From Ignavibacteriales bacterium (GTDB lineage Bacteria; Bacteroidota; Ignavibacteria; UBA10030; SZUA-254): a stretch of DNA of 64,000 bases. The DNA lies in contig JACRMQ010000003.1 in the NCBI GenBank assembly GCA_016214905.1, positions 62,001 through 126,000 on the forward strand, read 5' to 3'. This document shows positions 1 to 64,000 of the stretch, one piece after another (within the stretch, counting starts at the first letter, position 1; each line of letters opens with the position of its first letter). The position numbers and the translations under genes were made by a program. Under the pieces are notes generated by a model. That model was not told the origin of the DNA. It ran no database searches and saw nothing but the letters and a program-made list of their open reading frames with translations.

Positions 1-363
1 GTACAGAGTCGTGCGAAACTTGCATAATCGGTTGCCAGTTGAGATTACAAGAAAATATTTGGCATCTACCCGTTGTTGAATAGAGAAATGTCGATGTGAC
101 AACGATCAGTAATATTCGTAATAGAAAATAAGGGATAGATCCCGATTCATAAACCCTTCTGTTCATGATTGAGTAAGATGGGGGAAGATTAATATTATTT
201 TCTATTATATCCAAAAAAAGTCCTCTGCATGATAATACGAAGAAAGAAAGATGAATTCAACTTGGCGGAACGAAAATTATCTTATTGTTTGGAAATTTCT
301 TACATTAACAACATAAATGCCCGAATAATTCCATATTTCAATTGATTTTCGAAGGAAAGCACT
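1..363. other. Leading region without a recognisable gene
   Basis: No convincing coding region is visible. Two forward frames are open from the left edge to about base 80, each giving a 26-residue tail that matches nothing I recognise. Either could be the end of a gene that starts outside the window. The rest is AT-rich with stops in all frames. Just before base 364 the sequence GAAGGAAAG is a plausible ribosome binding site for the next gene. Confidence 0.5.
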
Positions 364-3300
364 ATGAAGCTTTATCGTATTTTATTTTTCTCCGTTTTTT
401 TCACTCTCTTTTCGATTATCGGTTTCAGTCAATCGATCATCATAAATGAGATTTATAATTCAAGTAGCACAGACGAATGGATCGAACTGTTGGTAGTGCA
501 AGACGGACTCGATGTGCGGGGATGGGATATCCGCGATTTTTCGAGTAGCGGAACTGCCCAAACTCCGTTAGTATTTTCTACTCATTCAACATGGAGCAGT
601 TTAAAAGCCGGTACTATTATAGTCGTTGCTCGATCGGAAAATACATTCAATGAAGATACAGATCCGGGTGATTATACTCTTACCATTAAGTCTAATAACG
701 CCACATATTTCAGCGGTAATGTTTTTTCAGTAGCGGGGAGTAGCGAGGCAATTGAGATTCGGAATGCATCTCAGGTCCATATCTTCGGTGTATCGTGGGG
801 AGCGAATAATGCGTCGAGTTTACCTGATCCCAAGGTTCATTTTACTGCCTCTGCGACATCAAGTACTGCAACCGCATTTACAGGTGATGCCGTTGGTCAA
901 TTAACGAACACAGCTAATTGGGCGCAGAATACAGTCAGCATTACGCGAGGTGCGGGAAATACTGCTGCCAATATCGCCTGGCTCAATCTATTGCGTGCCC
1001 GCGCCGATGGATCAGGGAGTGTATCATTTAGTCCTACCGTTGTCAACGGTAATGTCGATACAACGCTTACCATGGTTTACACCCGCAATATTGGTTTTAA
1101 TGTAAACAATCTGCGGTTGATCATTCCTGCATCATTTGGTTGGTCGAAGGATACAGCCGATGTATTCTTTACCGATATGACAGCAGTGAAGAGTATTTCA
1201 GGAGATACAATATATTTCACCAACATAATTTTCTCATCGGATTCATCTATCATTATGATACCGCATATTATAACTCCGATGTACACAGGATATTACAAAA
1301 TAAAACTTCAATCCGGTGTTGACGGATCATACGGTGACGTCTCACCAATCTCCGTCATGACCGTTTATGGAGCTCCTGTTCCAATTGCCGAAACAAAAGT
1401 AAACGACGCTAATGGCGTAGCAACTCGCATCGGGGATCTTGTTACAGTCCGGGGTATTATTACTGCTTCCAATCAGTTCCCAAGCCCAAGTTATATCCAA
1501 GATAATTCCGGCGGTATGTCAATTTATAACGTTCCCTTTTCATCAACCGTCAATATTGGCGACGAAATATTAGTGAGTGGTAAGGTAACTCAATTTAGTG
1601 GACTGAACCAGATTGAATTGCCAATTCTTCATTCGATCATCAGTACCGGAAATATAATTGATCCAATTGTCGTAACTCCCTCTGCAGTAAACAACGATGG
1701 GATTGGGGGTATAGAGAATTACGAGGGTCAACTTGTCCGTTTAAATGGTGTCACAGTTACTGAATTAAATGGTACCGTTGTAGCCAATTGGAGTGGTGGA
1801 ACGAGTGGAAAGAATTATCGTTTGACAGGTGCTTCTCTAAGTGATACATTGCAAATAAGAATAGACGAGAGCACGAATATTCCCGGTGTTGTGGCACCGG
1901 CAGGAGCTTTTGATGTCATCGGAGTGATCAGCCAGTATAAGACGACGAGTCCGTTCATCGGTGGTTATCAAATTATGCCACGCTCAACCCAAGATATTAT
2001 TTCTGAGGGTCCGTTATTCGCGGAATTTCCGCAGGAAATTGAATTAACCCCGTCTTCGCTCGCGATCACGTGGAAAACAATCTCACCGGGGACATCCCGC
2101 ATTCGTTATGGGATGACGACATCGTACGAGCTTGGTGTAGTGGGAGTACATGCAGATTCAATGCAGACTGACCACTATGTACCGCTTAATGGTTTATCGG
2201 TTGCAACCATCTATAACATACAAGCATTTTCCACAAGCGGGACCGATACAAGTTTTGCTGGTAATCTTATTGTAAGCACAACCTCCGATGCACCAACAAC
2301 CGGAGTGATCAATGTTTATTTCAGCAAGAGCATCAACACGTCTGTCTCTTCAGGCGAAACAGCATTCGGGAACTACGATTTGACATCAAAACTCGTTCAA
2401 CGTATTAATGATGCGAAGCGTTCAATCGATGCGTCCATTTATAGTCTTAGTGGTACGGTTGGTGCGACAGTAGCGAACGCGCTGGTTAGCGCGAAAAATC
2501 GTGGTGTGAACATCCGTGTGATTGGCGAGTACGATAATCGAACCACTGCCCCCTGGACAACATTATCGAACAATGGTGTTCCGGTGATCTTTGATCTGTA
2601 TGGCGTAAATGACGGTACAGGGTTACAGCACAATAAATTCTTAGTGATCGATTACAAAGGCGGCGCACCTGAAAGTGTTTGGGTGTGGACAGGTTCATGG
2701 AATTTGACCGATCCCGGTACCAACGATGACAGACAAAATGTTATCGAATTTCAAGATGTCGCGCTCGCAGGTGCTTACACTGTTGAGTTCGAAGAGATGT
2801 GGGGAAGCAGTACACAAACACCCAATTCATCCGTTTCACGATTCAGTGCTCGCAAGACTAACAACACCCCGCATAAATTTATCATAGGTGGAAAAAATGT
2901 CGAATGTTATTTTAGTCCAAGCGATCGAACAACATCCCAGATCGGGAAAACATTAGGCAAAGCAGAACATTCAATCAATGCTGCGCTTCTCACTTTTACC
3001 CGGCAAGACCTTGCCGATAGTGTTGTGAATAAAAAGAACTCAGGAAAGACAACACGTGTGTTGATGGATAACAATGTAGACACAGGCAATCAGTACGCAT
3101 ATCTCCAATCGAATGGAGTAGATGTATTATTGAACGTCGGCACCGGTTTCCTGCATCATAAATACGCGCTGGTTGATGCGGAACATATGAACGGAATGTC
3201 GTATACGATCACCGGTTCGCACAACTGGTCGAACTCCGCGGAAACCAAGAACGATGAGAACACTGTCATTGTTAAAGATGACCGGATCACAAATCTTTAT

Positions 3301-3681
3301 CTCCAAGAGTTTGCCGCTCGTTATTACGAAGCAGGCGGAACGAACAACATCGTTCTGGGTGTAACTGAAACCGACGGTGGAATTCCGTCGTCGTTCTCAT
3401 TGTCGCAGAATTATCCTAATCCGTTCAACCCGACAACAGATTTCGGATTTCAGATTGCCGATTTCTCCGCCGAAGGCGGATCCGCCTCTGGCGGAGCATT
3501 TGTTTCTTTGAAAGTGTTCAATCTTCTCGGACAGGAAGTTGCGACAATAGTGAACGAAGAGATGAAGCCCGGAAGTTACAAAGTCACTTGGGATGCGAGT
3601 AAGATGTCAAGTGGTGTTTATTTCTACCGCTTACAATCCGGAAAATTCACTGATGTGAAGAAGATGGTGCTGATGCGATAA
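364..3681 (+). CDS. Secreted multidomain phospholipase-D-fold protein with type IX sorting domain
   Basis: An extracellular enzyme that probably cleaves phosphodiester bonds in nucleic acid or phospholipid; the substrate is inferred. Residues 1-22 are a signal peptide. Residues about 25-150 look like a lamin-tail domain (IIINEIYN...DEWIELL). Residues about 345-470 resemble an OB-fold nucleic-acid-binding module, and about 560-650 a fibronectin-III-like domain. Two PLD half-domains follow. The first has H756, K758 and D763 followed by TGSWNLTD. The second has H931, K933 and D938 followed by TGSHNWSNSAE. Both HxKx4D motifs are intact, so the active site can form. The C-terminus (SQNYPNPFNPTT, then VFNLLGQEVATIV and VYFYRLQSG) is a type IX secretion sorting domain, implying export across the outer membrane. 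Codons 1035-1044 are a 30-bp palindromic insertion (separate entry). The gene appears monocistronic, with a hairpin terminator downstream. Confidence 0.85.
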   Translation: MKLYRILFFSVFFTLFSIIGFSQSIIINEIYNSSSTDEWIELLVVQDGLDVRGWDIRDFSSSGTAQTPLVFSTHSTWSSLKAGTIIVVARSENTFNEDTDPGDYTLTIKSNNATYFSGNVFSVAGSSEAIEIRNASQVHIFGVSWGANNASSLPDPKVHFTASATSSTATAFTGDAVGQLTNTANWAQNTVSITRGAGNTAANIAWLNLLRARADGSGSVSFSPTVVNGNVDTTLTMVYTRNIGFNVNNLRLIIPASFGWSKDTADVFFTDMTAVKSISGDTIYFTNIIFSSDSSIIMIPHIITPMYTGYYKIKLQSGVDGSYGDVSPISVMTVYGAPVPIAETKVNDANGVATRIGDLVTVRGIITASNQFPSPSYIQDNSGGMSIYNVPFSSTVNIGDEILVSGKVTQFSGLNQIELPILHSIISTGNIIDPIVVTPSAVNNDGIGGIENYEGQLVRLNGVTVTELNGTVVANWSGGTSGKNYRLTGASLSDTLQIRIDESTNIPGVVAPAGAFDVIGVISQYKTTSPFIGGYQIMPRSTQDIISEGPLFAEFPQEIELTPSSLAITWKTISPGTSRIRYGMTTSYELGVVGVHADSMQTDHYVPLNGLSVATIYNIQAFSTSGTDTSFAGNLIVSTTSDAPTTGVINVYFSKSINTSVSSGETAFGNYDLTSKLVQRINDAKRSIDASIYSLSGTVGATVANALVSAKNRGVNIRVIGEYDNRTTAPWTTLSNNGVPVIFDLYGVNDGTGLQHNKFLVIDYKGGAPESVWVWTGSWNLTDPGTNDDRQNVIEFQDVALAGAYTVEFEEMWGSSTQTPNSSVSRFSARKTNNTPHKFIIGGKNVECYFSPSDRTTSQIGKTLGKAEHSINAALLTFTRQDLADSVVNKKNSGKTTRVLMDNNVDTGNQYAYLQSNGVDVLLNVGTGFLHHKYALVDAEHMNGMSYTITGSHNWSNSAETKNDENTVIVKDDRITNLYLQEFAARYYEAGGTNNIVLGVTETDGGIPSSFSLSQNYPNPFNPTTDFGFQIADFSAEGGSASGGAFVSLKVFNLLGQEVATIVNEEMKPGSYKVTWDASKMSSGVYFYRLQSGKFTDVKKMVLMR
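3466..3495. repeat. 30-bp double-hairpin element inserted in frame in a coding gene
   Basis: Two perfect 15-bp palindromes abut: TCCGCCGAAGGCGGA, then TCCGCCTCTGGCGGA. Each is a 6-bp stem with a 3-nt loop. The element begins exactly on a codon boundary and adds ten codons (SAEGG then SASGG) to the type IX sorting region, between the SQNYPNPFNP box and the FVSLKVFNLLGQ strand. A second copy with the same 15+15 layout and an identical second hairpin lies at 32918-32947. It resembles in principle the palindromic elements known to insert in frame in Rickettsia genes. Confidence 0.8.
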
Positions 3682-3735
3682 AACTGAAAGGCGAAGAGCG
3701 AACGACGGAGATCGAACATCAGATCTTCGATATGC

Positions 3736-3773
3736 GATTTGAGATGTGAGATGTGAGATTTGAGATGTGAGAT
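3736..3773. repeat. Short tandem repeat, 17-bp unit with 21-bp period
   Basis: GATTTGAGATGTGAGAT occurs at 3736-3752 and again at 3757-3773, separated by GTGA. The surrounding bases carry further GAGATGTGAGAT-like text. The repeat lies between the PLD-protein stop codon and the terminator and has no coding potential of its own. Confidence 0.75.
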
Positions 3774-3793
3774 ATTCGCTTGATAATTATATG

Positions 3794-3830
3794 CCTCCAA
3801 GATTCAGAGATGGATTTTGGAGGTTTTCTA
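3794..3830 (+). terminator. Rho-independent-type terminator after the PLD-fold gene
   Basis: CCTCCAA (3794-3800) pairs with TTGGAGG (3817-3823) across a 16-nt loop, followed by TTTTCTATTT. The loop is long and the T-tract broken, so efficiency is uncertain. Its position between two same-strand genes fits termination of the upstream transcript. Confidence 0.55.
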
Positions 3831-3922
3831 TTTCATCGCGCGAATTTGCAATCCTTCAGAAATTGAGTTAAATTCTTTCCGATGGCTTAAATCTTTATAT
3901 TTATAAAACGGAGTAATTCACG

Positions 3923-6001
3923 ATGAACCTGAATCGTTTAGTATTGACTTCAGTAATTCTATTAATCTTTGGAATGCAAATAGTGCACACTCAAAATTTT
4001 TCACCCGCTTTTCCAAAAACATCTGTCACCAAAATGGAAGGGGAACTTGTAAAAAAATATGGTGAAAATCAGAGAGACCGGATTGTAAGGGGACTCAAGC
4101 AGGTTGCCGATTTCTGGCGTTCCGAAGATGGTGATGCGTTGGCTTACGAAGAATTTGTTGGATCAAATTTCTCAGGTGATCAATCGAAACTCGATGTGAT
4201 GTTCAATAGGTATCAATACCTTCTTGAAAAACTTAATGGACACATGCAGGAGATCGGCCGCGAATTTCGCACGCAAGTCGATCTCGATTTCGGACCTGTT
4301 GAAAATTACGACGAAATATTTGCCGGTTACGACGTTTCGGCACATACCGCGGATGACTTCTTCCAGAATAAATTAGCATTTATAGTTCTCTTAAATTTTC
4401 CATTGACAACTTTGGAGCAACGATTAGCCGAAGGAGAAAAATGGACGCGCAGGCAATGGGCAGAAGCGCGATTGGCACAAATGTTCTCAAAACGCATTCC
4501 GGCGGAAGTCAATCTCGAAGTTGCTAAAATCTCGTCCGATGCAGATAGATACATTTCTGATTATAATATCTGGATGCACCACCTGCTCGACTCGAAAGGA
4601 GAGAGATTGTTTCCTCCAAAACTAAGATTGCTTTCACATTGGAATCTGCGAGATGAATTGAAAGCGAATTATGCTGACGAAAAAAACGGTTTAGTTAAAC
4701 AAAAAATGATTCAGCAAGTTATGGAGAGAATAGTAACTCAAACCATTCCTGCTGTTGCCGTGAACAATCCAAACGTTGATTGGAATCCATTCACTAACGA
4801 TGTAAAATTGACTGGCGTGAAAGATTTCGATCAACCGGTCCAATCGGATCTGAAAATTTCCAATTCTCCTGAACCGGACACGAGATACGCGACTCTCTTA
4901 TCAACATTCAAAGCCTCACAAAAAATTGATGTATACTCTCCAACAGCACCAACATTGATCACCCGACGATTTGACGAGAATCGTGAGATACCTGAATTGA
5001 GAGTGAAAGCGATGTTCGAACAAGTACTTACTTCACCATTGGTGGAGAAGGTTGCAAAAATTATCCAAAAGCGTTTGGGACGTCCACTGGAACCGTTCGA
5101 TATTTGGTATAATGGTTTCCGCCAGCGCAGCACTTATAGTGAAGCTCAACTAGATGAGATAGTATCGAAAAAATATCCGACTCCTGAAGCTTACAAGAAT
5201 GATATACCTAACATGCTCTTAAAACTTGGATTTTCGCAGGAACGTGCAAAATATTTAGCAGATAGGATTGAAGTTGATCCTGCGCGCGGTTCAGGTCATG
5301 CAATGGGTGCCGGAATGAAGGGAGAAAAAGCGCACCTCCGCACACGTGTTGCCGCCGGAGGAATGAATTATAAAGGATTCAACATTGCTGTTCACGAAAT
5401 GGGTCATAATGTTGAGCAGATATTTTCTTTGGATAATATTGATAATTGGTGTTTACAGGGTGTTCCTAACACAGCGTTCACCGAAGCGATTGCTTACACT
5501 TTTCAGGATAACGATTTAAAATTACTCGACTTGGCAGCCCCGACTTCTGAAAATGTTTCTTTCAAAGTTTTGAATGATTTTTGGCAGACCTACGAAATCG
5601 CCGGTGTCTCACTGGTAGATATGACGGTGTGGCATTGGATGTACGATCATCCAAATTCATCACCATCCGAGTTGAAAGAAGCGGTTATCAAAATATCAAA
5701 ACAGATTTGGAATCAGTATTATGCGCCTGTGTTTAAGAAAAAAGATGTTCTTTTACTCGGGATATATTCGCACATGATCGATTCGTATATGTACCTTCCC
5801 GATTACACCATCGGACATCTGATCGCGTTCCAGATCGAAGAACAAGTAAAAAAAGTTGGAAACATCGGTTCGGAAGTTGAGAGGATGGCATTGATCGGCA
5901 GGATAGCACCTGACTTATGGATGAAAAAAGCAACCGGTTTATTCGTTGGGCCTGAATCTCTGATTATTGCCACTGAAAAAGCTCTGAAGGAAATTAAATA
6001 A
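3923..6001 (+). CDS. Secreted HEXXH zinc metallopeptidase (M3-like, clan MA)
   Basis: Probable periplasmic or extracellular peptidase. Residues 1-23 are a signal peptide (hydrophobic VLTSVILLIFGMQ, then HTQN). The zinc motif is HEMGH at H491, E492, H495, with a likely third ligand E521 in TEAIAYTF, 29 residues after E492. This is the spacing of gluzincins such as oligopeptidase M3 and related families. The 692-residue length also suits M3-type enzymes. The rest of the protein looks mostly helical. I cannot assign a precise family: the motif is HExxH, which rules out dipeptidyl peptidase III (HExxxH). ATG start with an AT-rich leader (AAAACGGAGTAATTC) containing a GGAG ribosome binding site. 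The response regulator 43 bp downstream may be co-transcribed. Confidence 0.65.
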   Translation: MNLNRLVLTSVILLIFGMQIVHTQNFSPAFPKTSVTKMEGELVKKYGENQRDRIVRGLKQVADFWRSEDGDALAYEEFVGSNFSGDQSKLDVMFNRYQYLLEKLNGHMQEIGREFRTQVDLDFGPVENYDEIFAGYDVSAHTADDFFQNKLAFIVLLNFPLTTLEQRLAEGEKWTRRQWAEARLAQMFSKRIPAEVNLEVAKISSDADRYISDYNIWMHHLLDSKGERLFPPKLRLLSHWNLRDELKANYADEKNGLVKQKMIQQVMERIVTQTIPAVAVNNPNVDWNPFTNDVKLTGVKDFDQPVQSDLKISNSPEPDTRYATLLSTFKASQKIDVYSPTAPTLITRRFDENREIPELRVKAMFEQVLTSPLVEKVAKIIQKRLGRPLEPFDIWYNGFRQRSTYSEAQLDEIVSKKYPTPEAYKNDIPNMLLKLGFSQERAKYLADRIEVDPARGSGHAMGAGMKGEKAHLRTRVAAGGMNYKGFNIAVHEMGHNVEQIFSLDNIDNWCLQGVPNTAFTEAIAYTFQDNDLKLLDLAAPTSENVSFKVLNDFWQTYEIAGVSLVDMTVWHWMYDHPNSSPSELKEAVIKISKQIWNQYYAPVFKKKDVLLLGIYSHMIDSYMYLPDYTIGHLIAFQIEEQVKKVGNIGSEVERMALIGRIAPDLWMKKATGLFVGPESLIIATEKALKEIK

Positions 6002-6043
6002 TGAACATGTCAACCGACGGTATTTGAAAAATGGAACAATACT

Positions 6044-6418
6044 ATGAAACCAAAAATTAAAATATTGTATGTTGATGATGAGGTCGATGCTCTGCACGCT
6101 CTTAAGCTTGGGTTGGAAGATCGTGGATTTGAAGTGCTGATATCAGAAACAGGTGCAGATGCACTCGAGATATTAAGGTCCGAAAAACCCGATGTGATTA
6201 TCGCCGATTTAAGAATGACGCCGATGAACGGATTTGAATTATATCAGGAAATCAAGAAAAAGAAAAATCTAAAGTCGGTGGTCTTCTTCTTTCTAACTGC
6301 GGTCGATGATTTTCTTGCCCAGAAATACGGTCAAACGCTTGGCGTTGATGCTTACATTACGAAACCGATTGAATTGGATTACCTTGATTCGGTAATAAAA
6401 CAAAAAGTCGGTAAATAA
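6044..6418 (+). CDS. Single-domain response regulator (CheY-like)
   Basis: A 124-residue receiver domain with no output domain. The acidic pair D11/D12 lies in YVDDE, the phospho-acceptor D55 in IIADLRM, the conserved Thr at about 85 in FFLTA, and K107 in ITKPIE. It probably relays phosphate or acts through protein-protein contact, as CheY- and Spo0F-type proteins do. Its cognate kinase is not adjacent. Candidates in the window are the kinases at 25880, 40738 and 53347, but none can be assigned. It lies between the peptidase and an acyltransferase-like membrane gene on the same strand, with gaps of 42 and 29 bp. Confidence 0.88.
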   Translation: MKPKIKILYVDDEVDALHALKLGLEDRGFEVLISETGADALEILRSEKPDVIIADLRMTPMNGFELYQEIKKKKNLKSVVFFFLTAVDDFLAQKYGQTLGVDAYITKPIELDYLDSVIKQKVGK

Positions 6419-6447
6419 TAATCCTCACCTACCATTAGGAAAATAAT

Positions 6448-7578
6448 TTGACATCTCAACGATTTCATTTTGTCGATATCCTCAGAGGGTGGGCGGTCTT
6501 TGTAATGATCGAAACGCACGTGGTGAACGCACTCATTGTCCCAAATTTGAGGGATGAACCTACATTCAAGATATTGACTTTCATCAACGGACTTGTAGCT
6601 CCTTCGTTTCTATTTTGCGCGGGTTTCGGTTTGGCTATTTCTTTATCAAGGAAGTGGGATCAATACGTCAAACTTGAGAAACCTTTTTGGAAATATATTC
6701 AGCGACTCTTTTTCATATTGATTGTTGGCTATTCCCTTCATCTGCCATTCTTTTCTCTTAAAAAACTACTTGTCTTGAGCAATGTCCAAGCGTGGAGTTC
6801 ATTCTTTCAAATCGACATTCTTCAGACGATAGCTATTACTCTTTTTCTACTTACGTTAATTGCCGTGATTATTAGAAAAGAGAAAATATTTATTCCTGCC
6901 ATCATCATTTTCGGATTATTAATAGTTTTTTCAGCTCCAATAATCAGAGCGTTCGATTATTCTGATTGGAATGTATGGCTGCGGCCGCTTTTCACTATTG
7001 AATATAAATCTCAATTTCCGCTATTTCCTTGGTCTGCGTTCTTAATCAGCGGAACGATACTCGGATTATTATTCATCAAATCAAGAACAGCCGGTGTAGA
7101 AGAATCTTTTATGAAACGTGCGGGGATTACATCGGTGTTGATGGTTGTGATTGCACTTGTGGCTGAATATATTCCGTTTACAACTTATCCGAATCATAAT
7201 TTTTGGAAAGCAAGCCCTGAATTCTTCTTCGTTCGGTTAGGACTTGTTGTGCTCAGTTTGTTTGGTTTATGGAAATATGAACAACGGAAAAATTCTGCCG
7301 GCAATTCTGTATTCTCGTTATTCGGACAGGAATCGCTTCTTGTCTATGTTGTTCATCTGTTAATAATCTATGGCTACACCTACCCTTGGAGTTTTATAAG
7401 ATATTTCGGCCAAACTCTGAATTATACCGAATGTATCGGTCTGTTTTTGCTTTTAACATTGGTAATGTATCTGCTGGCTTATCTGTGGCATTGGATGAAG
7501 AATTGGAATCCGAAAATCGCGAAAAGTGTTCAGTATGTTTGGTTAACCGCGATCATGGTTGTTTTCATCCTTAAGTAA
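6448..7578 (+). CDS. Multispanning membrane protein, acyltransferase-3/DUF1624-like
   Basis: Integral membrane protein of 376 residues with about ten hydrophobic segments. The N-terminus (RFHFVDILRGWAVFVMIETH) matches the opening of acyltransferase-3, OpgC and heparan N-acetyltransferase-like (DUF1624) proteins, where a conserved D..RG...M.... H pattern lies in the first helix. Such proteins transfer acyl groups onto glycans or lipids at the membrane, but the substrate here is unknown. The start is a TTG preceded by TTAGGAAAATAA; no closer ATG fits. It is convergent with surE, separated by 25 bp. Confidence 0.65.
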   Translation: MTSQRFHFVDILRGWAVFVMIETHVVNALIVPNLRDEPTFKILTFINGLVAPSFLFCAGFGLAISLSRKWDQYVKLEKPFWKYIQRLFFILIVGYSLHLPFFSLKKLLVLSNVQAWSSFFQIDILQTIAITLFLLTLIAVIIRKEKIFIPAIIIFGLLIVFSAPIIRAFDYSDWNVWLRPLFTIEYKSQFPLFPWSAFLISGTILGLLFIKSRTAGVEESFMKRAGITSVLMVVIALVAEYIPFTTYPNHNFWKASPEFFFVRLGLVVLSLFGLWKYEQRKNSAGNSVFSLFGQESLLVYVVHLLIIYGYTYPWSFIRYFGQTLNYTECIGLFLLLTLVMYLLAYLWHWMKNWNPKIAKSVQYVWLTAIMVVFILK

Positions 7579-7603
7579 TCTTAAGTTGGCATCGATCAGA
7601 TTT

Positions 7604-8407
7604 TTATTTCCCCGGTTTCAATAATTTATCGAGTTGCCAGGTCCTGATTTCGGCGAGAGCTTTATAATCTGTAAGGTCGAAATGAATAGGTGTGATGGAA
7701 ACATATTTCTGAAATATTGAAATGAGATCGGTTTCTTCAGAAGAATCTACAACATCCAGTTTGCCCGTCAGCCAGAAGTATTCTTTGTTATTCGGGTCGC
7801 GGCGCACATCGAATGTGTCGTCCCACCTCGATTTCCCCTGGCGTGTGATTCTGATACCCTGAATTTCTTTTTCCTTCAACGGAGGAACATTCACATTCAA
7901 AAGTGTATCTTTTGGAATCGGTTTTTTTAAAATATAAGCTGCCAGTTGGCGGCTAAGTTTGGCGGCATAACGGAAATCAGCTTTCTCGTACGTCGTGAGA
8001 GAAACTGCGATGGAGGGAATGCCCAGAATAGTACCTTCAGTCGCTGCAGAAACCGTTCCGGAATAAATGATATTTATCGCTGTGTTCGATCCGTGATTAA
8101 TTCCGGAGATCAATAAATCCGGATTTTTTTTGAACACTTTCCGGACCGCAAGTTTTACGCAGTCAGCCGGGGTTCCATCAACCGCATACCCGAAGAATTT
8201 TTTGTTCTTGTAGAATTTTTTTAAGCGTAAAGGATAATTCATGGTGATCGCATGTCCTACAGCGCTTCGTTGTTCATCAGGTGCAACCACAATAACATCG
8301 CCGATCTTACTCAATTCCTGGGCGAGAGCATATATTCCGGGTGCATCTATGCCATCATCGTTTGAGACTAGAATTGTGGGTCGCTTCTTTCTTTTTGGAT
8401 TTTTCAC
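7604..8407 (-). CDS. surE: 5'/3'-nucleotidase SurE
   Basis: Divalent-metal-dependent nucleoside monophosphate phosphatase of 267 residues. The N-terminal ILVSNDDGIDAPGI is the family signature; its DD pair and the later Asn (GINHGSN) bind metal. YSGTVSAATEG is the second family motif. GTG start at the right end. It is the last gene of a long minus-strand run and lies 7 bp after panB. SurE is often found with unrelated housekeeping genes and here probably contributes to stationary-phase nucleotide salvage. Confidence 0.95.
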   Translation of the reverse strand: MKNPKRKKRPTILVSNDDGIDAPGIYALAQELSKIGDVIVVAPDEQRSAVGHAITMNYPLRLKKFYKNKKFFGYAVDGTPADCVKLAVRKVFKKNPDLLISGINHGSNTAINIIYSGTVSAATEGTILGIPSIAVSLTTYEKADFRYAAKLSRQLAAYILKKPIPKDTLLNVNVPPLKEKEIQGIRITRQGKSRWDDTFDVRRDPNNKEYFWLTGKLDVVDSSEETDLISIFQKYVSITPIHFDLTDYKALAEIRTWQLDKLLKPGK

Positions 8408-8414
8408 TCTATTC

Positions 8415-9242
8415 CTAATAACTCTCTTTGTTCGTTGGAAATTTATTTGACTTTACGTCATTTATGTAAAGACGGAACGCGTCGCGTATTGTATTTGCCA
8501 ATTCCGAATAACGTCGCACAAATCGCGGTTTAAATTCTTCGGTTAATCCCAGCATATCATAAACCACAAGTACCTGACCGTCACAATGCGGACCGGCGCC
8601 GATTCCGATTGTCGGGATAGGAATCGATTTTGTTACTTTCTTCGCCAGTTCAGCAGGAATTTTTTCAAGCACCAGAGCGAATACACCTGCTTCAGCAAGG
8701 ACTTTCGCATCTTGTAATAACTCTTCTGCCTCCTGTTTCGTTGTGGCTCGCACTTCGTATGTACCAAATTTATTGATTGCCTGCGGAGTCAAACCTAAAT
8801 GCCCCATCACGGGAATTCCGATTTTTACAAGATGCTTAACGATGTCTGCGATATATGCTCCACCTTCCAATTTCACCGCACCAACACCGACCTCTTTCAT
8901 GATTCTACCCGCATTTCTCACCGCATCATCTGTGCTCGCCTGAAACGACATGAACGGCATATCAACTACGATCAGAGCATTTTTAACTGCACGTTTTACT
9001 GCCTTAGCATGATAGATCATATCATCAACCGTTACGGGCAATGTGGTTTCGTAACCGTGAACTACGTTACCGAGTGAATCGCCTACGAGTATGATATCTG
9101 TACCGACCTGATCAAGGTATTTGGCAACTAAATAATCGTACGCGGTCAGCATTGCTATTTTTTCACCCGTCTCTTTCATCTTTACAACGGTCTTTGTCGT
9201 TACGACGCGAGGTTTTTGACCGTTCGGTTTAATCTTTTTCAT
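8415..9242 (-). CDS. panB: 3-methyl-2-oxobutanoate hydroxymethyltransferase (PanB)
   Basis: First committed enzyme of pantothenate (coenzyme A) synthesis. It adds a hydroxymethyl group from methylene-tetrahydrofolate to ketoisovalerate. Visible family motifs are the [11 protein letters not shown] opening, [19 protein letters not shown] with the metal-binding Asp, [24 protein letters not shown] and [15 protein letters not shown]. The 275-residue length is normal. The start codon lies inside the end of the upstream octanoyltransferase gene (14-bp overlap), which suggests translational coupling. No panC or panD is adjacent. Confidence 0.96.
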
Positions 9243-10014
9243 ATAATGCTACCTTTCCATCGTTTAGTTTGGGAATCGATTCGCTTCCGAAATTTTCCCA
9301 CGTGATATCAAATTCTTCCTGAAATCCTTCTTTAATATACTCAACCGATTCCTCGAATGAAACTTTCCGGTTTAATATTGTTTCTGCCTCAATTGTTTTT
9401 GCCGTGAATGATTCTTCGGCGTCATTTATTTTACCTGCGGCATGATCGATTAAATAAGAGCTAAGTTGACGGTGCTCGATACCGAGTAAAAATGAGCCGT
9501 GCTGTAAAATAATTTTTCCGAAACGTCTTTGCGCGCTTCCGATAATTTTTTTCCCTTGATATTGAATTTCATACTTGGCTGAAGATGAAAAACATGGAAT
9601 CGAATTTACAGTTTGATAATGGATCCGAAAGTTTTCGCTCTCCGGCGAAAGTTGAGCATCAATTTTCATCATTCTCAAACCGCGCATCAGGGCGTTATTG
9701 ATAGAATGATAAATATCCCGTGGTCGTTGATCTCCCAAACACATTATTACGCTGTATGTTAATTCGTGTGCGTGAAAGATTGCACGTCCGCCGGTCGGTC
9801 GGCGAACGATCTCTAAGCCGTCAGCGAGAATTTTGGAAATATTAAAATCAGATTCGGATTGATTAAATCCAAGCGATATTGTGTATGGCTTCCAGCCGTA
9901 TACACGGAAGATAGGGATATCGGAATTGAAATCGAAACTGCGGGCTAATTGCTCATCAAGTTGCATATTGAATTTGCCGGTGTTAAAACCGGTATTGAGA
10001 AAACGCCAAATCAT
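9229..10014 (-). CDS. LipM-like octanoyltransferase / lipoate-protein ligase A family
   Basis: Cytosolic cofactor-transfer enzyme of the biotin/lipoate protein ligase fold, 261 residues. [11 protein letters not shown] (71-81) is the lipoyl-binding motif. C141 in [11 protein letters not shown], then [11 protein letters not shown] and QHGSFLL, align with the region carrying the catalytic Cys of Bacillus LipM. This favours octanoyl transfer from acyl carrier protein over ATP-dependent ligation of free lipoate. From sequence alone LplA activity cannot be excluded. The gene overlaps lpxA by 4 bp (ATGA) and panB by 14 bp, so it is embedded in the operon. No lipA is visible in the window. Confidence 0.8.
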
Positions 10015-10793
10015 CTTCGGCCGATGATTCCCCGTTTGCTTTTCTCCACGAACTCAACTATATGCCTCACTTCATCATTTACAAGCAATTCACCGCGAAT
10101 AATTTCCAATGCTTGTGAGACGTTCATTTGTGAATTGTAGATAAGATTGTATGCTCGATCAATCACCTGAATGGTTTCGGAATTGAATCCCCGCCGTTTC
10201 AGACCAACAACATTCAATCCTTTGAAGGATAATGGTTCTGAGCCGGCGAGAGTATAGGGCGGAACATCTTTTGTGACTCTTGAACAAGCACCTATCATCG
10301 AATGGCACCCGATATGAGAGAATTGATGTATGCCGACCAAGCCACCGATCACAGAGTGGTCTTCAATTGAAACATGCCCGCCCATATTAGAAGCATTCGC
10401 GATGATTACATGATTACCGACTGAACAATCGTGAGCAACATGCACATAAGCCATGAGAAAGCAATGACTCCCGACAGTCGTTTTCATCCGATGATGTGTG
10501 CCGCGGTTCATTGTTACATATTCACGGATCACATTATGATCTCCGATTTCGAGTGTGGTTGTTTCGCCGCGGAATTTAATATCTTGTGGTGGAGTTCCAA
10601 GAACTGCACCATGATGTATTTTACATTCCTTGCCAATTCGTGCGCCATTCGCGATAAGAGCGTTCGCACCAATCTCTGTTCCTGCATCAATTATTACGTC
10701 ATCTTCGATGATTGTGAATGGACCAATTTTCACCCCATCCCCGATCTGTGCTTTTGAACTGACTATAGCATGACTATCGATTACAATGCTCAT
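10011..10793 (-). CDS. lpxA: UDP-N-acetylglucosamine acyltransferase LpxA
   Basis: First acyl transfer of lipid A synthesis: 3-hydroxyacyl from ACP to UDP-GlcNAc, in the cytosol. The protein is 260 residues of left-handed beta-helix hexapeptide repeats (about 1-190) with a short helical C-terminus. The catalytic His is H121 in YVHVAHDCSVG, and GGHVSIEDHSVIGGLVGIHQ is the family signature. It follows the lpxC-fabZ fusion by 29 bp, matching the usual lpxD-fabZ-lpxA order. Its product is the substrate of the LpxC half of the upstream protein. Confidence 0.97.
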   Translation of the reverse strand: MSIVIDSHAIVSSKAQIGDGVKIGPFTIIEDDVIIDAGTEIGANALIANGARIGKECKIHHGAVLGTPPQDIKFRGETTTLEIGDHNVIREYVTMNRGTHHRMKTTVGSHCFLMAYVHVAHDCSVGNHVIIANASNMGGHVSIEDHSVIGGLVGIHQFSHIGCHSMIGACSRVTKDVPPYTLAGSEPLSFKGLNVVGLKRRGFNSETIQVIDRAYNLIYNSQMNVSQALEIIRGELLVNDEVRHIVEFVEKSKRGIIGRR

Positions 10794-10822
10794 AAAAATT
10801 ATCTAAAGATTAAAAAATAATG

Positions 10823-12244
10823 TTAAATTTTCTTTTCGGAATCCGAGTTTCCGCGTTCTACAACGGCAGCGCTGAATTCTGCTTCCGTAGCCAACTCACC
10901 GTTACGATACACTTTCGCCTCAAGGACTGCAATTTTGGATCGTCGGTTTTTTATAACTACTTCTATCAATAATTGATCACCCGGTACAACCTGCTTCCGG
11001 AATTTTGCATTATTAATGGTTGTAAAAACAGCAAGCTTTCCCTGCATGTTGTCGAGACCATTGAGGAGTAAGATTCCGCCGACCTGCGCCATCGCTTCTA
11101 TGATAAGCACACCCGGCATAACAGGGTATCCGGGAAAGTGCCCTTCAAAAAACCATTCGTTCATCGTTACATTTTTAACGCCGACGATTTTTTCATCGAG
11201 ATGAAAATCAATAATCTTATCGACGAACAAAAAAGGATAACGATGCGGAAGAATTTTTTGCAGAGCATTGATATCGAAAACAACTCCCTCTTTCTTCTCG
11301 AATTGATATTTCTTAATAAGGGCTTGTTGCTGATACAATTTGCGGATTTTCTTCGCGAATTCGACGTTGCTTGCATGTCCGGGCCGCGCGGCAAGTATCT
11401 GTGCTTTGAACGGTGCGCCGATAAGTGCCAGATCGCCCATCAGATCGAGCAGCTTGTGCCGTGCAGGTTCGTTCTTGAAACGGAGTAATTTATTGTTCAG
11501 CATTCCGTTCGTACCGATTATCAATTTGTCGCTGATCCCTAGTCTATCCGTGATTCTTTTTACTTTTTCTTCCGTTAAATCTTCATCCGCGATCACTATC
11601 GCGTTATCCAAAGTGCCGCCGCGGATTAAACCCTGATCGTGGAGCGATTCAACTTCGTGAAGAAAACAAAATGTGCGCGCAGGCGCGAATTCTCCCATGA
11701 ATTCTTTTTCTAAATTGAACAGACCGGTATGCTGACTGCCCAATGCCGGATTATGATAATCGATCATCACGGTCAACCTATATTCATCGGTTGGAAGAGC
11801 GACTATGTGTACACCTTTTGCTTCATCGATATATTGAACAGTCTGATCGATGATGAGGTAATCTTTTGGAGCATCTTGAACAACGAAATCAGCTTTTAAA
11901 AGAGCATCGGCAAACGGTTTTGCGCTGCCGTCTTCTATGGGCGGTTCGATATTATTTAACTCGATGACAATATTATCAATCTGCAATCCAACAATCGCGG
12001 CAAGTACATGCTCAACTGTATGGACTTTTGCCTCACCGACTTGGAGCGTTGTACCGCGGGCAACTTCAACAACGTAATCGACAAGCGCGGGTATTTCGGG
12101 ATGTCCCGGTAAATCAATTCGTTTAAATCTTATACCGTAATTGGATGGTGCGGGTTTGAATGTTAAGCTTGTAGAAACCCCTGTGTGAAGTCCGGTCCCG
12201 TTTATTGATACCGGTTGTTTTATGGTTCGTTGCTGTTCTAACAT
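10823..12244 (-). CDS. lpxC: Bifunctional LpxC-FabZ fusion
   Basis: Two enzymes in one 473-residue chain. Residues 1 to about 305 are LpxC, the zinc deacetylase that commits UDP-acyl-GlcNAc to lipid A. Zinc ligands are H79 (TVEHVLAA), H263 and D267 (RHKLLDLMGD). Residues about 322-473 are FabZ, the (3R)-hydroxyacyl-ACP dehydratase of fatty-acid synthesis. LPHRYPFLFVDKI precedes its active site H369 (FEGHFPG) and E383. LpxC competes with the fatty-acid pathway for the shared hydroxyacyl-ACP pool, so the fusion couples the two. It is typical of Bacteroidota/Chlorobiota. It lies 6 bp after lpxD. Confidence 0.97.
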   Translation of the reverse strand: MLEQQRTIKQPVSINGTGLHTGVSTSLTFKPAPSNYGIRFKRIDLPGHPEIPALVDYVVEVARGTTLQVGEAKVHTVEHVLAAIVGLQIDNIVIELNNIEPPIEDGSAKPFADALLKADFVVQDAPKDYLIIDQTVQYIDEAKGVHIVALPTDEYRLTVMIDYHNPALGSQHTGLFNLEKEFMGEFAPARTFCFLHEVESLHDQGLIRGGTLDNAIVIADEDLTEEKVKRITDRLGISDKLIIGTNGMLNNKLLRFKNEPARHKLLDLMGDLALIGAPFKAQILAARPGHASNVEFAKKIRKLYQQQALIKKYQFEKKEGVVFDINALQKILPHRYPFLFVDKIIDFHLDEKIVGVKNVTMNEWFFEGHFPGYPVMPGVLIIEAMAQVGGILLLNGLDNMQGKLAVFTTINNAKFRKQVVPGDQLLIEVVIKNRRSKIAVLEAKVYRNGELATEAEFSAAVVERGNSDSEKKI

Positions 12245-12250
12245 GATTAT

Positions 12251-13324
12251 CTATAACTTATTTTCTGATTTAAGTGAAGAAATAATATTTTCCAACTCTT
12301 CTATTTTTTTCTGGAGAGCGCGAAAATCGTAAAGGAGTTGTGGTAACTGTCGCTGAGCTCCTTCGATGCGCCATGTTTCGTGAATTTCCCGTGCCGGATA
12401 ACCGAAATAAATTTTACCTTCTTCAGTTATCGATTTTGGAACTCCAGATTGTGCGCCGATGGTTGTCCGATCTGCGATAGAGATATGTCCAGTTAGCCCG
12501 ACTTGACCTCCGATTTGACAAAAATTTCCAATTGAGGAACTGCCCGAGATTCCAGTCTGGGCGGCAATTACCGTATGCTCACCGATTATTACGTTGTGAG
12601 CAACGTGAATCAAGTTATCTAATTTGGTACCAGATCTGATTATCGTGCTGCCCAATGTAGCACGATCAATTGTGCAATTCGATCCAATCTCGACATCGTT
12701 TTCAATGACGACATTTCCCCGCTGTGGAATTTTTTCATAACTGCCATCAGATTTTGGTGCGAATCCAAATCCATCGCTGCCGATAACCGCGCCGCTGTGG
12801 ATGATTACTCGCTGACCGATTTTGCATTGTTCCCGGATTGCAACGTTCGCATATATGAGAGTGTCGTCGCCAATTATAACATCATCACCAATCGTAGAAT
12901 TGGGATGAATGATCACGCCTTTTCCGATAACCGTTCGTTCTCCGATCACAACGTTTGCACCGATAGCGACTTCTTTTTCTATCGATGCCGTCGATGCGAC
13001 TATCGCGGTTGGATGTATGACTCTTGCCGGAGGTGAAGCCGGAGGATGGAATAAATCGATCAACTGAAGAAACGAGATATAAGGATCGCTTACTTTAATA
13101 ATGCTAATCGGTGTTTTGCGAGATTGTAATTCGGGAAACTCGGTATTGGTTGATATTAGAATCGCGCCTGCTTTTGTGGTGGCGAGATGTTTTTTGTACT
13201 TCAAATTCGAGAGAAAAGTGATATCTCGATCACCGGCATGTTCGATTTTTGCTACACCTTGGATATCGACGTCCGGTCCGGCTAATTCTCCGCGGATAAG
13301 TTTATTTATCTCGCTTAGCAGCAT
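12251..13324 (-). CDS. lpxD: UDP-3-O-acylglucosamine N-acyltransferase LpxD
   Basis: Adds the second hydroxyacyl chain in lipid A assembly. The protein has 357 residues. The N-terminal domain (about 1-100) recognises the uridine nucleotide and ends in PYISFLQLIDLF. Hexapeptide beta-helix repeats fill about 110-320, with the catalytic His in DNLIHVAHNVIIGEHTVIAAQTGISGS... (broken here) and the glycine-rich GSDGFGFAP. The C-terminal helix (RALQKKIEELENIISSL) is coiled-coil-like. The start codon shares one base with the stop of the upstream ompH gene (TAATG), so translation is probably coupled. Confidence 0.96.
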   Translation of the reverse strand: MLLSEINKLIRGELAGPDVDIQGVAKIEHAGDRDITFLSNLKYKKHLATTKAGAILISTNTEFPELQSRKTPISIIKVSDPYISFLQLIDLFHPPASPPARVIHPTAIVASTASIEKEVAIGANVVIGERTVIGKGVIIHPNSTIGDDVIIGDDTLIYANVAIREQCKIGQRVIIHSGAVIGSDGFGFAPKSDGSYEKIPQRGNVVIENDVEIGSNCTIDRATLGSTIIRSGTKLDNLIHVAHNVIIGEHTVIAAQTGISGSSSIGNFCQIGGQVGLTGHISIADRTTIGAQSGVPKSITEEGKIYFGYPAREIHETWRIEGAQRQLPQLLYDFRALQKKIEELENIISSLKSENKL

Positions 13325-13854
13325 TATTGCTTATCATAAGTTGTTAGTCGATCAATGACTTTAGATGTCAAATCGAATTTGTCATTAGAAAACATCAGCA
13401 ATACGTCGCCGCTTTTATCGAAGATGTAGTCATATTCATCTTCCTGGGCTAACTCCTGAAGCGCTTTGAATATTTTATTCTGAATCGGTTTCATGATTTC
13501 GTTCTGCTTGGCAAACAGTTCGCCGTTTTGTCCGAACTTTTTATTTCTGTATTCGGCAATTTTTTTATCGAGGTCTTGCAATTCTTTTTCTGCCTGAACT
13601 CTCAATTGATCTGTGAGTATAAGTTTCTTCTTGTCATATTCTTGATATTTTTTTTGCCAATCGTTTTGCATTTTTGCAAGCTCACTCTGCCATTCGGCAA
13701 CCAAATTATCAAGTTGCCTTTGAGCATCCTGTGCTTCGGGAAGTTTTTCCATCACTGTCTTCGAATTAAACCAGCCGATTTTGGATTGACTGAATGTTGG
13801 TGACAATGAGAAAATAAAAAGAAAAATAAGAACGATTAATGATATTCGTTTCAT
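13324..13854 (-). CDS. OmpH/Skp family periplasmic chaperone (copy 1)
   Basis: Periplasmic holdase for outer-membrane proteins on their way to BamA. The 176-residue protein has a signal peptide (1-22, LIVLIFLFIFSLSPTFSQ), then SKIGWFNSKTVMEKLPEAQ, the usual Skp opening strand. A charged coiled coil follows (about 45-125) and then a C-terminal strand. Stop and start overlap with lpxD. A paralogue lies immediately upstream in transcription. The two share layout but only moderate identity, so they may serve different clients or form mixed trimers (inference). Confidence 0.9.
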   Translation of the reverse strand: MKRISLIVLIFLFIFSLSPTFSQSKIGWFNSKTVMEKLPEAQDAQRQLDNLVAEWQSELAKMQNDWQKKYQEYDKKKLILTDQLRVQAEKELQDLDKKIAEYRNKKFGQNGELFAKQNEIMKPIQNKIFKALQELAQEDEYDYIFDKSGDVLLMFSNDKFDLTSKVIDRLTTYDKQ

Positions 13855-13873
13855 ATATACCTCTTGGGTTGAG

Positions 13874-14410
13874 TTAGTTTTTACCGCGTTTTAAACGATC
13901 GATAACCAGATTTGTGTAATCGTATTTGGTTTCACCATATAACAAGAACATGATTTGCTCGTTCCGGTCGAACATAAATTGAATTTTTTCATTTTTGGCA
14001 ACTGATTCAATCTCTTTCATGACTTTTTGTTTTATCGGTCGCATCAAGGAATCACTCACGATAGCCAATTCGCCGTCGTTTCCGAATTTTTCTTGTCGGT
14101 AGGCAATCCCTTTTTGTTCAAGCATCACTAATTCTTCGCGTTGTGATCTTTTTTCTTCCTCTTTTAGGAGAGGTTCTTTTTTCTGGAACTCTTCATATTT
14201 CGCCTGAAGCTCCCGGCTCATCCGTTCAAGTTCCGATTGCCATTGTTTACCCATCGCTTCAATTTTCTTGTTGGCTTCTATCGCATCGGGGAATTCCTGA
14301 AGGATTTTAGCCGAGTTCACATATCCGATCTTCGGGGCTTGTGAAAAAGCTGCCGTCGATAAAATAATGATTGCGAGAATGATGGAGAGAAAATAAATTG
14401 GTTGTTTCAC
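13874..14410 (-). CDS. OmpH/Skp family periplasmic chaperone (copy 2)
   Basis: Second Skp-like chaperone, 178 residues. The signal peptide is 1-23 (FLSIILAIIILSTAAFSQ), the mature start APKIGYVNSAKILQEFPDA, followed by a long charged coiled coil (about 45-125). It lies between bamA and the other ompH, 44 bp after bamA. Adjacent duplicate Skp genes next to bamA are common in Bacteroidota. The upstream leader contains AGAGGTAAAAG, a good ribosome binding site before the ATG. Confidence 0.9.
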   Translation of the reverse strand: MKQPIYFLSIILAIIILSTAAFSQAPKIGYVNSAKILQEFPDAIEANKKIEAMGKQWQSELERMSRELQAKYEEFQKKEPLLKEEEKRSQREELVMLEQKGIAYRQEKFGNDGELAIVSDSLMRPIKQKVMKEIESVAKNEKIQFMFDRNEQIMFLLYGETKYDYTNLVIDRLKRGKN

Positions 14411-14454
14411 TTTTACCTCTTGAATTATTGTTAATGAAATTAATATTTAATTTT

Positions 14455-16842
14455 TTAAAAACCTCTTCCGAATTGGAAGTGAAAATGCCATCCGTCCGGT
14501 TTACCGTCTTTAGGTAATACGTCATCCGCGCCGTATGCATAATCGAAACCGATCATTCCGATAGGTTGGATCAATAACCGCGCGCCTATACCGTAAGAAC
14601 GTTTGAGGTCGAAGAAATCTGTTTCTTTCAAATTACGAAAAACATTGCCACCTTCAACGAAGGATAAAAAATAAATCGGCATCGGATTGATGGTAGCTGC
14701 AAACCGAAGTTCCAGAGAATGTTTGCTCATCACTCTTCCGCCTTCTTCCTGACCGAGATTGTTTATCGGGCCTACGCTTCGGTCTTCATATCCGCGTAGC
14801 GGAGTTGTTGAAACGTATCCCATCAATGTCCCACCCATATAATAATATTCTATCGGAGGAATTTTCGAATTACCGAAGAAGCCTTCGAGAAATCCTATTG
14901 AGGTTGAAGAGAACAAAACAACCCGGCTCGATCCAAACAGCGGAATATACCATTCGGAATTGAAATTCCATTTGTGATAATCTACAGTACCCGGAAGCGG
15001 ACCGCCAGAAATTTCTGTTGATAGAGCGACACTAGAACCGATTGACGGAAATATCGGGCTGTCTGTGCTGTTTCTTGATAAAATTTGTGTAATGCTAACT
15101 TGTTTCGAAACTCCAAGTTCATAATACGGACTTCCACCTGCATCGCGTATATCATTACTCTGGTATCTAAGAGTCCAATCGGCGCGTGAATAATTATCTG
15201 GCCAGCTCAACCGCCGGCCAAGCCGTACCGAAATTCCGGTCTGCCGTAAGTCCCACTGAAACCGTTGACGCGAATCGAAGATACTGAAACCCAGAGTGGT
15301 TGGACGATCAAATAGCCATGGTTCAGTAAAGCTCAACGAAAAAGTTCTGAACCTCGCTCCTTCGCCGAACTGCCAATCGAAATTTAATATTTGTCCGCCT
15401 CCGCCTTCAAGCGGATTTGAAATGGCGAAATTGTTTATGGTGAAACCGAGCGCGCCGGTTACTCCGAACGCTCCGCTGTACCCCACCGATGCGTTTACGT
15501 TGTCGTTAGATTTTTCTTCGACTTCGTAAATTAAATCGACCGTTTGATCATCTTCGAGCCGAGTGTCGGGACGAAGTTTCTCGGGATTAAAATAATTCAA
15601 TTGAGAGAGTTGGCGTAAACTTCTGATAATCAGCGCTCGGCTGAAATAATCTCCCGGTCTTGTGAATAATTCACGGCGAATCACATTCTCGCGCGTTTTT
15701 CTGTTCCCGCGCACATCAACCTGTCCGATGCGGAATTGATTACGTTCATAAATCTGAATGTTTATATCCAGGCTATCGGCACCAACGCGTTGAATAGACG
15801 GATCAAGATTGAACCTCAAATAACCATCGTCTAAATACAACGAGCCGACATCGGTTTGCTCTTCATTCCCGCGCAGGTTCTTTTCAAATTTATCCTGATC
15901 AAACACCATACCTTTCACGAAACCAAGACGTTCCGAAAGAGTTGAAGATGAATAAACTGTGTTTCCTTCCCAAGAGATATTGCGGACTTTATACTGTTCA
16001 CCTTCGTTTAAATTTATCTGAAGAAATATTTTCTTCTTATCTTCACTGTACCATAAGGAATCTGAAAGAATTTCTGCGTCGATATAACCGCTTTTTTGAT
16101 AAAACTTTATCAATCGACGTTTATCTTCTTCGTATTTTTTTCTCTCGAACTTAGGTGAAGGGAGAATGAAGTGATACCATTTCTTTTCTTCCGTGTCTTC
16201 AAACTCGCTTTTAAGATCGCTGTTTTCGAAAGATTTATTGCCGGTGAAATAAATTTCTTTGATCGTCAGTCTCGGTCCTTCATCAACATGAAGTTTTAAA
16301 GTGACTTTATTATTGTTTGATGAATCTTCAATAATCTCCTCGGGTGTGACAGTAGCGAGCAAATGCCCTTCTTCTTCGCAGAGAGATTTGATTTTGCTGA
16401 TAGCGCTTTGAATATCGGAGGGGGTTAGTATTTGTCCGGTTGTTAGCATGACTTTTTTCTTAATGTCATCTTCACTTAAATCGTCTAAGCCGGTATATTC
16501 GAGTTTCCCGAGTCGATTATATTCTTTAACTTTAATCAGGAGATAAACACCTTTTTCGATCTTGTTCTCAATCATGATTTGGACATCCGAAAATATTCTT
16601 AATGCCCAAAGCTTTTGAATCGCCTGACGAATTTCATCTCCGGGGATTGAAATCTCATCTCCGATTTTCAGTCCTGAATTACCGATTATCGCGCCGATAT
16701 CGGTTCCCGTGGATTTTGTGTTTCTTTCAACTGAGATTCCGAGAATGCTGAATTGTTCCGGTTTGGATCGCTGTGAAATACTTTTGTTGTTGAGTAGCAA
16801 TATTCCGATTAATGCGATGATAAGAACTGAGTATTTTTGCAA
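14455..16842 (-). CDS. bamA: Outer-membrane protein assembly factor BamA
   Basis: Central subunit of the machine that inserts beta-barrel proteins into the outer membrane. The protein is 795 residues. The signal peptide is about 1-23 and about five POTRA domains occupy 27-430 (for example IKEIYFTGNKSFENSDLKS-type and FRIGQVDVRGNRKTRENV-type repeats). The Omp85 barrel fills about 450-795 with GGTLMGYVSTTPLRGYEDR, which contains the RGY-type L6 motif. It ends in FHFQFGRGF, a terminal aromatic as expected for a barrel. It lies 6 bp downstream of uppS in the same operon. Confidence 0.96.
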   Translation of the reverse strand: MQKYSVLIIALIGILLLNNKSISQRSKPEQFSILGISVERNTKSTGTDIGAIIGNSGLKIGDEISIPGDEIRQAIQKLWALRIFSDVQIMIENKIEKGVYLLIKVKEYNRLGKLEYTGLDDLSEDDIKKKVMLTTGQILTPSDIQSAISKIKSLCEEEGHLLATVTPEEIIEDSSNNNKVTLKLHVDEGPRLTIKEIYFTGNKSFENSDLKSEFEDTEEKKWYHFILPSPKFERKKYEEDKRRLIKFYQKSGYIDAEILSDSLWYSEDKKKIFLQINLNEGEQYKVRNISWEGNTVYSSSTLSERLGFVKGMVFDQDKFEKNLRGNEEQTDVGSLYLDDGYLRFNLDPSIQRVGADSLDINIQIYERNQFRIGQVDVRGNRKTRENVIRRELFTRPGDYFSRALIIRSLRQLSQLNYFNPEKLRPDTRLEDDQTVDLIYEVEEKSNDNVNASVGYSGAFGVTGALGFTINNFAISNPLEGGGGQILNFDWQFGEGARFRTFSLSFTEPWLFDRPTTLGFSIFDSRQRFQWDLRQTGISVRLGRRLSWPDNYSRADWTLRYQSNDIRDAGGSPYYELGVSKQVSITQILSRNSTDSPIFPSIGSSVALSTEISGGPLPGTVDYHKWNFNSEWYIPLFGSSRVVLFSSTSIGFLEGFFGNSKIPPIEYYYMGGTLMGYVSTTPLRGYEDRSVGPINNLGQEEGGRVMSKHSLELRFAATINPMPIYFLSFVEGGNVFRNLKETDFFDLKRSYGIGARLLIQPIGMIGFDYAYGADDVLPKDGKPDGWHFHFQFGRGF

Positions 16843-16848
16843 AGTATT

Positions 16849-17685
16849 TTATCCTGATACGTGTTTTAAAATTTTTTTTACGAAATTGAATTCAGAAGAT
16901 GTTTTTCCTAATTGCTCACTGACCATGCCGAACCGTCGTTCCCTTTTTTGGTAATCGATAATCGCTTCGTACAACTGATTGCGTCTGAAATCGGGCCAGC
17001 ATACTGTGCTGATGAAAATTTCGGAATAGGCAAGCTGCCAAAGTAAAAAATTACTTATCCGAAATTCTCCGCTTGTTCTGACAAGCAAATCCGGATCCGG
17101 AATATTCTGCGTGGTCAAGTGCTTTTCAATTATTTCGCCGGTGATTTGGTCCGGAGATAGATTTCCGGTTTTTATTTCATCGGCAATTTTACGGACCGCT
17201 TGAGTGATATCCCAGCGTCCGCTGTAACTTAAAGCTAGATGTAATTGTAAACCGGTGTTGTTAAGAGTTTTCTCTTTCGCATCATTCAATTCATTTCTTA
17301 CCTCAACAGGCAGTGCTGAAATATCTCCGATCGCATTCACCCGAACATTGTTCTTATGTAATTTATCGGTTTCATCTCTCAGAGCATTCATCAATAACCG
17401 CATCAACATTGAGACTTCATCTTTGGGTCGTTTCCAGTTCTCGGTTGAAAAAGCATACAAAGTCAGATGTTGAACACCGAGTTGCCCGCACACTTCTACA
17501 ATATCTCTAACCGACTCAACGCCTTCTTTATGTCCGGCAACTCTTGGTAGATTTCGCTTCTTCGCCCAGCGTCCGTTTCCATCCATAATTATTGCGATGT
17601 GAACGGGTACAGCACCGCTTTGTTTCAGTTGGTTCTGAAGATAATTGTCGTCTATGTTTGATTTTTTAGTCCGACGGGAGATCAA
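16849..17685 (-). CDS. uppS: Undecaprenyl diphosphate synthase (isoprenyl transferase UppS)
   Basis: Cis-prenyltransferase making the C55 lipid carrier for peptidoglycan and O-antigen. The protein is 278 residues with the signature HIAIIMDGNGRWAKKR (catalytic D35), STENWKRP..E, SGRWDI, and DLLVRTSGEFRISNFLLWQ..YSE with the substrate-binding Arg. The start is TTG, preceded by AGAGGA at a suitable distance. An N-terminal extension of about 25 residues precedes the conserved core. It is the first gene of the outer-membrane operon, so precursor supply and envelope assembly are transcribed together. Confidence 0.96.
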   Translation of the reverse strand: MISRRTKKSNIDDNYLQNQLKQSGAVPVHIAIIMDGNGRWAKKRNLPRVAGHKEGVESVRDIVEVCGQLGVQHLTLYAFSTENWKRPKDEVSMLMRLLMNALRDETDKLHKNNVRVNAIGDISALPVEVRNELNDAKEKTLNNTGLQLHLALSYSGRWDITQAVRKIADEIKTGNLSPDQITGEIIEKHLTTQNIPDPDLLVRTSGEFRISNFLLWQLAYSEIFISTVCWPDFRRNQLYEAIIDYQKRERRFGMVSEQLGKTSSEFNFVKKILKHVSG

Positions 17686-17807
17686 ACTTGAAATTTCCTC
17701 TGGATTCGATAGTTTGTTGATGATTTGTATTAAAAGTTACGGCATTTTGCATAGAAAGTCAAGAAATCACCGAATATATTTAAATCATACAGATATTAAA
17801 TAACAGA

Positions 17808-17836
17808 TTGTTTTTCCTTACGAAAAAAGATATATT
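17808..17836 (+). promoter_or_regulatory. Candidate sigma70-type promoter upstream of ybaB-recR
   Basis: TTGTTT (17808-17813) and TATATT (17831-17836) are separated by exactly 17 bp. They lie about 55 bp before the ybaB start in the divergent intergenic region shared with uppS. The region is AT-rich, so a chance match is possible. Confidence 0.35.
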
Positions 17837-17891
17837 AATGTGAAATTCAAATATCATTTCAATTATTTTTTATAAAGCAAAGGATTAAACA

Positions 17892-18227
17892 ATGGGTATG
17901 CCCAATATGCAAGGGATGATGAAGCAGGTTCAAAAAATGCAGGAGAAGATGGCTCAGGTGCAAGCGGAACTCGAACATAAAACCGTTACGGCTGATTCAG
18001 GTGGGGGTATGGTAAAAGTAACAGCAAACGGCCGACAACAAATATCCTCAATTAAAATTGAAAAAGAAGTAATCAACCCCGATGATGCCGATATGTTGGA
18101 AGACCTCGTAGTTGCTGCCGTAAACAAGGCACTTGATGAATCGCAGAAGATGGCACAGGAAGAAATGCAGAAAGTTACAGCGGGGATGATACCAAATATT
18201 CCGGGTTTAAACTTACCTGGTTTTTAA
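17892..18227 (+). CDS. ybaB: YbaB/EbfC family nucleoid-associated protein
   Basis: Small DNA-binding dimer (111 residues) that almost always precedes recR. The N-terminus is Met/Gln-rich and helical ([22 protein letters not shown]). It is followed by the conserved [28 protein letters not shown] strand region (here in pieces: [11 protein letters not shown], then [14 protein letters not shown]) and a helical [14 protein letters not shown]. The ribosome binding site is AAAGGA, 9 bp before the ATG. recR starts 45 bp downstream. Confidence 0.93.
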
Positions 18228-18272
18228 ATCGTAGATTTAATATGGTTTTTTTAATCTCTCTTAAATTAATCC

Positions 18273-18869
18273 ATGCTTTATATCTCTGAATCTCTGAACC
18301 AATTGATAGAAGAATTTTCTCAGTTACCCGGTATCGGGAAAAAATCGGCACAGCGACTTGCTTTATATATTTTAAAATTGCCGAAAGAAGATGTGCTGAA
18401 AATTTCTCAGGCGCTGGTAAATGTTAAAGAACGAATGCAGTATTGTTCCATTTGTTGTAATTTTACAGAAACCGATCCGTGCGGGATTTGTATCAGTAAT
18501 AAACGCGAGGTTGATACGATTTGTGTCGTGGCGGAACCGAACGACGTACTTGCCATCGAAAAAACAAGCGAGTATCACGGAGTTTATCATGTCCTCGGCG
18601 GATCGCTATCGCCTCTGGAAGGAATTGGACCCGAAGATCTCAAAGTGAAAGAGTTATTGGTTAGAATTCATGCCGACATTCATGAAGTTATACTCGCTCT
18701 CAATCCGAACATCGAGGGAGAAGCAACGACAATATATCTTACTCGATTGCTTAAACCGCTCGGTGTAAAGGTGACGCGATTAGCGCGTGGAATTCCGATT
18801 GGAGGCGATTTGGAATTCGCAGATGAGGCAACACTTACCAGGGCGCTTGAAGGGAGAGTTGTTGTTTGA
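18273..18869 (+). CDS. recR: Recombination mediator RecR
   Basis: Loads RecA at gaps with RecF/RecO. The protein is 198 residues. It has a helix-hairpin-helix ([17 protein letters not shown], about 18-34) and a zinc finger with C58, C61, C70 and C73. The Toprim domain is about 80-175 ([26 protein letters not shown] is split as [12 protein letters not shown] and [10 protein letters not shown]). The C-terminal Walker-B-like end is [17 protein letters not shown]. The stop codon overlaps the start of the next gene (TTGA), so the lipoprotein gene may be translationally coupled. Confidence 0.97.
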
Positions 18870-19432
18870 AGCTCTGGAAGATTTCACTTCCGTTCTTCAT
18901 CTTTATTGTCGGCTGCGATTTGTTCACGCCGCGTACGCCGGAGAAACCTGTGTCCGATGGCTCCCTATTCGAACCGCCCGTAACTCCGGAAATTGTTATT
19001 GATAATTTAAAGAATGCCATTGTTTCATCAAATGTCGATAATTATATAAGATGTTTTGTTGATACAGCTCTCTCTGCGCAATCGTTCACCTTCGTTCCCT
19101 CGGGAAATTTTCAGGGAATCTTCACATCGTGGTCACTGGAAGACGAAAAAAGATATTTCCAGAATTTGGGAAAGCCGCTTTATTCGGTACCGATTCTGCT
19201 TTTTACAAATCTCAACTCCGAAAACCGAACTTCATCATCAGCGGAATTCACCGCGAATTATCTGCTGATTTATCCTCACCAACGCGCGAGTGTTACAAAG
19301 CAAGTTCAAGGATATATGCATCTGTTTCTTTCGATAAATCAACAACAGCGCTGGTCGATCTATCGATGGGAAGACAGTAAAACCACCACCGATTCTACTT
19401 GGAGTTATTTGAAATACAATTTTAATTTTTGA
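18866..19432 (+). CDS. Predicted lipoprotein of unknown function (tandem copy 1)
   Basis: A 188-residue protein starting with TTG in a 4-bp overlap with recR. The N-terminus [13 protein letters not shown] is a lipoprotein signal with the lipobox Cys at about residue 18. The mature part ([18 protein letters not shown]..., then SIYRWED at the end) has the look of an NTF2-like or Cif-type small alpha+beta fold. The next gene encodes a protein of the same layout in the same reading frame, separated only by a stop and ten codons. They probably arose by tandem duplication. Function unknown. Confidence 0.7.
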
Positions 19433-19462
19433 AACACTAACATCAAACAATTATCAAACATA

Positions 19463-19963
19463 TTGTTCATTGTAATCATCACCGTAATGATTTCATTGAC
19501 AGGAATCAAATGTATAAATCCGTTTGCTCCAAGATTAGATACCGAATCATCGTCACAATCTTGTTCCGATCTCCGGAACCTGGAAAATTTCTTCTGCGCG
19601 TTCAGGAATGCCTACGCATTTAAAGACACAAATCTTTACGGTTCTCTTATCGATTCAAAATTTACATTCAGTTACCGCGACTACGACCACGGTGTTGACG
19701 TAAGCTGGGGAAGAGACGATGAGATGAGGTCGACTTACGGATTGTTTCAGAGTGTGCAATCTATTTCGGTTATATGGAATACACTGATCTCTGCCGATAC
19801 CGGAGAGACGCGGAGGTCAGTAGTCCGTGGTTTTAATTTGACCGTTACATTCAATCCCGGTGATGTTGAGCGGGTCGACGGTTACGCAAAACTTGTTTTT
19901 ACCAGGTCAACTGAAGACGACTCATGGAAACTTGTACACTGGCGTGATGAATCGAATTTTTAA
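19463..19963 (+). CDS. Predicted lipoprotein of unknown function (tandem copy 2)
   Basis: A 166-residue protein with a TTG start. The signal region IVIITVMISLTGIKC places the lipobox Cys at about 17. The mature part begins with a Pro/Ser-rich linker, then DLRNLENFFCAFRNAYAFKDTNLYGSLID (helical), and ends in WKLVHWRDESNF. That resembles [12 protein letters not shown] near the end of the preceding protein. It is in the same frame as its neighbour. Its end lies 25 bp before ftsX, so the pair may belong to a recR-to-ftsX transcript. Function unknown. Confidence 0.65.
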   Translation: MFIVIITVMISLTGIKCINPFAPRLDTESSSQSCSDLRNLENFFCAFRNAYAFKDTNLYGSLIDSKFTFSYRDYDHGVDVSWGRDDEMRSTYGLFQSVQSISVIWNTLISADTGETRRSVVRGFNLTVTFNPGDVERVDGYAKLVFTRSTEDDSWKLVHWRDESNF

Positions 19964-19988
19964 CTTTGTTTATCTGAAAGGATAAAAA

Positions 19989-20861
19989 GTGAGTTTAGGG
20001 TACATTATTAAAGAAGGAATAGGCGGCTTTCGTCGGGCGAAATTCGCATCGTTCGGATCGATTATTACGATTACCATCTCTTTACTGCTTGTTGGATTTT
20101 TTTATGTCGTTTCAACAAATACATCTAAATTAGTAGAAGGTATCAGACAGCGTGTTGAGTTGGAAGCGTTTTTAGAAGAGCCAATTAATCATGCGCGCCT
20201 TATTGAAATAGAGCGTCAGTTAAAATCGGTTGAGGGTATCGAGCAGGTACGGTTTATTTCAAAAGATGAAGCGGCAAAAATATTCAAAGAAGAATTCGGC
20301 GAAGATATTAACAGTGTTCTGGATTTCAACCCGCTACCATCGTCTTTTAAAATTGTCCTTAAAGAAGGATATCGAACCAGAGAAAAAGCTGAAGAGATTC
20401 ATAAGAAAATTTTAGAGATTAAAGGTATAGATAACATCGCCTATCGTCGAGAACTTTTAGAATTTTTAGATCAACGAGTTAAGATGCTCTATTCGGTAGG
20501 ACTTTTATTAGGAACTTTACTCGCCGTTGCCTCAATTTTCCTTGTATCCAATACAATTCGGTTGACAATTTATGCAAAGAGAAAATCTGTTCAAACAATG
20601 AAATTGGTTGGGGCATCACGCTTGTTGATTCGTTTGCCATTCGTGATCGAAGGCATTTTACAAGGATTGATCGGAGGTATAATTTCTACCGCGATATTTT
20701 ATTACCTGTTCACAATGGCTGCAGGATTAGTATCGAATGAATTAGTAGATTTCCTTGAGGTGGATATTTTGTTTTATTTATCAATAATTTCGGGTGGAAT
20801 ATTCCTTGGATTTTTCGGAAGTATTATCTCCGTCAGAAGATTTATTAATGAATCTATCTGA
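19989..20861 (+). CDS. ftsX: Cell-division ABC-transporter-like protein FtsX
   Basis: Membrane partner of the ATPase FtsE, which couples divisome activity to peptidoglycan hydrolases in the periplasm. The 290-residue protein has one N-terminal membrane helix (about 22-45). A periplasmic domain of about 110 residues follows (VELEAFLEEP, then FNPLPSSFKIVLKEGY). Three C-terminal helices complete the permease fold (LYSVGLLLGTLLAVASIFLVS and two more). The motif RLTIYAKRKSVQTMKLVGAS is typical of FtsX. GTG start after GAAAGGATAAAAA. No ftsE is adjacent, so its partner must lie elsewhere. Confidence 0.93.
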   Translation: MSLGYIIKEGIGGFRRAKFASFGSIITITISLLLVGFFYVVSTNTSKLVEGIRQRVELEAFLEEPINHARLIEIERQLKSVEGIEQVRFISKDEAAKIFKEEFGEDINSVLDFNPLPSSFKIVLKEGYRTREKAEEIHKKILEIKGIDNIAYRRELLEFLDQRVKMLYSVGLLLGTLLAVASIFLVSNTIRLTIYAKRKSVQTMKLVGASRLLIRLPFVIEGILQGLIGGIISTAIFYYLFTMAAGLVSNELVDFLEVDILFYLSIISGGIFLGFFGSIISVRRFINESI

Positions 20862-20920
20862 ATAATGGGAATTCCGGATCGATTTAAACAAACGCACCTG
20901 CAGATGAAAGAATAAATGGC

Positions 20921-20949
20921 TTGCATCTTTCTATTTCTTTTCCTACATT
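20921..20949 (+). promoter_or_regulatory. Candidate sigma70-type promoter for the sdh operon
   Basis: TTGCAT and TACATT are separated by 17 bp in the 185-bp gap between ftsX and sdhC, leaving a leader of about 90 nt. No clear operator or riboswitch structure is visible in the leader. Confidence 0.33.
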
Positions 20950-21046
20950 TTTCAACGTGATAATATCTGTTTCAGACCAATCACACCATCATTTGATTTG
21001 TTCTTCGATACCATATTTTTTTAATCATTTTTATACTTATTGAACA

Positions 21047-21703
21047 ATGCGTGTCCTTGTAGATTTTTATAACTCGTCGGTCGGGAAAAAATTGGTAGTG
21101 GGTGCAACCGGCATTTTCCTTATCACCTATCTGGTGATTCATCTGTTTGGTAATCTACTAATCTTCCGAAACGACGGAGGCGAAGCGTTTGATACTTATG
21201 CCGAAATTCTACCTCAGGTTGTCGTTATTCGCATCATCGAGGTGGGACTTTTTCTGATCTTTATATTTCACATGGTTACTGCAGCGTATACTTGGTTCCT
21301 GAACAAGCGCGCCCGGGGTTCCGCATATAAACTTCAGAAAAAAAGTGAAACCAGTAAACTCACGTCACGGACAATGTTCCTGTCGGGAAGTATCGTATTC
21401 ATTTTTCTTGTTGTGCATATGCGGCAATTCTGGTTCAACTCGCGCTATGAAGCAGGTGCAGAGTATTCTATGTTTGAAGTAGTGAGAGAAACATTCAGCA
21501 ATCCTGTCTATGGTGTTTTTTATGTTGTTGCGATGTTCCTACTCGGTTTTCATCTTAAACACGGATTCCAATCTGCATGTCAAACTTTCGGTATTCGTAC
21601 AAAATCTTATTTATCTTTTATAGAAATGATCGGTATAATTATTTGGCTCTTTATTCCGTTGGCTTTTGCAAGTATGCCACTCTATTTTCTTTTATATTTT
21701 TGA
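21047..21703 (+). CDS. sdhC: Succinate dehydrogenase/fumarate reductase cytochrome b subunit
   Basis: Membrane anchor that carries haem b and passes electrons between the quinone pool and SdhB. The 218-residue protein has five membrane segments (for example VGATGIFLITYLVIHLFGN and VSEYSMF-flanked FYVVAMFLLGFHLKHGF). Conserved His residues in the helices (LVIHLFGN, FHMVTAAY, VVHMRQF, GFHLKHG) are the likely haem ligands. This is the single-chain di-haem type found in Bacteroidota and epsilonproteobacteria; no separate SdhD gene is present. It lies 9 bp before sdhA. Confidence 0.93.
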   Translation: MRVLVDFYNSSVGKKLVVGATGIFLITYLVIHLFGNLLIFRNDGGEAFDTYAEILPQVVVIRIIEVGLFLIFIFHMVTAAYTWFLNKRARGSAYKLQKKSETSKLTSRTMFLSGSIVFIFLVVHMRQFWFNSRYEAGAEYSMFEVVRETFSNPVYGVFYVVAMFLLGFHLKHGFQSACQTFGIRTKSYLSFIEMIGIIIWLFIPLAFASMPLYFLLYF

Positions 21704-21712
21704 TCGATTTTT

Positions 21713-23629
21713 ATGAGCATATTAAATTCAAAAATTCCTGAAGGTCCCATACAACAAAAATGGGATAACCATAAATTCAACATGAAGCTGGTGAATGCCG
21801 CCAATAAACGAAAGTATTCAGTTATAGTTGTCGGGACCGGTTTAGCGGGTGCTTCTGCAGCGGCTTCTCTTGCGGAGCTCGGTTACAATGTGATATCGAT
21901 GTGTTATCACGAATCTCCAAGGCGGGCGCATAGTATCGCGGCACAGGGCGGCATCAATGCGCCTAAAAATTATAAGAACGACGGCGATAGCATTTGGCGA
22001 TTGTTCTATGACACGGTAAAGGGCGGTGATTATCGCGCACGTGAAGCAAATGTTTACCGGCTGGCGCAAGTAAGTGGTAACATTATTGATCAATGTGTTG
22101 CGCAGGGAGTGCCGTTCGGCCGCGAGTACGGCGGATTATTGGATAACCGATCTTTTGGCGGAGCTCAGGTCTCCCGAACATTTTACGCTCGCGGACAAAC
22201 CGGACAGCAACTTTTATTGGGTGCGTACAGCGCATTATCGAGACAGATAAAGAAAGGGAGTGTGAAATTTTACGGTCGGCGCGAAATGCTTGACTTGATT
22301 AAAATTGATGGTCAAGCCCGCGGAGTGATTGCACGCAATTTAGAGACAGGCGTCCTTGAACCATTCATAGCAGACGCAGTAATACTTGCTACCGGCGGAT
22401 ACGGAAATGTTTTTTATCTTGCCACGCTTGCAAAATATTCTAATGGCACTGCCATCTGGAAAGCGCACAAAAAAGGGGCGTTCTTCGGTAATCCGTGCTT
22501 TACTCAGATTCATCCAACATGCATTCCACTATCCAGCGATTATCAATCTAAACTTACTCTTATGAGCGAAAGCTTAAGGAATGATGGACGCATCTGGGTT
22601 CCCAAGAAACAGGGTGATAAACGAAATCCAAAAGATATTCCTGAAGCTGAAAGAGATTACTACTTAGAAAGGATGTACCCGTCGTTTGGAAACCTGGTTC
22701 CTCGCGACGTTGCATCGCGACGCGCGAAAGAAATGTGCGATAAAAGATTCGGAGTCGGCTCAACCGGTCTTGCAGTCTATCTAGATTTTGCTGATGCAAT
22801 AAAAAGAAACGGTAAAGCATGGGTAGAGGAGAAGTATGGTAATCTGTTCGATATGTATCATGAGATTACTGCGGAAAACGCTTACGAAACACCGATGAGA
22901 ATTTATCCCGCAGTCCATTACACGATGGGTGGCCTCTGGGTTGATTATAATTTAATGACAACAATTCCCGGTTTATATACTATCGGGGAAGCTAATTTTT
23001 CAGATCATGGCGCAAACCGCCTTGGTGCAAGCGCATTAATGCAAGGACTTGCCGACGGATATTTTGTTATTCCATACACAATCGGCGATTATCTGGCTTC
23101 AACAAAATTTCCTTCCGTGAAAAATGATCATCCTGAATTCAAAGAGAGTGAAAAGAGTATTAACGAGACGATCAAACGCCTTCTATCGATCAAGGGAAAG
23201 CAAACAGTAGACGAATTACACAAGCGGTTAGGTAAAGTTATGTATGATTATTGCGGGATGGCCCGTAATGAAGCAGGTTTGAAAAAAGCGCTTGAAATAA
23301 TCCCCCAGCTTCGCGATGAGTTTTACAAAGATGTAATGGTTCCGGGCTCGGCAGATAATTTTAATCCCGAATTAGAAAAGGCGATCCGTGCAGCAGATTA
23401 TTTTGAAATAGCCGAATTAATGGTAACAGATGCCTTGCACCGGGAGGAATCGTGCGGCGGTCATTTGCGTGAGGAGTACCAAACAGAAGACGGTGAAGCG
23501 AAACGGAACGACGAAAAATTTTCATACGTCGCTGCTTGGGAATATAAAGGAAACGGAATGAAATGGGATTTACATAAAGAACCGTTAACTTTTGAGAATG
23601 TAAAGCAGGCAACACGTAGTTATAAATAA
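21713..23629 (+). CDS. sdhA: Succinate dehydrogenase/fumarate reductase flavoprotein subunit
   Basis: Catalytic FAD subunit interconverting succinate and fumarate at the membrane, 638 residues. The FAD Rossmann motif is [19 protein letters not shown] (about 40-58). The flavin-linking His is in [13 protein letters not shown], and the substrate region in HPTCIP and in [16 protein letters not shown]. The C-terminal helical domain ends with [20 protein letters not shown]. The order C-A-B and the length are typical of the Bacteroidota enzyme, which can run in either direction. sdhB follows after 65 bp. Confidence 0.96.
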
Positions 23630-23694
23630 GATTAATATTTTTTTTGTTAGAAATATTTTTGAAATTTTCCATATTAATTTTGTATTGATATCAT

Positions 23695-24435
23695 ATGAAT
23701 TTTACAATAAAGATCTGGCGGCAAAGCGATAGAAATTCGAGAGGGAAGTTTGTGGAATATAAGACAGTTGATATATCTCCTGATATGTCTTTTCTCGAAA
23801 TGCTCGATGCAATAAATCGCGATCTTGCCAAGAAGAATGAAGATGTAGTCGCGTTCGATCACGATTGCCGGGAAGGAATTTGCGGCAGTTGCGGTTTATA
23901 CATAAACGGAAGAGCCCACGGTCCTCAGCGCGGGGTTACGACCTGCGAACTCAGAATGCGCCACTTTGTTGATGGCACTACCATCATCGTAGAACCATGG
24001 AGATCGAAAGCGTTTCCTGTGATAAAAGATCTAGTGGTAGACCGTACCGCTTTCGAACGTCTAATTCAAGCCGGTGGTTATATTTCCGTTGATACCGGAG
24101 GAGCGCCGGATGCCAGTTCTATTCCGGTGCCGAAAGCGAATGCCGAGGAAGCTATGGACGCTGCCGCATGTATAGGATGCGGAGCGTGTGTGGCAGCATG
24201 CAAAAATTCTTCCGCCATGCTTTTCATGAGCGCAAAAGTATCACAATTAGCATTACTGCCTCAAGGCGATCCCGAAAGACGATTAAGAGTTCAACAAATG
24301 GTTCGTCAAATGGATAAAGAGGGTTTCGGTTTATGTTCGAATACTTACGCATGTGAAACCGAATGTCCGAAGAAAATTTCCGTTGCTCATATCGCCCGCA
24401 TGAACCGCGAATTTATACGCGCTAAATTTTTCTGA
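23695..24435 (+). CDS. sdhB: Succinate dehydrogenase/fumarate reductase iron-sulfur subunit
   Basis: Electron-transfer subunit of 246 residues carrying three clusters. The plant-type ferredoxin domain has the 2Fe-2S cysteines in [15 protein letters not shown] plus the Cys in TTCELRM. The C-terminal ferredoxin domain has [11 protein letters not shown] and the later [13 protein letters not shown], which together ligate the 4Fe-4S and 3Fe-4S clusters. It is the last gene of the operon, and a strong terminator starts 25 bp after the stop. Confidence 0.96.
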
Positions 24436-24460
24436 CCGGTATCAGTAATGAATTCCAAAC

Positions 24461-24490
24461 AAAAAGGCGAATTATTAATTCGCCTTTTTT
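24461..24490. terminator. Strong bidirectional rho-independent terminator
   Basis: AAAAAGGCGAATT (24461-24473) pairs perfectly with AATTCGCCTTTTTT (24477 onward) across a 3-nt loop, giving a U-tract on either strand. It lies between the convergent sdhB (+) and the receiver-domain gene (-), so it can serve both. Confidence 0.92.
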
Positions 24491-24512
24491 CATGAGGTTT
24501 TATCCGGATTAA

Positions 24513-25661
24513 TCAATTTGTTCTTCGATGAATTTTCCCGGTAATGATCGCGACGAGCAACTCATAATCTATCGGTTTAGGTACAAATTCATCAACACCA
24601 AGTCGTTTTCCTATCAATAATGTTGTTCGATCCAGCGAACCGGTGATGAATATGAATGGTATTCCTTTTAAAAAAGAGTTACCGCGAATAAAGTTGTATA
24701 ATTCGAATCCCGCTTCGCCCGATTGAAAATGCGATTCGGATATAATCACATTCGGTGTCGCAATCTTCAGGCAGGAAAGAGCTTCCCCGATATTGTTTGC
24801 ACCGATAACCGCGAAATGATTAGTTCGCAATGCACTCGTAATATTAAGGAGAGTTTGATCATCCTCATCCACAACAAGAATAGTTCCGCGAATTCTGTTT
24901 TTTCTAAATTCTTTGAGGAGATTGCTCTCAATAACAGCGTGATCGACGCGGGAGACTTCGTATTTTTTTCTTAAAGCGTCAACTGCCTCGGTCGTGAACG
25001 CAGATAATCCCCCTGTAGCCCAGATACTCTCCAGCGATTCTTTGTATAATAAATTTTTTGTTTCTCTTTCAAACTGCAAACGCTTGCCAGGAGTAACACT
25101 GAATTCCTGCTGCATTTTGGCGATTAATGCTTCCTGCGCATCGTTGGGGATACCATCTTTCCAAGATTCCTTTAAGATAGCGCAAAATTTAAGTTCCTTT
25201 CCGACATCGGCTGCGGAAACGCCAGGTCTGTTTTGAAGATCAATAAGTTGTTGCTGAAGAGCTTTGGCAAACGAGTTTTGGCTATCGAGTGAAAGTGCTT
25301 TACTAATCTGTTCGTTTGCCTTTCTTATGTTTCCTTCTTTAAGGAAATTTTGCGCCGACGATAGAAGATTATTGAGCTGTATGGTTCCTCGTTTAGTGAT
25401 TAGGTCTCTGTATTTTTTTATCTCTTTGTACATATCATCTTCAAGCCCGACACGCTGAGATAATTGTTTAACCAGAAACTGTATCCTATCCTGAAATGCA
25501 CGTGCGGTTGTATTTTGAGGATGGATGGCGAATACCTTTTGAAGTAATTCGTCGGCGGCAAGATATCTACCTGTGCGTATATTTTTATCGGCTTCCCGAA
25601 GCCATTCTTCAATTTGTGATTTCTGATTTGCATCTAACGAGGCAGTACGGATATCTTCCAT
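24513..25661 (-). CDS. Helical/TPR-like protein with C-terminal Glu-substituted receiver domain
   Basis: A 382-residue signalling protein. Residues about 15-145 contain TPR-like helical repeats (IRTGRYLAADELLQKVFAIHPQN and EGNIRKANEQISKALSLDSQN are the two clearest units). A helical linker covers 150-255. Residues 258-382 form a receiver domain with acidic residues D265/E266/D267, conserved T340 and K362 (VPKPID). The phospho-acceptor position holds E309 (PNVIISESHF) rather than Asp. Glu there cannot be phosphorylated in the usual way and in other regulators mimics the active state. The domain may therefore be a permanently active or purely structural module (inference). It is monocistronic, divergent from the sensor kinase at 25880. 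Confidence 0.78.
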   Translation of the reverse strand: MEDIRTASLDANQKSQIEEWLREADKNIRTGRYLAADELLQKVFAIHPQNTTARAFQDRIQFLVKQLSQRVGLEDDMYKEIKKYRDLITKRGTIQLNNLLSSAQNFLKEGNIRKANEQISKALSLDSQNSFAKALQQQLIDLQNRPGVSAADVGKELKFCAILKESWKDGIPNDAQEALIAKMQQEFSVTPGKRLQFERETKNLLYKESLESIWATGGLSAFTTEAVDALRKKYEVSRVDHAVIESNLLKEFRKNRIRGTILVVDEDDQTLLNITSALRTNHFAVIGANNIGEALSCLKIATPNVIISESHFQSGEAGFELYNFIRGNSFLKGIPFIFITGSLDRTTLLIGKRLGVDEFVPKPIDYELLVAIITGKIHRRTN

Positions 25662-25808
25662 CTCATTTCCTTAATTTTGCAGAATTGAATTCAAATGTTT
25701 GTCATGTTAGAGATTTCGCATACACACTACATCTAACAAATAATGAGAAACGCTAATATTTCTGAGAAAATATAAAAATAATGAAAACAAGAAACAACTA
25801 CGAAAAAT

Positions 25809-25837
25809 TTGACTTTTTCAGATTTCTCGCCTATCTT
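25809..25837 (+). promoter_or_regulatory. Candidate sigma70-type promoter for the sensor-kinase operon
   Basis: TTGACT (25809-25814) and TATCTT (25832-25837) are separated by exactly 17 bp, about 43 bp before the kinase start. It is the best -35/-10 match I noticed among the intergenic regions of this window. Confidence 0.45.
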
Positions 25838-25879
25838 GAAACCGTTTAGATTATAAGAACTATCGATTACAGGTTATCA

Positions 25880-27370
25880 TTGAATCAAAATAAAAATTTC
25901 TCCAAATACCGTTTCCCGCTGTTACTAAAAATACTTGCCGGATATGGTCTAATTATCCTTTTTTTCGTGATGGCAAGCATGACGGTCTTATCCGAGCTTT
26001 TTCCTGAAGATCAACCTGCATTTCGTACGCTATCATTAATCAGATACCTTGATCGTGTTTTTGAGACCGAGATCGTTGTCGGTGACAAATACATTATTAG
26101 TGGCAGCAGCGATGATCAAAGGAAATTCAGTTTAACAAAAAGTGAGTTCGTCAAAACCACTGATTCGCTCAGCCGGATTATTGGTGTCGACACTCTGAGA
26201 TTGTTGCTTGAAGCGATTAGACGTGAACACGATAAGTACGAATCTATGCTTCTCGATGAAGTCGGCAAAGCGGAGAGGAAAGAGAATGGGTATAAATTCA
26301 GTGAAGGACCGGTACAATCAATAACACTTAATGCTATCAGGCAGTGGATAGAAAAATTGAACGATGAGTTCATCCCGATTCTCGACGAAGCAATGACCCG
26401 CTACAATAAAAAAATGACCGATGCTGTATCAACGGTCAGATGGGCCATAGCCCTTTGGTTGGTTGTCGGGAGTGCAATTGCGTTCTTACTTGTGCGTATG
26501 TTCATCAAACCTATACGCGCGCTTCAACTTGGAACGATGAAGGTGGGTGAGGCGCATTATGAAACAGTTCCGATAACATCAAACGACGAAATTGCCGATT
26601 TAACCCGCGCGTTTAATTTGATGAGTGAAAAATTGAAACAACTCGACGATATGAGAATGCAAATGATGTCTGAAATTTCGCACGAGATGCGCACTCCTTT
26701 GCAGGTTATCAAAGCAGGGTGTTATTCAATCGTTCATACAAAAGACGGTGTTCCGCTGACCCAGAAGCAAAAGGATGCTGTTGGAATGATTCATCAGGCA
26801 ACAAACCGAATAAATAATTTCGTAAATTCGTTTCTCGATATCGCCAAGATGGAAGCCGGTTTGATGAAATTTAATTATGAGCAGACCGATCTGATTGACG
26901 TGATCACACCATTGATTCAGGAAGCGCAATTGATCGCCCAAACGCGTCAAATCAATTTAGATTTTACTCACGATAAATTCGGCAGCATGATGCTCGACAA
27001 AGAACGCATGAGTCAAGTGTTCAGTAATTTGCTATCGAACGCGTTGAAATATACACCGGATGCCGGTACCATCTCGGTTCAGGTAAAAACGGTTCTCACT
27101 TCTTTGGCAGAAGGCAAACCGCCATCTGATTGTGTGCGTATCGAAGTAAAAGATTCCGGCGTTGGAATTCCGCAAGCCGACCTCGCCAAATTATTCAATA
27201 AATTTTATCAAGCTCAAAATGTACCGTTAGTGAAAGAGAAAGGATCAGGATTGGGACTTGCCTTGGTTAAACACGTATCGGAAGCGCATGGTGGAAAAGT
27301 CGGTGTTCAAAGTGAAGTTGGCAAAGGTTCAACATTCACCATACTTCTTCCACTTGTTAAGGTGAACTAA
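25880..27370 (+). CDS. Membrane sensor histidine kinase (HAMP-HisKA-HATPase)
   Basis: A 496-residue transmembrane kinase. Helix 1 is about 13-35. A periplasmic, mostly helical sensor of about 145 residues follows, then helix 2 (about 187-206) and HAMP (about 207-258, FIKPIRALQLG...DEIADLTRAFN). HisKA has the phospho-accepting H268 in EISHEMRTP. The HATPase domain has the N box FSNLLSNALKYTPD, G1 DSGVGIP, and GSGLGLALVKHVSEAHGG. TTG start after a TTGACT-17-TATCTT promoter-like sequence. No response regulator is adjacent on this strand. Two unknown genes follow within 3 bp and 14 bp and may be partners. Confidence 0.92.
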   Translation: MNQNKNFSKYRFPLLLKILAGYGLIILFFVMASMTVLSELFPEDQPAFRTLSLIRYLDRVFETEIVVGDKYIISGSSDDQRKFSLTKSEFVKTTDSLSRIIGVDTLRLLLEAIRREHDKYESMLLDEVGKAERKENGYKFSEGPVQSITLNAIRQWIEKLNDEFIPILDEAMTRYNKKMTDAVSTVRWAIALWLVVGSAIAFLLVRMFIKPIRALQLGTMKVGEAHYETVPITSNDEIADLTRAFNLMSEKLKQLDDMRMQMMSEISHEMRTPLQVIKAGCYSIVHTKDGVPLTQKQKDAVGMIHQATNRINNFVNSFLDIAKMEAGLMKFNYEQTDLIDVITPLIQEAQLIAQTRQINLDFTHDKFGSMMLDKERMSQVFSNLLSNALKYTPDAGTISVQVKTVLTSLAEGKPPSDCVRIEVKDSGVGIPQADLAKLFNKFYQAQNVPLVKEKGSGLGLALVKHVSEAHGGKVGVQSEVGKGSTFTILLPLVKVN

Positions 27371-27372
27371 AA

Positions 27373-27780
27373 TTGCATCTTACGCCTGAGTCCATAAAGT
27401 TAGTAAGAAATGTTGAAGATCTTTCCCGGCGAAAATTTCAATACTTTAATCAAATATGCCGACTTGTTGATTATGCAAATCAAAAAGATAATCGATCTAA
27501 ATTCGATGAGTTGATTTTTTTAGCGAAGTTTATTACAAACTCTTGGAATATCTTAGATCGCGCAGGTGTAGAATCACAGGAAACAGAAAAGATCAAATTG
27601 GAATTCACAAAAAGTATAGAAACGACCCAAGCAATCATCGGCAATCTTACAGAAGGAGAGGACTCGTTCTCGCGGCTCTGCGAGATTACAACTTCCGAGG
27701 ATTTTCAGGAATTCAGAATCTTTATACACGAATTGAGTTGGCTGCAAAATTATTATATTGAACGAAAGGCAAAACGGTAG
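27373..27780 (+). CDS. Small helical protein of unknown function downstream of a sensor kinase
   Basis: A 135-residue soluble protein beginning 2 bp after the kinase stop (TTG start). It is rich in charged and hydrophobic residues in a helical pattern, with no signal peptide, no membrane segment and no motif I recognise. The near-contact with the kinase gene implies co-translation, so a role in the kinase's signalling path is plausible, for example as a phosphotransfer-type helical bundle. No unambiguous Hpt motif (HxxKG) is present, so that role cannot be claimed. Confidence 0.6.
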   Translation: MHLTPESIKLVRNVEDLSRRKFQYFNQICRLVDYANQKDNRSKFDELIFLAKFITNSWNILDRAGVESQETEKIKLEFTKSIETTQAIIGNLTEGEDSFSRLCEITTSEDFQEFRIFIHELSWLQNYYIERKAKR

Positions 27781-27784
27781 AAAA

Positions 27785-28297
27785 ATGTTGAAAAGTTGGA
27801 AAATCGCTCTGGCAATATTATTAATGGCAGCAATTGTTTGGCTTGGCGGAATAAATATCAGGGCTATGGTCGGTTTCGATCTGCTGCAGATGGGTACGCT
27901 CGATTTTAAACCGAATATTCATCCTTTCGTTGAACGAGCAGTTTTCAGTTTAATAGCCCAAAGTTCGATGGTCATTTATGTCGCTTATTTGATAGTCTGG
28001 ATATGCGGAATTGTTTTTCTCAAAACATCACCATTTCGATTGAAAGATAATGGCTGGTTAATGATGACTGCGATTCTCTTTTATCTATTTACACCTGTTG
28101 AAATTTACAGTATGATACTCGATTTAAAATTGTGGTACCTGGATCATTTAGGGTCTAATGATCTTGTTGAATTTAGGAAACTTCTCATACATCGCCTTGC
28201 CGCCCTTTCAGGAGTGCCGATGATTGCTTTGTTAAGTTATTATACAGCAATTATTATTGCAGTTTTACAACCGATGAAGAAATCTGCTGTTAATTGA
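27785..28297 (+). CDS. Four-helix membrane protein of unknown function
   Basis: A 170-residue integral membrane protein. The chosen ATG follows the stop of the preceding gene by 4 bp. A longer reading from a TTG at 27758 would overlap it by 23 bp and has no better ribosome binding site. Four hydrophobic segments are visible: IALAILLMAAIVWLGG, SMVIYVAYLIVWICGIVFL, WLMMTAILFYLFTPVEIYS and MIALLSYYTAIIIAVL. No known family is recognised. It is probably the third gene of the sensor-kinase operon, so it may belong to a membrane signalling unit (inference). Confidence 0.6.
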   Translation: MLKSWKIALAILLMAAIVWLGGINIRAMVGFDLLQMGTLDFKPNIHPFVERAVFSLIAQSSMVIYVAYLIVWICGIVFLKTSPFRLKDNGWLMMTAILFYLFTPVEIYSMILDLKLWYLDHLGSNDLVEFRKLLIHRLAALSGVPMIALLSYYTAIIIAVLQPMKKSAVN

Positions 28298-28329
28298 ACT
28301 AGCCATTTAATTTATCAGATTATTTTTTA

Positions 28330-30819
28330 ATGCTATCTAATTTAAATATGAGACACAAAATATATTTGGCCTCGATTTGTGTCATATTTTTCGGAATCGG
28401 ATTGTTACGGCTGAACGATCTGACAATATATACACCTGATAGCAGCCGCTATCTTATCTTTGCAAATTCTCTTGCTCATGGAAACGGATTTGTAGATAAT
28501 ACACAGCCGGAACCGGATATGTTTTCAGTTCAGGCACCTCTTTATCCGATCATTTTAATTCCCTCTCAACTGATTTTTCCGTTTTCACTTGAAGCCGCAA
28601 AAATTTGGACACTTCTCTGGGGCATTCTTGCGATCATATTGTTTTATAGACTCATCCTTACCTTCGGTAATCACGGAGTTGCACTTGGCGCTTCAATAAT
28701 GTTCGCGTTTAATCCTCTGACTTTTATTTACAGCACCGAAGTTTTATCGGAAGCCCCGTTTCTTTCTTTTCTCTTTATTTCATTCATATGGTTAGATAAA
28801 AAAATAGAGAACAAAAAAAATCTAATTATATCTGTTTGGTCAATCGCGGCTGTCGCGCTTTTACGTGAAATCGGTGTTGTACTTGCAGTCGGGGCAGTCA
28901 TCTCTTGTTTACTGCAGAAAGAATGGAGACGCGCCTTCATAATCGCCGGCGCTGTGGTTTCATTAATGGGGTTGTGGTATCTGAGGAATCATTATTTGAT
29001 CGGCGATATTCCCGAAGGACAATCGAGCAATTATTCATTACTTGCACAGCATTTTGTTACAACACCCGAAACTCCTTTAATTAACGAAATTGCTTTGCGT
29101 GTTTGGCTGAATATCAAATTATATTTTTATCAACTTGGCGGAATGGTAATTTATCCGTTGTTCATTGCTCATCAGTTCAAGCTGCAATTATTATCGTCGG
29201 GCATCTATACCGGATTAGTCTCGTTCTTTGCAGGTGCCGGGAAGTTTCTCGTTCTTTTTGTGGTTATACCTTTTGTCGCTAGAGGAATTGTCCTCGATTT
29301 TCAGTCATCAACAACTGCGTTGCTGAAATCTATTTTTCTTTTCCTTTATTTATGCACAATATTCCTATATCCTGTTTATGATATCCGATTTCTGATGCCT
29401 GTTCTGCCATTGATCATCTATTATTCATGCAGGACAATCATAAAATATAAAAACGACTACACGTATAGAAAAATATTTCAAAATAAATATATAATAACCG
29501 CAGTCGTGGTGATATTGCTGTCTCCGAATTTCATTAGTGCGTGGGAAATATTAAAACTTAATACCACCTACCGATCTTCACCGGTTGAATTCTTCAAGAA
29601 ATATGGCAAAGAGGAACATTGTCCAATCATGTTCACACAGCCATGGTCGATGTTAGGTGAGTGGATTTCAAGAAATTTACCCGACAGCGTGACAATTGCT
29701 AGTCCGGCGAAAAATCTCTCAACCGTTATTGGAAATAGAAAAATGATCGAAATCGATCAAGGTGTGGTCCAGCCGGTGTTCGAGACGTTACTGCGCGATA
29801 ATAATGTCGGGTATATACTTTCGCCAAGCCGCGGACAAGATTTAAAAATATTTCATTTCCTGATGCTTGAATCGAAAAGGTTATGGTTCGAAAAGGTATA
29901 TTCGGTCGGAAATTTATATTTATATAAAATTCACTCCAGATTTCGCGAGCCGGCAACTTCCGGTGCAGTGCTCACTTATTCAAGCGATTCAACAACTGTA
30001 AATTATTTAGTTGAACAGGGACGCGCCGATATGCTAGACGGTAAATACGATGAAGCACGTTCGATATTTTCACGAGCTCTGGAAATTGATTCATTGCACC
30101 CTGCATTGATTTACCAGATGATTGTATGCAGATCTCTTGCGTGCGATTCTGTGGATGCAATGAAACATTATAATACGCTTTATAAATTACCGCAGTCTCT
30201 CGGTTTTATTTTTCAATCCCGCCTTCATCTGCAAGCAATGGAACAAGTATTGAATACCAGAATTGAAAAATTTGAACTAAGCAGAGGAGTTGAATCATTC
30301 AAAACCGCATCCCTTTACTGGAAATTGGGTTATCCGCGCCGTGCGCAAGAAATTCTTGATGACTATCTTAAAAGCGATTCGACATATTTTGTCGGTTTGC
30401 TTTGGGGTATACATTTCAATCTTCAGAATGGAGATACGGCTCATGCAAAGAAATATTTAGCGACACTTAAGAATATCGACCAAAAAAATCAAGTTGTATC
30501 TGCCTTCGATACGATCTTCAATTTGTACGATTCACTGGCGATGATTGAATCAGTCACGGAGAAGAGTGAATTATATTTCAACATCGGTGAGCAATATAAA
30601 CGAATCGAGTTGTTTGAAGAGGCGATTGATCAGTTCGAGCGGGCTGTTTATTATGATCCACGGAATGAGCCTGCGTTTCTCTCTCTTGGACAGGTATTCG
30701 AAACAAAATCAAAATTTAGAGTTGCAAATAAAGTATATCGAAACGCTTTGGAGATAAATCCTACCAATTTTGCGTTGCAAAATCATATAGATTCTCTTGA
30801 ATTAAAAATAAAAAGATAA
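28330..30819 (+). CDS. Membrane glycosyltransferase (GT39/ArnT-like) with C-terminal TPR region
   Basis: An 829-residue protein in two parts. Residues about 1-415 hold about ten membrane helices. The first extracytoplasmic loop carries YTPDSSRYLIFANSLAHGNG, and the Asp after helix 1 is typical of PMT/ArnT-like GT-C enzymes that use polyprenyl-phosphate sugars. Residues about 420-530 form a soluble domain. Residues about 560-829 contain TPR-like units (AKYDEARSIFSRALEIDS-type and the clear ELFEEAIDQFERAVYYDPRNEPAFLSLGQ, split here). The TPR tail may recruit the acceptor protein (inference). Substrate unknown. ATG start at 28330; the leader is AT-rich with no strong ribosome binding site. Confidence 0.72.
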   Translation: MLSNLNMRHKIYLASICVIFFGIGLLRLNDLTIYTPDSSRYLIFANSLAHGNGFVDNTQPEPDMFSVQAPLYPIILIPSQLIFPFSLEAAKIWTLLWGILAIILFYRLILTFGNHGVALGASIMFAFNPLTFIYSTEVLSEAPFLSFLFISFIWLDKKIENKKNLIISVWSIAAVALLREIGVVLAVGAVISCLLQKEWRRAFIIAGAVVSLMGLWYLRNHYLIGDIPEGQSSNYSLLAQHFVTTPETPLINEIALRVWLNIKLYFYQLGGMVIYPLFIAHQFKLQLLSSGIYTGLVSFFAGAGKFLVLFVVIPFVARGIVLDFQSSTTALLKSIFLFLYLCTIFLYPVYDIRFLMPVLPLIIYYSCRTIIKYKNDYTYRKIFQNKYIITAVVVILLSPNFISAWEILKLNTTYRSSPVEFFKKYGKEEHCPIMFTQPWSMLGEWISRNLPDSVTIASPAKNLSTVIGNRKMIEIDQGVVQPVFETLLRDNNVGYILSPSRGQDLKIFHFLMLESKRLWFEKVYSVGNLYLYKIHSRFREPATSGAVLTYSSDSTTVNYLVEQGRADMLDGKYDEARSIFSRALEIDSLHPALIYQMIVCRSLACDSVDAMKHYNTLYKLPQSLGFIFQSRLHLQAMEQVLNTRIEKFELSRGVESFKTASLYWKLGYPRRAQEILDDYLKSDSTYFVGLLWGIHFNLQNGDTAHAKKYLATLKNIDQKNQVVSAFDTIFNLYDSLAMIESVTEKSELYFNIGEQYKRIELFEEAIDQFERAVYYDPRNEPAFLSLGQVFETKSKFRVANKVYRNALEINPTNFALQNHIDSLELKIKR

Positions 30820-30935
30820 TCTGAATCATATCTTTTTTAACAAAGGTATTAGTTCCGATCTGGAAATCATTTGTATATCGAATAGAAAATCGTTATTTTT
30901 TCCTCATCAAAAGAAAGATTTCTTTAAACGAGAAA

Positions 30936-31214
30936 ATGAATTATTCACATTTAGTAACCGAGTTGGAACAGCTCGCCAAACAGTTAGGCATAAATATAAG
31001 GTACGAGAAAGGTGACTTCGAGGGTGGATTTTGCGTATTGAAAGATCAAAAGGTTGTTGTGGTCAACAAGCGTTTACTCGATTCACGAAAAGCCAGCGCT
31101 CTTGCACTGGCTCTCAACGATTATGGAGTTGAGTTGAAAGGTATCAGCGATAAACTACGTATCTTTGTTGAAGATGAAGCGGCTAAACTTCGCAGATCGG
31201 ATCGGACACAATGA
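30936..31214 (+). CDS. Conserved-looking small protein of unknown function
   Basis: A 92-residue protein with no signal or membrane segment. It has a helix-strand-strand-helix look: LVTELEQLAKQLGINIRYE, FCVLKDQKVVVVNKRL, then SALALALNDYGVELKGI. The stop overlaps the start of the HAD phosphatase gene by 4 bp (ATGA), so the two are translationally coupled. I do not recognise the family. A perfect inverted repeat (AAAGAAA-GA-TTTCTTT, 30910-30925) lies just upstream of the start and could affect its expression. Confidence 0.65.
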   Translation: MNYSHLVTELEQLAKQLGINIRYEKGDFEGGFCVLKDQKVVVVNKRLLDSRKASALALALNDYGVELKGISDKLRIFVEDEAAKLRRSDRTQ

Positions 31215-31891
31215 TAAAAGCTGTCGTCTTCGATCTTGACAATACGCTCGTAGATTTCATGGCAATGAAGCGACAAGCAATAGAAGCGGCGATTCATGCT
31301 ATGATAGATGCCGGTTTAAATATTCCCCAGGAAGAGGTGCAGTCGCGAATCGATACGATTTACAAAGAAAGGGGAATGGAATTCCAAAGTGTTTTCGATC
31401 AGCTTTTGTACGATGTCTTTAACAAAGTCGATTATAAAATCCTTTCTGCAGGCATTATCGCTTACCGGCGCGCACGCGAAGCGGCTCTTGTTCCATATCC
31501 CCACGTTTATCTCACGCTGGTAGAATTATTAAAACGGAGTATCAAACTCGCGGTAGTTTCGGATGCGCCAGCGCGTGAAGCATGGTTGAGATTATGCTAC
31601 TTAAACTTCCATCACATATTTGATGCGGTTGTCACCTTCGATGATACGGGTGAACGTAAACCCAAACCGGAACCTTTTAGAAAAGCTCTTGAAAGATTGA
31701 ATGTTAAACCTGAAGATTCGCTGATGGTTGGCGACTGGGCAGAGCGTGACATGATCGGCGCGGCGAATATTGGGATGAAAACTGTCTTTGCCCGCTATGG
31801 CGACACATTCGGTACGATTGAAACACACGCTGATTTTGAGATCAACGACATAAAAGATTTACTGCTTATAGTCGACGAGGAGAACGGATAA
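31211..31891 (+). CDS. HAD-superfamily hydrolase (phosphatase-like)
   Basis: A 226-residue haloacid-dehalogenase-fold enzyme. Motif I is VVFDLDNTLVDF, with nucleophile D8 and acid/base D10. The cap is helical (about 15-95). Motif II is VVSDAP, motif III the Lys in GERKPKPEPF, and motif IV VGDWAERDMIGAANIGM. The motifs fit a small-molecule phosphatase of the phosphoglycolate-phosphatase or YjjG type, but the substrate cannot be read from sequence. It is coupled to the genes on both sides: 4-bp overlap upstream and 2 bp from acpS. Confidence 0.9.
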   Translation: MIKAVVFDLDNTLVDFMAMKRQAIEAAIHAMIDAGLNIPQEEVQSRIDTIYKERGMEFQSVFDQLLYDVFNKVDYKILSAGIIAYRRAREAALVPYPHVYLTLVELLKRSIKLAVVSDAPAREAWLRLCYLNFHHIFDAVVTFDDTGERKPKPEPFRKALERLNVKPEDSLMVGDWAERDMIGAANIGMKTVFARYGDTFGTIETHADFEINDIKDLLLIVDEENG

Positions 31892-31893
31892 AT

Positions 31894-32265
31894 ATGGTTG
31901 AAGGAGTAGGCGTTGATGTTGTTGAGATATCCCGATTTAAAAAATCGATAGATGAATTCGGTGAACATTTCCTGAACAAGATCTTTACCGATAAAGAACG
32001 CGCCTATGCCGATTCCAAAATGTATCAGGTACAGCATCTTGCCGCGCGTTTTGCCGTAAAAGAGGCGGTCGCGAAAGCGCTGGCAAAAGGGTGGAGCGGC
32101 GGTTTTAAATGGAAAGATGTTGAAGTTGAAAACGATGATGCTGGAAAGCCGTCGGTTATTCTTTACGGACATGTGAAAGAGATATTATCGGGAAGCAACG
32201 TGTTAGTTTCGATTTCTCATTCCGAGAATGTGGTGATCGCGTTCGCGATCATCGAAAAGCGATAA
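31894..32265 (+). CDS. acpS: Holo-[acyl-carrier-protein] synthase AcpS
   Basis: Transfers 4'-phosphopantetheine from coenzyme A to acyl carrier protein. The protein has 123 residues and ATG start. GVGVDVVEISRF carries the metal-binding D8. AARFAVKEAVAKALAKG carries the conserved Glu, and VSISHSENVVIAFAI is the C-terminal signature. The length is typical. The start follows the HAD gene by 2 bp after GAGGAGAACGG, a good ribosome binding site. Confidence 0.96.
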   Translation: MVEGVGVDVVEISRFKKSIDEFGEHFLNKIFTDKERAYADSKMYQVQHLAARFAVKEAVAKALAKGWSGGFKWKDVEVENDDAGKPSVILYGHVKEILSGSNVLVSISHSENVVIAFAIIEKR

Positions 32266-32338
32266 GATTGCCTTTCTTTCATATTTTCCGTATTATTGAT
32301 ATGAAGAATTGTATAAACGTCAATTTGGCGGAAATATT

Positions 32339-32758
32339 ATGAAACAGCTTGGAATAAAAAAACTTTACTACTCGATCAGCGAGGTCAGCAAGATCACCGA
32401 TCTTGAGCAGTATGTGCTAAGGTACTGGGAAACGGAATTCGAACAACTTCAACCAGCGAAAAACCGTGCCGGGAACCGCATTTATACCAACAAAGAAATT
32501 AAGCTGATTCTTTTTATAAAGAAATTACTTCGGGAAGAACGGTACACCATTGAAGGCGCTAAACAAATTCTTGCGACTTATTTACCCGATGCCGATAACG
32601 GTGAGCAGTTAGAGTTGATACCGGAACAATCCCAAAGCTCCGATGTCTCCGTTCAACCGAATGTTGTGCCTGTTTCTAAAAGTGTCGACAATCGGTTATC
32701 TAACGATCTTGTGGAAATAAAAATGTTCCTCGAAGAGTTGTTGGTGAAGTTAACCTAA
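32339..32758 (+). CDS. MerR-family transcriptional regulator
   Basis: A 139-residue DNA-binding protein from the ATG at 32339. A longer reading from 32309 adds ten residues (MYKRQFGGNI) with no ribosome binding site and is rejected. Residues about 5-75 are the winged helix (YYSISEVSKITDLEQYVLRYWETEF, then NRAGNRIYTNKEIKLI, both shown only in part). IEGAKQIL follows. The C-terminal tail (about 85-139) is short, lacks a metal-binding Cys pair and ends in a helix. This matches the MerR-type protein common in Bacteroidota; its regulon is unknown. Confidence 0.85.
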   Translation: MKQLGIKKLYYSISEVSKITDLEQYVLRYWETEFEQLQPAKNRAGNRIYTNKEIKLILFIKKLLREERYTIEGAKQILATYLPDADNGEQLELIPEQSQSSDVSVQPNVVPVSKSVDNRLSNDLVEIKMFLEELLVKLT

Positions 32759-32785
32759 AGTTTTAGTCTAAAAAATTTCAGTCCT

Positions 32786-32860
32786 CGGAACGTGGCGCAG
32801 CCCGGCTAGCGCACTTGCTTGGGGTGCAAGGGGTCGCGGGTTCAAATCCCGCCGTTCCGA
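32786..32860 (+). tRNA. tRNA-Pro (anticodon GGG)
   Basis: The acceptor stem CGGAACG pairs with CGTTCCG, and discriminator A is at 32860. The D arm GCGC...GCGC, anticodon stem CTTGC/GCAAG and loop TTGGGGT place GGG at positions 34-36. The T arm GCGGG-TTCAAAT-CCCGC is complete. CCA is not encoded. A rho-independent terminator follows after 5 bp, and a partial duplicate of the 3' half follows that. Confidence 0.95.
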
Positions 32861-32865
32861 CAAGA

Positions 32866-32896
32866 AAGTCGTGTAGAAAAACACGGCTTTTTTTAT
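32866..32896 (+). terminator. Terminator of the tRNA-Pro gene
   Basis: AAGTCGTGT (32866-32874) pairs with ACACGGCTT (32881-32889, one G-T pair) across AGAAAA, followed by a run of T. A near-identical second terminator lies at 32969-32998. Confidence 0.88.
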
Positions 32897-32917
32897 TTAT
32901 GTCAAAGTCGCGGGTTC

Positions 32918-32947
32918 TCAGCCGTAGGCTGATCCGCCTCTGGCGGA
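32918..32947. repeat. 30-bp double-hairpin element in the T-loop of the tRNA fragment
   Basis: TCAGCCGTAGGCTGA (32918-32932) is followed directly by TCCGCCTCTGGCGGA (32933-32947), two perfect 6-bp-stem, 3-nt-loop hairpins. The second is identical to the second hairpin at 3481-3495; the first shares the TCxGCC...GGCxGA frame. The intact tRNA beside it shows the uninterrupted sequence (GGTTC/AAATCC), so the insertion junction is exact to the base. Confidence 0.85.
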
Positions 32948-32968
32948 AAATCCCGCCGTTCCAACAAG

Positions 32969-32998
32969 AAAGCCGTGAAAGAAACACGGCTTTTTTTA
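32969..32998 (+). terminator. Duplicate tRNA-Pro terminator
   Basis: AAAGCCGTG pairs perfectly with CACGGCTTT across AAAGAAA, followed by TTTT. It differs from the first copy by compensating and near-compensating changes, so the stem is preserved or improved. Confidence 0.85.
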
Positions 32999-33007
32999 TT
33001 TGTGTCA

Positions 33008-33235
33008 TATTCTATGTTATCATTTAATAAATTGTATAGCTCTAATCCAATCGTAGTTACGGTTTGAAATAGTCAATTTCTCTTCTTATCTTCTTCTACG
33101 ATCTACCCGCATGATTTTAAAAATAGATGAAATTCTCGAAATAAGATTGTTTTCTCTGATTAAGTTGAATAAAAACATTGAAATCTTTGTGAATTTTTAC
33201 CTGAAAAATTTAAACTATAAAGGAGTTAAATCAGC
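33008..33235. other. Leader of the serine-biosynthesis-like operon
   Basis: AT-rich intergenic region without coding potential. It ends in AAAGGAG 12 bp before the ATG at 33236, one of the strongest ribosome binding sites in the window. A weak TTGTGA-18-TAAACT promoter-like pair lies just before it. No stable leader structure is obvious. Confidence 0.4.
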
Positions 33236-34306
33236 ATGAGAAAAAAATTATTTATACCCGGACCTACAGAAGTAGCTCCAGAAGTTTTACAGAAAATGGC
33301 AACACCGATGATCGGACACCGATCTAAAGACGCGTCGGCTCTTCAGCGTGAAATTACCGAAAAGCTCCGCAAGCTAATGTTCACTCAGAATCCGATTTTA
33401 CTTTCAACAACATCCGGCTCCGGTTTAATGGAGGGCGCAATCCGCTCTATCACTGCAAAGCGTGCTGTTGTGTTTTCTGTCGGTGCGTTCGGCGACCGTT
33501 GGTTCAAAATGGCAGAGGCGAATGGCGTACCGGCAGAAAAACATTCTGCCGAGATGGGTAAACCAACTACGCCAGAAGATGTTGAAAAATATTTATCAAC
33601 AGGTAAGTACGATGTTTTTACAATCACGCATAACGAAACAAGCACAGGCATAATGCACGATCTTCAACCATTTGCCGACTTAAAGAAAAAATATCCGGAT
33701 GTTTACTGGCTCGTGGATGCTGTAAGTTCACTTGGCGGTGTTAAGATTGATGTAGATAAATTAGGTATCGATGTTTGTATAACATCAACCCAAAAGGCGC
33801 TCGCGCTTCCGCCGGGAATGTCGATTGCGTCGGTTTCGATGCGGGCAATAGAACACGCAAAGACAGTAAAGAACCGCGGCTTATATCTTGATATAGTTGA
33901 TCTTTATAATTACATCGAGAAAAAAGATCATCAGTACCCGTCAACTCCTTCGCTCTCGCATATGTTCGCTCTGAATTTCCAATTAGACAGAATATTGGCT
34001 GAAGGTTTAGATGCCAGATTCAAACGTCATTTTGAAATGGCAGAATTCACACGCGCATGGGCGAAGAAGCATTTCGCTTTATTCCCTGTTGAAAAATATT
34101 CATCGCAAACATTAACAACAATCACCAACACGAAGAATATTAATGTTGGCGATCTGAATTCTGCGCTGGGAAAAGTTGGATTACAAATTTCTAATGGATA
34201 CGGCGATTTGAAAGAAAAAACTTTCCGTATCGCTCATATGGGCGAGTTGACAATGGCCGATATTAAAGAGGTGACTTCGGCAATTGAAAAAGTATTATCA
34301 CTTTAA
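33236..34306 (+). CDS. Class V aminotransferase (serine/alanine-glyoxylate or phosphoserine type)
   Basis: PLP-dependent aminotransferase of 356 residues. FIPGPTEVAPEVLQKM and MIGHRSKD form the family opening. THNETSTGIMHDL binds substrate and cofactor. The PLP Lys is K187 in TSTQKALALPPG, preceded by DAVSSLGG with the cofactor Asp. Annotated relatives are serine-pyruvate or alanine-glyoxylate aminotransferases. Because serA lies 14 bp downstream, the likely job is the transamination step of the phosphorylated serine pathway (inference from context). A strong AAAGGAG ribosome binding site suggests high expression. Confidence 0.9.
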   Translation: MRKKLFIPGPTEVAPEVLQKMATPMIGHRSKDASALQREITEKLRKLMFTQNPILLSTTSGSGLMEGAIRSITAKRAVVFSVGAFGDRWFKMAEANGVPAEKHSAEMGKPTTPEDVEKYLSTGKYDVFTITHNETSTGIMHDLQPFADLKKKYPDVYWLVDAVSSLGGVKIDVDKLGIDVCITSTQKALALPPGMSIASVSMRAIEHAKTVKNRGLYLDIVDLYNYIEKKDHQYPSTPSLSHMFALNFQLDRILAEGLDARFKRHFEMAEFTRAWAKKHFALFPVEKYSSQTLTTITNTKNINVGDLNSALGKVGLQISNGYGDLKEKTFRIAHMGELTMADIKEVTSAIEKVLSL

Positions 34307-34320
34307 AAAAAGGATGAATT

Positions 34321-35226
34321 ATGAAAATTTTAATCTCTGATGGAATTGAAGATATTGGGAAAAAGATTTTAATCGAATCGGGTCTTGATGTCGTTGATAA
34401 AAAATTAACTCCCGAAGAGTTGCTGAAAGAAATTCCGCAGTACGACGCAATCATCGTTCGCTCCGCGACGAAGGTGACAAAAGAAGTCATTGACGCGGGA
34501 AAGAATCTGAAAGCCATAGCGCGCGGCGGTGTTGGACTTGATAACATAGATGTTCCGTATGCGAAAGGAAAAGGAATCAAAGTGTTGAACACTCCCGGCG
34601 CATCATCTATTTCCGTAGCTGAACTTGCCATCGGGCATATGTTTGCGTTGAGCAGATTCTTGCATTTATCAAACACCGAAATGCGCGAAGGAAAATGGCC
34701 CAAAAAAGAATACAGCAAAGGCGTTGAGCTTACCGGAAAAACGTTGGGACTTATCGGTATTGGAAATATCGGTAAAGAAGTGGCAAAGCGCGCACTGGGT
34801 TTAGGAATGAGAGTGATCGCGCATGATCCTTTTGTTACAAGTACCGAATTGAATGTTAAACTTGTAAGCAAGGATGATGTTCTTAAGAATTCAGATTACA
34901 TCTCGTTGCATATCCCCTTGGATAAAAAAACAGGTCCGACAATAACAAAGAAAGAGTTTGACCTGATGAAGAAGGGTGTAATTCTGATTAATTGCGCGAG
35001 AGGTGGAGTAGTTTCGGAAAAAGATCTTCTCGAAGCGTTAAAGAACGGCAGAGTGGCACGCGCGGCGATGGATGTTTTCGAGAACGAGCCTCCAACACCG
35101 GAAGAAAGCGAGTTAATTAAGCATCCGAATGTTTCTGTTACACCTCATATCGGTGCGTCAACGAACGAAGCGCAGGAACGTGTTGGAGAAGAGATAGCTC
35201 AGAAGGTTGTACAGGCATTAAAATAA
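34321..35226 (+). CDS. serA: D-3-phosphoglycerate dehydrogenase (short form)
   Basis: NAD-dependent 2-hydroxyacid dehydrogenase of 301 residues, probably the first step of serine synthesis. The NAD-binding motif GLIGIGNIGKEVAKRA is at about 140-155. The catalytic residues are Arg in INCARGG, Glu in FENEPP and His in TPHIGAST. The short form lacks the C-terminal ACT domain through which serine inhibits the enzyme in other bacteria, so regulation must differ (inference). A GGATGAATT leader precedes the ATG. It lies between the aminotransferase and DUF1015. Confidence 0.92.
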   Translation: MKILISDGIEDIGKKILIESGLDVVDKKLTPEELLKEIPQYDAIIVRSATKVTKEVIDAGKNLKAIARGGVGLDNIDVPYAKGKGIKVLNTPGASSISVAELAIGHMFALSRFLHLSNTEMREGKWPKKEYSKGVELTGKTLGLIGIGNIGKEVAKRALGLGMRVIAHDPFVTSTELNVKLVSKDDVLKNSDYISLHIPLDKKTGPTITKKEFDLMKKGVILINCARGGVVSEKDLLEALKNGRVARAAMDVFENEPPTPEESELIKHPNVSVTPHIGASTNEAQERVGEEIAQKVVQALK

Positions 35227-35367
35227 TATCCGCTTTAATTTAGAAAAGTCGAAAAAAGATTACAAATCATTTTCGATTCTTAAATAATAATCGGACGCGT
35301 TTTGCTGATTCAAAGGCACAAGCAAGCGCGTCCGTTCTTTATCAAATTATTAATTCGAAATTTAATT

Positions 35368-36609
35368 ATGGCAACATTTAAACCTTTTAAAGGGTTCAGA
35401 CCACTTCCCAAATATGCGAAATCTGTGGCGGCTAGACCTTATGATGTATTAAATTCAGAAGAAGCACGAATTGAGGCGAAAGGAAATCCAATTTCTTTCC
35501 TTCATGTTGGTAAACCGGAAATTGACCTTCCTGTCGGGACAAATCTTTACGATGAATCAGTTTATCAAAAAGGGAAAGAGAATCTTCAAAAGCTGATCAA
35601 CGATGGTATCATAAAAGAAGATGAAACTCCATGCTTTTATCTCTATGCCCAAGTTATGGGAACTCATACGCAGTACGGTATAGTAGGGTGTGCGTCGGTT
35701 GAGGAATATTTGAACAATACGATTAAGAAGCACGAGTTAACAAGAAAAGATAAAGAAGACGATCGAACTAAACATGTGAAAGTAACAAACGCGCATTCGG
35801 GTCCTATCTTCTTAACGTATCGCGCAACTGATATGATTGATTCGATGATAAATAAAATTAAAAACACAAAGCCGGAAGTAGATTTTATAGCTGACGATGG
35901 TATCGGACATAAATTATGGATAATAGCAGACGCGAAACAGATAGATGAGATAAGTACCGCGTTCAGCAAAGTACCCTCTTTATATGTTGCCGATGGACAT
36001 CATCGTTCCGCCGCCGCCGCGCGGGTGGGGAAAGAGTATGCGGATGCCAATCCACGTCATACGGGGAAAGAAGAATATAATTTCTTCCTTGCGGTTCTCT
36101 TCCCGCACAATCAATTGAAGATAATGGATTATAACCGGGTTGTTAAAGATTTAAATGGACGTACGGTTAATGAATTTAAATCAGAAGTGAAAAAGTTTTT
36201 TGATGTAAGAGATAGCTTAAATCCGGTTCATCCGGGAGCCAAAGGTGAAATTGGAATGTACCTTGATCATCATTGGTATTTACTAAAAATTAAGAATGAA
36301 TACCTTGTTAATCCTAATCCGGTAGAAAAACTTGATGTTGCAATCTTACAAAATTATTTCTTAAAGCCCGTGCTTGGTATCGAAGATCCAAGAACGGATA
36401 AGAGAATCGATTTTGTCGGCGGAATACGTGGACTTGCAGAGCTGGAAAGACGTGTAAATTCGGGCGAGATGGCCGTAGCATTCGCTCTTTATCCTACTTC
36501 GATAGAAGAATTATTGGCAATTGCGGATGCAGGGAAGATTATGCCGCCGAAGTCAACATGGTTCGAACCGAAACTTCGAGATGGAATAGTTGTTCATTTT
36601 TTAAGTTGA
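35368..36609 (+). CDS. DUF1015 family protein linked to serine synthesis genes
   Basis: A 413-residue protein from the ATG at 35368. A longer reading from 35302 adds 22 unconserved-looking residues. The family opening is FKGFRPLPKYAKSVAARPYDVL. VADGHHRSAAAARVG (about 205-220) is a conserved DGHHR-type motif, and a C-terminal region ends FEPKLRDGIVVHFL. DUF1015 genes recur beside serA and its aminotransferase in Bacteroidota and Firmicutes. The function was undefined when I learned of it. The DGHHR motif recalls ParB-like free-serine kinases, which suggests a serine or phosphoserine role; this is inference only. Confidence 0.85.
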   Translation: MATFKPFKGFRPLPKYAKSVAARPYDVLNSEEARIEAKGNPISFLHVGKPEIDLPVGTNLYDESVYQKGKENLQKLINDGIIKEDETPCFYLYAQVMGTHTQYGIVGCASVEEYLNNTIKKHELTRKDKEDDRTKHVKVTNAHSGPIFLTYRATDMIDSMINKIKNTKPEVDFIADDGIGHKLWIIADAKQIDEISTAFSKVPSLYVADGHHRSAAAARVGKEYADANPRHTGKEEYNFFLAVLFPHNQLKIMDYNRVVKDLNGRTVNEFKSEVKKFFDVRDSLNPVHPGAKGEIGMYLDHHWYLLKIKNEYLVNPNPVEKLDVAILQNYFLKPVLGIEDPRTDKRIDFVGGIRGLAELERRVNSGEMAVAFALYPTSIEELLAIADAGKIMPPKSTWFEPKLRDGIVVHFLS

Positions 36610-36657
36610 TTATTATCTTAGAGACATCTAAGTTATTATTTTAATCGACAAATAACT

Positions 36658-36724
36658 GTCACGCTGAGCTTGTCGAAGCGTGATTTTGATTCAAGAAGTC
36701 ATGGTTCGACAGGCTCACCATGAC
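36658..36724. repeat. 67-bp paired-hairpin repeat (REP-like)
   Basis: Hairpin 1 has stem TCACGCT/AGCGTGA (36659-36665 and 36677-36683). Hairpin 2 has stem GTCATGG/CCATGAC (36698-36704 and 36718-36724). The two loop regions, TGAGCTTGTCGAA and TTCGACAGGCTCA, are reverse complements at 12 of 13 positions. The element is therefore both two hairpins and one large inverted repeat. It resembles a dispersed palindrome seen in many environmental bacterial genomes (recollection, not a search). It lies between DUF1015 and the DMT transporter start. Confidence 0.8.
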
Positions 36725-36742
36725 TTTTATATTATTTTTCAG

Positions 36743-37654
36743 ATGTCTGACCTTAATCAAAACATACCATACTTGGGTGAACTGAGTGCGCTTCTTACAG
36801 CATTTTTATGGGCTGGAAGTTCGATGGCATTCGCTTCGGCAACCAAGCGTCTTGGTTCGTTCAATGTAAATATATCGCGTTTGCTTCTTGCCGCTGCTTA
36901 CCTGATTGTTTTAATTCCTGTCGCCGGTTTTGATATCGGGATATCATTGAAGCAGGGAATTTATCTTTGCGCTAGTGGAGTTGTAGGTCTTTCGATTGGG
37001 GATACGTTTTTATTCAAATCTTACCAGTTAATTGGTGCACGCGTTACAATGCTGATGATGTCGCTCGCTCCGGCAATTGCGGCTTTGCTTAGCTATTACA
37101 TTCTCAATGAAAGTATATCATTTACCGGTATCGTTGGAATTATTATTACAATAGCAGGAATTGTTCTTGTTGTTATAGATCGCGAGTCAGACGGATTTCA
37201 AAAGAATAAAATCATTCCTCTTGGAATTATATATGCTTTTATTGCTGCTGCGGGACAAGGTGCGGGGTTGGTGCTTGCTAAGATGGCATTTCAGGAAGGA
37301 AGTATAAATGGTTTCGTCGCAACCGGATTTCGCATCATCGCCTCACTTATTTTAATCTTACCTTTCGCGATTCTAACAAAGAGATATGGAAATCCTATAA
37401 AAACATTCCGGGGTAACAGCACCGCTTTTTGGCTGACGATTTCAGGTTCATTCCTCGGACCGTTCTTCGGGATTACATTCAGTTTAATCGCAATCGCGAA
37501 TACAAATGTCGGAATCGCTTCAACAATTATGGCAATGGTTCCGATATTAATGCTGCCGCTTGTTAAATTTATTTACAAAGAAAAATTAACAATGACAGCG
37601 ATTATAGGATCTTTCATTGCGGTAGGTGGGGTAGTGGTGCTTTTCTTGCGCTGA
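36743..37654 (+). CDS. EamA/DMT-superfamily transporter
   Basis: Integral membrane permease of 303 residues with ten hydrophobic helices forming two EamA repeats. Repeat 1 runs from YLGELSALLTAFLWAGSSMAF to about 145 (GIVGIIITIAGIVLVVID). Repeat 2 runs from IIPLGIIYAFIAAAGQGAGLVLAK to the end (TAIIGSFIAVGGVVVLFL). Probably an exporter of a metabolite or amino acid; the substrate is unknown. The ATG at 36743 is chosen because the longer reading from 36680 would translate the hairpin repeat upstream (VRQAHHD), a recurrent annotation artefact. It is convergent with the glycosyltransferase at 37681. Confidence 0.88.
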   Translation: MSDLNQNIPYLGELSALLTAFLWAGSSMAFASATKRLGSFNVNISRLLLAAAYLIVLIPVAGFDIGISLKQGIYLCASGVVGLSIGDTFLFKSYQLIGARVTMLMMSLAPAIAALLSYYILNESISFTGIVGIIITIAGIVLVVIDRESDGFQKNKIIPLGIIYAFIAAAGQGAGLVLAKMAFQEGSINGFVATGFRIIASLILILPFAILTKRYGNPIKTFRGNSTAFWLTISGSFLGPFFGITFSLIAIANTNVGIASTIMAMVPILMLPLVKFIYKEKLTMTAIIGSFIAVGGVVVLFLR

Positions 37655-37680
37655 GATTACCTCCTCCAGTTATCTATTAT

Positions 37681-39285
37681 TCATTTTCGTTCGAAGATAA
37701 GAACTGTTGCACGATCCAAATCCGCATATGAACTCGCATTATCTCCCCATTTTATAATTGATTTATCCGGAGAGACAACATCAACTAATCCTGTAAGCGA
37801 GTAATACTCTTTAATGAATTTATCCGCCCATGTAAAGATATACATTTGAGAATTCTGCCATACGACCCATGAAATCGGATGATTGATATATATCAGAAGT
37901 TTGGGTTTTTCCGCTTCTATATTGCTTGCCATTTCTTTTTGCATTGTTAAACTATAAGGATGCGGTTCCATCAGAAAATATGTGAAAAGATACGGTGTTG
38001 CCGAAGTTCTATCCGCATAAAACAATATTTGCGGTTCAGAACCGAGTATCGCAATTTTATCGTGTTTTTGGGTTTTGGATCGAATATATTTCGCTATAGT
38101 TTCTGAATCGGCGAATGGATTAGGATTGTATATACGTCGGGAAATAGTATTGAGATCATCATAGATAAAATAAGATCGGTTCAAGATGATTCCGTAACCG
38201 ACAATCAATAAACCTAAAAGTAACGATAAGATTGATTTGAATAATTCCGTTTTATTGGATGCTATCAAGTGTGTAAATTTATTGATGAGATATCCTGTGA
38301 GAATACCAACGATTGGAAGGATCATTACGAAATAATGATTACGGAAATGAAGACCTAAGCTAACCGCGACCACCGATGTGAAGAGAAATAGCATAATTAT
38401 AACTCTTGAGTATCGTTGCTTTCGGTCTGCTAGAATTATAATAAAGCCGATTGCAGTGATAATCCAAACCGGCAGGAAATCGTGCGCAACCTCGGGAAAG
38501 ATCATCATGAACTCGCTAATCCCCTCACTACTTTTAACAAGATTGCTGAACTTCAAACCATATTCGAAATTCCAGAAGATGAATTTGTCAACGGCATTCA
38601 GAGTTCGATACCAAAAAAGAATTAGTGCGAATGGGAGAATAAATCCGAGGATAAACAGTGAAATATTTTTTAATGCATTACTCAGATTGAATTTTATTCG
38701 GTTTGGAGGATACAATAATAATACGACTCCGAATCCGAAAAACATTACGCCCGGTTGTTTCATCAGAACCAAAAGACTGAAAGCAATTCCTGAAGAGATA
38801 AGTAGAAATATCTTTCCCGTTTTATGGAATTGCATCACAAGAATAATGCCGAGAAGCATCCAGAAAACAACGAAGTGTGTTGCATGAGCAGCAAATCCGA
38901 GAACGCCTGGAGCCAAAGCCAACACTCCATAAATTAAAGCTGAAATTACTCCTTCATCGGTGCCAAATAATCTTTTTGTAAATTCGAAGATCAACACCAT
39001 TGACGCTGCGTTAAATAACAGTAATCCGATATGAATGGCGCCGGCAGTTAGTCCGAAAATTTTAAGAAAGATCGCGTAAGTCAAATACAGACCCGGAGGT
39101 TTAAAATCATATCCTGATATGTAAGGGGGGATTCCTTGAAGAATCAATTTGCCCATATAAGCGAATCCGCCCTCATCTCGTTCAAGCGGAAACCCGAGGA
39201 AACGGATGCGAAGAATGGTAACAATGAGTATTACCAGAAGTAATAGTAGGTATGTTAATTTGTTATTTTCTTCTTTTGAATTCAA
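37681..39285 (-). CDS. Membrane glycosyltransferase of the PMT/ArnT-like GT-C fold
   Basis: A 534-residue protein with about eleven membrane helices. After helix 1, FPLERDEGGFAYMGKLILQG supplies the acidic Asp-Glu pair expected in the first outer loop of GT-C enzymes using polyprenyl-phosphate sugars, and YDFKPPGLYLTYAIF follows. A soluble C-terminal domain (about 385-534) includes KHDKIAILGSEPQILFYADR. It lies 27 bp after a GT2 glycosyltransferase of the polyprenyl-phosphate sugar synthase type. A simple reading is that the GT2 makes the lipid-linked sugar and this protein transfers it outside the membrane (inference). Confidence 0.8.
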   Translation of the reverse strand: MNSKEENNKLTYLLLLLVILIVTILRIRFLGFPLERDEGGFAYMGKLILQGIPPYISGYDFKPPGLYLTYAIFLKIFGLTAGAIHIGLLLFNAASMVLIFEFTKRLFGTDEGVISALIYGVLALAPGVLGFAAHATHFVVFWMLLGIILVMQFHKTGKIFLLISSGIAFSLLVLMKQPGVMFFGFGVVLLLYPPNRIKFNLSNALKNISLFILGFILPFALILFWYRTLNAVDKFIFWNFEYGLKFSNLVKSSEGISEFMMIFPEVAHDFLPVWIITAIGFIIILADRKQRYSRVIIMLFLFTSVVAVSLGLHFRNHYFVMILPIVGILTGYLINKFTHLIASNKTELFKSILSLLLGLLIVGYGIILNRSYFIYDDLNTISRRIYNPNPFADSETIAKYIRSKTQKHDKIAILGSEPQILFYADRTSATPYLFTYFLMEPHPYSLTMQKEMASNIEAEKPKLLIYINHPISWVVWQNSQMYIFTWADKFIKEYYSLTGLVDVVSPDKSIIKWGDNASSYADLDRATVLIFERK

Positions 39286-39312
39286 CTCTCAATTATTGAT
39301 AATAGTTTAGAA

Positions 39313-40029
39313 TCAGAATTGTTTTTTTGAGAAAAGATATTTAACGGCTTCCCAAACTGTACCGATTCCGTACCGAACACTGGCTTTAAAATTTATACTT
39401 GAGCTCTCGGGGAAGTAACGAACAGGTACCGGAATTTCTCCTATTCTGTAACCTTTAGCGATAATCTGAAAAAGAACCTGACTATCAAAAACAAAATCAT
39501 CGGAGTTATGTAAATAATCAATCGATTCAATCACTTCTCTTTTGTATCCCCTCATTCCCGTATGCCACTCCGAAAGGTTCTGACCTGTAACAATGTTTTC
39601 GATAACACTTAAAAATCTATTCGAAAGATATTTATATTTCGGCATGCCTCCTGCGAGAGCTTCTTTTCTTGAGCGGATACGGGAGCCGAGCATCACGTCG
39701 AAATAACCATCGGATATATACTCTACGAAATAACGAATCAATCTTGGATCGTACTGATAGTCGGGATGAAGCATAATTATAATGTCGGCGCCACGATCGA
39801 GAGCAAGTTTGTAGCAGGTTTTTTGGTTGCCACCGTAACCGGTATTAGTTTGATGTTGATGTACTGTCATACCTAAACGTTTTGCGATTTCCACAGTACG
39901 ATCATTGCTGCAATCATCGACAAGGATCATCTCGCTGACAATTTCTTTCGGAACATCATTAATCGTTTGCTCGAGTGTTTTTTCGGCGCGGTAAGCCGGA
40001 AATACTACAATAACTTTATTCTTTTTCAC
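39313..40029 (-). CDS. GT2 glycosyltransferase, polyprenyl-phosphate sugar synthase-like
   Basis: Cytosolic GT-A enzyme of 238 residues. The opening is VIVVFPAYRAEKTLEQTI, then MILVDDCSNDRTVEIAKRLG with the nucleotide-binding Asp pair, QTNTGYGGNQKT, and IIIMLHPDYQYDP, where the metal-binding Asp of the DxD-type motif lies. The family makes dolichol- or undecaprenyl-phosphate sugars. There is no C-terminal membrane helix, so it is a soluble form. It precedes the GT-C membrane enzyme in one transcript. The 182-bp region upstream shows no clear promoter. Confidence 0.88.
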   Translation of the reverse strand: MKKNKVIVVFPAYRAEKTLEQTINDVPKEIVSEMILVDDCSNDRTVEIAKRLGMTVHQHQTNTGYGGNQKTCYKLALDRGADIIIMLHPDYQYDPRLIRYFVEYISDGYFDVMLGSRIRSRKEALAGGMPKYKYLSNRFLSVIENIVTGQNLSEWHTGMRGYKREVIESIDYLHNSDDFVFDSQVLFQIIAKGYRIGEIPVPVRYFPESSSINFKASVRYGIGTVWEAVKYLFSKKQF

Positions 40030-40211
40030 GGAAAAATCGAGATACTTAAGTTTAATTATACCGAAAATAAGAAACTATCGGTTAATTAACAATAGTAGTT
40101 CAGGGAGATCTCATAAGATCGGAGGTGAAAATTTTAATTTAATTGAAAAGAAATAAAATTTAGGTAAAGGATTACACCAAATATAAATGATAAAATGTGT
40201 TTATCGAAATA

Positions 40212-40610
40212 TCAATTATATGCGGCGGTAACCTTTTTTTGATTATCCGGAGTTAGTACCCTACTAATACAATTCAAAAGCGATTTCAGATCGAACGGTT
40301 TCACCAATATATCGTCTGCGCCGATTCGAACAGCTTCCTGCCCGATCTTCATTTCGCTTGTAGCGGTAAGAATGATTACTCGTTTTGCCAGCTTGTACCG
40401 CTTCATGTATCGTAACAGTTGCATCCCGCTGAGCCGGGGCAAGTAAACATCCAATAAAACGAGATCGTAATTGTGATTCCTCAAAAAATCCAATCCCACC
40501 ATTCCATCGGCAACACCATAAACCTTGAAACCTTCGTTCGTAAGAATTCTTTCCATTCCGGATCTTAAATTCTTATCTCCTTCAACAATTAATACTGTCA
40601 TACTGTCCAT
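40212..40610 (-). CDS. Single-domain response regulator
   Basis: A 132-residue receiver domain with no output domain. E10/D12 form the acidic pocket (LIVEGDK), D54 is the phospho-acceptor (VLLDVYLPRLSG), T82 lies in ILTAT and K104 in LVKPFD. It has a strong ribosome binding site (AAAGGAG) 7 bp before the ATG. It is divergent from the hybrid histidine kinase at 40738-43056, separated by 127 bp, which makes that kinase a candidate partner. Confidence 0.9.
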   Translation of the reverse strand: MDSMTVLIVEGDKNLRSGMERILTNEGFKVYGVADGMVGLDFLRNHNYDLVLLDVYLPRLSGMQLLRYMKRYKLAKRVIILTATSEMKIGQEAVRIGADDILVKPFDLKSLLNCISRVLTPDNQKKVTAAYN

Positions 40611-40779
40611 AATGCACTCCTTTAAAAGCTATCTAAATATCCTTAAAAGAGAGGAAATCGGTTGTGTATTTGTTCACACCTATTGATGCAGGACACTTTT
40701 GAAACATTGAGATAATTGAAAAGATAGAAGCCGTGCTGTGCTTTTTGAAACTAATTGCTTTTCTTATTACATTCATCAT

Positions 40780-43039
40780 ATGATTAAACTCATACAAAAT
40801 TTATTTATCGGTATAAAAGTATTCTTTAAATCGATGGGGTTGGTTGAACAAGCCCAGCTTGTTGCCTCAACCGCTGTAATAGTTGCGATGATAACACTGA
40901 TTACTGTTCGAATCGCGGTTGGTGTTGAGCTCAGCGCTGTTGATCTTATCAGCGTGGTAACTGTTGGATTATTCGGTTATGTGAGCATATTTTTTGCTCT
41001 TAAATATGGCAGAAATTTAGAATCACAACGCCGTGAGATGATAGAACTAAATTCAATAGCGGAAGCTGTAAATTATTCGGTCGATATTAATTATGTCTTA
41101 CAGTCTTCGTTGATAAAAGTGCTTCAGTTGATGCGTGCTGATGCCGGTTGGATTTATATTATCGAAAATAAAACCCTGATGCTTAAACACCATTATGGTA
41201 CTACGGTTCCACTTTTTCAAACTGATATAAACGCTGATCAGGAATACCTTGGGTGGATTAAAACTCCCGGACTCTATATCACTTTGGATGAAAATGGAAA
41301 CAATATATTTGATCCGAAAATGTTTGATGAAGGGATTAAACTGCTGATATCGATACCGCTGTTGCGGCAGGGAGTTTTTGCCGGTGCTTTGATAATAGGC
41401 AGGCGCGATACTCATCGCGCCCATTTTAAAAATGTGGCACTCCTGCAAGCATTTGGCAATCAAATAAGCATGGCGCTGAATAATGCATCTCTCTTCGAGC
41501 AAGTTCGTCAATCGGAACAATTGTACGCCGATCTTTATGAAAACTCACCCGATATGTATCATAGCGTCGATCGGGATGGGATAGTGATAAGTTGTAACAA
41601 AACAGAATGCTTATTTTTAGGAAAGAATAAAGAAGATATCATAGGAAAATCTTTATCTTCGCTTTATCCACCTGCACAGCATGCACATATTGCGAGTAAT
41701 CTTAAAAATATTTTTGATTTTGGAAGAGAATTAAAAGGAATCGAAGAACAAATTGTTCGGTCGGATGGTACCTTCATAGATGTCAGCACAAATGCTTCTA
41801 TAGTTTATGATGTGGAGGGGAAACCTGCGGTTGCTCGAATGGTTTTACGCGATATTACACAGAAGAAATTGATGGAGGAGAAAATTCTTCAGGCACAGAA
41901 AATAGACAGTATCGGAAATCTTGCCGGTGGTATCGCTCATGATTTCAATAACATTTTAACAGCGATATTAGGTTCTGCCTCCATAATGCGCCGAAGAGTA
42001 GAGGAGAATCCTCGGCTGTTAAAATACGTAGATCTTATTGAAACAACATCACGGCGCGGAGCCGCGGTTACTCGCCAGTTGTTGACTTTTGCACGGAAAA
42101 ATAATCCTAACATTGTCCGTACAAACGTGAATTCAATTCTTGATCAAACAATCAAATTGTTTGAAGTAACGACACCTAAAACTATTCACATCAAACACTC
42201 GCTTTCTCACGAGCCGCTTTTTGTTGAAGCAGATGAAGGACAGTTACAGCAGGCAATTCTGAATTTGTGTCTGAACTCTCGCGATGCCATGCCGAGCGGC
42301 GGGATTATAGTTGTGAGTTGTTCCGGGATCGACATCGATGAGGAAAAAGCCCGGCAATTGACTGAAGGGAATATCGGTTCATACGTAATGATATCTGTCG
42401 CAGATTCGGGCGTGGGTATTCCAACTTCAATCATCAATAAAATATATGAACCATTTTTTACAACCAAAGAGCAAGGTAAAGGAACCGGTCTCGGTTTATC
42501 TGTTGTGTACGGAGTTGTTAAAAGTCATAACGGATTTGTGAATGTAAGCAGCGAGGTGAACAGCGGAACAATATTTACAATATACTTGCCGCGTATTTCT
42601 GATCAAAAATCGAGAACTGACCTTCCAAACAACAAACTCGAGATGACGGGTGGAACGGAGAATATTCTCCTTGTCGAGGATGAAGTGTCTGTTAGCGAAG
42701 TCGGGGCTGATATTTTAAAAGAATTAGGATACAGAATTGATCGTGCCCAAAACGGCAGAGAAGCGATAGATAAAATCCGTGAAAAGAACGGCGCGTATGA
42801 TCTTGTGATTCTCGATATGAATATGCCGCGCATGGGTGGCAAGGCAACTTTCGATCAATTGAAGAATGAATTCCCGATAATAAAAATCCTGGTTTGCAGC
42901 GGTTATAGCGCAACAATGTTGGAAGATGGAAAATTTATGGAGCTTATTGATGGATTTCTCCAAAAACCATACACGATAGACGATATGGCTTACAAAGTCA
43001 GGGAAGTTCTCAATACTCCTCGAAAATTGGGGGTCAAAA

Positions 43040-43056
<17 letters not shown>
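40780..43056 (+). CDS. Hybrid histidine kinase (2 TM-GAF-PAS-HisKA-HATPase-receiver)
   Basis: A 758-residue sensor kinase from the ATG at 40780; a GTG at 40738 would add 14 residues. In order it has two membrane helices (about 27-75), a GAF domain (about 80-230) and PAS (about 240-360, [20 protein letters not shown]). HisKA follows with H387 in [11 protein letters not shown], then HATPase ([40 protein letters not shown]). A C-terminal receiver has D679 in [12 protein letters not shown] and ends KPYTIDD. The internal receiver suggests a phosphorelay or self-control. It overlaps the RodZ-like gene by 17 bp, so the two are probably co-translated. Confidence 0.92.
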
Positions 43057-45894
<2,838 letters not shown>

Positions 45895-45897
45895 TAG

Positions 45898-46437
45898 ATG
45901 TTTGAACATGCGCTTGCATATGTCGGATTGCAGTTTGCAAAATTTCAATTTCGAAACGATTTCGATCAACCGCAACCGCTTACCGATTTTTTACGCGGAG
46001 CCGGAAACGTTCTGATTACACTTCCGGTCGGGTACGAAGATGCAATAATCGCCGGCAACGCATTGCGAAGTTTTCGAGAGCGGATGAAAAACATACATAT
46101 CACTGTAGTACATAACAGTACGCGTGAGACTGCATTGGCAAATTTTCCGCGGTGCGAAATTATACGTCTTGACCCGCCGGATATAAACAGATTTTCACTT
46201 CCAACAAAAACAATACTTCAAAGAATATTTAAACGTGAATACGATGTTGCAATCGATTTAAATCTTGATTTCGCGTTACATACTGCGTATATTTGTAAAG
46301 CGTCTCGAGCTAAAATTCGCGTTGGTTTCGCCGGACCTGTATCCGACACGTTTTACAACATTATCTTAAATCTCAACAAAGAACGAACACCTCAGGCACT
46401 CTACGAAAAGTTCGCTGAATGTCTGGCTATGTTCTAG
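45898..46437 (+). CDS. Half-length GT9 (heptosyltransferase-like) protein
   Basis: A 179-residue soluble protein matching only the N-terminal Rossmann half of glycosyltransferase family 9. AGNVLITLPVGYEDAIIAGNAL resembles the family opening. ITVVHNSTRETALANFPRCEIIRLD and YDVAIDLNLDFALHTAYICKASRAKIRVGFAGP match the middle strands. The C-terminal nucleotide-sugar-binding half is absent, and the next 15 bp run straight into the STAS gene, so no frameshifted remainder is visible. It starts 3 bp after ligA. It may be a degenerate enzyme or a stand-alone binding domain (inference). Confidence 0.7.
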   Translation: MFEHALAYVGLQFAKFQFRNDFDQPQPLTDFLRGAGNVLITLPVGYEDAIIAGNALRSFRERMKNIHITVVHNSTRETALANFPRCEIIRLDPPDINRFSLPTKTILQRIFKREYDVAIDLNLDFALHTAYICKASRAKIRVGFAGPVSDTFYNIILNLNKERTPQALYEKFAECLAMF

Positions 46438-46452
46438 AACACCGGAGTTTTC

Positions 46453-46788
46453 ATGAAATTTGAAATTACTAAAGATGGTAAAGCAACAATTCTCAAACTG
46501 CATGGAAGAAAACTTGATTCCACAGTTGCACCGGAATTGAAAGCTGAATTCCTTATCCTTTGCAAACCGAAGAATTCGACAAAACTGATAATCGATTTGA
46601 AAGAGGTTCAGTTCTGCGACAGCAGCGGTTTGAGCGCACTTCTCATCGCTGATCGCACTATGCGCCAGCATGGCGGGACGGTGCATCTTGTTCATGTGCA
46701 CGATAAAGTCTTGGATCTGATGCGGATTACTCAATTAGACAGGATGTTCACCATCAATAAAAAAGTTGATGATGCTCTTAAAGCATAA
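46453..46788 (+). CDS. STAS-domain protein (anti-sigma-factor antagonist type)
   Basis: A 111-residue single STAS domain. The strand KATILKLHGRKLDSTVAPELK and the phosphorylatable-Ser loop LKEVQFCDSSGLSALLIADR match SpoIIAA/RsbV-type proteins, in which a kinase phosphorylates the Ser after DS. No anti-sigma kinase (RsbW type) is adjacent. The GGAG ribosome binding site (CACCGGAGTTTTC) lies 6 bp before the ATG. It follows the half-GT9 gene by 15 bp and is probably co-transcribed. Confidence 0.9.
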   Translation: MKFEITKDGKATILKLHGRKLDSTVAPELKAEFLILCKPKNSTKLIIDLKEVQFCDSSGLSALLIADRTMRQHGGTVHLVHVHDKVLDLMRITQLDRMFTINKKVDDALKA

Positions 46789-46839
46789 TCTGTGGCATTT
46801 GATTGATATTTCTTTCGTTTCCTGCCGGTAAATTCTTCA

Positions 46840-48303
46840 ATGGGTTTTTCTAATCTTGACTATTTTATTGTAGCAGTTTATCTATTGGGTGTTACAGTAA
46901 TTGGCTCAATCATTTCGGGCAAACAAAAATCGTCGCGCGATTATTTCCTTGGAGGAAAAAATATGTCGTGGTGGTCGGTCGGATTTTCAATCGTCGCAAG
47001 TGAGACGAGCACTCTTACATTTATCAGCATACCGGGGTTGGCTTATAAAAGCGATATGCACTTTCTTCAAGTCGCATTCGGTTATTTTATCGGCAGGCTG
47101 CTGGTCAGCATCATTTTCATTCCCGCATATTATCAGGGCGATCTGGAAACCGCTTACGATTTTATAGGTAAACGATTCGGTTTGTCTCTCCGGAAATTCG
47201 CATCTTCAGTTTTTATTATTACACGTGTTTTAGCGTCCGGTGTTCGATTATTTGCAACCGCGATACCGGTTCACATTATAACAGGATTCGACTATCCGAC
47301 CAGCATTGTTATCATCGGCGGCTTTACATTAATTTATACTTACCTAGGCGGATTGAAAGCAGTTGTTGCCATGGATGTGGTTCAACTTTTCATATATCTT
47401 AGCGGCGCAGTAGCATCGATGGTTATCATCTTCAACCATCTTCCAAACGGATGGAACGATGTCGTTGGATATGCAACACAAAATAGCTTGAATAAATTTG
47501 AAATATTCAATCTAAAAACCGGCACAAATATATTTGAGTTTGTTTCTTTACCGTATACACTTCTTGGCGGTTTGCTTGGTGGGACATTCCTTACAATGGC
47601 TTCGCATGGAACCGATCAATTGCTTGTGCAACGATTGTTGGGATGCAAATCAAAGCGCGACAGCCAACGCGCGCTTATGCTTGATGCATCGATTATTGTT
47701 CTGCAATTTGCTTTCTTTCTGATTTTGGGATTATGCTTGTACGCATTCTACCACGGTGTGCCATACCAGCAGCTTGGATTAAATTCATCGGATGAAATAT
47801 TTCCGAAATTTATAATTGAAAATCTTCCTGTCGGTGTAGCCGGACTTGTAATAGCAGGTGTATTCGCTTCTGCTATGGGATCTCTTTCTTCATCAATAAG
47901 CTCACTAGCATCCGCCACATATCTTGATTTATTCAAGATGACGAAGAGAGGAAAGTTATTGACCGAAAAGATGGAGTTGAGATGGTCGAAGATATTTACA
48001 TTGTTTTGGGGATTGGTTCTGATAGGTGGAGCGTTGTTGTTCACCGATAATAAAAATCCGGTTGTTGAGATAGGTCTCAAAATCGCTTCTTTCACCTATG
48101 GCGGATTATTGGGAACATTCTTTTTAGGTTTATTTTTCAAACGCACGAACCAGCAAGATGCTTTTATAGGATTTATTGCCGGGCTGGTTACAATGATCAT
48201 TGTATTAAATTTTACAACTATTGATTGGACATGGCATACGATGATTGGGGCTCTGATGACGATAACGGTTGGAAAATTAGGCTCTAAATTATTCACACAA
48301 TGA
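46840..48303 (+). CDS. Sodium:solute symporter (SSS family)
   Basis: A 487-residue permease with about thirteen membrane helices. The opening FIVAVYLLGVTVIGSIISGKQKSSRDYFLGGKNMSWW and FSIVASETSTLTFISIPG are typical of SSS transporters (shown in part). GTFLTMASHGTDQLLVQR and ASAMGSLSSSISSLASATYLDLFK carry the sodium-site residues of the family. It couples uptake to the sodium gradient. The solute could be a sugar, amino acid or anion, and the sequence does not decide. A hairpin terminator follows. Confidence 0.92.
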   Translation: MGFSNLDYFIVAVYLLGVTVIGSIISGKQKSSRDYFLGGKNMSWWSVGFSIVASETSTLTFISIPGLAYKSDMHFLQVAFGYFIGRLLVSIIFIPAYYQGDLETAYDFIGKRFGLSLRKFASSVFIITRVLASGVRLFATAIPVHIITGFDYPTSIVIIGGFTLIYTYLGGLKAVVAMDVVQLFIYLSGAVASMVIIFNHLPNGWNDVVGYATQNSLNKFEIFNLKTGTNIFEFVSLPYTLLGGLLGGTFLTMASHGTDQLLVQRLLGCKSKRDSQRALMLDASIIVLQFAFFLILGLCLYAFYHGVPYQQLGLNSSDEIFPKFIIENLPVGVAGLVIAGVFASAMGSLSSSISSLASATYLDLFKMTKRGKLLTEKMELRWSKIFTLFWGLVLIGGALLFTDNKNPVVEIGLKIASFTYGGLLGTFFLGLFFKRTNQQDAFIGFIAGLVTMIIVLNFTTIDWTWHTMIGALMTITVGKLGSKLFTQ

Positions 48304-48324
48304 AAACGAAGTAAATCAGTATTT

Positions 48325-48342
48325 ATAGGATAATTGTCCTAT
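48325..48342. repeat. Small inverted repeat after the symporter gene
   Basis: ATAGGA (48325-48330) and TCCTAT (48337-48342) form a 6-bp stem over TAATTG. It lies between the symporter stop and the terminator. Its role is unknown and a chance origin is possible. Confidence 0.35.
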
Positions 48343-48357
48343 GGAGGTATAATAAAT

Positions 48358-48394
48358 AAAGCGGTAAGTTGGTTCAACATACCGCTTTATTTTG
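48358..48394. terminator. Bidirectional terminator between symporter and Cys-rich gene
   Basis: AAAGCGGTA (48358-48366) pairs with TACCGCTTT (48380-48388) over a 13-nt loop, with T- and A-rich flanks on both strands. It lies between convergent genes and can end both transcripts. Confidence 0.85.
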
Positions 48395-48408
48395 TCTATT
48401 AAAGTAAT

Positions 48409-48855
48409 TTACTTCTTTGTTCCTTTTTCGTGCTTGCAATCTGCCGAGCACTTCTCTTTACATTCTTTGCTATCGGGTTTGCACTCACCTTTTGCCATCT
48501 TTTCTTTGCATTCTTTACTATCGTGTTTGCATTCACCTTTCGCCATTTTATCTTTGCACTCCTGGCTGCCGTGTTTGCATTCGCCTTTTGCCATCTTATC
48601 TTTGCATTCTTTGCTTTCAGGATCGCATTGCACCTTTGCGGTTTTATCTGCGCATGTTGCAGCACAATCTTTCGCTTTATCACCGGTCATGCTCGGACAG
48701 GTTGCTTTTGCATCCTTGGATGATGCCTGTTTGCCGCTCATCGGGCATTTTACTGTTTCTTTTTTTGCGGCTTTGTCGTCACCGGCATAAAGCGCCATAG
48801 CTACGATCAAAATAGCAATCGTAATAATCGATGTGAATATAATTAGTTTTTTCAC
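48409..48855 (-). CDS. Cys-rich repeat protein, probable metal-binding periplasmic protein
   Basis: A 148-residue protein from the GTG at 48855, preceded by AGGAGA. A longer reading from 48984 would overlap the upstream gene by 113 bp and is rejected. Residues 3-23 are a hydrophobic signal or anchor. CPMSGK (37-42) is a CPxSG-type motif. Three perfect-length 16-residue repeats (83-98, 99-114, 115-130) follow the pattern ECKxKMAKGECKxxSx, and a partial fourth unit follows. There are 14 Cys in the mature part, many with Lys/His/Asp neighbours. This suggests metal binding outside the cytoplasm, fitting the sigma/anti-sigma/CnrX-like genes upstream. Low-complexity composition makes homology hard to judge. 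Confidence 0.7.
   Translation of the reverse strand: MKKLIIFTSIITIAILIVAMALYAGDDKAAKKETVKCPMSGKQASSKDAKATCPSMTGDKAKDCAATCADKTAKVQCDPESKECKDKMAKGECKHGSQECKDKMAKGECKHDSKECKEKMAKGECKPDSKECKEKCSADCKHEKGTKK
48466..48609 (-). repeat. Three 48-bp tandem coding repeats
   Basis: Encodes the three 16-residue units of the Cys-rich protein. The units differ at a few bases, mostly in the D/E, H/P and S/Q codons. The reading frame is kept throughout, which argues for selection on the protein rather than random expansion. Confidence 0.8.
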
Positions 48856-48871
48856 TGCGGGGTTTCTCCTT

Positions 48872-49369
48872 TCAATGAGATTTGTTGTTTTGACATTGAG
48901 TTTGTTTAATACTATCAATTTCCATACAAAACTGTCCAAGAACAAGAGAGAAGAACTTCTCTTGCTGTTGAGGTGTAAGTACATTTTTTTCGTGGAGCAA
49001 ACGCTTCACTACTGCGCGCTGCATATCCGCCTGAAGAGAGTCAACTGAACGTAATATATCTTCGATACGGGAACTGTCGGGTTCGTCTTTCATCAATTCT
49101 TCAACAAGCTTGATCCGTTTTTCCTTCATGGTTACAGTGAGTGCATCAGTGATTGAGCGTGAGGATTTCTCGACTTTACTTAAATTCGCGGCTTGCTCTT
49201 CGCTCATATTCAGATGTTCTTTCATGTAGCAACCGTGATCCATGGTTTGATCCATCATACAATTTGAAGCAGTTGACGGGCAGCATCGGTAGTAAATAAG
49301 CGTTCCCAATGCCGAAAGATTGATCAATGTGAGCAGTATGATAACAATTATAATCCAAGGTTTTATCAT
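48872..49369 (-). CDS. Periplasmic metal sensor, CnrX/ZraP/Spy-like
   Basis: A 165-residue protein anchored by an N-terminal helix (4-26). Just after the membrane, residues 29-55 are rich in metal-binding side chains: C29, C30, C37, M38, M39, M43, H45, C47, M49, H52, M55. The helical domain (about 53-150) has SEEQAANLSKVEKSS and LTPQQQEKFFSLVL, the LTxxQ-type motif of the CpxP/Spy/CnrX family. It lies 9 bp after the anti-sigma factor gene. In CnrYXH systems the X protein senses metal and controls the anti-sigma factor; the same is proposed here. The Met/Cys-rich segment hints at copper or silver rather than nickel (inference). Confidence 0.75.
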   Translation of the reverse strand: MIKPWIIIVIILLTLINLSALGTLIYYRCCPSTASNCMMDQTMDHGCYMKEHLNMSEEQAANLSKVEKSSRSITDALTVTMKEKRIKLVEELMKDEPDSSRIEDILRSVDSLQADMQRAVVKRLLHEKNVLTPQQQEKFFSLVLGQFCMEIDSIKQTQCQNNKSH

Positions 49370-49378
49370 CTTAGTACC

Positions 49379-49843
49379 TCACTTATTTTGGGATGAAGTA
49401 AGGATGATTGCTTGTCCGATTGATTCTTCGGAAATCGGTTCGAACGAATCGAAATGATATGATCTGGCTATATATTCTGTTGTCGAAAGGTTCGATGTCA
49501 TTTCAGTTTCTGTGCTCGGCAACTTCCCTAAATAGTTACCGATAAAAAATGAGATAAGTAATAAAATAATTGCAGTCGTAGTTTTAAGAGCATACAACAG
49601 TATTCCTGAAGCGGATTTCTGCGCGGGATTACTCATCCTTGATTGAACTCTTGTCCATAAGAAAGGTGGAGTCGTAAATTTATCGATGGCAGCCTTTTTT
49701 TCCCAGATAGTCGATAGCACTGCAAGTTGGTTATTGCAATGGGGGCATTGAGGGAGGTGTCTTTCAACCTCACTCATATCGACATCGTTGAGACTGCCAT
49801 CGAGATAAAGGAGTAATTTGTTTTGGATACTGCTGTGTTTCAT
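49379..49843 (-). CDS. Zinc-finger (zf-HC2) anti-sigma factor
   Basis: A 154-residue single-pass membrane protein. The cytoplasmic N-terminus contains the anti-sigma zinc motif HLPQCPHC (H29, C33, C36) with YLDGSLNDVDMSEVERH before it. The membrane helix is about 84-105 (ALKTTTAIILLLISFFIGNYLG), followed by a short periplasmic tail of about 48 residues. It is 51 bp downstream of the ECF sigma gene and 9 bp upstream of the CnrX-like gene. It should hold the sigma factor inactive until metal or envelope stress acts on the periplasmic partner. Confidence 0.87.
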   Translation of the reverse strand: MKHSSIQNKLLLYLDGSLNDVDMSEVERHLPQCPHCNNQLAVLSTIWEKKAAIDKFTTPPFLWTRVQSRMSNPAQKSASGILLYALKTTTAIILLLISFFIGNYLGKLPSTETEMTSNLSTTEYIARSYHFDSFEPISEESIGQAIILTSSQNK

Positions 49844-49894
49844 CCTTTTGTGCCTTTCATATTATTAGACAAGGATTATTAATAAAACTTGCGG

Positions 49895-50464
49895 TCATAA
49901 CTGATTTAAATAGGGAAGTAATTTCTTGCAAAGGTTTTGTTTTCCTCTGAAAATGCGGGATTCTACTGCAGAAACTGAACATTCCATCACTTTTGCAATT
50001 TCTTCGTATGATAATTCTTCATAACGATGTAAAAGCAGAGCTATTCGTTGATGTTCAGGAAGTGAATTGATTGCTCTCTGGATGATAATTTCTGTTTCCT
50101 TTTTCTCCATTAATATATCAGGTAAATTATCAGTAGAGGACGGCTCTGATTTGTTTTCACCATTAGTGGTAGAAAAAATTTCAAAGGAGAGCCATTTATT
50201 CCGTTTTTTTCTGGATTGATAGTTCAAACAGTGATTGACGGCGATGCGATAAAGCCATGTGGAAAGCTTTGAATCGGATCGGAAATGTTTTATCGATCTG
50301 AACGCGTTAATGAAAACATCTTGCGTGATATCTTCGCTCTCATGCCGGTTACCCAACATTCTGCAACAGACATTGAAAACCATCGAACTGTATTCATCGA
50401 AAAGTTCTTTGAAAGCAGATTGGTCTCCGGAAATTAATTTAAGGAGGAGGTCTTGTTCCTTCAC
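49895..50464 (-). CDS. ECF (sigma-70 family) RNA polymerase sigma factor
   Basis: A 189-residue sigma factor. Region 2 is about 10-80 (FKELFDEYSSMVFNVCCRMLG, then ITQDVFINAFRSIKHF and LSTWLYRIAVNHCLNY, shown in parts). Region 4 is about 128-183 (LPEHQRIALLLHRYEELSYEEIAKVM, VSAVESRIFRGKQNL). Region 3 is absent, as in all ECF factors. GTG start. It lies upstream of its anti-sigma factor and 28 bp after the MgtC/DUF4010 gene, so it may be part of a longer transcript or use a promoter inside that gene. Confidence 0.93.
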   Translation of the reverse strand: MKEQDLLLKLISGDQSAFKELFDEYSSMVFNVCCRMLGNRHESEDITQDVFINAFRSIKHFRSDSKLSTWLYRIAVNHCLNYQSRKKRNKWLSFEIFSTTNGENKSEPSSTDNLPDILMEKKETEIIIQRAINSLPEHQRIALLLHRYEELSYEEIAKVMECSVSAVESRIFRGKQNLCKKLLPYLNQL

Positions 50465-50492
50465 GAATGCTTATCAATCTTCAATATAAATA

Positions 50493-51734
50493 TCATGCTA
50501 TAAATATAAGCGGTAAATGTGCCAATGCCCAAATGCCATATCGAATGGTTGCCTCGTGCCGTAATTGCTTTGATATCAGTGTGAAATAAATCCCTTTCAT
50601 AATTGTGTTACTCATAGCTGCCATCAGTATTGCAGAAACGAAGATATTTTCAACCGATGTGGATTGCTGAACTAAAGATAGAATGAACGGATCGATATCA
50701 GTTACACCCGTGATAGCAGAAAGAGCGATAAGTCCGGTACTGCCGAAAAGTTTGTTGGTGAGGATCGTAATTACCGATAATCCCACGAAGAATATCCCGA
50801 ACATCATTGCAGGTCTGATTTCGAACGGATTTTGAATTGAAGTAACTTCAGAATTTTCGGTTGCGATATGTTTGGATTTAATTCTTACAACCATTGCCGC
50901 TCCAACGATTGAAAGTATCACCATTTTCCACCAAAGGTGCGAAACGAAGATCGGATTGATGAGCCAAATAAGAACAAGTATTCGTAAGTACATGACACTG
51001 CTGGCTAATATGGATGCTTGTAAAGCATCGCCGCATTTTTCCGGTGATTTTTTTGCAATCCGGGCTGTTGCAACCGTAACAGCAGTGCTGGATGCGATAC
51101 CGCCGAGTAATCCTGAAAGCCACAAGCCAACTTTACTGCCGAATTTTTTAATCAGAAAATATCCGATGAATCCTATGGTAGAAACCATGATTACAATTTG
51201 CCAAACACGGGTTGGATTTAATTTGAATTGGGTATACTCCTGGTTTGGTAGCACAGGAAGTATGATTACCGTGACTAAGAGGAATTTTAAGACGGCAAGG
51301 AATTCCGATTTATCCAGTTTTTCAACAAAATTATCTAAGTCGGCTTTTTCCGAAAGTAGAATAGTGCTGATGATTCCGAGAGACATTGCCACCCAAACAT
51401 CTGCCAAAACGGTCAACGCGCCTATAATGAATGTTACAAGCGCTACAACTTCGCTGGTCGAACCGATTCTACCGTCTTTTAATTTCGCAAGATATCCTAC
51501 CACCGCTAACGCAGTCACGGATATCATTCCTATTGGAAGGGCGAGTGCTACGTTAATGTGGTACAACCAAGCACAACCAAATCCATACAAACTTATCAGT
51601 GTGTAGGTACGAACACCTGCAAAGTACTGAAATTTTCTGTCCGAGCTTGCACTTTCGCGCTCTAAACCTATCAATAAACCGAGTGCTAATGCGACGGTAA
51701 ATCTTAATTCGAACGTCCATTCAAATGTATTCAC
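50493..51734 (-). CDS. MgtC/SapB-like membrane protein with DUF4010 domain
   Basis: A 413-residue membrane protein with about twelve hydrophobic segments. Residues about 5-135 are MgtC-like (LRFTVALALGLLIGLERE and TYTLISLYGFG). Residues about 165-413 match DUF4010 (FLIKKFGSKVGLWLSGLLGGIASSTAVTVATARIAK is visible in parts, and ALSAITGVTDIDPFILSL). MgtC proteins help cells at low magnesium, but the role of the DUF4010 type is unknown. It lies directly upstream of the ECF sigma operon on the same strand, which suggests a link to metal or ion stress (inference). Confidence 0.85.
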   Translation of the reverse strand: MNTFEWTFELRFTVALALGLLIGLERESASSDRKFQYFAGVRTYTLISLYGFGCAWLYHINVALALPIGMISVTALAVVGYLAKLKDGRIGSTSEVVALVTFIIGALTVLADVWVAMSLGIISTILLSEKADLDNFVEKLDKSEFLAVLKFLLVTVIILPVLPNQEYTQFKLNPTRVWQIVIMVSTIGFIGYFLIKKFGSKVGLWLSGLLGGIASSTAVTVATARIAKKSPEKCGDALQASILASSVMYLRILVLIWLINPIFVSHLWWKMVILSIVGAAMVVRIKSKHIATENSEVTSIQNPFEIRPAMMFGIFFVGLSVITILTNKLFGSTGLIALSAITGVTDIDPFILSLVQQSTSVENIFVSAILMAAMSNTIMKGIYFTLISKQLRHEATIRYGIWALAHLPLIFIA

Positions 51735-51818
51735 GAATAATTCCTTTAATAATCTCTATGAATTTAAGAAATGTAGATGGAAGTATCAATTTTTGCCGGT
51801 GTTCAGTTGTTAGATCAA

Positions 51819-52319
51819 TTATGCCATCGGCGGCATACCGTAGGTTGCCCATTCTTCTTTTGCAGGTCCGTAAACACCCGGAACTTTCAATCCTGCCTGT
51901 CGCATCAACACGGTCATTTGAGCGCGGTGATGGACTTCGTGTTTGAGTAATACGACAAGCGTTTGGGCACGCGTCCATTTTTCACCATACATTTCAATTA
52001 CTTCATCAAGCATCTTGTCGTTCCATTTATTTTGAACTTCCTTGTCTAACCCTTTTGCAGCTTTTTCATATATTATCGATATCTCGGACGCAGAAGTTGG
52101 GGTAGGCGAATTTTCGGCAGGTGATTCTATCACGAGTCCTGCTTTACTCCCCATTTCTCCAAGTGTAAGTACGATATGCCATGCGATGAAACCTAGGGAA
52201 CGACCCTCAGCGGATACTTTCTGTGAAAGCGAACTGTCTGTCATAGCTTTGAGAACTTTAAGCGTTGAACTACTTTCGCTATTCCATTCAATAATAAATT
52301 CGTTTATGGTATGATACAT
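51819..52319 (-). CDS. DinB-like metal-binding protein
   Basis: A 166-residue four-helix-bundle protein. The likely metal ligands are H48 (FIAWHIV), H127 and H131 (HEVHHRAQMTVLMRQ), the spacing of the DinB/YfiT superfamily. Several relatives are thiol transferases that use bacillithiol or mycothiol, and others are of unknown function. It is 84 bp upstream of the MgtC/DUF4010 gene on the same strand. There is no evidence that it belongs to the DNA-damage response. Confidence 0.85.
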   Translation of the reverse strand: MYHTINEFIIEWNSESSSTLKVLKAMTDSSLSQKVSAEGRSLGFIAWHIVLTLGEMGSKAGLVIESPAENSPTPTSASEISIIYEKAAKGLDKEVQNKWNDKMLDEVIEMYGEKWTRAQTLVVLLKHEVHHRAQMTVLMRQAGLKVPGVYGPAKEEWATYGMPPMA

Positions 52320-52350
52320 GATGTGATCCTTTCAATCCGTTGATAGCTTA

Positions 52351-53250
52351 TTAGAATAATAAAACAATAATCCACGTTGCAATGAGAATAGTGGCTAAAA
52401 TTAATATCAGATACAAAATAGTTATTGCTACGGTTTTTAGGAATGTTTTAAGTCGTGTCTGATTATACGTTTTGCTTTGAGAGATAATAAAATATAGAAT
52501 TAGTATTATAATCAAACCAAGAGTAATGAAAATAGAAGAAACAATTTTACTGATAATAAAAAACAGTGACAAGACAACGAAACCGAAAGTGTGAATGTGG
52601 AGGGAATGAACTAGATATCCTATATAATATTTGTTTTGTCCCTTATAAAAAATGCTAAGCAATAATGCGAATAATGGCATCAGTACAAACATCGAATAAG
52701 AAATATTCTTGATCAGCAAATGGTAAAAATCTTCAGCACCACCATTCGTGATCCTATGCAGCTGCTTAACTGCATATAAATTATATTTATTTCGTTCGAT
52801 GTTTCGGACGGCCATCAACGACTCGGTTTGAGATTCGGTCAAACCAATAAGCTCATTTGAATTAAGATTGAAAAATGTGAATGATAATTTAAACTTATTT
52901 TCCCGATTTATTTCTTCGGGAGTTTTATATTCCTGCCAAGATAAATTGAGAATGAGAAAGAATACAAAGCTGACAAATATATAAAGTCTCAGAGGGGACA
53001 CATAACTTTTCCTCTTGCCGGAATTGAATTCGCTCGTAAGAAAACCAGGTTTGAATATCAGTGCTTTAATTGTGGTGAACGATTTCGAATCAAGATGAAG
53101 AGTGTGTTCTAACAATTCACCGATCAAATGTTTTAGAGGAATATTTAAATCATTATTTTCCTGACCGCATGAAGCGCAAAAATTACTTGCACTTTGGAAA
53201 CTGTACCCACAGTTCGGGCAGGAGGAAAAAGACTTTCTCTTACACTTCAT
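52351..53250 (-). CDS. DUF3667 membrane protein with N-terminal zinc ribbon
   Basis: A 299-residue protein. The N-terminal zinc ribbon has C11, C14, C25 and C28 (CPNCGYSF, CASCGQ). Next come the DUF3667 signature region LKHLIGELLEHTLHLDSKSFTTIKAL (in parts) and PGFLTSEFNSGKRKSYVSPLRLYIFVSF. Five or so membrane helices occupy the rest. The family is common in Bacteroidota and has no assigned function. It is followed by dinB-like in the same direction, 31 bp apart. Confidence 0.85.
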   Translation of the reverse strand: MKCKRKSFSSCPNCGYSFQSASNFCASCGQENNDLNIPLKHLIGELLEHTLHLDSKSFTTIKALIFKPGFLTSEFNSGKRKSYVSPLRLYIFVSFVFFLILNLSWQEYKTPEEINRENKFKLSFTFFNLNSNELIGLTESQTESLMAVRNIERNKYNLYAVKQLHRITNGGAEDFYHLLIKNISYSMFVLMPLFALLLSIFYKGQNKYYIGYLVHSLHIHTFGFVVLSLFFIISKIVSSIFITLGLIIILILYFIISQSKTYNQTRLKTFLKTVAITILYLILILATILIATWIIVLLF

Positions 53251-53346
53251 AAATATTCTAAAACTTCCAACAGTGCATGTTATCTCATTAGATTTCGATC
53301 ATTCCGCGAATATCCTGTCAGAATCACGATAGAAATTATCATATCG

Positions 53347-56300
53347 CTACGAATTAAGAACCTTATAAAGCGTTGTGAGCAATTTCTCGGCAGTAAATGG
53401 TTTTGTCAGAAACGCCTGGATATTGGTTCCTAAATTTTTAACATCGCTGGTTATCAATCCGCTCGCAGCGATAATTTTAATATTAGGATTCATTTTCTGT
53501 AAAGCGCGAATTGTTACAGCGCCATCCATTATTGGCATCATAATATCAGTAATCACGACACTTATTATTTCTCCATTTTGCGCGTAAAGGGCCATTGCCT
53601 CGGTTCCGTCGTTCGCAGTCATTGCGCGATATCCGTTGGCTTCCAGGGTTGATTTTGTGATATCACGGATAGTTGCTTCATCGTCAACGATCAGAATAAT
53701 TTCACCCTTCCCTTGAGGTAGTGTTGGGATACTCTCTTCTGTTGAAACAGATTGACCTTTCATTTGAGCAGGGAAATAAATTTTAAATGTGGTACCTTTT
53801 GTTACTTCGCTATACACGTTGATGAATCCGCCATGACTTTTGACGATTGCATGAACCGTAGATAATCCAAGTCCCGTTCCTTTTCCTATTTCTTTCGTCG
53901 TGAAAAATGGCTCAAATATTTTATCGAGGATCTTTGGAGGAATACCCATACCGGTATCGGAAACTGAGATCATGATATAGGGTCCGACTTTCGCTTCACT
54001 ATGCATCTTGGAATAATTGTCGTCGATAAAAGAATTTTCTGCCGTAATGGTCAACTTTCCGCCATCATACATCGCATCGCGCGCATTAACGCAAACATTT
54101 AATAAAACCTGATGCAATTGAGTCGGGTCAGCAGAAATCGCCCATAAATTCTTTAGGAGTTCTGTTCGAATGTCAATCGATTTTGGAAAGGTCTCTTTAA
54201 TGATTTGGACGACTTCAGCTATGATATGTTTGGGTTGCAGAAGAACCCGATCACCCTCGATGCCGCGAGCGAATGCGAGAACTTGTTTGACGATATCTGA
54301 ACCGCGTTGCGCGCTTGATTCTAATGAATCGAGTAACCTTTGAATTGTTTTATCGGGATTATGTTTTCTCAGGATTCCGATCGCCATTACAATCGGAGCC
54401 AGCACGTTATTGAGATCATGGGCAATCCCACCCGCAAGCGTACCGATACTTTCCATTCGTTGGGAGCGTAAGAATTGTTGTTCAAGTATTTTCTTTTCGG
54501 TAACATCACGCGATACAACAACAACCTGCGAGATTTTACCTTCCTTATCATTGATTATACTTCCTTGGGATTCGATATGACGGATTCTTCCGTCTTTTAG
54601 CAAGAATCGGTACTCTGCGCGTTGGCCAATCCCGGTTTTTACCGTTTCTTGAAAAATTTGTTTTATCCTGTCGCGGTCTTCAGGATGAATATCCTGAAAT
54701 GAATCCGTTCCGCGCAAAGATTCGAAGTCACCAAAAATATTCTTGTACGAAGGGCTGCTGTAGACACGTTTTCCATTGAGATCGAGTACCGCAATTAAAT
54801 CTGCAACATTTTCTGAAATTAAGCGGAACTGCTCCTCGCTCTGGCGGAGTTTCTCTTCAGATCGTTTTTGTTCTATAGCTCTGGCAACTTGAGAAGAAAC
54901 ATATTCAAGCATGTGCAAATCTTGTTCAGTGTATGCAGTAGGATCCGAATAGTGTTGTACAACCATAACACCTATTGTTTTATGGCTAACAATCAACGGT
55001 ACTCCCAGCCAAATAGCTGAAGGGGCTCCGACAAGTTCGACTTCTCCTTGTTGCCGTAATTTCATATCGGTGGCTTCATCGCAGAGTAAAGGTTTACCGG
55101 TACGGAGTACATACGCTGTCAATCCTTTCCCTGGGTTAACAGGTGGTGCAGATATGTCAACTTCATCCACAAAATATGGAAAAGTCAGAAGGTCGCGTTC
55201 ATCATCGTGCAATGAGATATAGAAATTTTTTGCGAACATTACTGTACTAATAATCGTATGTACAGATTTAAAAAGATCTTCCAGAGTGGGAGATTTGTCT
55301 GAGCCTTGAGAAATTTGATAGATGGCATTTTGCAACACCTCATTCCGTAACCGATCTGTCACATTTCGTAATATACCTTCATGGAATATTACATTTCCTT
55401 TTTCGTCATGCACATATCGTCCGTGATCTTCAACCCAGATCTCGGATCCATCTTTACGGCGCATTCGAAAAACCTCGGTTTTTTCTTCTCCGGTATCCAA
55501 GAACAAACTATCTCTTTCGGAAGGGGCGAAGTAAAGTTCTTTTTTAATGTCGACATTCAGCATTTCTTTTTTGCTTGAAAAACCGAACATTTTCACCATA
55601 GCATCGTTAACATCAACGAATCTTCCATCATGCGTACTTCGATACACCCCATCCATCATTCTATCAAATAACGAGCGGTAACGTTCTTCTGATTGAAGTA
55701 ATGCTTCCTCAGCTCTTTTACGTTCGGTGATATCGATCCAGATGCCGACCGTCTCTTTGGGTAAACCTTGTTCATCACGGACGAGAACTAGTTGGTCTGT
55801 AAACCAACGATATGAATCATCTGCGCAATGCCAGCGATATTCTGTTGAAATGTAATTTTTTTTGAATACTTCCGCATATTCTCTTAAAACACGATCAAAG
55901 TCGTCTGGGTGAATTCGCGTTTGCCAGAATGTGGCATTTTCTGTGAATTCATTTGATGTATATCCAGTCATTTGTTTGACTTGATTACTAATCCATGTTG
56001 TTGTCAAATCAGCGGTCGCTCGGCCGGTGTAGAAAACCATCGGCAATGTGTTTAGTATGAGTTTGAGTTGTTGTTCGTTCCTGCGAATTGTTTCTTCAGC
56101 TTGTTTGTGTTCAGTGATGTCACGTGCTATAAGTAAAATAGTGGTCTTTGACATTGGAGATAATGTTGCGGTGAACCATATTTCTTTATTGTTAATACTT
56201 AAACTGTATTCAATACTAATCGGCCTATTGGATGTTAATACCAGTTTTATTTTCTCGATGAAAAAGTCAGCTTGTTTAGTTGGAAAGACCTCATATACAG

Positions 56301-57660
56301 TTTTACCAAGCAATTCGTTAGCAGGTCGATACAACAGCGCTGGATTTGTCGGAGCAATTTCTATGTATCTGCCTTCTGCATCGACAACTAGGATAACATC
56401 GGTCATTGAAGCGAATAGAGATTGAAGGCGTTTTTCAGAATTGCGCAATGCCACTTCAATTACTTTTCGTTCGGAGATGTCTGTGATAATGCCGAGGATA
56501 GCGCTTTGACCAGCAAAATTAATCAATTTTGAAGTAATAATTGCTTGAATTTTTTTTCCTTTTCGTGTTAATAATCCATATTCGTAAGGAGGAACTTCTT
56601 CCCCCTGCGAATGTTTTCTAAAGGATTCTTGAATTAATGCCTGAGACTCAGAAGAAATAAGTGAGCGGAAATCAAATGATGGTGATAAGAACTCTTCCCG
56701 TGTAAATCCAATAATCTCTTCACATTTTTTGTTAGCATAAACGATCCTACCTTTTTGGTTTATAAAAATCATATTAGGAGATTGATCTGCAAGAACTCTG
56801 AACTTTTCCTCCGATTCTTTCAGTGATTTCTCGGAGAGTGTACGATTTGTGATATCTCGGAAACTCCACACCCTGCCCACCGGTTTTCCGTCAATCTTTT
56901 GAGGGTGCGAGAAACGTTCGAAGCATCTCCCGTCCTTGAACTCAAGCGTATCATAACTTTCTTTTTCAGGATTGTCATACAACTCTTTAACTTTTGAAAT
57001 AAAATCTTTTGGATTTTTCAATTGATTTAGAACAAAATCAATTGCTTGTTTATCATTATGTGTGGCTAAGATAGCATCAGGTATACGCCACATTTGTGCG
57101 AATTGATTATTGAAATCTGATATTTTTCCTAAGCTATCGACCACGAGAATACCATCAGCTGTAGATTCCAAAGTCGCTCTCAGTAAAGAAACATTTTGCC
57201 CTGCATCTGTTTCAATTCTTTTTCGCTCGTCGATGTCAATTAAAATACCTTGAGCCCCGATTATTTTACCCGTCTTTTGATCGTGAATAGGAAGTGAGCT
57301 ATCATTAATCCATTTCAGCTTACCCTTTGTTGTTCGAATTAGGATATCTGCTTTATAATGAGGAATATTTCCTTTTACCATTCGCCGACGGCACTCAGAA
57401 GGATCGTTAGGTATTTCGGGTAATAGGGGATTGACTTTTTCAACCAAACTACCAAAAAGCTTTTCCGTGAATTTACTTGGGGGGATGCCTAAAAGATCTT
57501 TTATACCAGCTCCGATATATTTATAATAGCCAGTTCCCAGTGATTGTCCAAATATAAGCTGAAAGGGGACACCGCCTGCATTTTCAATTACTTGTCTGAA
57601 AAATAATTCTGGATTGCTTAGGGTCATATCTGCATCTTTTCGCTTCATCGTGTCGGCCAT
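53347..57660 (-). CDS. Very large hybrid histidine kinase with seven PAS domains, GAF, and receiver
   Basis: A soluble 1437-residue sensor kinase with no membrane helix. By eye there are six PAS units (about 10-140, 145-270, 275-400, 400-520, 520-650, 650-775), a GAF domain (about 780-945) and a seventh PAS (about 950-1065). HisKA has H1081 in GGIAHDLNNVL. HATPase has LNVCVNARDAMYDGG, DTGMGIP and GTGLGLSTVHAIVKSHGG. The C-terminal receiver has D1372 in VVITDIMMPIMDG and KPFTAEK. PAS units end in the usual ITERKRAEE-type linkers, which act as signal helices. It probably integrates several cytosolic cues. No partner regulator is adjacent. Confidence 0.93.
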   Translation of the reverse strand: MADTMKRKDADMTLSNPELFFRQVIENAGGVPFQLIFGQSLGTGYYKYIGAGIKDLLGIPPSKFTEKLFGSLVEKVNPLLPEIPNDPSECRRRMVKGNIPHYKADILIRTTKGKLKWINDSSLPIHDQKTGKIIGAQGILIDIDERKRIETDAGQNVSLLRATLESTADGILVVDSLGKISDFNNQFAQMWRIPDAILATHNDKQAIDFVLNQLKNPKDFISKVKELYDNPEKESYDTLEFKDGRCFERFSHPQKIDGKPVGRVWSFRDITNRTLSEKSLKESEEKFRVLADQSPNMIFINQKGRIVYANKKCEEIIGFTREEFLSPSFDFRSLISSESQALIQESFRKHSQGEEVPPYEYGLLTRKGKKIQAIITSKLINFAGQSAILGIITDISERKVIEVALRNSEKRLQSLFASMTDVILVVDAEGRYIEIAPTNPALLYRPANELLGKTVYEVFPTKQADFFIEKIKLVLTSNRPISIEYSLSINNKEIWFTATLSPMSKTTILLIARDITEHKQAEETIRRNEQQLKLILNTLPMVFYTGRATADLTTTWISNQVKQMTGYTSNEFTENATFWQTRIHPDDFDRVLREYAEVFKKNYISTEYRWHCADDSYRWFTDQLVLVRDEQGLPKETVGIWIDITERKRAEEALLQSEERYRSLFDRMMDGVYRSTHDGRFVDVNDAMVKMFGFSSKKEMLNVDIKKELYFAPSERDSLFLDTGEEKTEVFRMRRKDGSEIWVEDHGRYVHDEKGNVIFHEGILRNVTDRLRNEVLQNAIYQISQGSDKSPTLEDLFKSVHTIISTVMFAKNFYISLHDDERDLLTFPYFVDEVDISAPPVNPGKGLTAYVLRTGKPLLCDEATDMKLRQQGEVELVGAPSAIWLGVPLIVSHKTIGVMVVQHYSDPTAYTEQDLHMLEYVSSQVARAIEQKRSEEKLRQSEEQFRLISENVADLIAVLDLNGKRVYSSPSYKNIFGDFESLRGTDSFQDIHPEDRDRIKQIFQETVKTGIGQRAEYRFLLKDGRIRHIESQGSIINDKEGKISQVVVVSRDVTEKKILEQQFLRSQRMESIGTLAGGIAHDLNNVLAPIVMAIGILRKHNPDKTIQRLLDSLESSAQRGSDIVKQVLAFARGIEGDRVLLQPKHIIAEVVQIIKETFPKSIDIRTELLKNLWAISADPTQLHQVLLNVCVNARDAMYDGGKLTITAENSFIDDNYSKMHSEAKVGPYIMISVSDTGMGIPPKILDKIFEPFFTTKEIGKGTGLGLSTVHAIVKSHGGFINVYSEVTKGTTFKIYFPAQMKGQSVSTEESIPTLPQGKGEIILIVDDEATIRDITKSTLEANGYRAMTANDGTEAMALYAQNGEIISVVITDIMMPIMDGAVTIRALQKMNPNIKIIAASGLITSDVKNLGTNIQAFLTKPFTAEKLLTTLYKVLNS

Positions 57661-57771
57661 ATTCTCACTTCAATCATTTAAATTGAATTCTTGATATATA
57701 AAGTTATTATTGCTAATAAAATAGACTAAAACAATATTAAAATCAATTTACTAGCGCGGATGAAATATTCA

Positions 57772-58752
57772 TCAGGAATGTCCTAAAATATTGTGTGGTG
57801 TGTATAATTCTTCGACGGATTTTATTTCATTGGCATCTAAGATAATTTCGAGCGATTTGACTGCATCATCAAGTTGCTCAAGTTTCGACGCGCCGATAAT
57901 AGGTGCTGTAACGTGTGGTTTGTTGAGCATCCATGCCAGTGCGATCTGAGCGGGTTTAATGTTGCGCTTTCTGGCAAGCTTAGCAACGCGATCTGCTATT
58001 TTGAAATCTGATTCTGAATAATAAAGTTCGTGCGCGTACTTATCGGTTTTTGCGCGCTTCGTCTCTCCCTCGAAGTTCGGTCTGCGGTTACCGGCAAGGA
58101 AACCACGGGCAAGCGGACTCCAGGGAATGATCGCGACTCCTTCTTCTTTGCAGAGTGGGATCATTTCGCGTTCCTCTTCACGGTAAATGAGATTATAATG
58201 ATTTTGCATAGAAATGAATTTTGTCCAGTTATGCTGTTCTGCCACCCGAAATGTTTTTGCAAACTGGTACGCAAACATGCTTGATGCGCCGAGGTAGCGA
58301 ACCTTGCCCGAGTGCACTAGATCGTTCAGTGCTTCCATTGTTTCTTCAATAGGAGTTTCGTAATCCCATCTGTGAATCTGGTATAGATCGATATAATCAG
58401 TATCCAATCGCTTGAGCGAAGCGTCTATCGCATTCATGATATGTTTGCGGGATAAACCTTTATCATTCGGATGACCGCTCATGGGCCAGTAAACTTTTGA
58501 ACCGATGATAACTTGATCGCGTCTTGCAAAATCTTTTAATGCTCTGCCTAAAATTTCTTCACTTCTCCCAAGTGAATACATATCAGCAGTGTCGAAGAAA
58601 TTTATACCGAGTTCGAGTGCATGTTTGATGAAAGGCCTGCTTGATTGTTCATCTAATACCCAAGACCGCCAGTCGGGTGAACCGTAAGTCATAGTACCGA
58701 GACAGATTCGCGAAACTTTTAAACCAGATTTGCCGAGTTTGACGTATTGCAT
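57772..58752 (-). CDS. Aldo/keto reductase
   Basis: NADPH-dependent oxidoreductase of 326 residues with the (beta/alpha)8 fold. The catalytic tetrad is D54, Y59 (FFDTADMYSLGRSEE), K86 (VIIGSKVYW) and H127 (LYQIHRWDYETP). The cofactor region is IPWSPLARGFLAGN and APIIGASKLEQLDDAV. It resembles the YajO/YghZ-type group acting on aldehydes. The substrate is not known. It is a single gene between the multi-PAS kinase and the POT-like transporter. Confidence 0.92.
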   Translation of the reverse strand: MQYVKLGKSGLKVSRICLGTMTYGSPDWRSWVLDEQSSRPFIKHALELGINFFDTADMYSLGRSEEILGRALKDFARRDQVIIGSKVYWPMSGHPNDKGLSRKHIMNAIDASLKRLDTDYIDLYQIHRWDYETPIEETMEALNDLVHSGKVRYLGASSMFAYQFAKTFRVAEQHNWTKFISMQNHYNLIYREEEREMIPLCKEEGVAIIPWSPLARGFLAGNRRPNFEGETKRAKTDKYAHELYYSESDFKIADRVAKLARKRNIKPAQIALAWMLNKPHVTAPIIGASKLEQLDDAVKSLEIILDANEIKSVEELYTPHNILGHS

Positions 58753-58843
58753 GGAAAAATTTCACAATTATTTTTAAAAATCATGTAGGTTCTATCTAAA
58801 GTCCTAGACAGCATGATATCTGATATCGCAAAGAAAATTTGTC

Positions 58844-60313
58844 TTATCTTTTTAAAATACTTATCCAAATTCCGCCACCCCCAATGATAAACATAATTGT
58901 CGCTTGCACTAATGTTTTATACGCGATAAGTTCACCCATCAGAGCATCATACGAAAACCATCCTCCTAAAATTATCAACCCTAAATAGATTACGAACATA
59001 ATCTGTTTGGATATTTTATTCGCTCTCGGAGTTTCATGTGCCAAGAATCGGTTATAGATGATAAGCCCTAACATCGCAACGATCCCGAGTCCGGCAAATA
59101 TAAGCCAGAAAGTTTTAATATCCGATTCTACTCCCGTCTGTCCCACAAGTGGTTTGAGCATCGATTCATACATTAGACCGCCCAAGTTTGAACCGACCAA
59201 ACTTCCGATTACGCCGTATAAAAATGCATAACCCATATAGACGGCTTTTTTATCTGCCGGCGCAACCAGTCCGATGTAGCTGTAATATTTCGGATGTGCG
59301 GTCATTTCACCGATTGAGAACACGGCAATTCCTATTATGAATATCCAAACATTCGATGCGAATGCTAAACAAACAAATCCAAGTGTTCCTATAAAAATTC
59401 CTGCAACCATCGTTGAGAGCGGCTTTGTGTTTTTTACGATTCTACTTACTATCACCTGTAAAAGTATTATAGTGCCGGCATTAATGACTGTAACATGCTC
59501 AGAATCGAATTTGAGATTTATACCGATAGAGGCAAATGCATTATTAATTGGAGCAACATCAATAAAATCGCGAAGGAACCACAAGACTGAACCAAAATTT
59601 TGGAAATATAATATCCAGAATCCGGAGTAAACAAAAATCATCAACATAAAACGTGCATCACCGAGTACCATAGCCATGCCGCCTAAAACTTCTTTTAACG
59701 TTTTTGTGCTGGATGGTTTTGGCGGATCTTTATAAAAAAACAATGTTGGAATAAACATCAATGCCGTGTATAGAGAAGAAGCAATGAATACATAATTCCA
59801 CGAAAATCCTTTCATATAACTAACGGCAAGCGGAGCGAGGAATGCGCCAAGATTTATCATCCAGTAATAAATTCCAAAACCGAAACCGGAGTTCGATTCA
59901 TTGGTTGTACGGGCGAGTGTTCCGCTGATGATCGGTTTGAATAATCCGGCACCTGTTGCCATAACAAGCAAACTCGCAAACACAGCGCCGTATGCGCTCA
60001 TATTTCCGCTTATGAAATATCCGGCCGATAGAAATGCGAATGCAACGATTAGCATTCTTCTGTATCCGTACCTATCGGCAAGTGCGCCGCCTAAAATCGG
60101 GATAACGTAAGTGCAAGCATAAATCAAACTTTGCAAGAAACCTACCGATTGCTCCGAGAATCCTAATCCACCTTCGCTGATAGAATTTGTGAGGTAGATT
60201 GCGAGAACCGAATTCAATCCGTAGTAAGCGGCACGTTCGAATAATTCCATAATATTCGAAACCCAGAAAACTTTCGGGAACGAGCGAAGTAAACTTGGAG
60301 GTTTATTTTCCAT
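58844..60313 (-). CDS. POT/MFS-family transporter (peptide-transporter-like)
   Basis: A 489-residue membrane permease with about fourteen hydrophobic helices. E23-R27...Y30-Y31 in ELFERAAYYG is the ExxERxxYYG motif of the proton-dependent oligopeptide family, which helps couple protons to transport. GGALADRYGYRRMLI is the MFS loop 2-3 signature. Di- or tripeptide uptake is likely, although some relatives move other solutes. It is divergent from the HD phosphodiesterase gene, 84 bp apart. Confidence 0.87.
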   Translation of the reverse strand: MENKPPSLLRSFPKVFWVSNIMELFERAAYYGLNSVLAIYLTNSISEGGLGFSEQSVGFLQSLIYACTYVIPILGGALADRYGYRRMLIVAFAFLSAGYFISGNMSAYGAVFASLLVMATGAGLFKPIISGTLARTTNESNSGFGFGIYYWMINLGAFLAPLAVSYMKGFSWNYVFIASSLYTALMFIPTLFFYKDPPKPSSTKTLKEVLGGMAMVLGDARFMLMIFVYSGFWILYFQNFGSVLWFLRDFIDVAPINNAFASIGINLKFDSEHVTVINAGTIILLQVIVSRIVKNTKPLSTMVAGIFIGTLGFVCLAFASNVWIFIIGIAVFSIGEMTAHPKYYSYIGLVAPADKKAVYMGYAFLYGVIGSLVGSNLGGLMYESMLKPLVGQTGVESDIKTFWLIFAGLGIVAMLGLIIYNRFLAHETPRANKISKQIMFVIYLGLIILGGWFSYDALMGELIAYKTLVQATIMFIIGGGGIWISILKR

Positions 60314-60397
60314 TATATTTATCTATTGAAACATGTATTTGAAATTGATTTATGTTCCGTCAATATACGCCTATCAATTTAAAAGTCAAAATTAAAT

Positions 60398-62926
60398 ATG
60401 GTAAATCATCCTATCCGCTTCCTCATTTTATCGGTTTGCTTATCTCTCACTTTCTTCGGATATTTAAATGGTTTTATGGATTTTCCCGCTGAAAATATAA
60501 AAGATAAAGTAAAAGATTTTCTTGAAAGCGAAAATCTTCGATCCACAATCTGGATAAAGATAGGATTGGGGATAATTTTATTGATTTCCTGTTTTCTCGT
60601 TTTCCCTCATCCCGAATCATCTGAGTATAGGTATTATGTTGGAGCGGTTTGGACGGAACGCGATTTAATAGCACCATTTTCTTTCCCGATTTATAAGGAC
60701 CTTCATCGATATGAACAAGAACGCGAGGAAGCAATTCGTGCGGTAAAGCCGGTCTATTTTCGCAACGATTCAAATGCCCAAATTTCGGTTGACGCAACCC
60801 GTGCTTCATTTCGTTCGATTGAAAAGGCATCAATTGCGTATTGGGCATGGATGAAGAGCAAGAAACAGTCAGACTCCTTGAATTATTTTAATGCACTTCA
60901 AGGCCTGCCGCTGGGAATAAAGCAGGATGAGTGGAAGGTTGTTTTCAATTTTGTTGATATGCAAAATAAATCCGATAAGAATTCTATCCAAAATATTTTT
61001 GAAATCCTTGAATCAAAATTGGCGGATATTTATAAATCGGGCTTGCTCGATAAGCCTTTAGCTGCACATTCAGAGATCGCGTTGAGGAAGAAATCGATTG
61101 AAGAAATTATTCCAGCGCGGGATTATTTTAATATTGAAACCGCTATCAACCTTGTGGGGAATACTCTCAGTTCAAATGTCGGAGATCATCCTGCGAACGG
61201 TATAATTTTAAAGCTCATACGTCAACATTTAAAACCGAACATCGTATTCAGTGTTAGCACCACAAACGAGGTGATACAGACCGCTGCTGATAATGTCCCC
61301 CGCACTTTGGGATATGTTTCGGCACATGATCTGATTATCGGTAAAAATGAACCTATCACAGAACAAACAAAATTAAAACTTGATTCATTCAGACGGGCTC
61401 GCGCGGAGCATAATGCCTTTAATAATGGATGGAAACATTGGTTTAGCACGACTGTCCATATCGGGATTATATTAACACTTTTCGCTCTCTATTTATTCTT
61501 ATTCAGAAAAAAAATATTTCAGGATAATGGCAAACTTTCTCTGATCACGATAATAATATTAATTGAAATCATTTTTGGTTATCTCTCCGTCAGTATTAAT
61601 GTTCAAGAGCCGTTGCAATATTTAATTTTCGTTCCCGTTGCATCCATGTTATTAGCGATTATTTTCGATACACGGGTAGCATTTTATGGAACGGTTACAA
61701 TCGCCTTTCTTATTGCTGGTATTCGAGGGAACGATTATGCGATAGCGCTGTCATCAATTGTTGCCGGAGCGTTAGCCGCGTATACGGTGCGTGATATCCG
61801 CAGCCGCACTCAAATATTTTGGTCGATGATTTATATTTTTGTCGGTTATGCTTTATCCATCCTTGCTCTCTCAATCGAACATATCGAAAATATAACTCAA
61901 ATTATGTTGCAGGGTTCATTTATAATCGGGAACGCAATTTTTTCCCCGTTGATCACTTACGGTTTGGTGTTGTTGTTCGAAAAAATGTTTCACGTTACAA
62001 CCGATTTAAGATTAGCAGAACTTGCCGATTTTAACAGTCCGCTATTGATTGAGCTGTCTGAGAAAGCTCCGGGTACATTCCATCATAGCGTTACAATCGG
62101 GAATCTTGCAGAGGCAGCCGCTGAAGCGATAGGCGCTAATTCGATTCTTGCTCGTGTCGGCGGGTATTACCACGACATAGGGAAATTATTGAAACCAGAA
62201 TATTTTATTGAAAATCAGGTAGGACCCCACAGTCGGCATAATCGACTTAAACCTCGTATGAGCGCTTTGATCATTTCTGCGCACGTTCGTGAAGGAATTG
62301 AGCTTGGACGCGAGCATGGTATTCCTGAAGCTGTACTGGATTTTATTCCGCAGCATCATGGTACGACAAGAATTTCTTTCTTTTTTGATAAAGCGTTAAA
62401 GCAGGCGGCAAAACGGCCGACGAAAGATGGAGTTAGAGAGGAAGATTTTCTTTATCCCGGACCAAAGCCGCAAACCAAAGAAACCGGAATTGTTATGTTG
62501 GCAGATTCTGTTGAAGCGACGACACGCACAATCTCGGAACTCACTCCGCAAAAGCTTGAATCGGCAATCGATAATATGATTAAGCATAGATTCATGGATG
62601 GTCAACTCGATGAATGCGAATTGACTCTACGCGATCTGACAAAAATTAAGGAAGGATTTTTGAAAATACTTCTAGGTATTCATCATCATCGTATAAAATA
62701 TCCTGAACCGGATACAGCAATTGAAGAATCAACCGCTGAATCTAAACAACCGGAATTATTGGTAGCAAAATCTATTACACATAATCCGGTAATACCACCC
62801 GTGGTGGAAGATGAAGTTTATATCCCGGCGATGGCAATTGAAGTTCAACCCACTCAACCGGCAATGCACCCTGATAAACAAGCAACGAAACAAGTTGATG
62901 AAGAGAATTCTGCCCAGAATCCATGA
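60398..62926 (+). CDS. PgpH-like membrane HD-domain phosphodiesterase (7TM-HD)
   Basis: An 842-residue membrane protein. One N-terminal helix (about 52-70) precedes a large extracytoplasmic 7TMR-HDED domain (about 85-345, EEAIRAVKPVYFRND at its start). A seven-helix block follows (about 350-525), then a cytoplasmic HD domain (about 545-740). H562/H563 lie in TFHHSVT, H592/D593 in YYHDIGK, and PQHHGTT, LADSVEATTR are also present. Homologues such as Listeria PgpH hydrolyse cyclic-di-AMP. That activity is likely but untested here. A Pro/Glu-rich tail of about 85 residues ends the protein. Its stop overlaps the xerD-like gene (ATGA). Confidence 0.9.
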   Translation: MVNHPIRFLILSVCLSLTFFGYLNGFMDFPAENIKDKVKDFLESENLRSTIWIKIGLGIILLISCFLVFPHPESSEYRYYVGAVWTERDLIAPFSFPIYKDLHRYEQEREEAIRAVKPVYFRNDSNAQISVDATRASFRSIEKASIAYWAWMKSKKQSDSLNYFNALQGLPLGIKQDEWKVVFNFVDMQNKSDKNSIQNIFEILESKLADIYKSGLLDKPLAAHSEIALRKKSIEEIIPARDYFNIETAINLVGNTLSSNVGDHPANGIILKLIRQHLKPNIVFSVSTTNEVIQTAADNVPRTLGYVSAHDLIIGKNEPITEQTKLKLDSFRRARAEHNAFNNGWKHWFSTTVHIGIILTLFALYLFLFRKKIFQDNGKLSLITIIILIEIIFGYLSVSINVQEPLQYLIFVPVASMLLAIIFDTRVAFYGTVTIAFLIAGIRGNDYAIALSSIVAGALAAYTVRDIRSRTQIFWSMIYIFVGYALSILALSIEHIENITQIMLQGSFIIGNAIFSPLITYGLVLLFEKMFHVTTDLRLAELADFNSPLLIELSEKAPGTFHHSVTIGNLAEAAAEAIGANSILARVGGYYHDIGKLLKPEYFIENQVGPHSRHNRLKPRMSALIISAHVREGIELGREHGIPEAVLDFIPQHHGTTRISFFFDKALKQAAKRPTKDGVREEDFLYPGPKPQTKETGIVMLADSVEATTRTISELTPQKLESAIDNMIKHRFMDGQLDECELTLRDLTKIKEGFLKILLGIHHHRIKYPEPDTAIEESTAESKQPELLVAKSITHNPVIPPVVEDEVYIPAMAIEVQPTQPAMHPDKQATKQVDEENSAQNP

Positions 62927-63813
62927 TTGATAACCTTCGATCTTACATACATTATCTGAAGCTTGAAAAAAATGCTTCAAAAAATACGATCGAATCATAC
63001 CAACTCGATCTGTCTCGGTATCTGGATTACATGAAATATCAGGGGGTAGGAAGATTGGAAGATGTTCAACAAAAACAGATCGTGAAGTTTTTGAATTCTT
63101 TGTCCGAACACGGTCTCTCTGCGCGCAGTGTTGCGCGAAATGTCTCCTCGATAAAAATGTTTCATAAATATTTAACCGGTGAAGGAATTTTAAAAATAAA
63201 TCATGCGGAAAATATTGAAACACCGAAACTGTCGAAAACCCTTCCCGATGTTTTAAACCCTGATGAAGTTGAATCGATAATTTCGCAGCCAAATTCTTTT
63301 GAGCCGTCGGGGATACGTGATCGCGCAATCTTAGAGACGATGTATGCAACCGGCATGCGTGTTACCGAAGTAATCACGATGAAACAACGAGATGTTTACG
63401 CGGATGAAGGTATTGTCAGAGTTTTCGGGAAAGGGTCAAAAGAGCGACTTGTACCGATAGGCAGATCGGCACTTGAATGGATCGGAAAATATAAAAATGA
63501 AGTCCGTTCAGAAATCTCAGTGACAGGAAGAGGACAGGATGTTTTATTTCTCAACATGCGGGGGAAACCGATGTCAAGAATGTCGGTGTGGAATATTGTG
63601 AGATCGTGTACATTGAAATCAGGAATCAAAAAAGAAATTCATCCTCACACTTTTCGTCATTCATTTGCCACCCATTTACTTGAGGGCGGAGCCGATCTGC
63701 GCGCTGTTCAGGAAATGCTGGGGCATTCAGATATTTCAACCACACAAATTTACACACATATAGACAGAGAATATTTAAAAGAAGTTCACAAAACGTTTCA
63801 TCCGAGGGGATAA
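62923..63813 (+). CDS. xerD: Tyrosine recombinase XerC/XerD
   Basis: Site-specific recombinase of 296 residues, probably resolving chromosome dimers at dif with a partner. The N-terminal SAM-like domain (about 1-90) contains YLKLEKNASKNTIESYQ..DL. The catalytic residues are R146 (TGMRVTE), K170 (GKGSKERLVP), H242/R245 (HPHTFRHSFATH), H268 (LGHSDISTT) and Y277 (IYTH). The length and C-terminus (HKTFHPRG) are those of XerD. It overlaps the HD-phosphodiesterase gene by 4 bp. Nothing nearby suggests it is an integrase of a mobile element. Confidence 0.93.
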   Translation: MIDNLRSYIHYLKLEKNASKNTIESYQLDLSRYLDYMKYQGVGRLEDVQQKQIVKFLNSLSEHGLSARSVARNVSSIKMFHKYLTGEGILKINHAENIETPKLSKTLPDVLNPDEVESIISQPNSFEPSGIRDRAILETMYATGMRVTEVITMKQRDVYADEGIVRVFGKGSKERLVPIGRSALEWIGKYKNEVRSEISVTGRGQDVLFLNMRGKPMSRMSVWNIVRSCTLKSGIKKEIHPHTFRHSFATHLLEGGADLRAVQEMLGHSDISTTQIYTHIDREYLKEVHKTFHPRG

Positions 63814-63822
63814 ATATTTATT

Positions 63823-64000
63823 ATGGAAACAAACTTGATTGCAGATAAGAACGATCTTACTGGTAAATTTGAGCTATTACGCCAATTGGTAGGAAATACG
63901 CCATTGTTGGCAATAAGATTTTTGTTTAAAGGAAAAAGAAGGGTGATCTATGCGAAAGCTGAATATTTCAACATGACCGGAAGTATCAAAGATAGAATGG
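63823..64000 (+). CDS. Start of a cysteine-synthase-family gene (truncated by window edge)
   Basis: Fifty-nine residues from the ATG at 63823. [11 protein letters not shown] and [15 protein letters not shown] match the N-terminal signature of PLP beta-replacing enzymes such as O-acetylserine sulfhydrylase and cystathionine beta-synthase. K56 is the PLP-binding lysine. It begins 9 bp after xerD. The remainder lies outside the window, so the specific enzyme cannot be decided. Confidence 0.85.

Follow-up and report, generated by a model that had tools for sequence, protein, structure and literature searches.

A 30-bp double-hairpin element, probably mobile, dispersed in Ignavibacteria and other bacteria

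Results

Two double hairpins in a protein gene and a tRNA remnant

The window, a stretch of 64,000 nucleotides from an Ignavibacteriales genome, contains two copies of a 30-bp element, one in a gene for a secreted PLD-like protein and one beside a tRNA gene (Table 1). Each copy is made of two abutting 15-bp palindromes with 6-bp stems and 3-nt loops: copy 1 reads TCCGCCGAAGGCGGA/TCCGCCTCTGGCGGA and copy 2 TCAGCCGTAGGCTGA/TCCGCCTCTGGCGGA (here and below, a slash marks a junction or an insertion point). An earlier reading of the window from its letters alone (the sequence-only reading) had described both elements in this way, including the second palindrome common to the two, and it was right in each respect. 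The unit pattern TCNGCCNNNGGCNGA matches the window four times, compared to 0.03 expected by chance.

Table 1. Coordinates of the two copies and of the features around them in the window.
Feature	Position	Strand	Description
Element copy 1	3466-3495	.	30-bp double hairpin; units 3466-3480 and 3481-3495
Host gene of copy 1	364-3681	+	secreted PLD-like protein, C-terminal type IX sorting domain
Intact tRNA-Pro(GGG)	32786-32861	+	T-loop GGGTTC/AAATCCC, the empty site for copy 2
Left part of duplicated tRNA-Pro T-arm fragment	32910-32917	+	GCGGGTTC, directly 5' of copy 2
Element copy 2	32918-32947	.	30-bp double hairpin; units 32918-32932 and 32933-32947
Right part: duplicated T-stem, 3' acceptor strand and terminator hairpin	32948-32997	+	78% identical to 32844-32893

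The host protein of copy 1 has PLDc_2 and Por_Secre_tail domains. As the sequence-only reading had it, the element lies in the type IX sorting domain (residues 1017–1102), where it adds ten codons from a codon boundary (phase 0) and encodes SAEGGSASGG in frame. That reading had also considered that the ten residues might be a conserved part of the PLD protein fold, yet PLD orthologues in other genera lack them. An unrelated type IX protein in another genome (G298) has SAKGGSASGG at the same point of its sorting domain. At this point the PLD orthologue of a same-genus genome (G294, locus L199) carries a different insert of similar length, about PAGVHGTQAGS. Type IX sorting domains also contain, at one place, a single 15-bp unit (L009, 1501–1515) or its peptide SASGG, seen there and in the orthologue from G223 (L201), preceded by DGS or DAS and followed by SGVYYY; half-elements may therefore also insert or remain.

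Copy 2 lies between TTC and AAA of the T-loop in a duplicated 3' fragment of tRNA-Pro, 56 bp from the intact gene, whose T-loop had correctly been taken for the empty site. The fragment belongs to a tandem duplication of the tRNA-Pro 3' end and its terminator hairpin (32844–32893 and 32948–32997), the second member of which is split by the element. Elsewhere in the window, a 48-bp sequence is repeated four times in tandem (48452–48691, minus strand) and encodes 16-residue Lys/Cys-rich repeats of the MAKGECKHGSQECKDK type.

A fixed core with covarying arms

The consensus of the full element is TNNGCC-NNA-GGCNNA followed by TNNGCC-TNN-GGCNNA, a 30-bp pattern that is its own reverse complement, with a fixed core and arms that covary. 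Among the 227 distinct hits to TNNGCCNNNGGCNNATNNGCCNNNGGCNNA in all fetched sequence, the four free arm pairs are all complementary in 157, compared to 0.9 expected; the complementary arms are of 13 types, and those of the two halves vary independently. The first loop is NNA and the second TNN in 167 of the 227. Kissing between the loops can be set aside, as loop 2 is the complement of loop 1 in 22 hits versus 24.9 by chance, and so can a pairing of the halves, whose arms match in 65 hits versus 67 by chance. Folded as single-stranded DNA, three of three copies tested form two hairpins, which in copy 1 have 6 bp and 3-nt loops. As RNA, copy 1, whose halves have the same arms, favours one long hairpin and copies with different arms keep two. 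Because nearly all variation in the arms is compensatory, we infer that the folded hairpin pair is what is recognised.

In the genome of the window, a loosened search found the arms CC/GG, CA/TG, GC/GC or GA/TC, with most units in abutting pairs; the first loop is usually GAA-like and the second TCT- or TTT-like. The same genomes repeatedly contain other short palindromes of high GC content, CCTGCC-N-GGCAGG at 17 loci and TCCCGAT-N-ATCGGGA at 5 (L108, L133, L005 and L030 are among the loci with such sequences), which suggests further mini-palindrome families.

Copy number and host range

We searched the genome of the window (G000; 3.3 Mb in 10 contigs) by sequence pattern and found 26 units matching TCNGCCNNNGGCNGA, compared to 0 in a reversed control, and 11 doubles matching TNNGCCNNNGGCNNATNNGCCNNNGGCNNA. 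The sequence-only reading had made its case depend on further 30-bp copies, which these are; the 15-mer that it singled out has eight exact matches. The phenomenon is far larger in extent than that reading had it. Doubles are present in 60 of the 294 genomes of the class, with up to 34 in one genome, and the reversed pattern gave 0 in all of them.

Scanning a single genome for each species extended the range: among the matches listed, most are from Patescibacteria, Ignavibacteria, Omnitrophota, Kiritimatiellae, Elusimicrobia and similar groups. Copies were counted in 40 genomes taken from the listed matches, the copy numbers for Patescibacteria being those of genomes already known as carriers. 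In 37 genomes of other phyla the count is 1–46, with 1–25 in Patescibacteria genomes of 0.6–1.2 Mb, 46 in one Kiritimatiellae genome and 16 in one Elusimicrobia genome. Three actinobacterial genomes were discarded as chance matches, with a single hit in each GC-rich genome of 6–8 Mb and loops that do not fit. Carriage by phages was also set aside: the element is rare on viral contigs, and of 41 hits there most are due to chance and about 15 look real.

In the Elusimicrobia genome (G332), 16 copies were inspected, of which 12 are the identical 30-mer in either orientation, with common microrepeat words adjacent and unrelated outer flanks. Identical 30-mers in unrelated outer flanks point to recent copying. 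Copies in a Firestonebacteria genome are embedded in a longer repeat family. At G332 loci L375–L388 and at other loci, elements lie within heptamer-like microrepeats such as GTTGATA, GAAAGTT and GAAATTG.

Target sites, empty and occupied

Insertion is exact: 30 bp are added at TTY/RAA without target duplication. The logo of 154 unique sites is (A)TTY/RAA, with T at −2 in 0.77 and A at +2 in 0.76 of sites. Direct repeats flank 17 sites (1.55 expected), but these are short, heptamer-like microrepeats that run through the empty site, and we rejected them as target-site duplications.

One target is itself a repeat. A GTAG-type REPIN hairpin, GCAGACAT/AAAGTCTGCGG (also GCAGACAT/AAAGTCTGCGGCTAC), has dozens of empty copies across 10 of 30 relatives, and three empty copies are in G000, where the hairpins at L020 and L023 carry exactly 30 extra bp at the slash. 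A single insertion may lie behind both, because they have a longer repeat in common. This REPIN family (GTAGCCGCAACCTT...GTCTGCGGCTAC; L020, L023, L236 and L245 in G000, L228–L247 in relatives) persists in G000 without any Y1/RAYT gene match.

Structured RNA genes are also targets. Insertions at TTC/RAA of the T-loop occur in 3' fragments of tRNA-Pro, Ser, Thr, Val and Ile, D-loop insertions in 5' fragments, and an anticodon-loop insertion at L164; these remnants nearly always adjoin an intact tRNA. Within element loci, 18 of 50 tRNA or tmRNA genes are at most 150 bp from a copy, compared to 2.8 expected. A full-length tmRNA (RF00023, 157 bits) is occupied in its PK1 region, between GTTCCC and GGGAAC and upstream of a tag ending in YALAA. 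Flanks form 9 stems of at least 6 bp versus 2.3 in shuffled pairings, and the site is within a hairpin loop in 48% of cases versus 39% in shuffled pairs; this preference is modest and partly due to the tRNA and REPIN sites. Beside intact tRNAs we also noted pseudo-tRNAs in which a long or short-looped perfect hairpin replaces the anticodon arm (L282 at about 1413–1480, L034, L071 and L162).

One reading frame in proteins

Among the 154 sites, 45 are in open reading frames of at least 150 amino acids, 34 of them in phase 0. Without three chance-like viral hits, the phase counts are 33:4:5 (p 2e-9). Copies that are open in all three forward frames behave in the same way, 32 using phase 0 and 2 using phase 1. 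The phase-0 peptide is mostly SAxGGSA(S/F/L)GG, and because the element is self-complementary, the same linker SAxGGSA(S/F)GG results from either orientation. It is most often preceded by Phe, which corresponds to the target TTY, and followed by Lys. TCCGCC arms occupy both halves in 26 of the 34 phase-0 copies versus 27 of the 109 others, and 67 of those 109 have a stop in frame 0.

Copies are found in RpoB, PheT, UvrB, DnaG, UvrD-like and TRCF/Mfd-like helicases, an iron hydrogenase, HsdR, GH57, a glycosyltransferase, cysteinyl-tRNA synthetase and type IX sorting domains. Aligned to its solved relative 3sp1, cysteinyl-tRNA synthetase has a gap of exactly 10 residues; gaps in RpoB and the UvrD-like helicase are less clean. 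The linker looks benign, and the host proteins presumably stay functional.

A nuclease family tracks the element

Clustering of the reading frames at element loci brought up a small GIY-YIG nuclease. Across 64 genomes of the order, GIY-YIG genes number 8.7 on average in genomes with elements versus 3.8 in those without (AUC 0.90), and within-family permutation matched this correlation in 0 of 20000 trials. Generic transposase load does not account for it, since DDE_Tnp_1 reaches an AUC of only 0.55. About 10 of 132 element loci have GIY-YIG genes; 7 of 12 such genes are at most 150 bp from an element (0.68 expected), and all are within 812 bp. At L004 and L036 the order is an intact tRNA-Ser, the GIY-YIG gene and a T-arm fragment with the element, and L164 has a tandem array of [5' tRNA fragment with element, GIY-YIG] followed by an intact tRNA-Ser. 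The link may nevertheless be secondary, because elements are present in only 2 of 30 loci centred on a GIY gene (about half have a nearby tRNA) and both may favour tRNA remnants. Small GIY-YIG genes also form tandem arrays of three to five with constant spacing (450, 317 and 289 bp; G165:C1:120132-122135, G119:C1:1733881-1734727 and G283:C2:77137-77927).

Discussion

Taken together, these sequences are very probably an ultrashort mobile element that is non-autonomous and palindromic, exactly 30 bp long and built of two abutting 15-bp hairpins. That the window copies represent a mobile or copied palindrome was proposed in the sequence-only reading, and it gains support from copy number, empty and occupied sites, homogenised genome-specific sequences and in-frame protein insertions. 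Three features go beyond that reading: the near-single reading frame in proteins, the indifference to orientation, and the enrichment of GIY-YIG nucleases and tRNA fragments beside copies. Against this reading, the comparison, which uses one genome per species, showed no insertion at the level of strains. The many dispersed copies of the element lie precisely at TTY/RAA, lack target duplication and are homogenised within genomes; a minority of the targets are apical loops of other hairpins. It probably moves in trans, by means of a host- or element-encoded enzyme that would recognise folded single strands. The small free-standing GIY-YIG family might be that enzyme, or might open the target; a role for it as one or the other is a tentative suggestion that we consider unlikely on present evidence, and it could instead do no more than produce the tRNA remnants where insertions persist. 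It is tempting to speculate that all copies form one cross-phylum family, spread by a tRNA-homing GIY-YIG nuclease that opens hairpin loops, and acting as an in-frame linker mutagen (SAxGGSAxGG) of essential enzymes in either orientation, but this fuller scenario is a shade more doubtful still.

A mobile element of this form brings to mind REP-like sequences moved by an IS200/IS605-type Y1 (RAYT) transposase, which recognises single-strand hairpins and makes no target duplication. The hairpin form and the missing duplication fit, PF01797 is found in 57 of 60 genomes with the element versus 174 of 234 without (Fisher p 2e-4), and Y1 counts give an AUC of 0.74 in the 64 genomes of the order. However, this effect is gone once GIY-YIG enters a rank regression, G000 has no PF01797 match despite its 11 doubles, none of 10 Y1 loci examined has a unit, the 132 element loci contain 1 Y1 gene, and the element has no GTAG end. 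Given this weak association we rejected Y1/RAYT as the mobiliser, and the explanation is improbable. Slightly less probable again is that no dedicated enzyme is involved and that template switching at hairpins during replication, followed by fixation through drift, produced the copies. Clean insertions and the position of some sites in hairpin loops or short microrepeats speak for it; a fixed 30-bp unit, one 16-position core across several phyla, a fixed target TTY/RAA and the copies in G332, homogenised throughout that genome although their outer flanks are unrelated, speak against it. A fixed unit and target with homogenised copies point instead to templated copying of one entity.

Selection for a host feature that arose repeatedly, such as a terminator, a processing or nucleoid site or a useful linker, could draw on the strong hairpins and the benign-looking peptide. 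It is very unlikely: copies have no consistent position and occur within essential enzymes, in tmRNA and in the loops of REPINs, most genomes of the class lack the element, and empty sites are common. As many hosts are metagenome-assembled, an assembly or sequencing artefact also comes to mind, but the element recurs across independent projects, one of its host genomes is a single contig (G119), it is in frame and phase-selected in genes, and the reversed-pattern control is 0, which leaves this explanation a negligible chance.

Several known systems resemble the mobile palindrome favoured here. Rickettsia palindromic elements (RPEs), about 100–150 bp long, are likewise palindromic repeats tolerated in frame within protein-coding genes. 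The sequence-only reading drew this analogy, which stands for behaviour, namely in-frame tolerance, and fails for membership: our element has 30 bp and two hairpins, occurs in many phyla, gives an orientation-independent peptide and ends in T...A, whereas the RPEs of R. conorii have a CGTC end (PMC3733652). It works like RPEs and belongs to no family tested. REP/REPIN palindromes with RAYT transposases, of GTAG and CGTC families (PMC3733652; PMC3116915), are also short dispersed hairpins, some intragenic, without obvious target duplication; unlike them, the element lacks a GTAG or CGTC tag, flanks no RAYT in the 10 Y1 loci examined, and has itself entered the hairpin loop of a GTAG-type REPIN. 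Nor is it like a MITE, with terminal inverted repeats and target-site duplication, since an occupied REPIN or tRNA site is longer than its empty counterpart by exactly 30 bp. A GIY-YIG homing element would encode or adjoin its endonuclease; here nuclease genes occur in about 10 of 132 element loci, and elements in 2 of 30 GIY-centred loci. Similar, too, are the cyanobacterial SDR, which Elhai and colleagues are said to have reported in 2008 as very small mobile palindromic repeats of about 20–30 bp; genes for structured RNAs and other repeats are reportedly their precise insertion sites, and they have no known mobiliser. Size, palindromy and precise insertion are alike, and the hosts differ. 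Double-hairpin and repetitive hairpin elements (DHE and RHE) have a hairpin or two-hairpin architecture and an unknown mechanism of mobility, and we know of no fixed 30-bp unit among them that is read in one protein frame. Both are mitochondrial (PMC2800124), unlike the element here. We found no description of this element in the open-licence literature.

To our knowledge, no mechanism of spread has been demonstrated for ultrashort palindromic repeats of this size. The present family ranges into genomes under 1 Mb, and its copy number is tracked by one gene family; with exact boundaries, a defined target and mapped empty sites, this makes the question of spread directly testable. Through the element, one flexible linker peptide is also planted naturally in core enzymes, RNA polymerase and cysteinyl-tRNA synthetase among them; in these cases, as with its insertion in tmRNA, no loss of the gene is visible.
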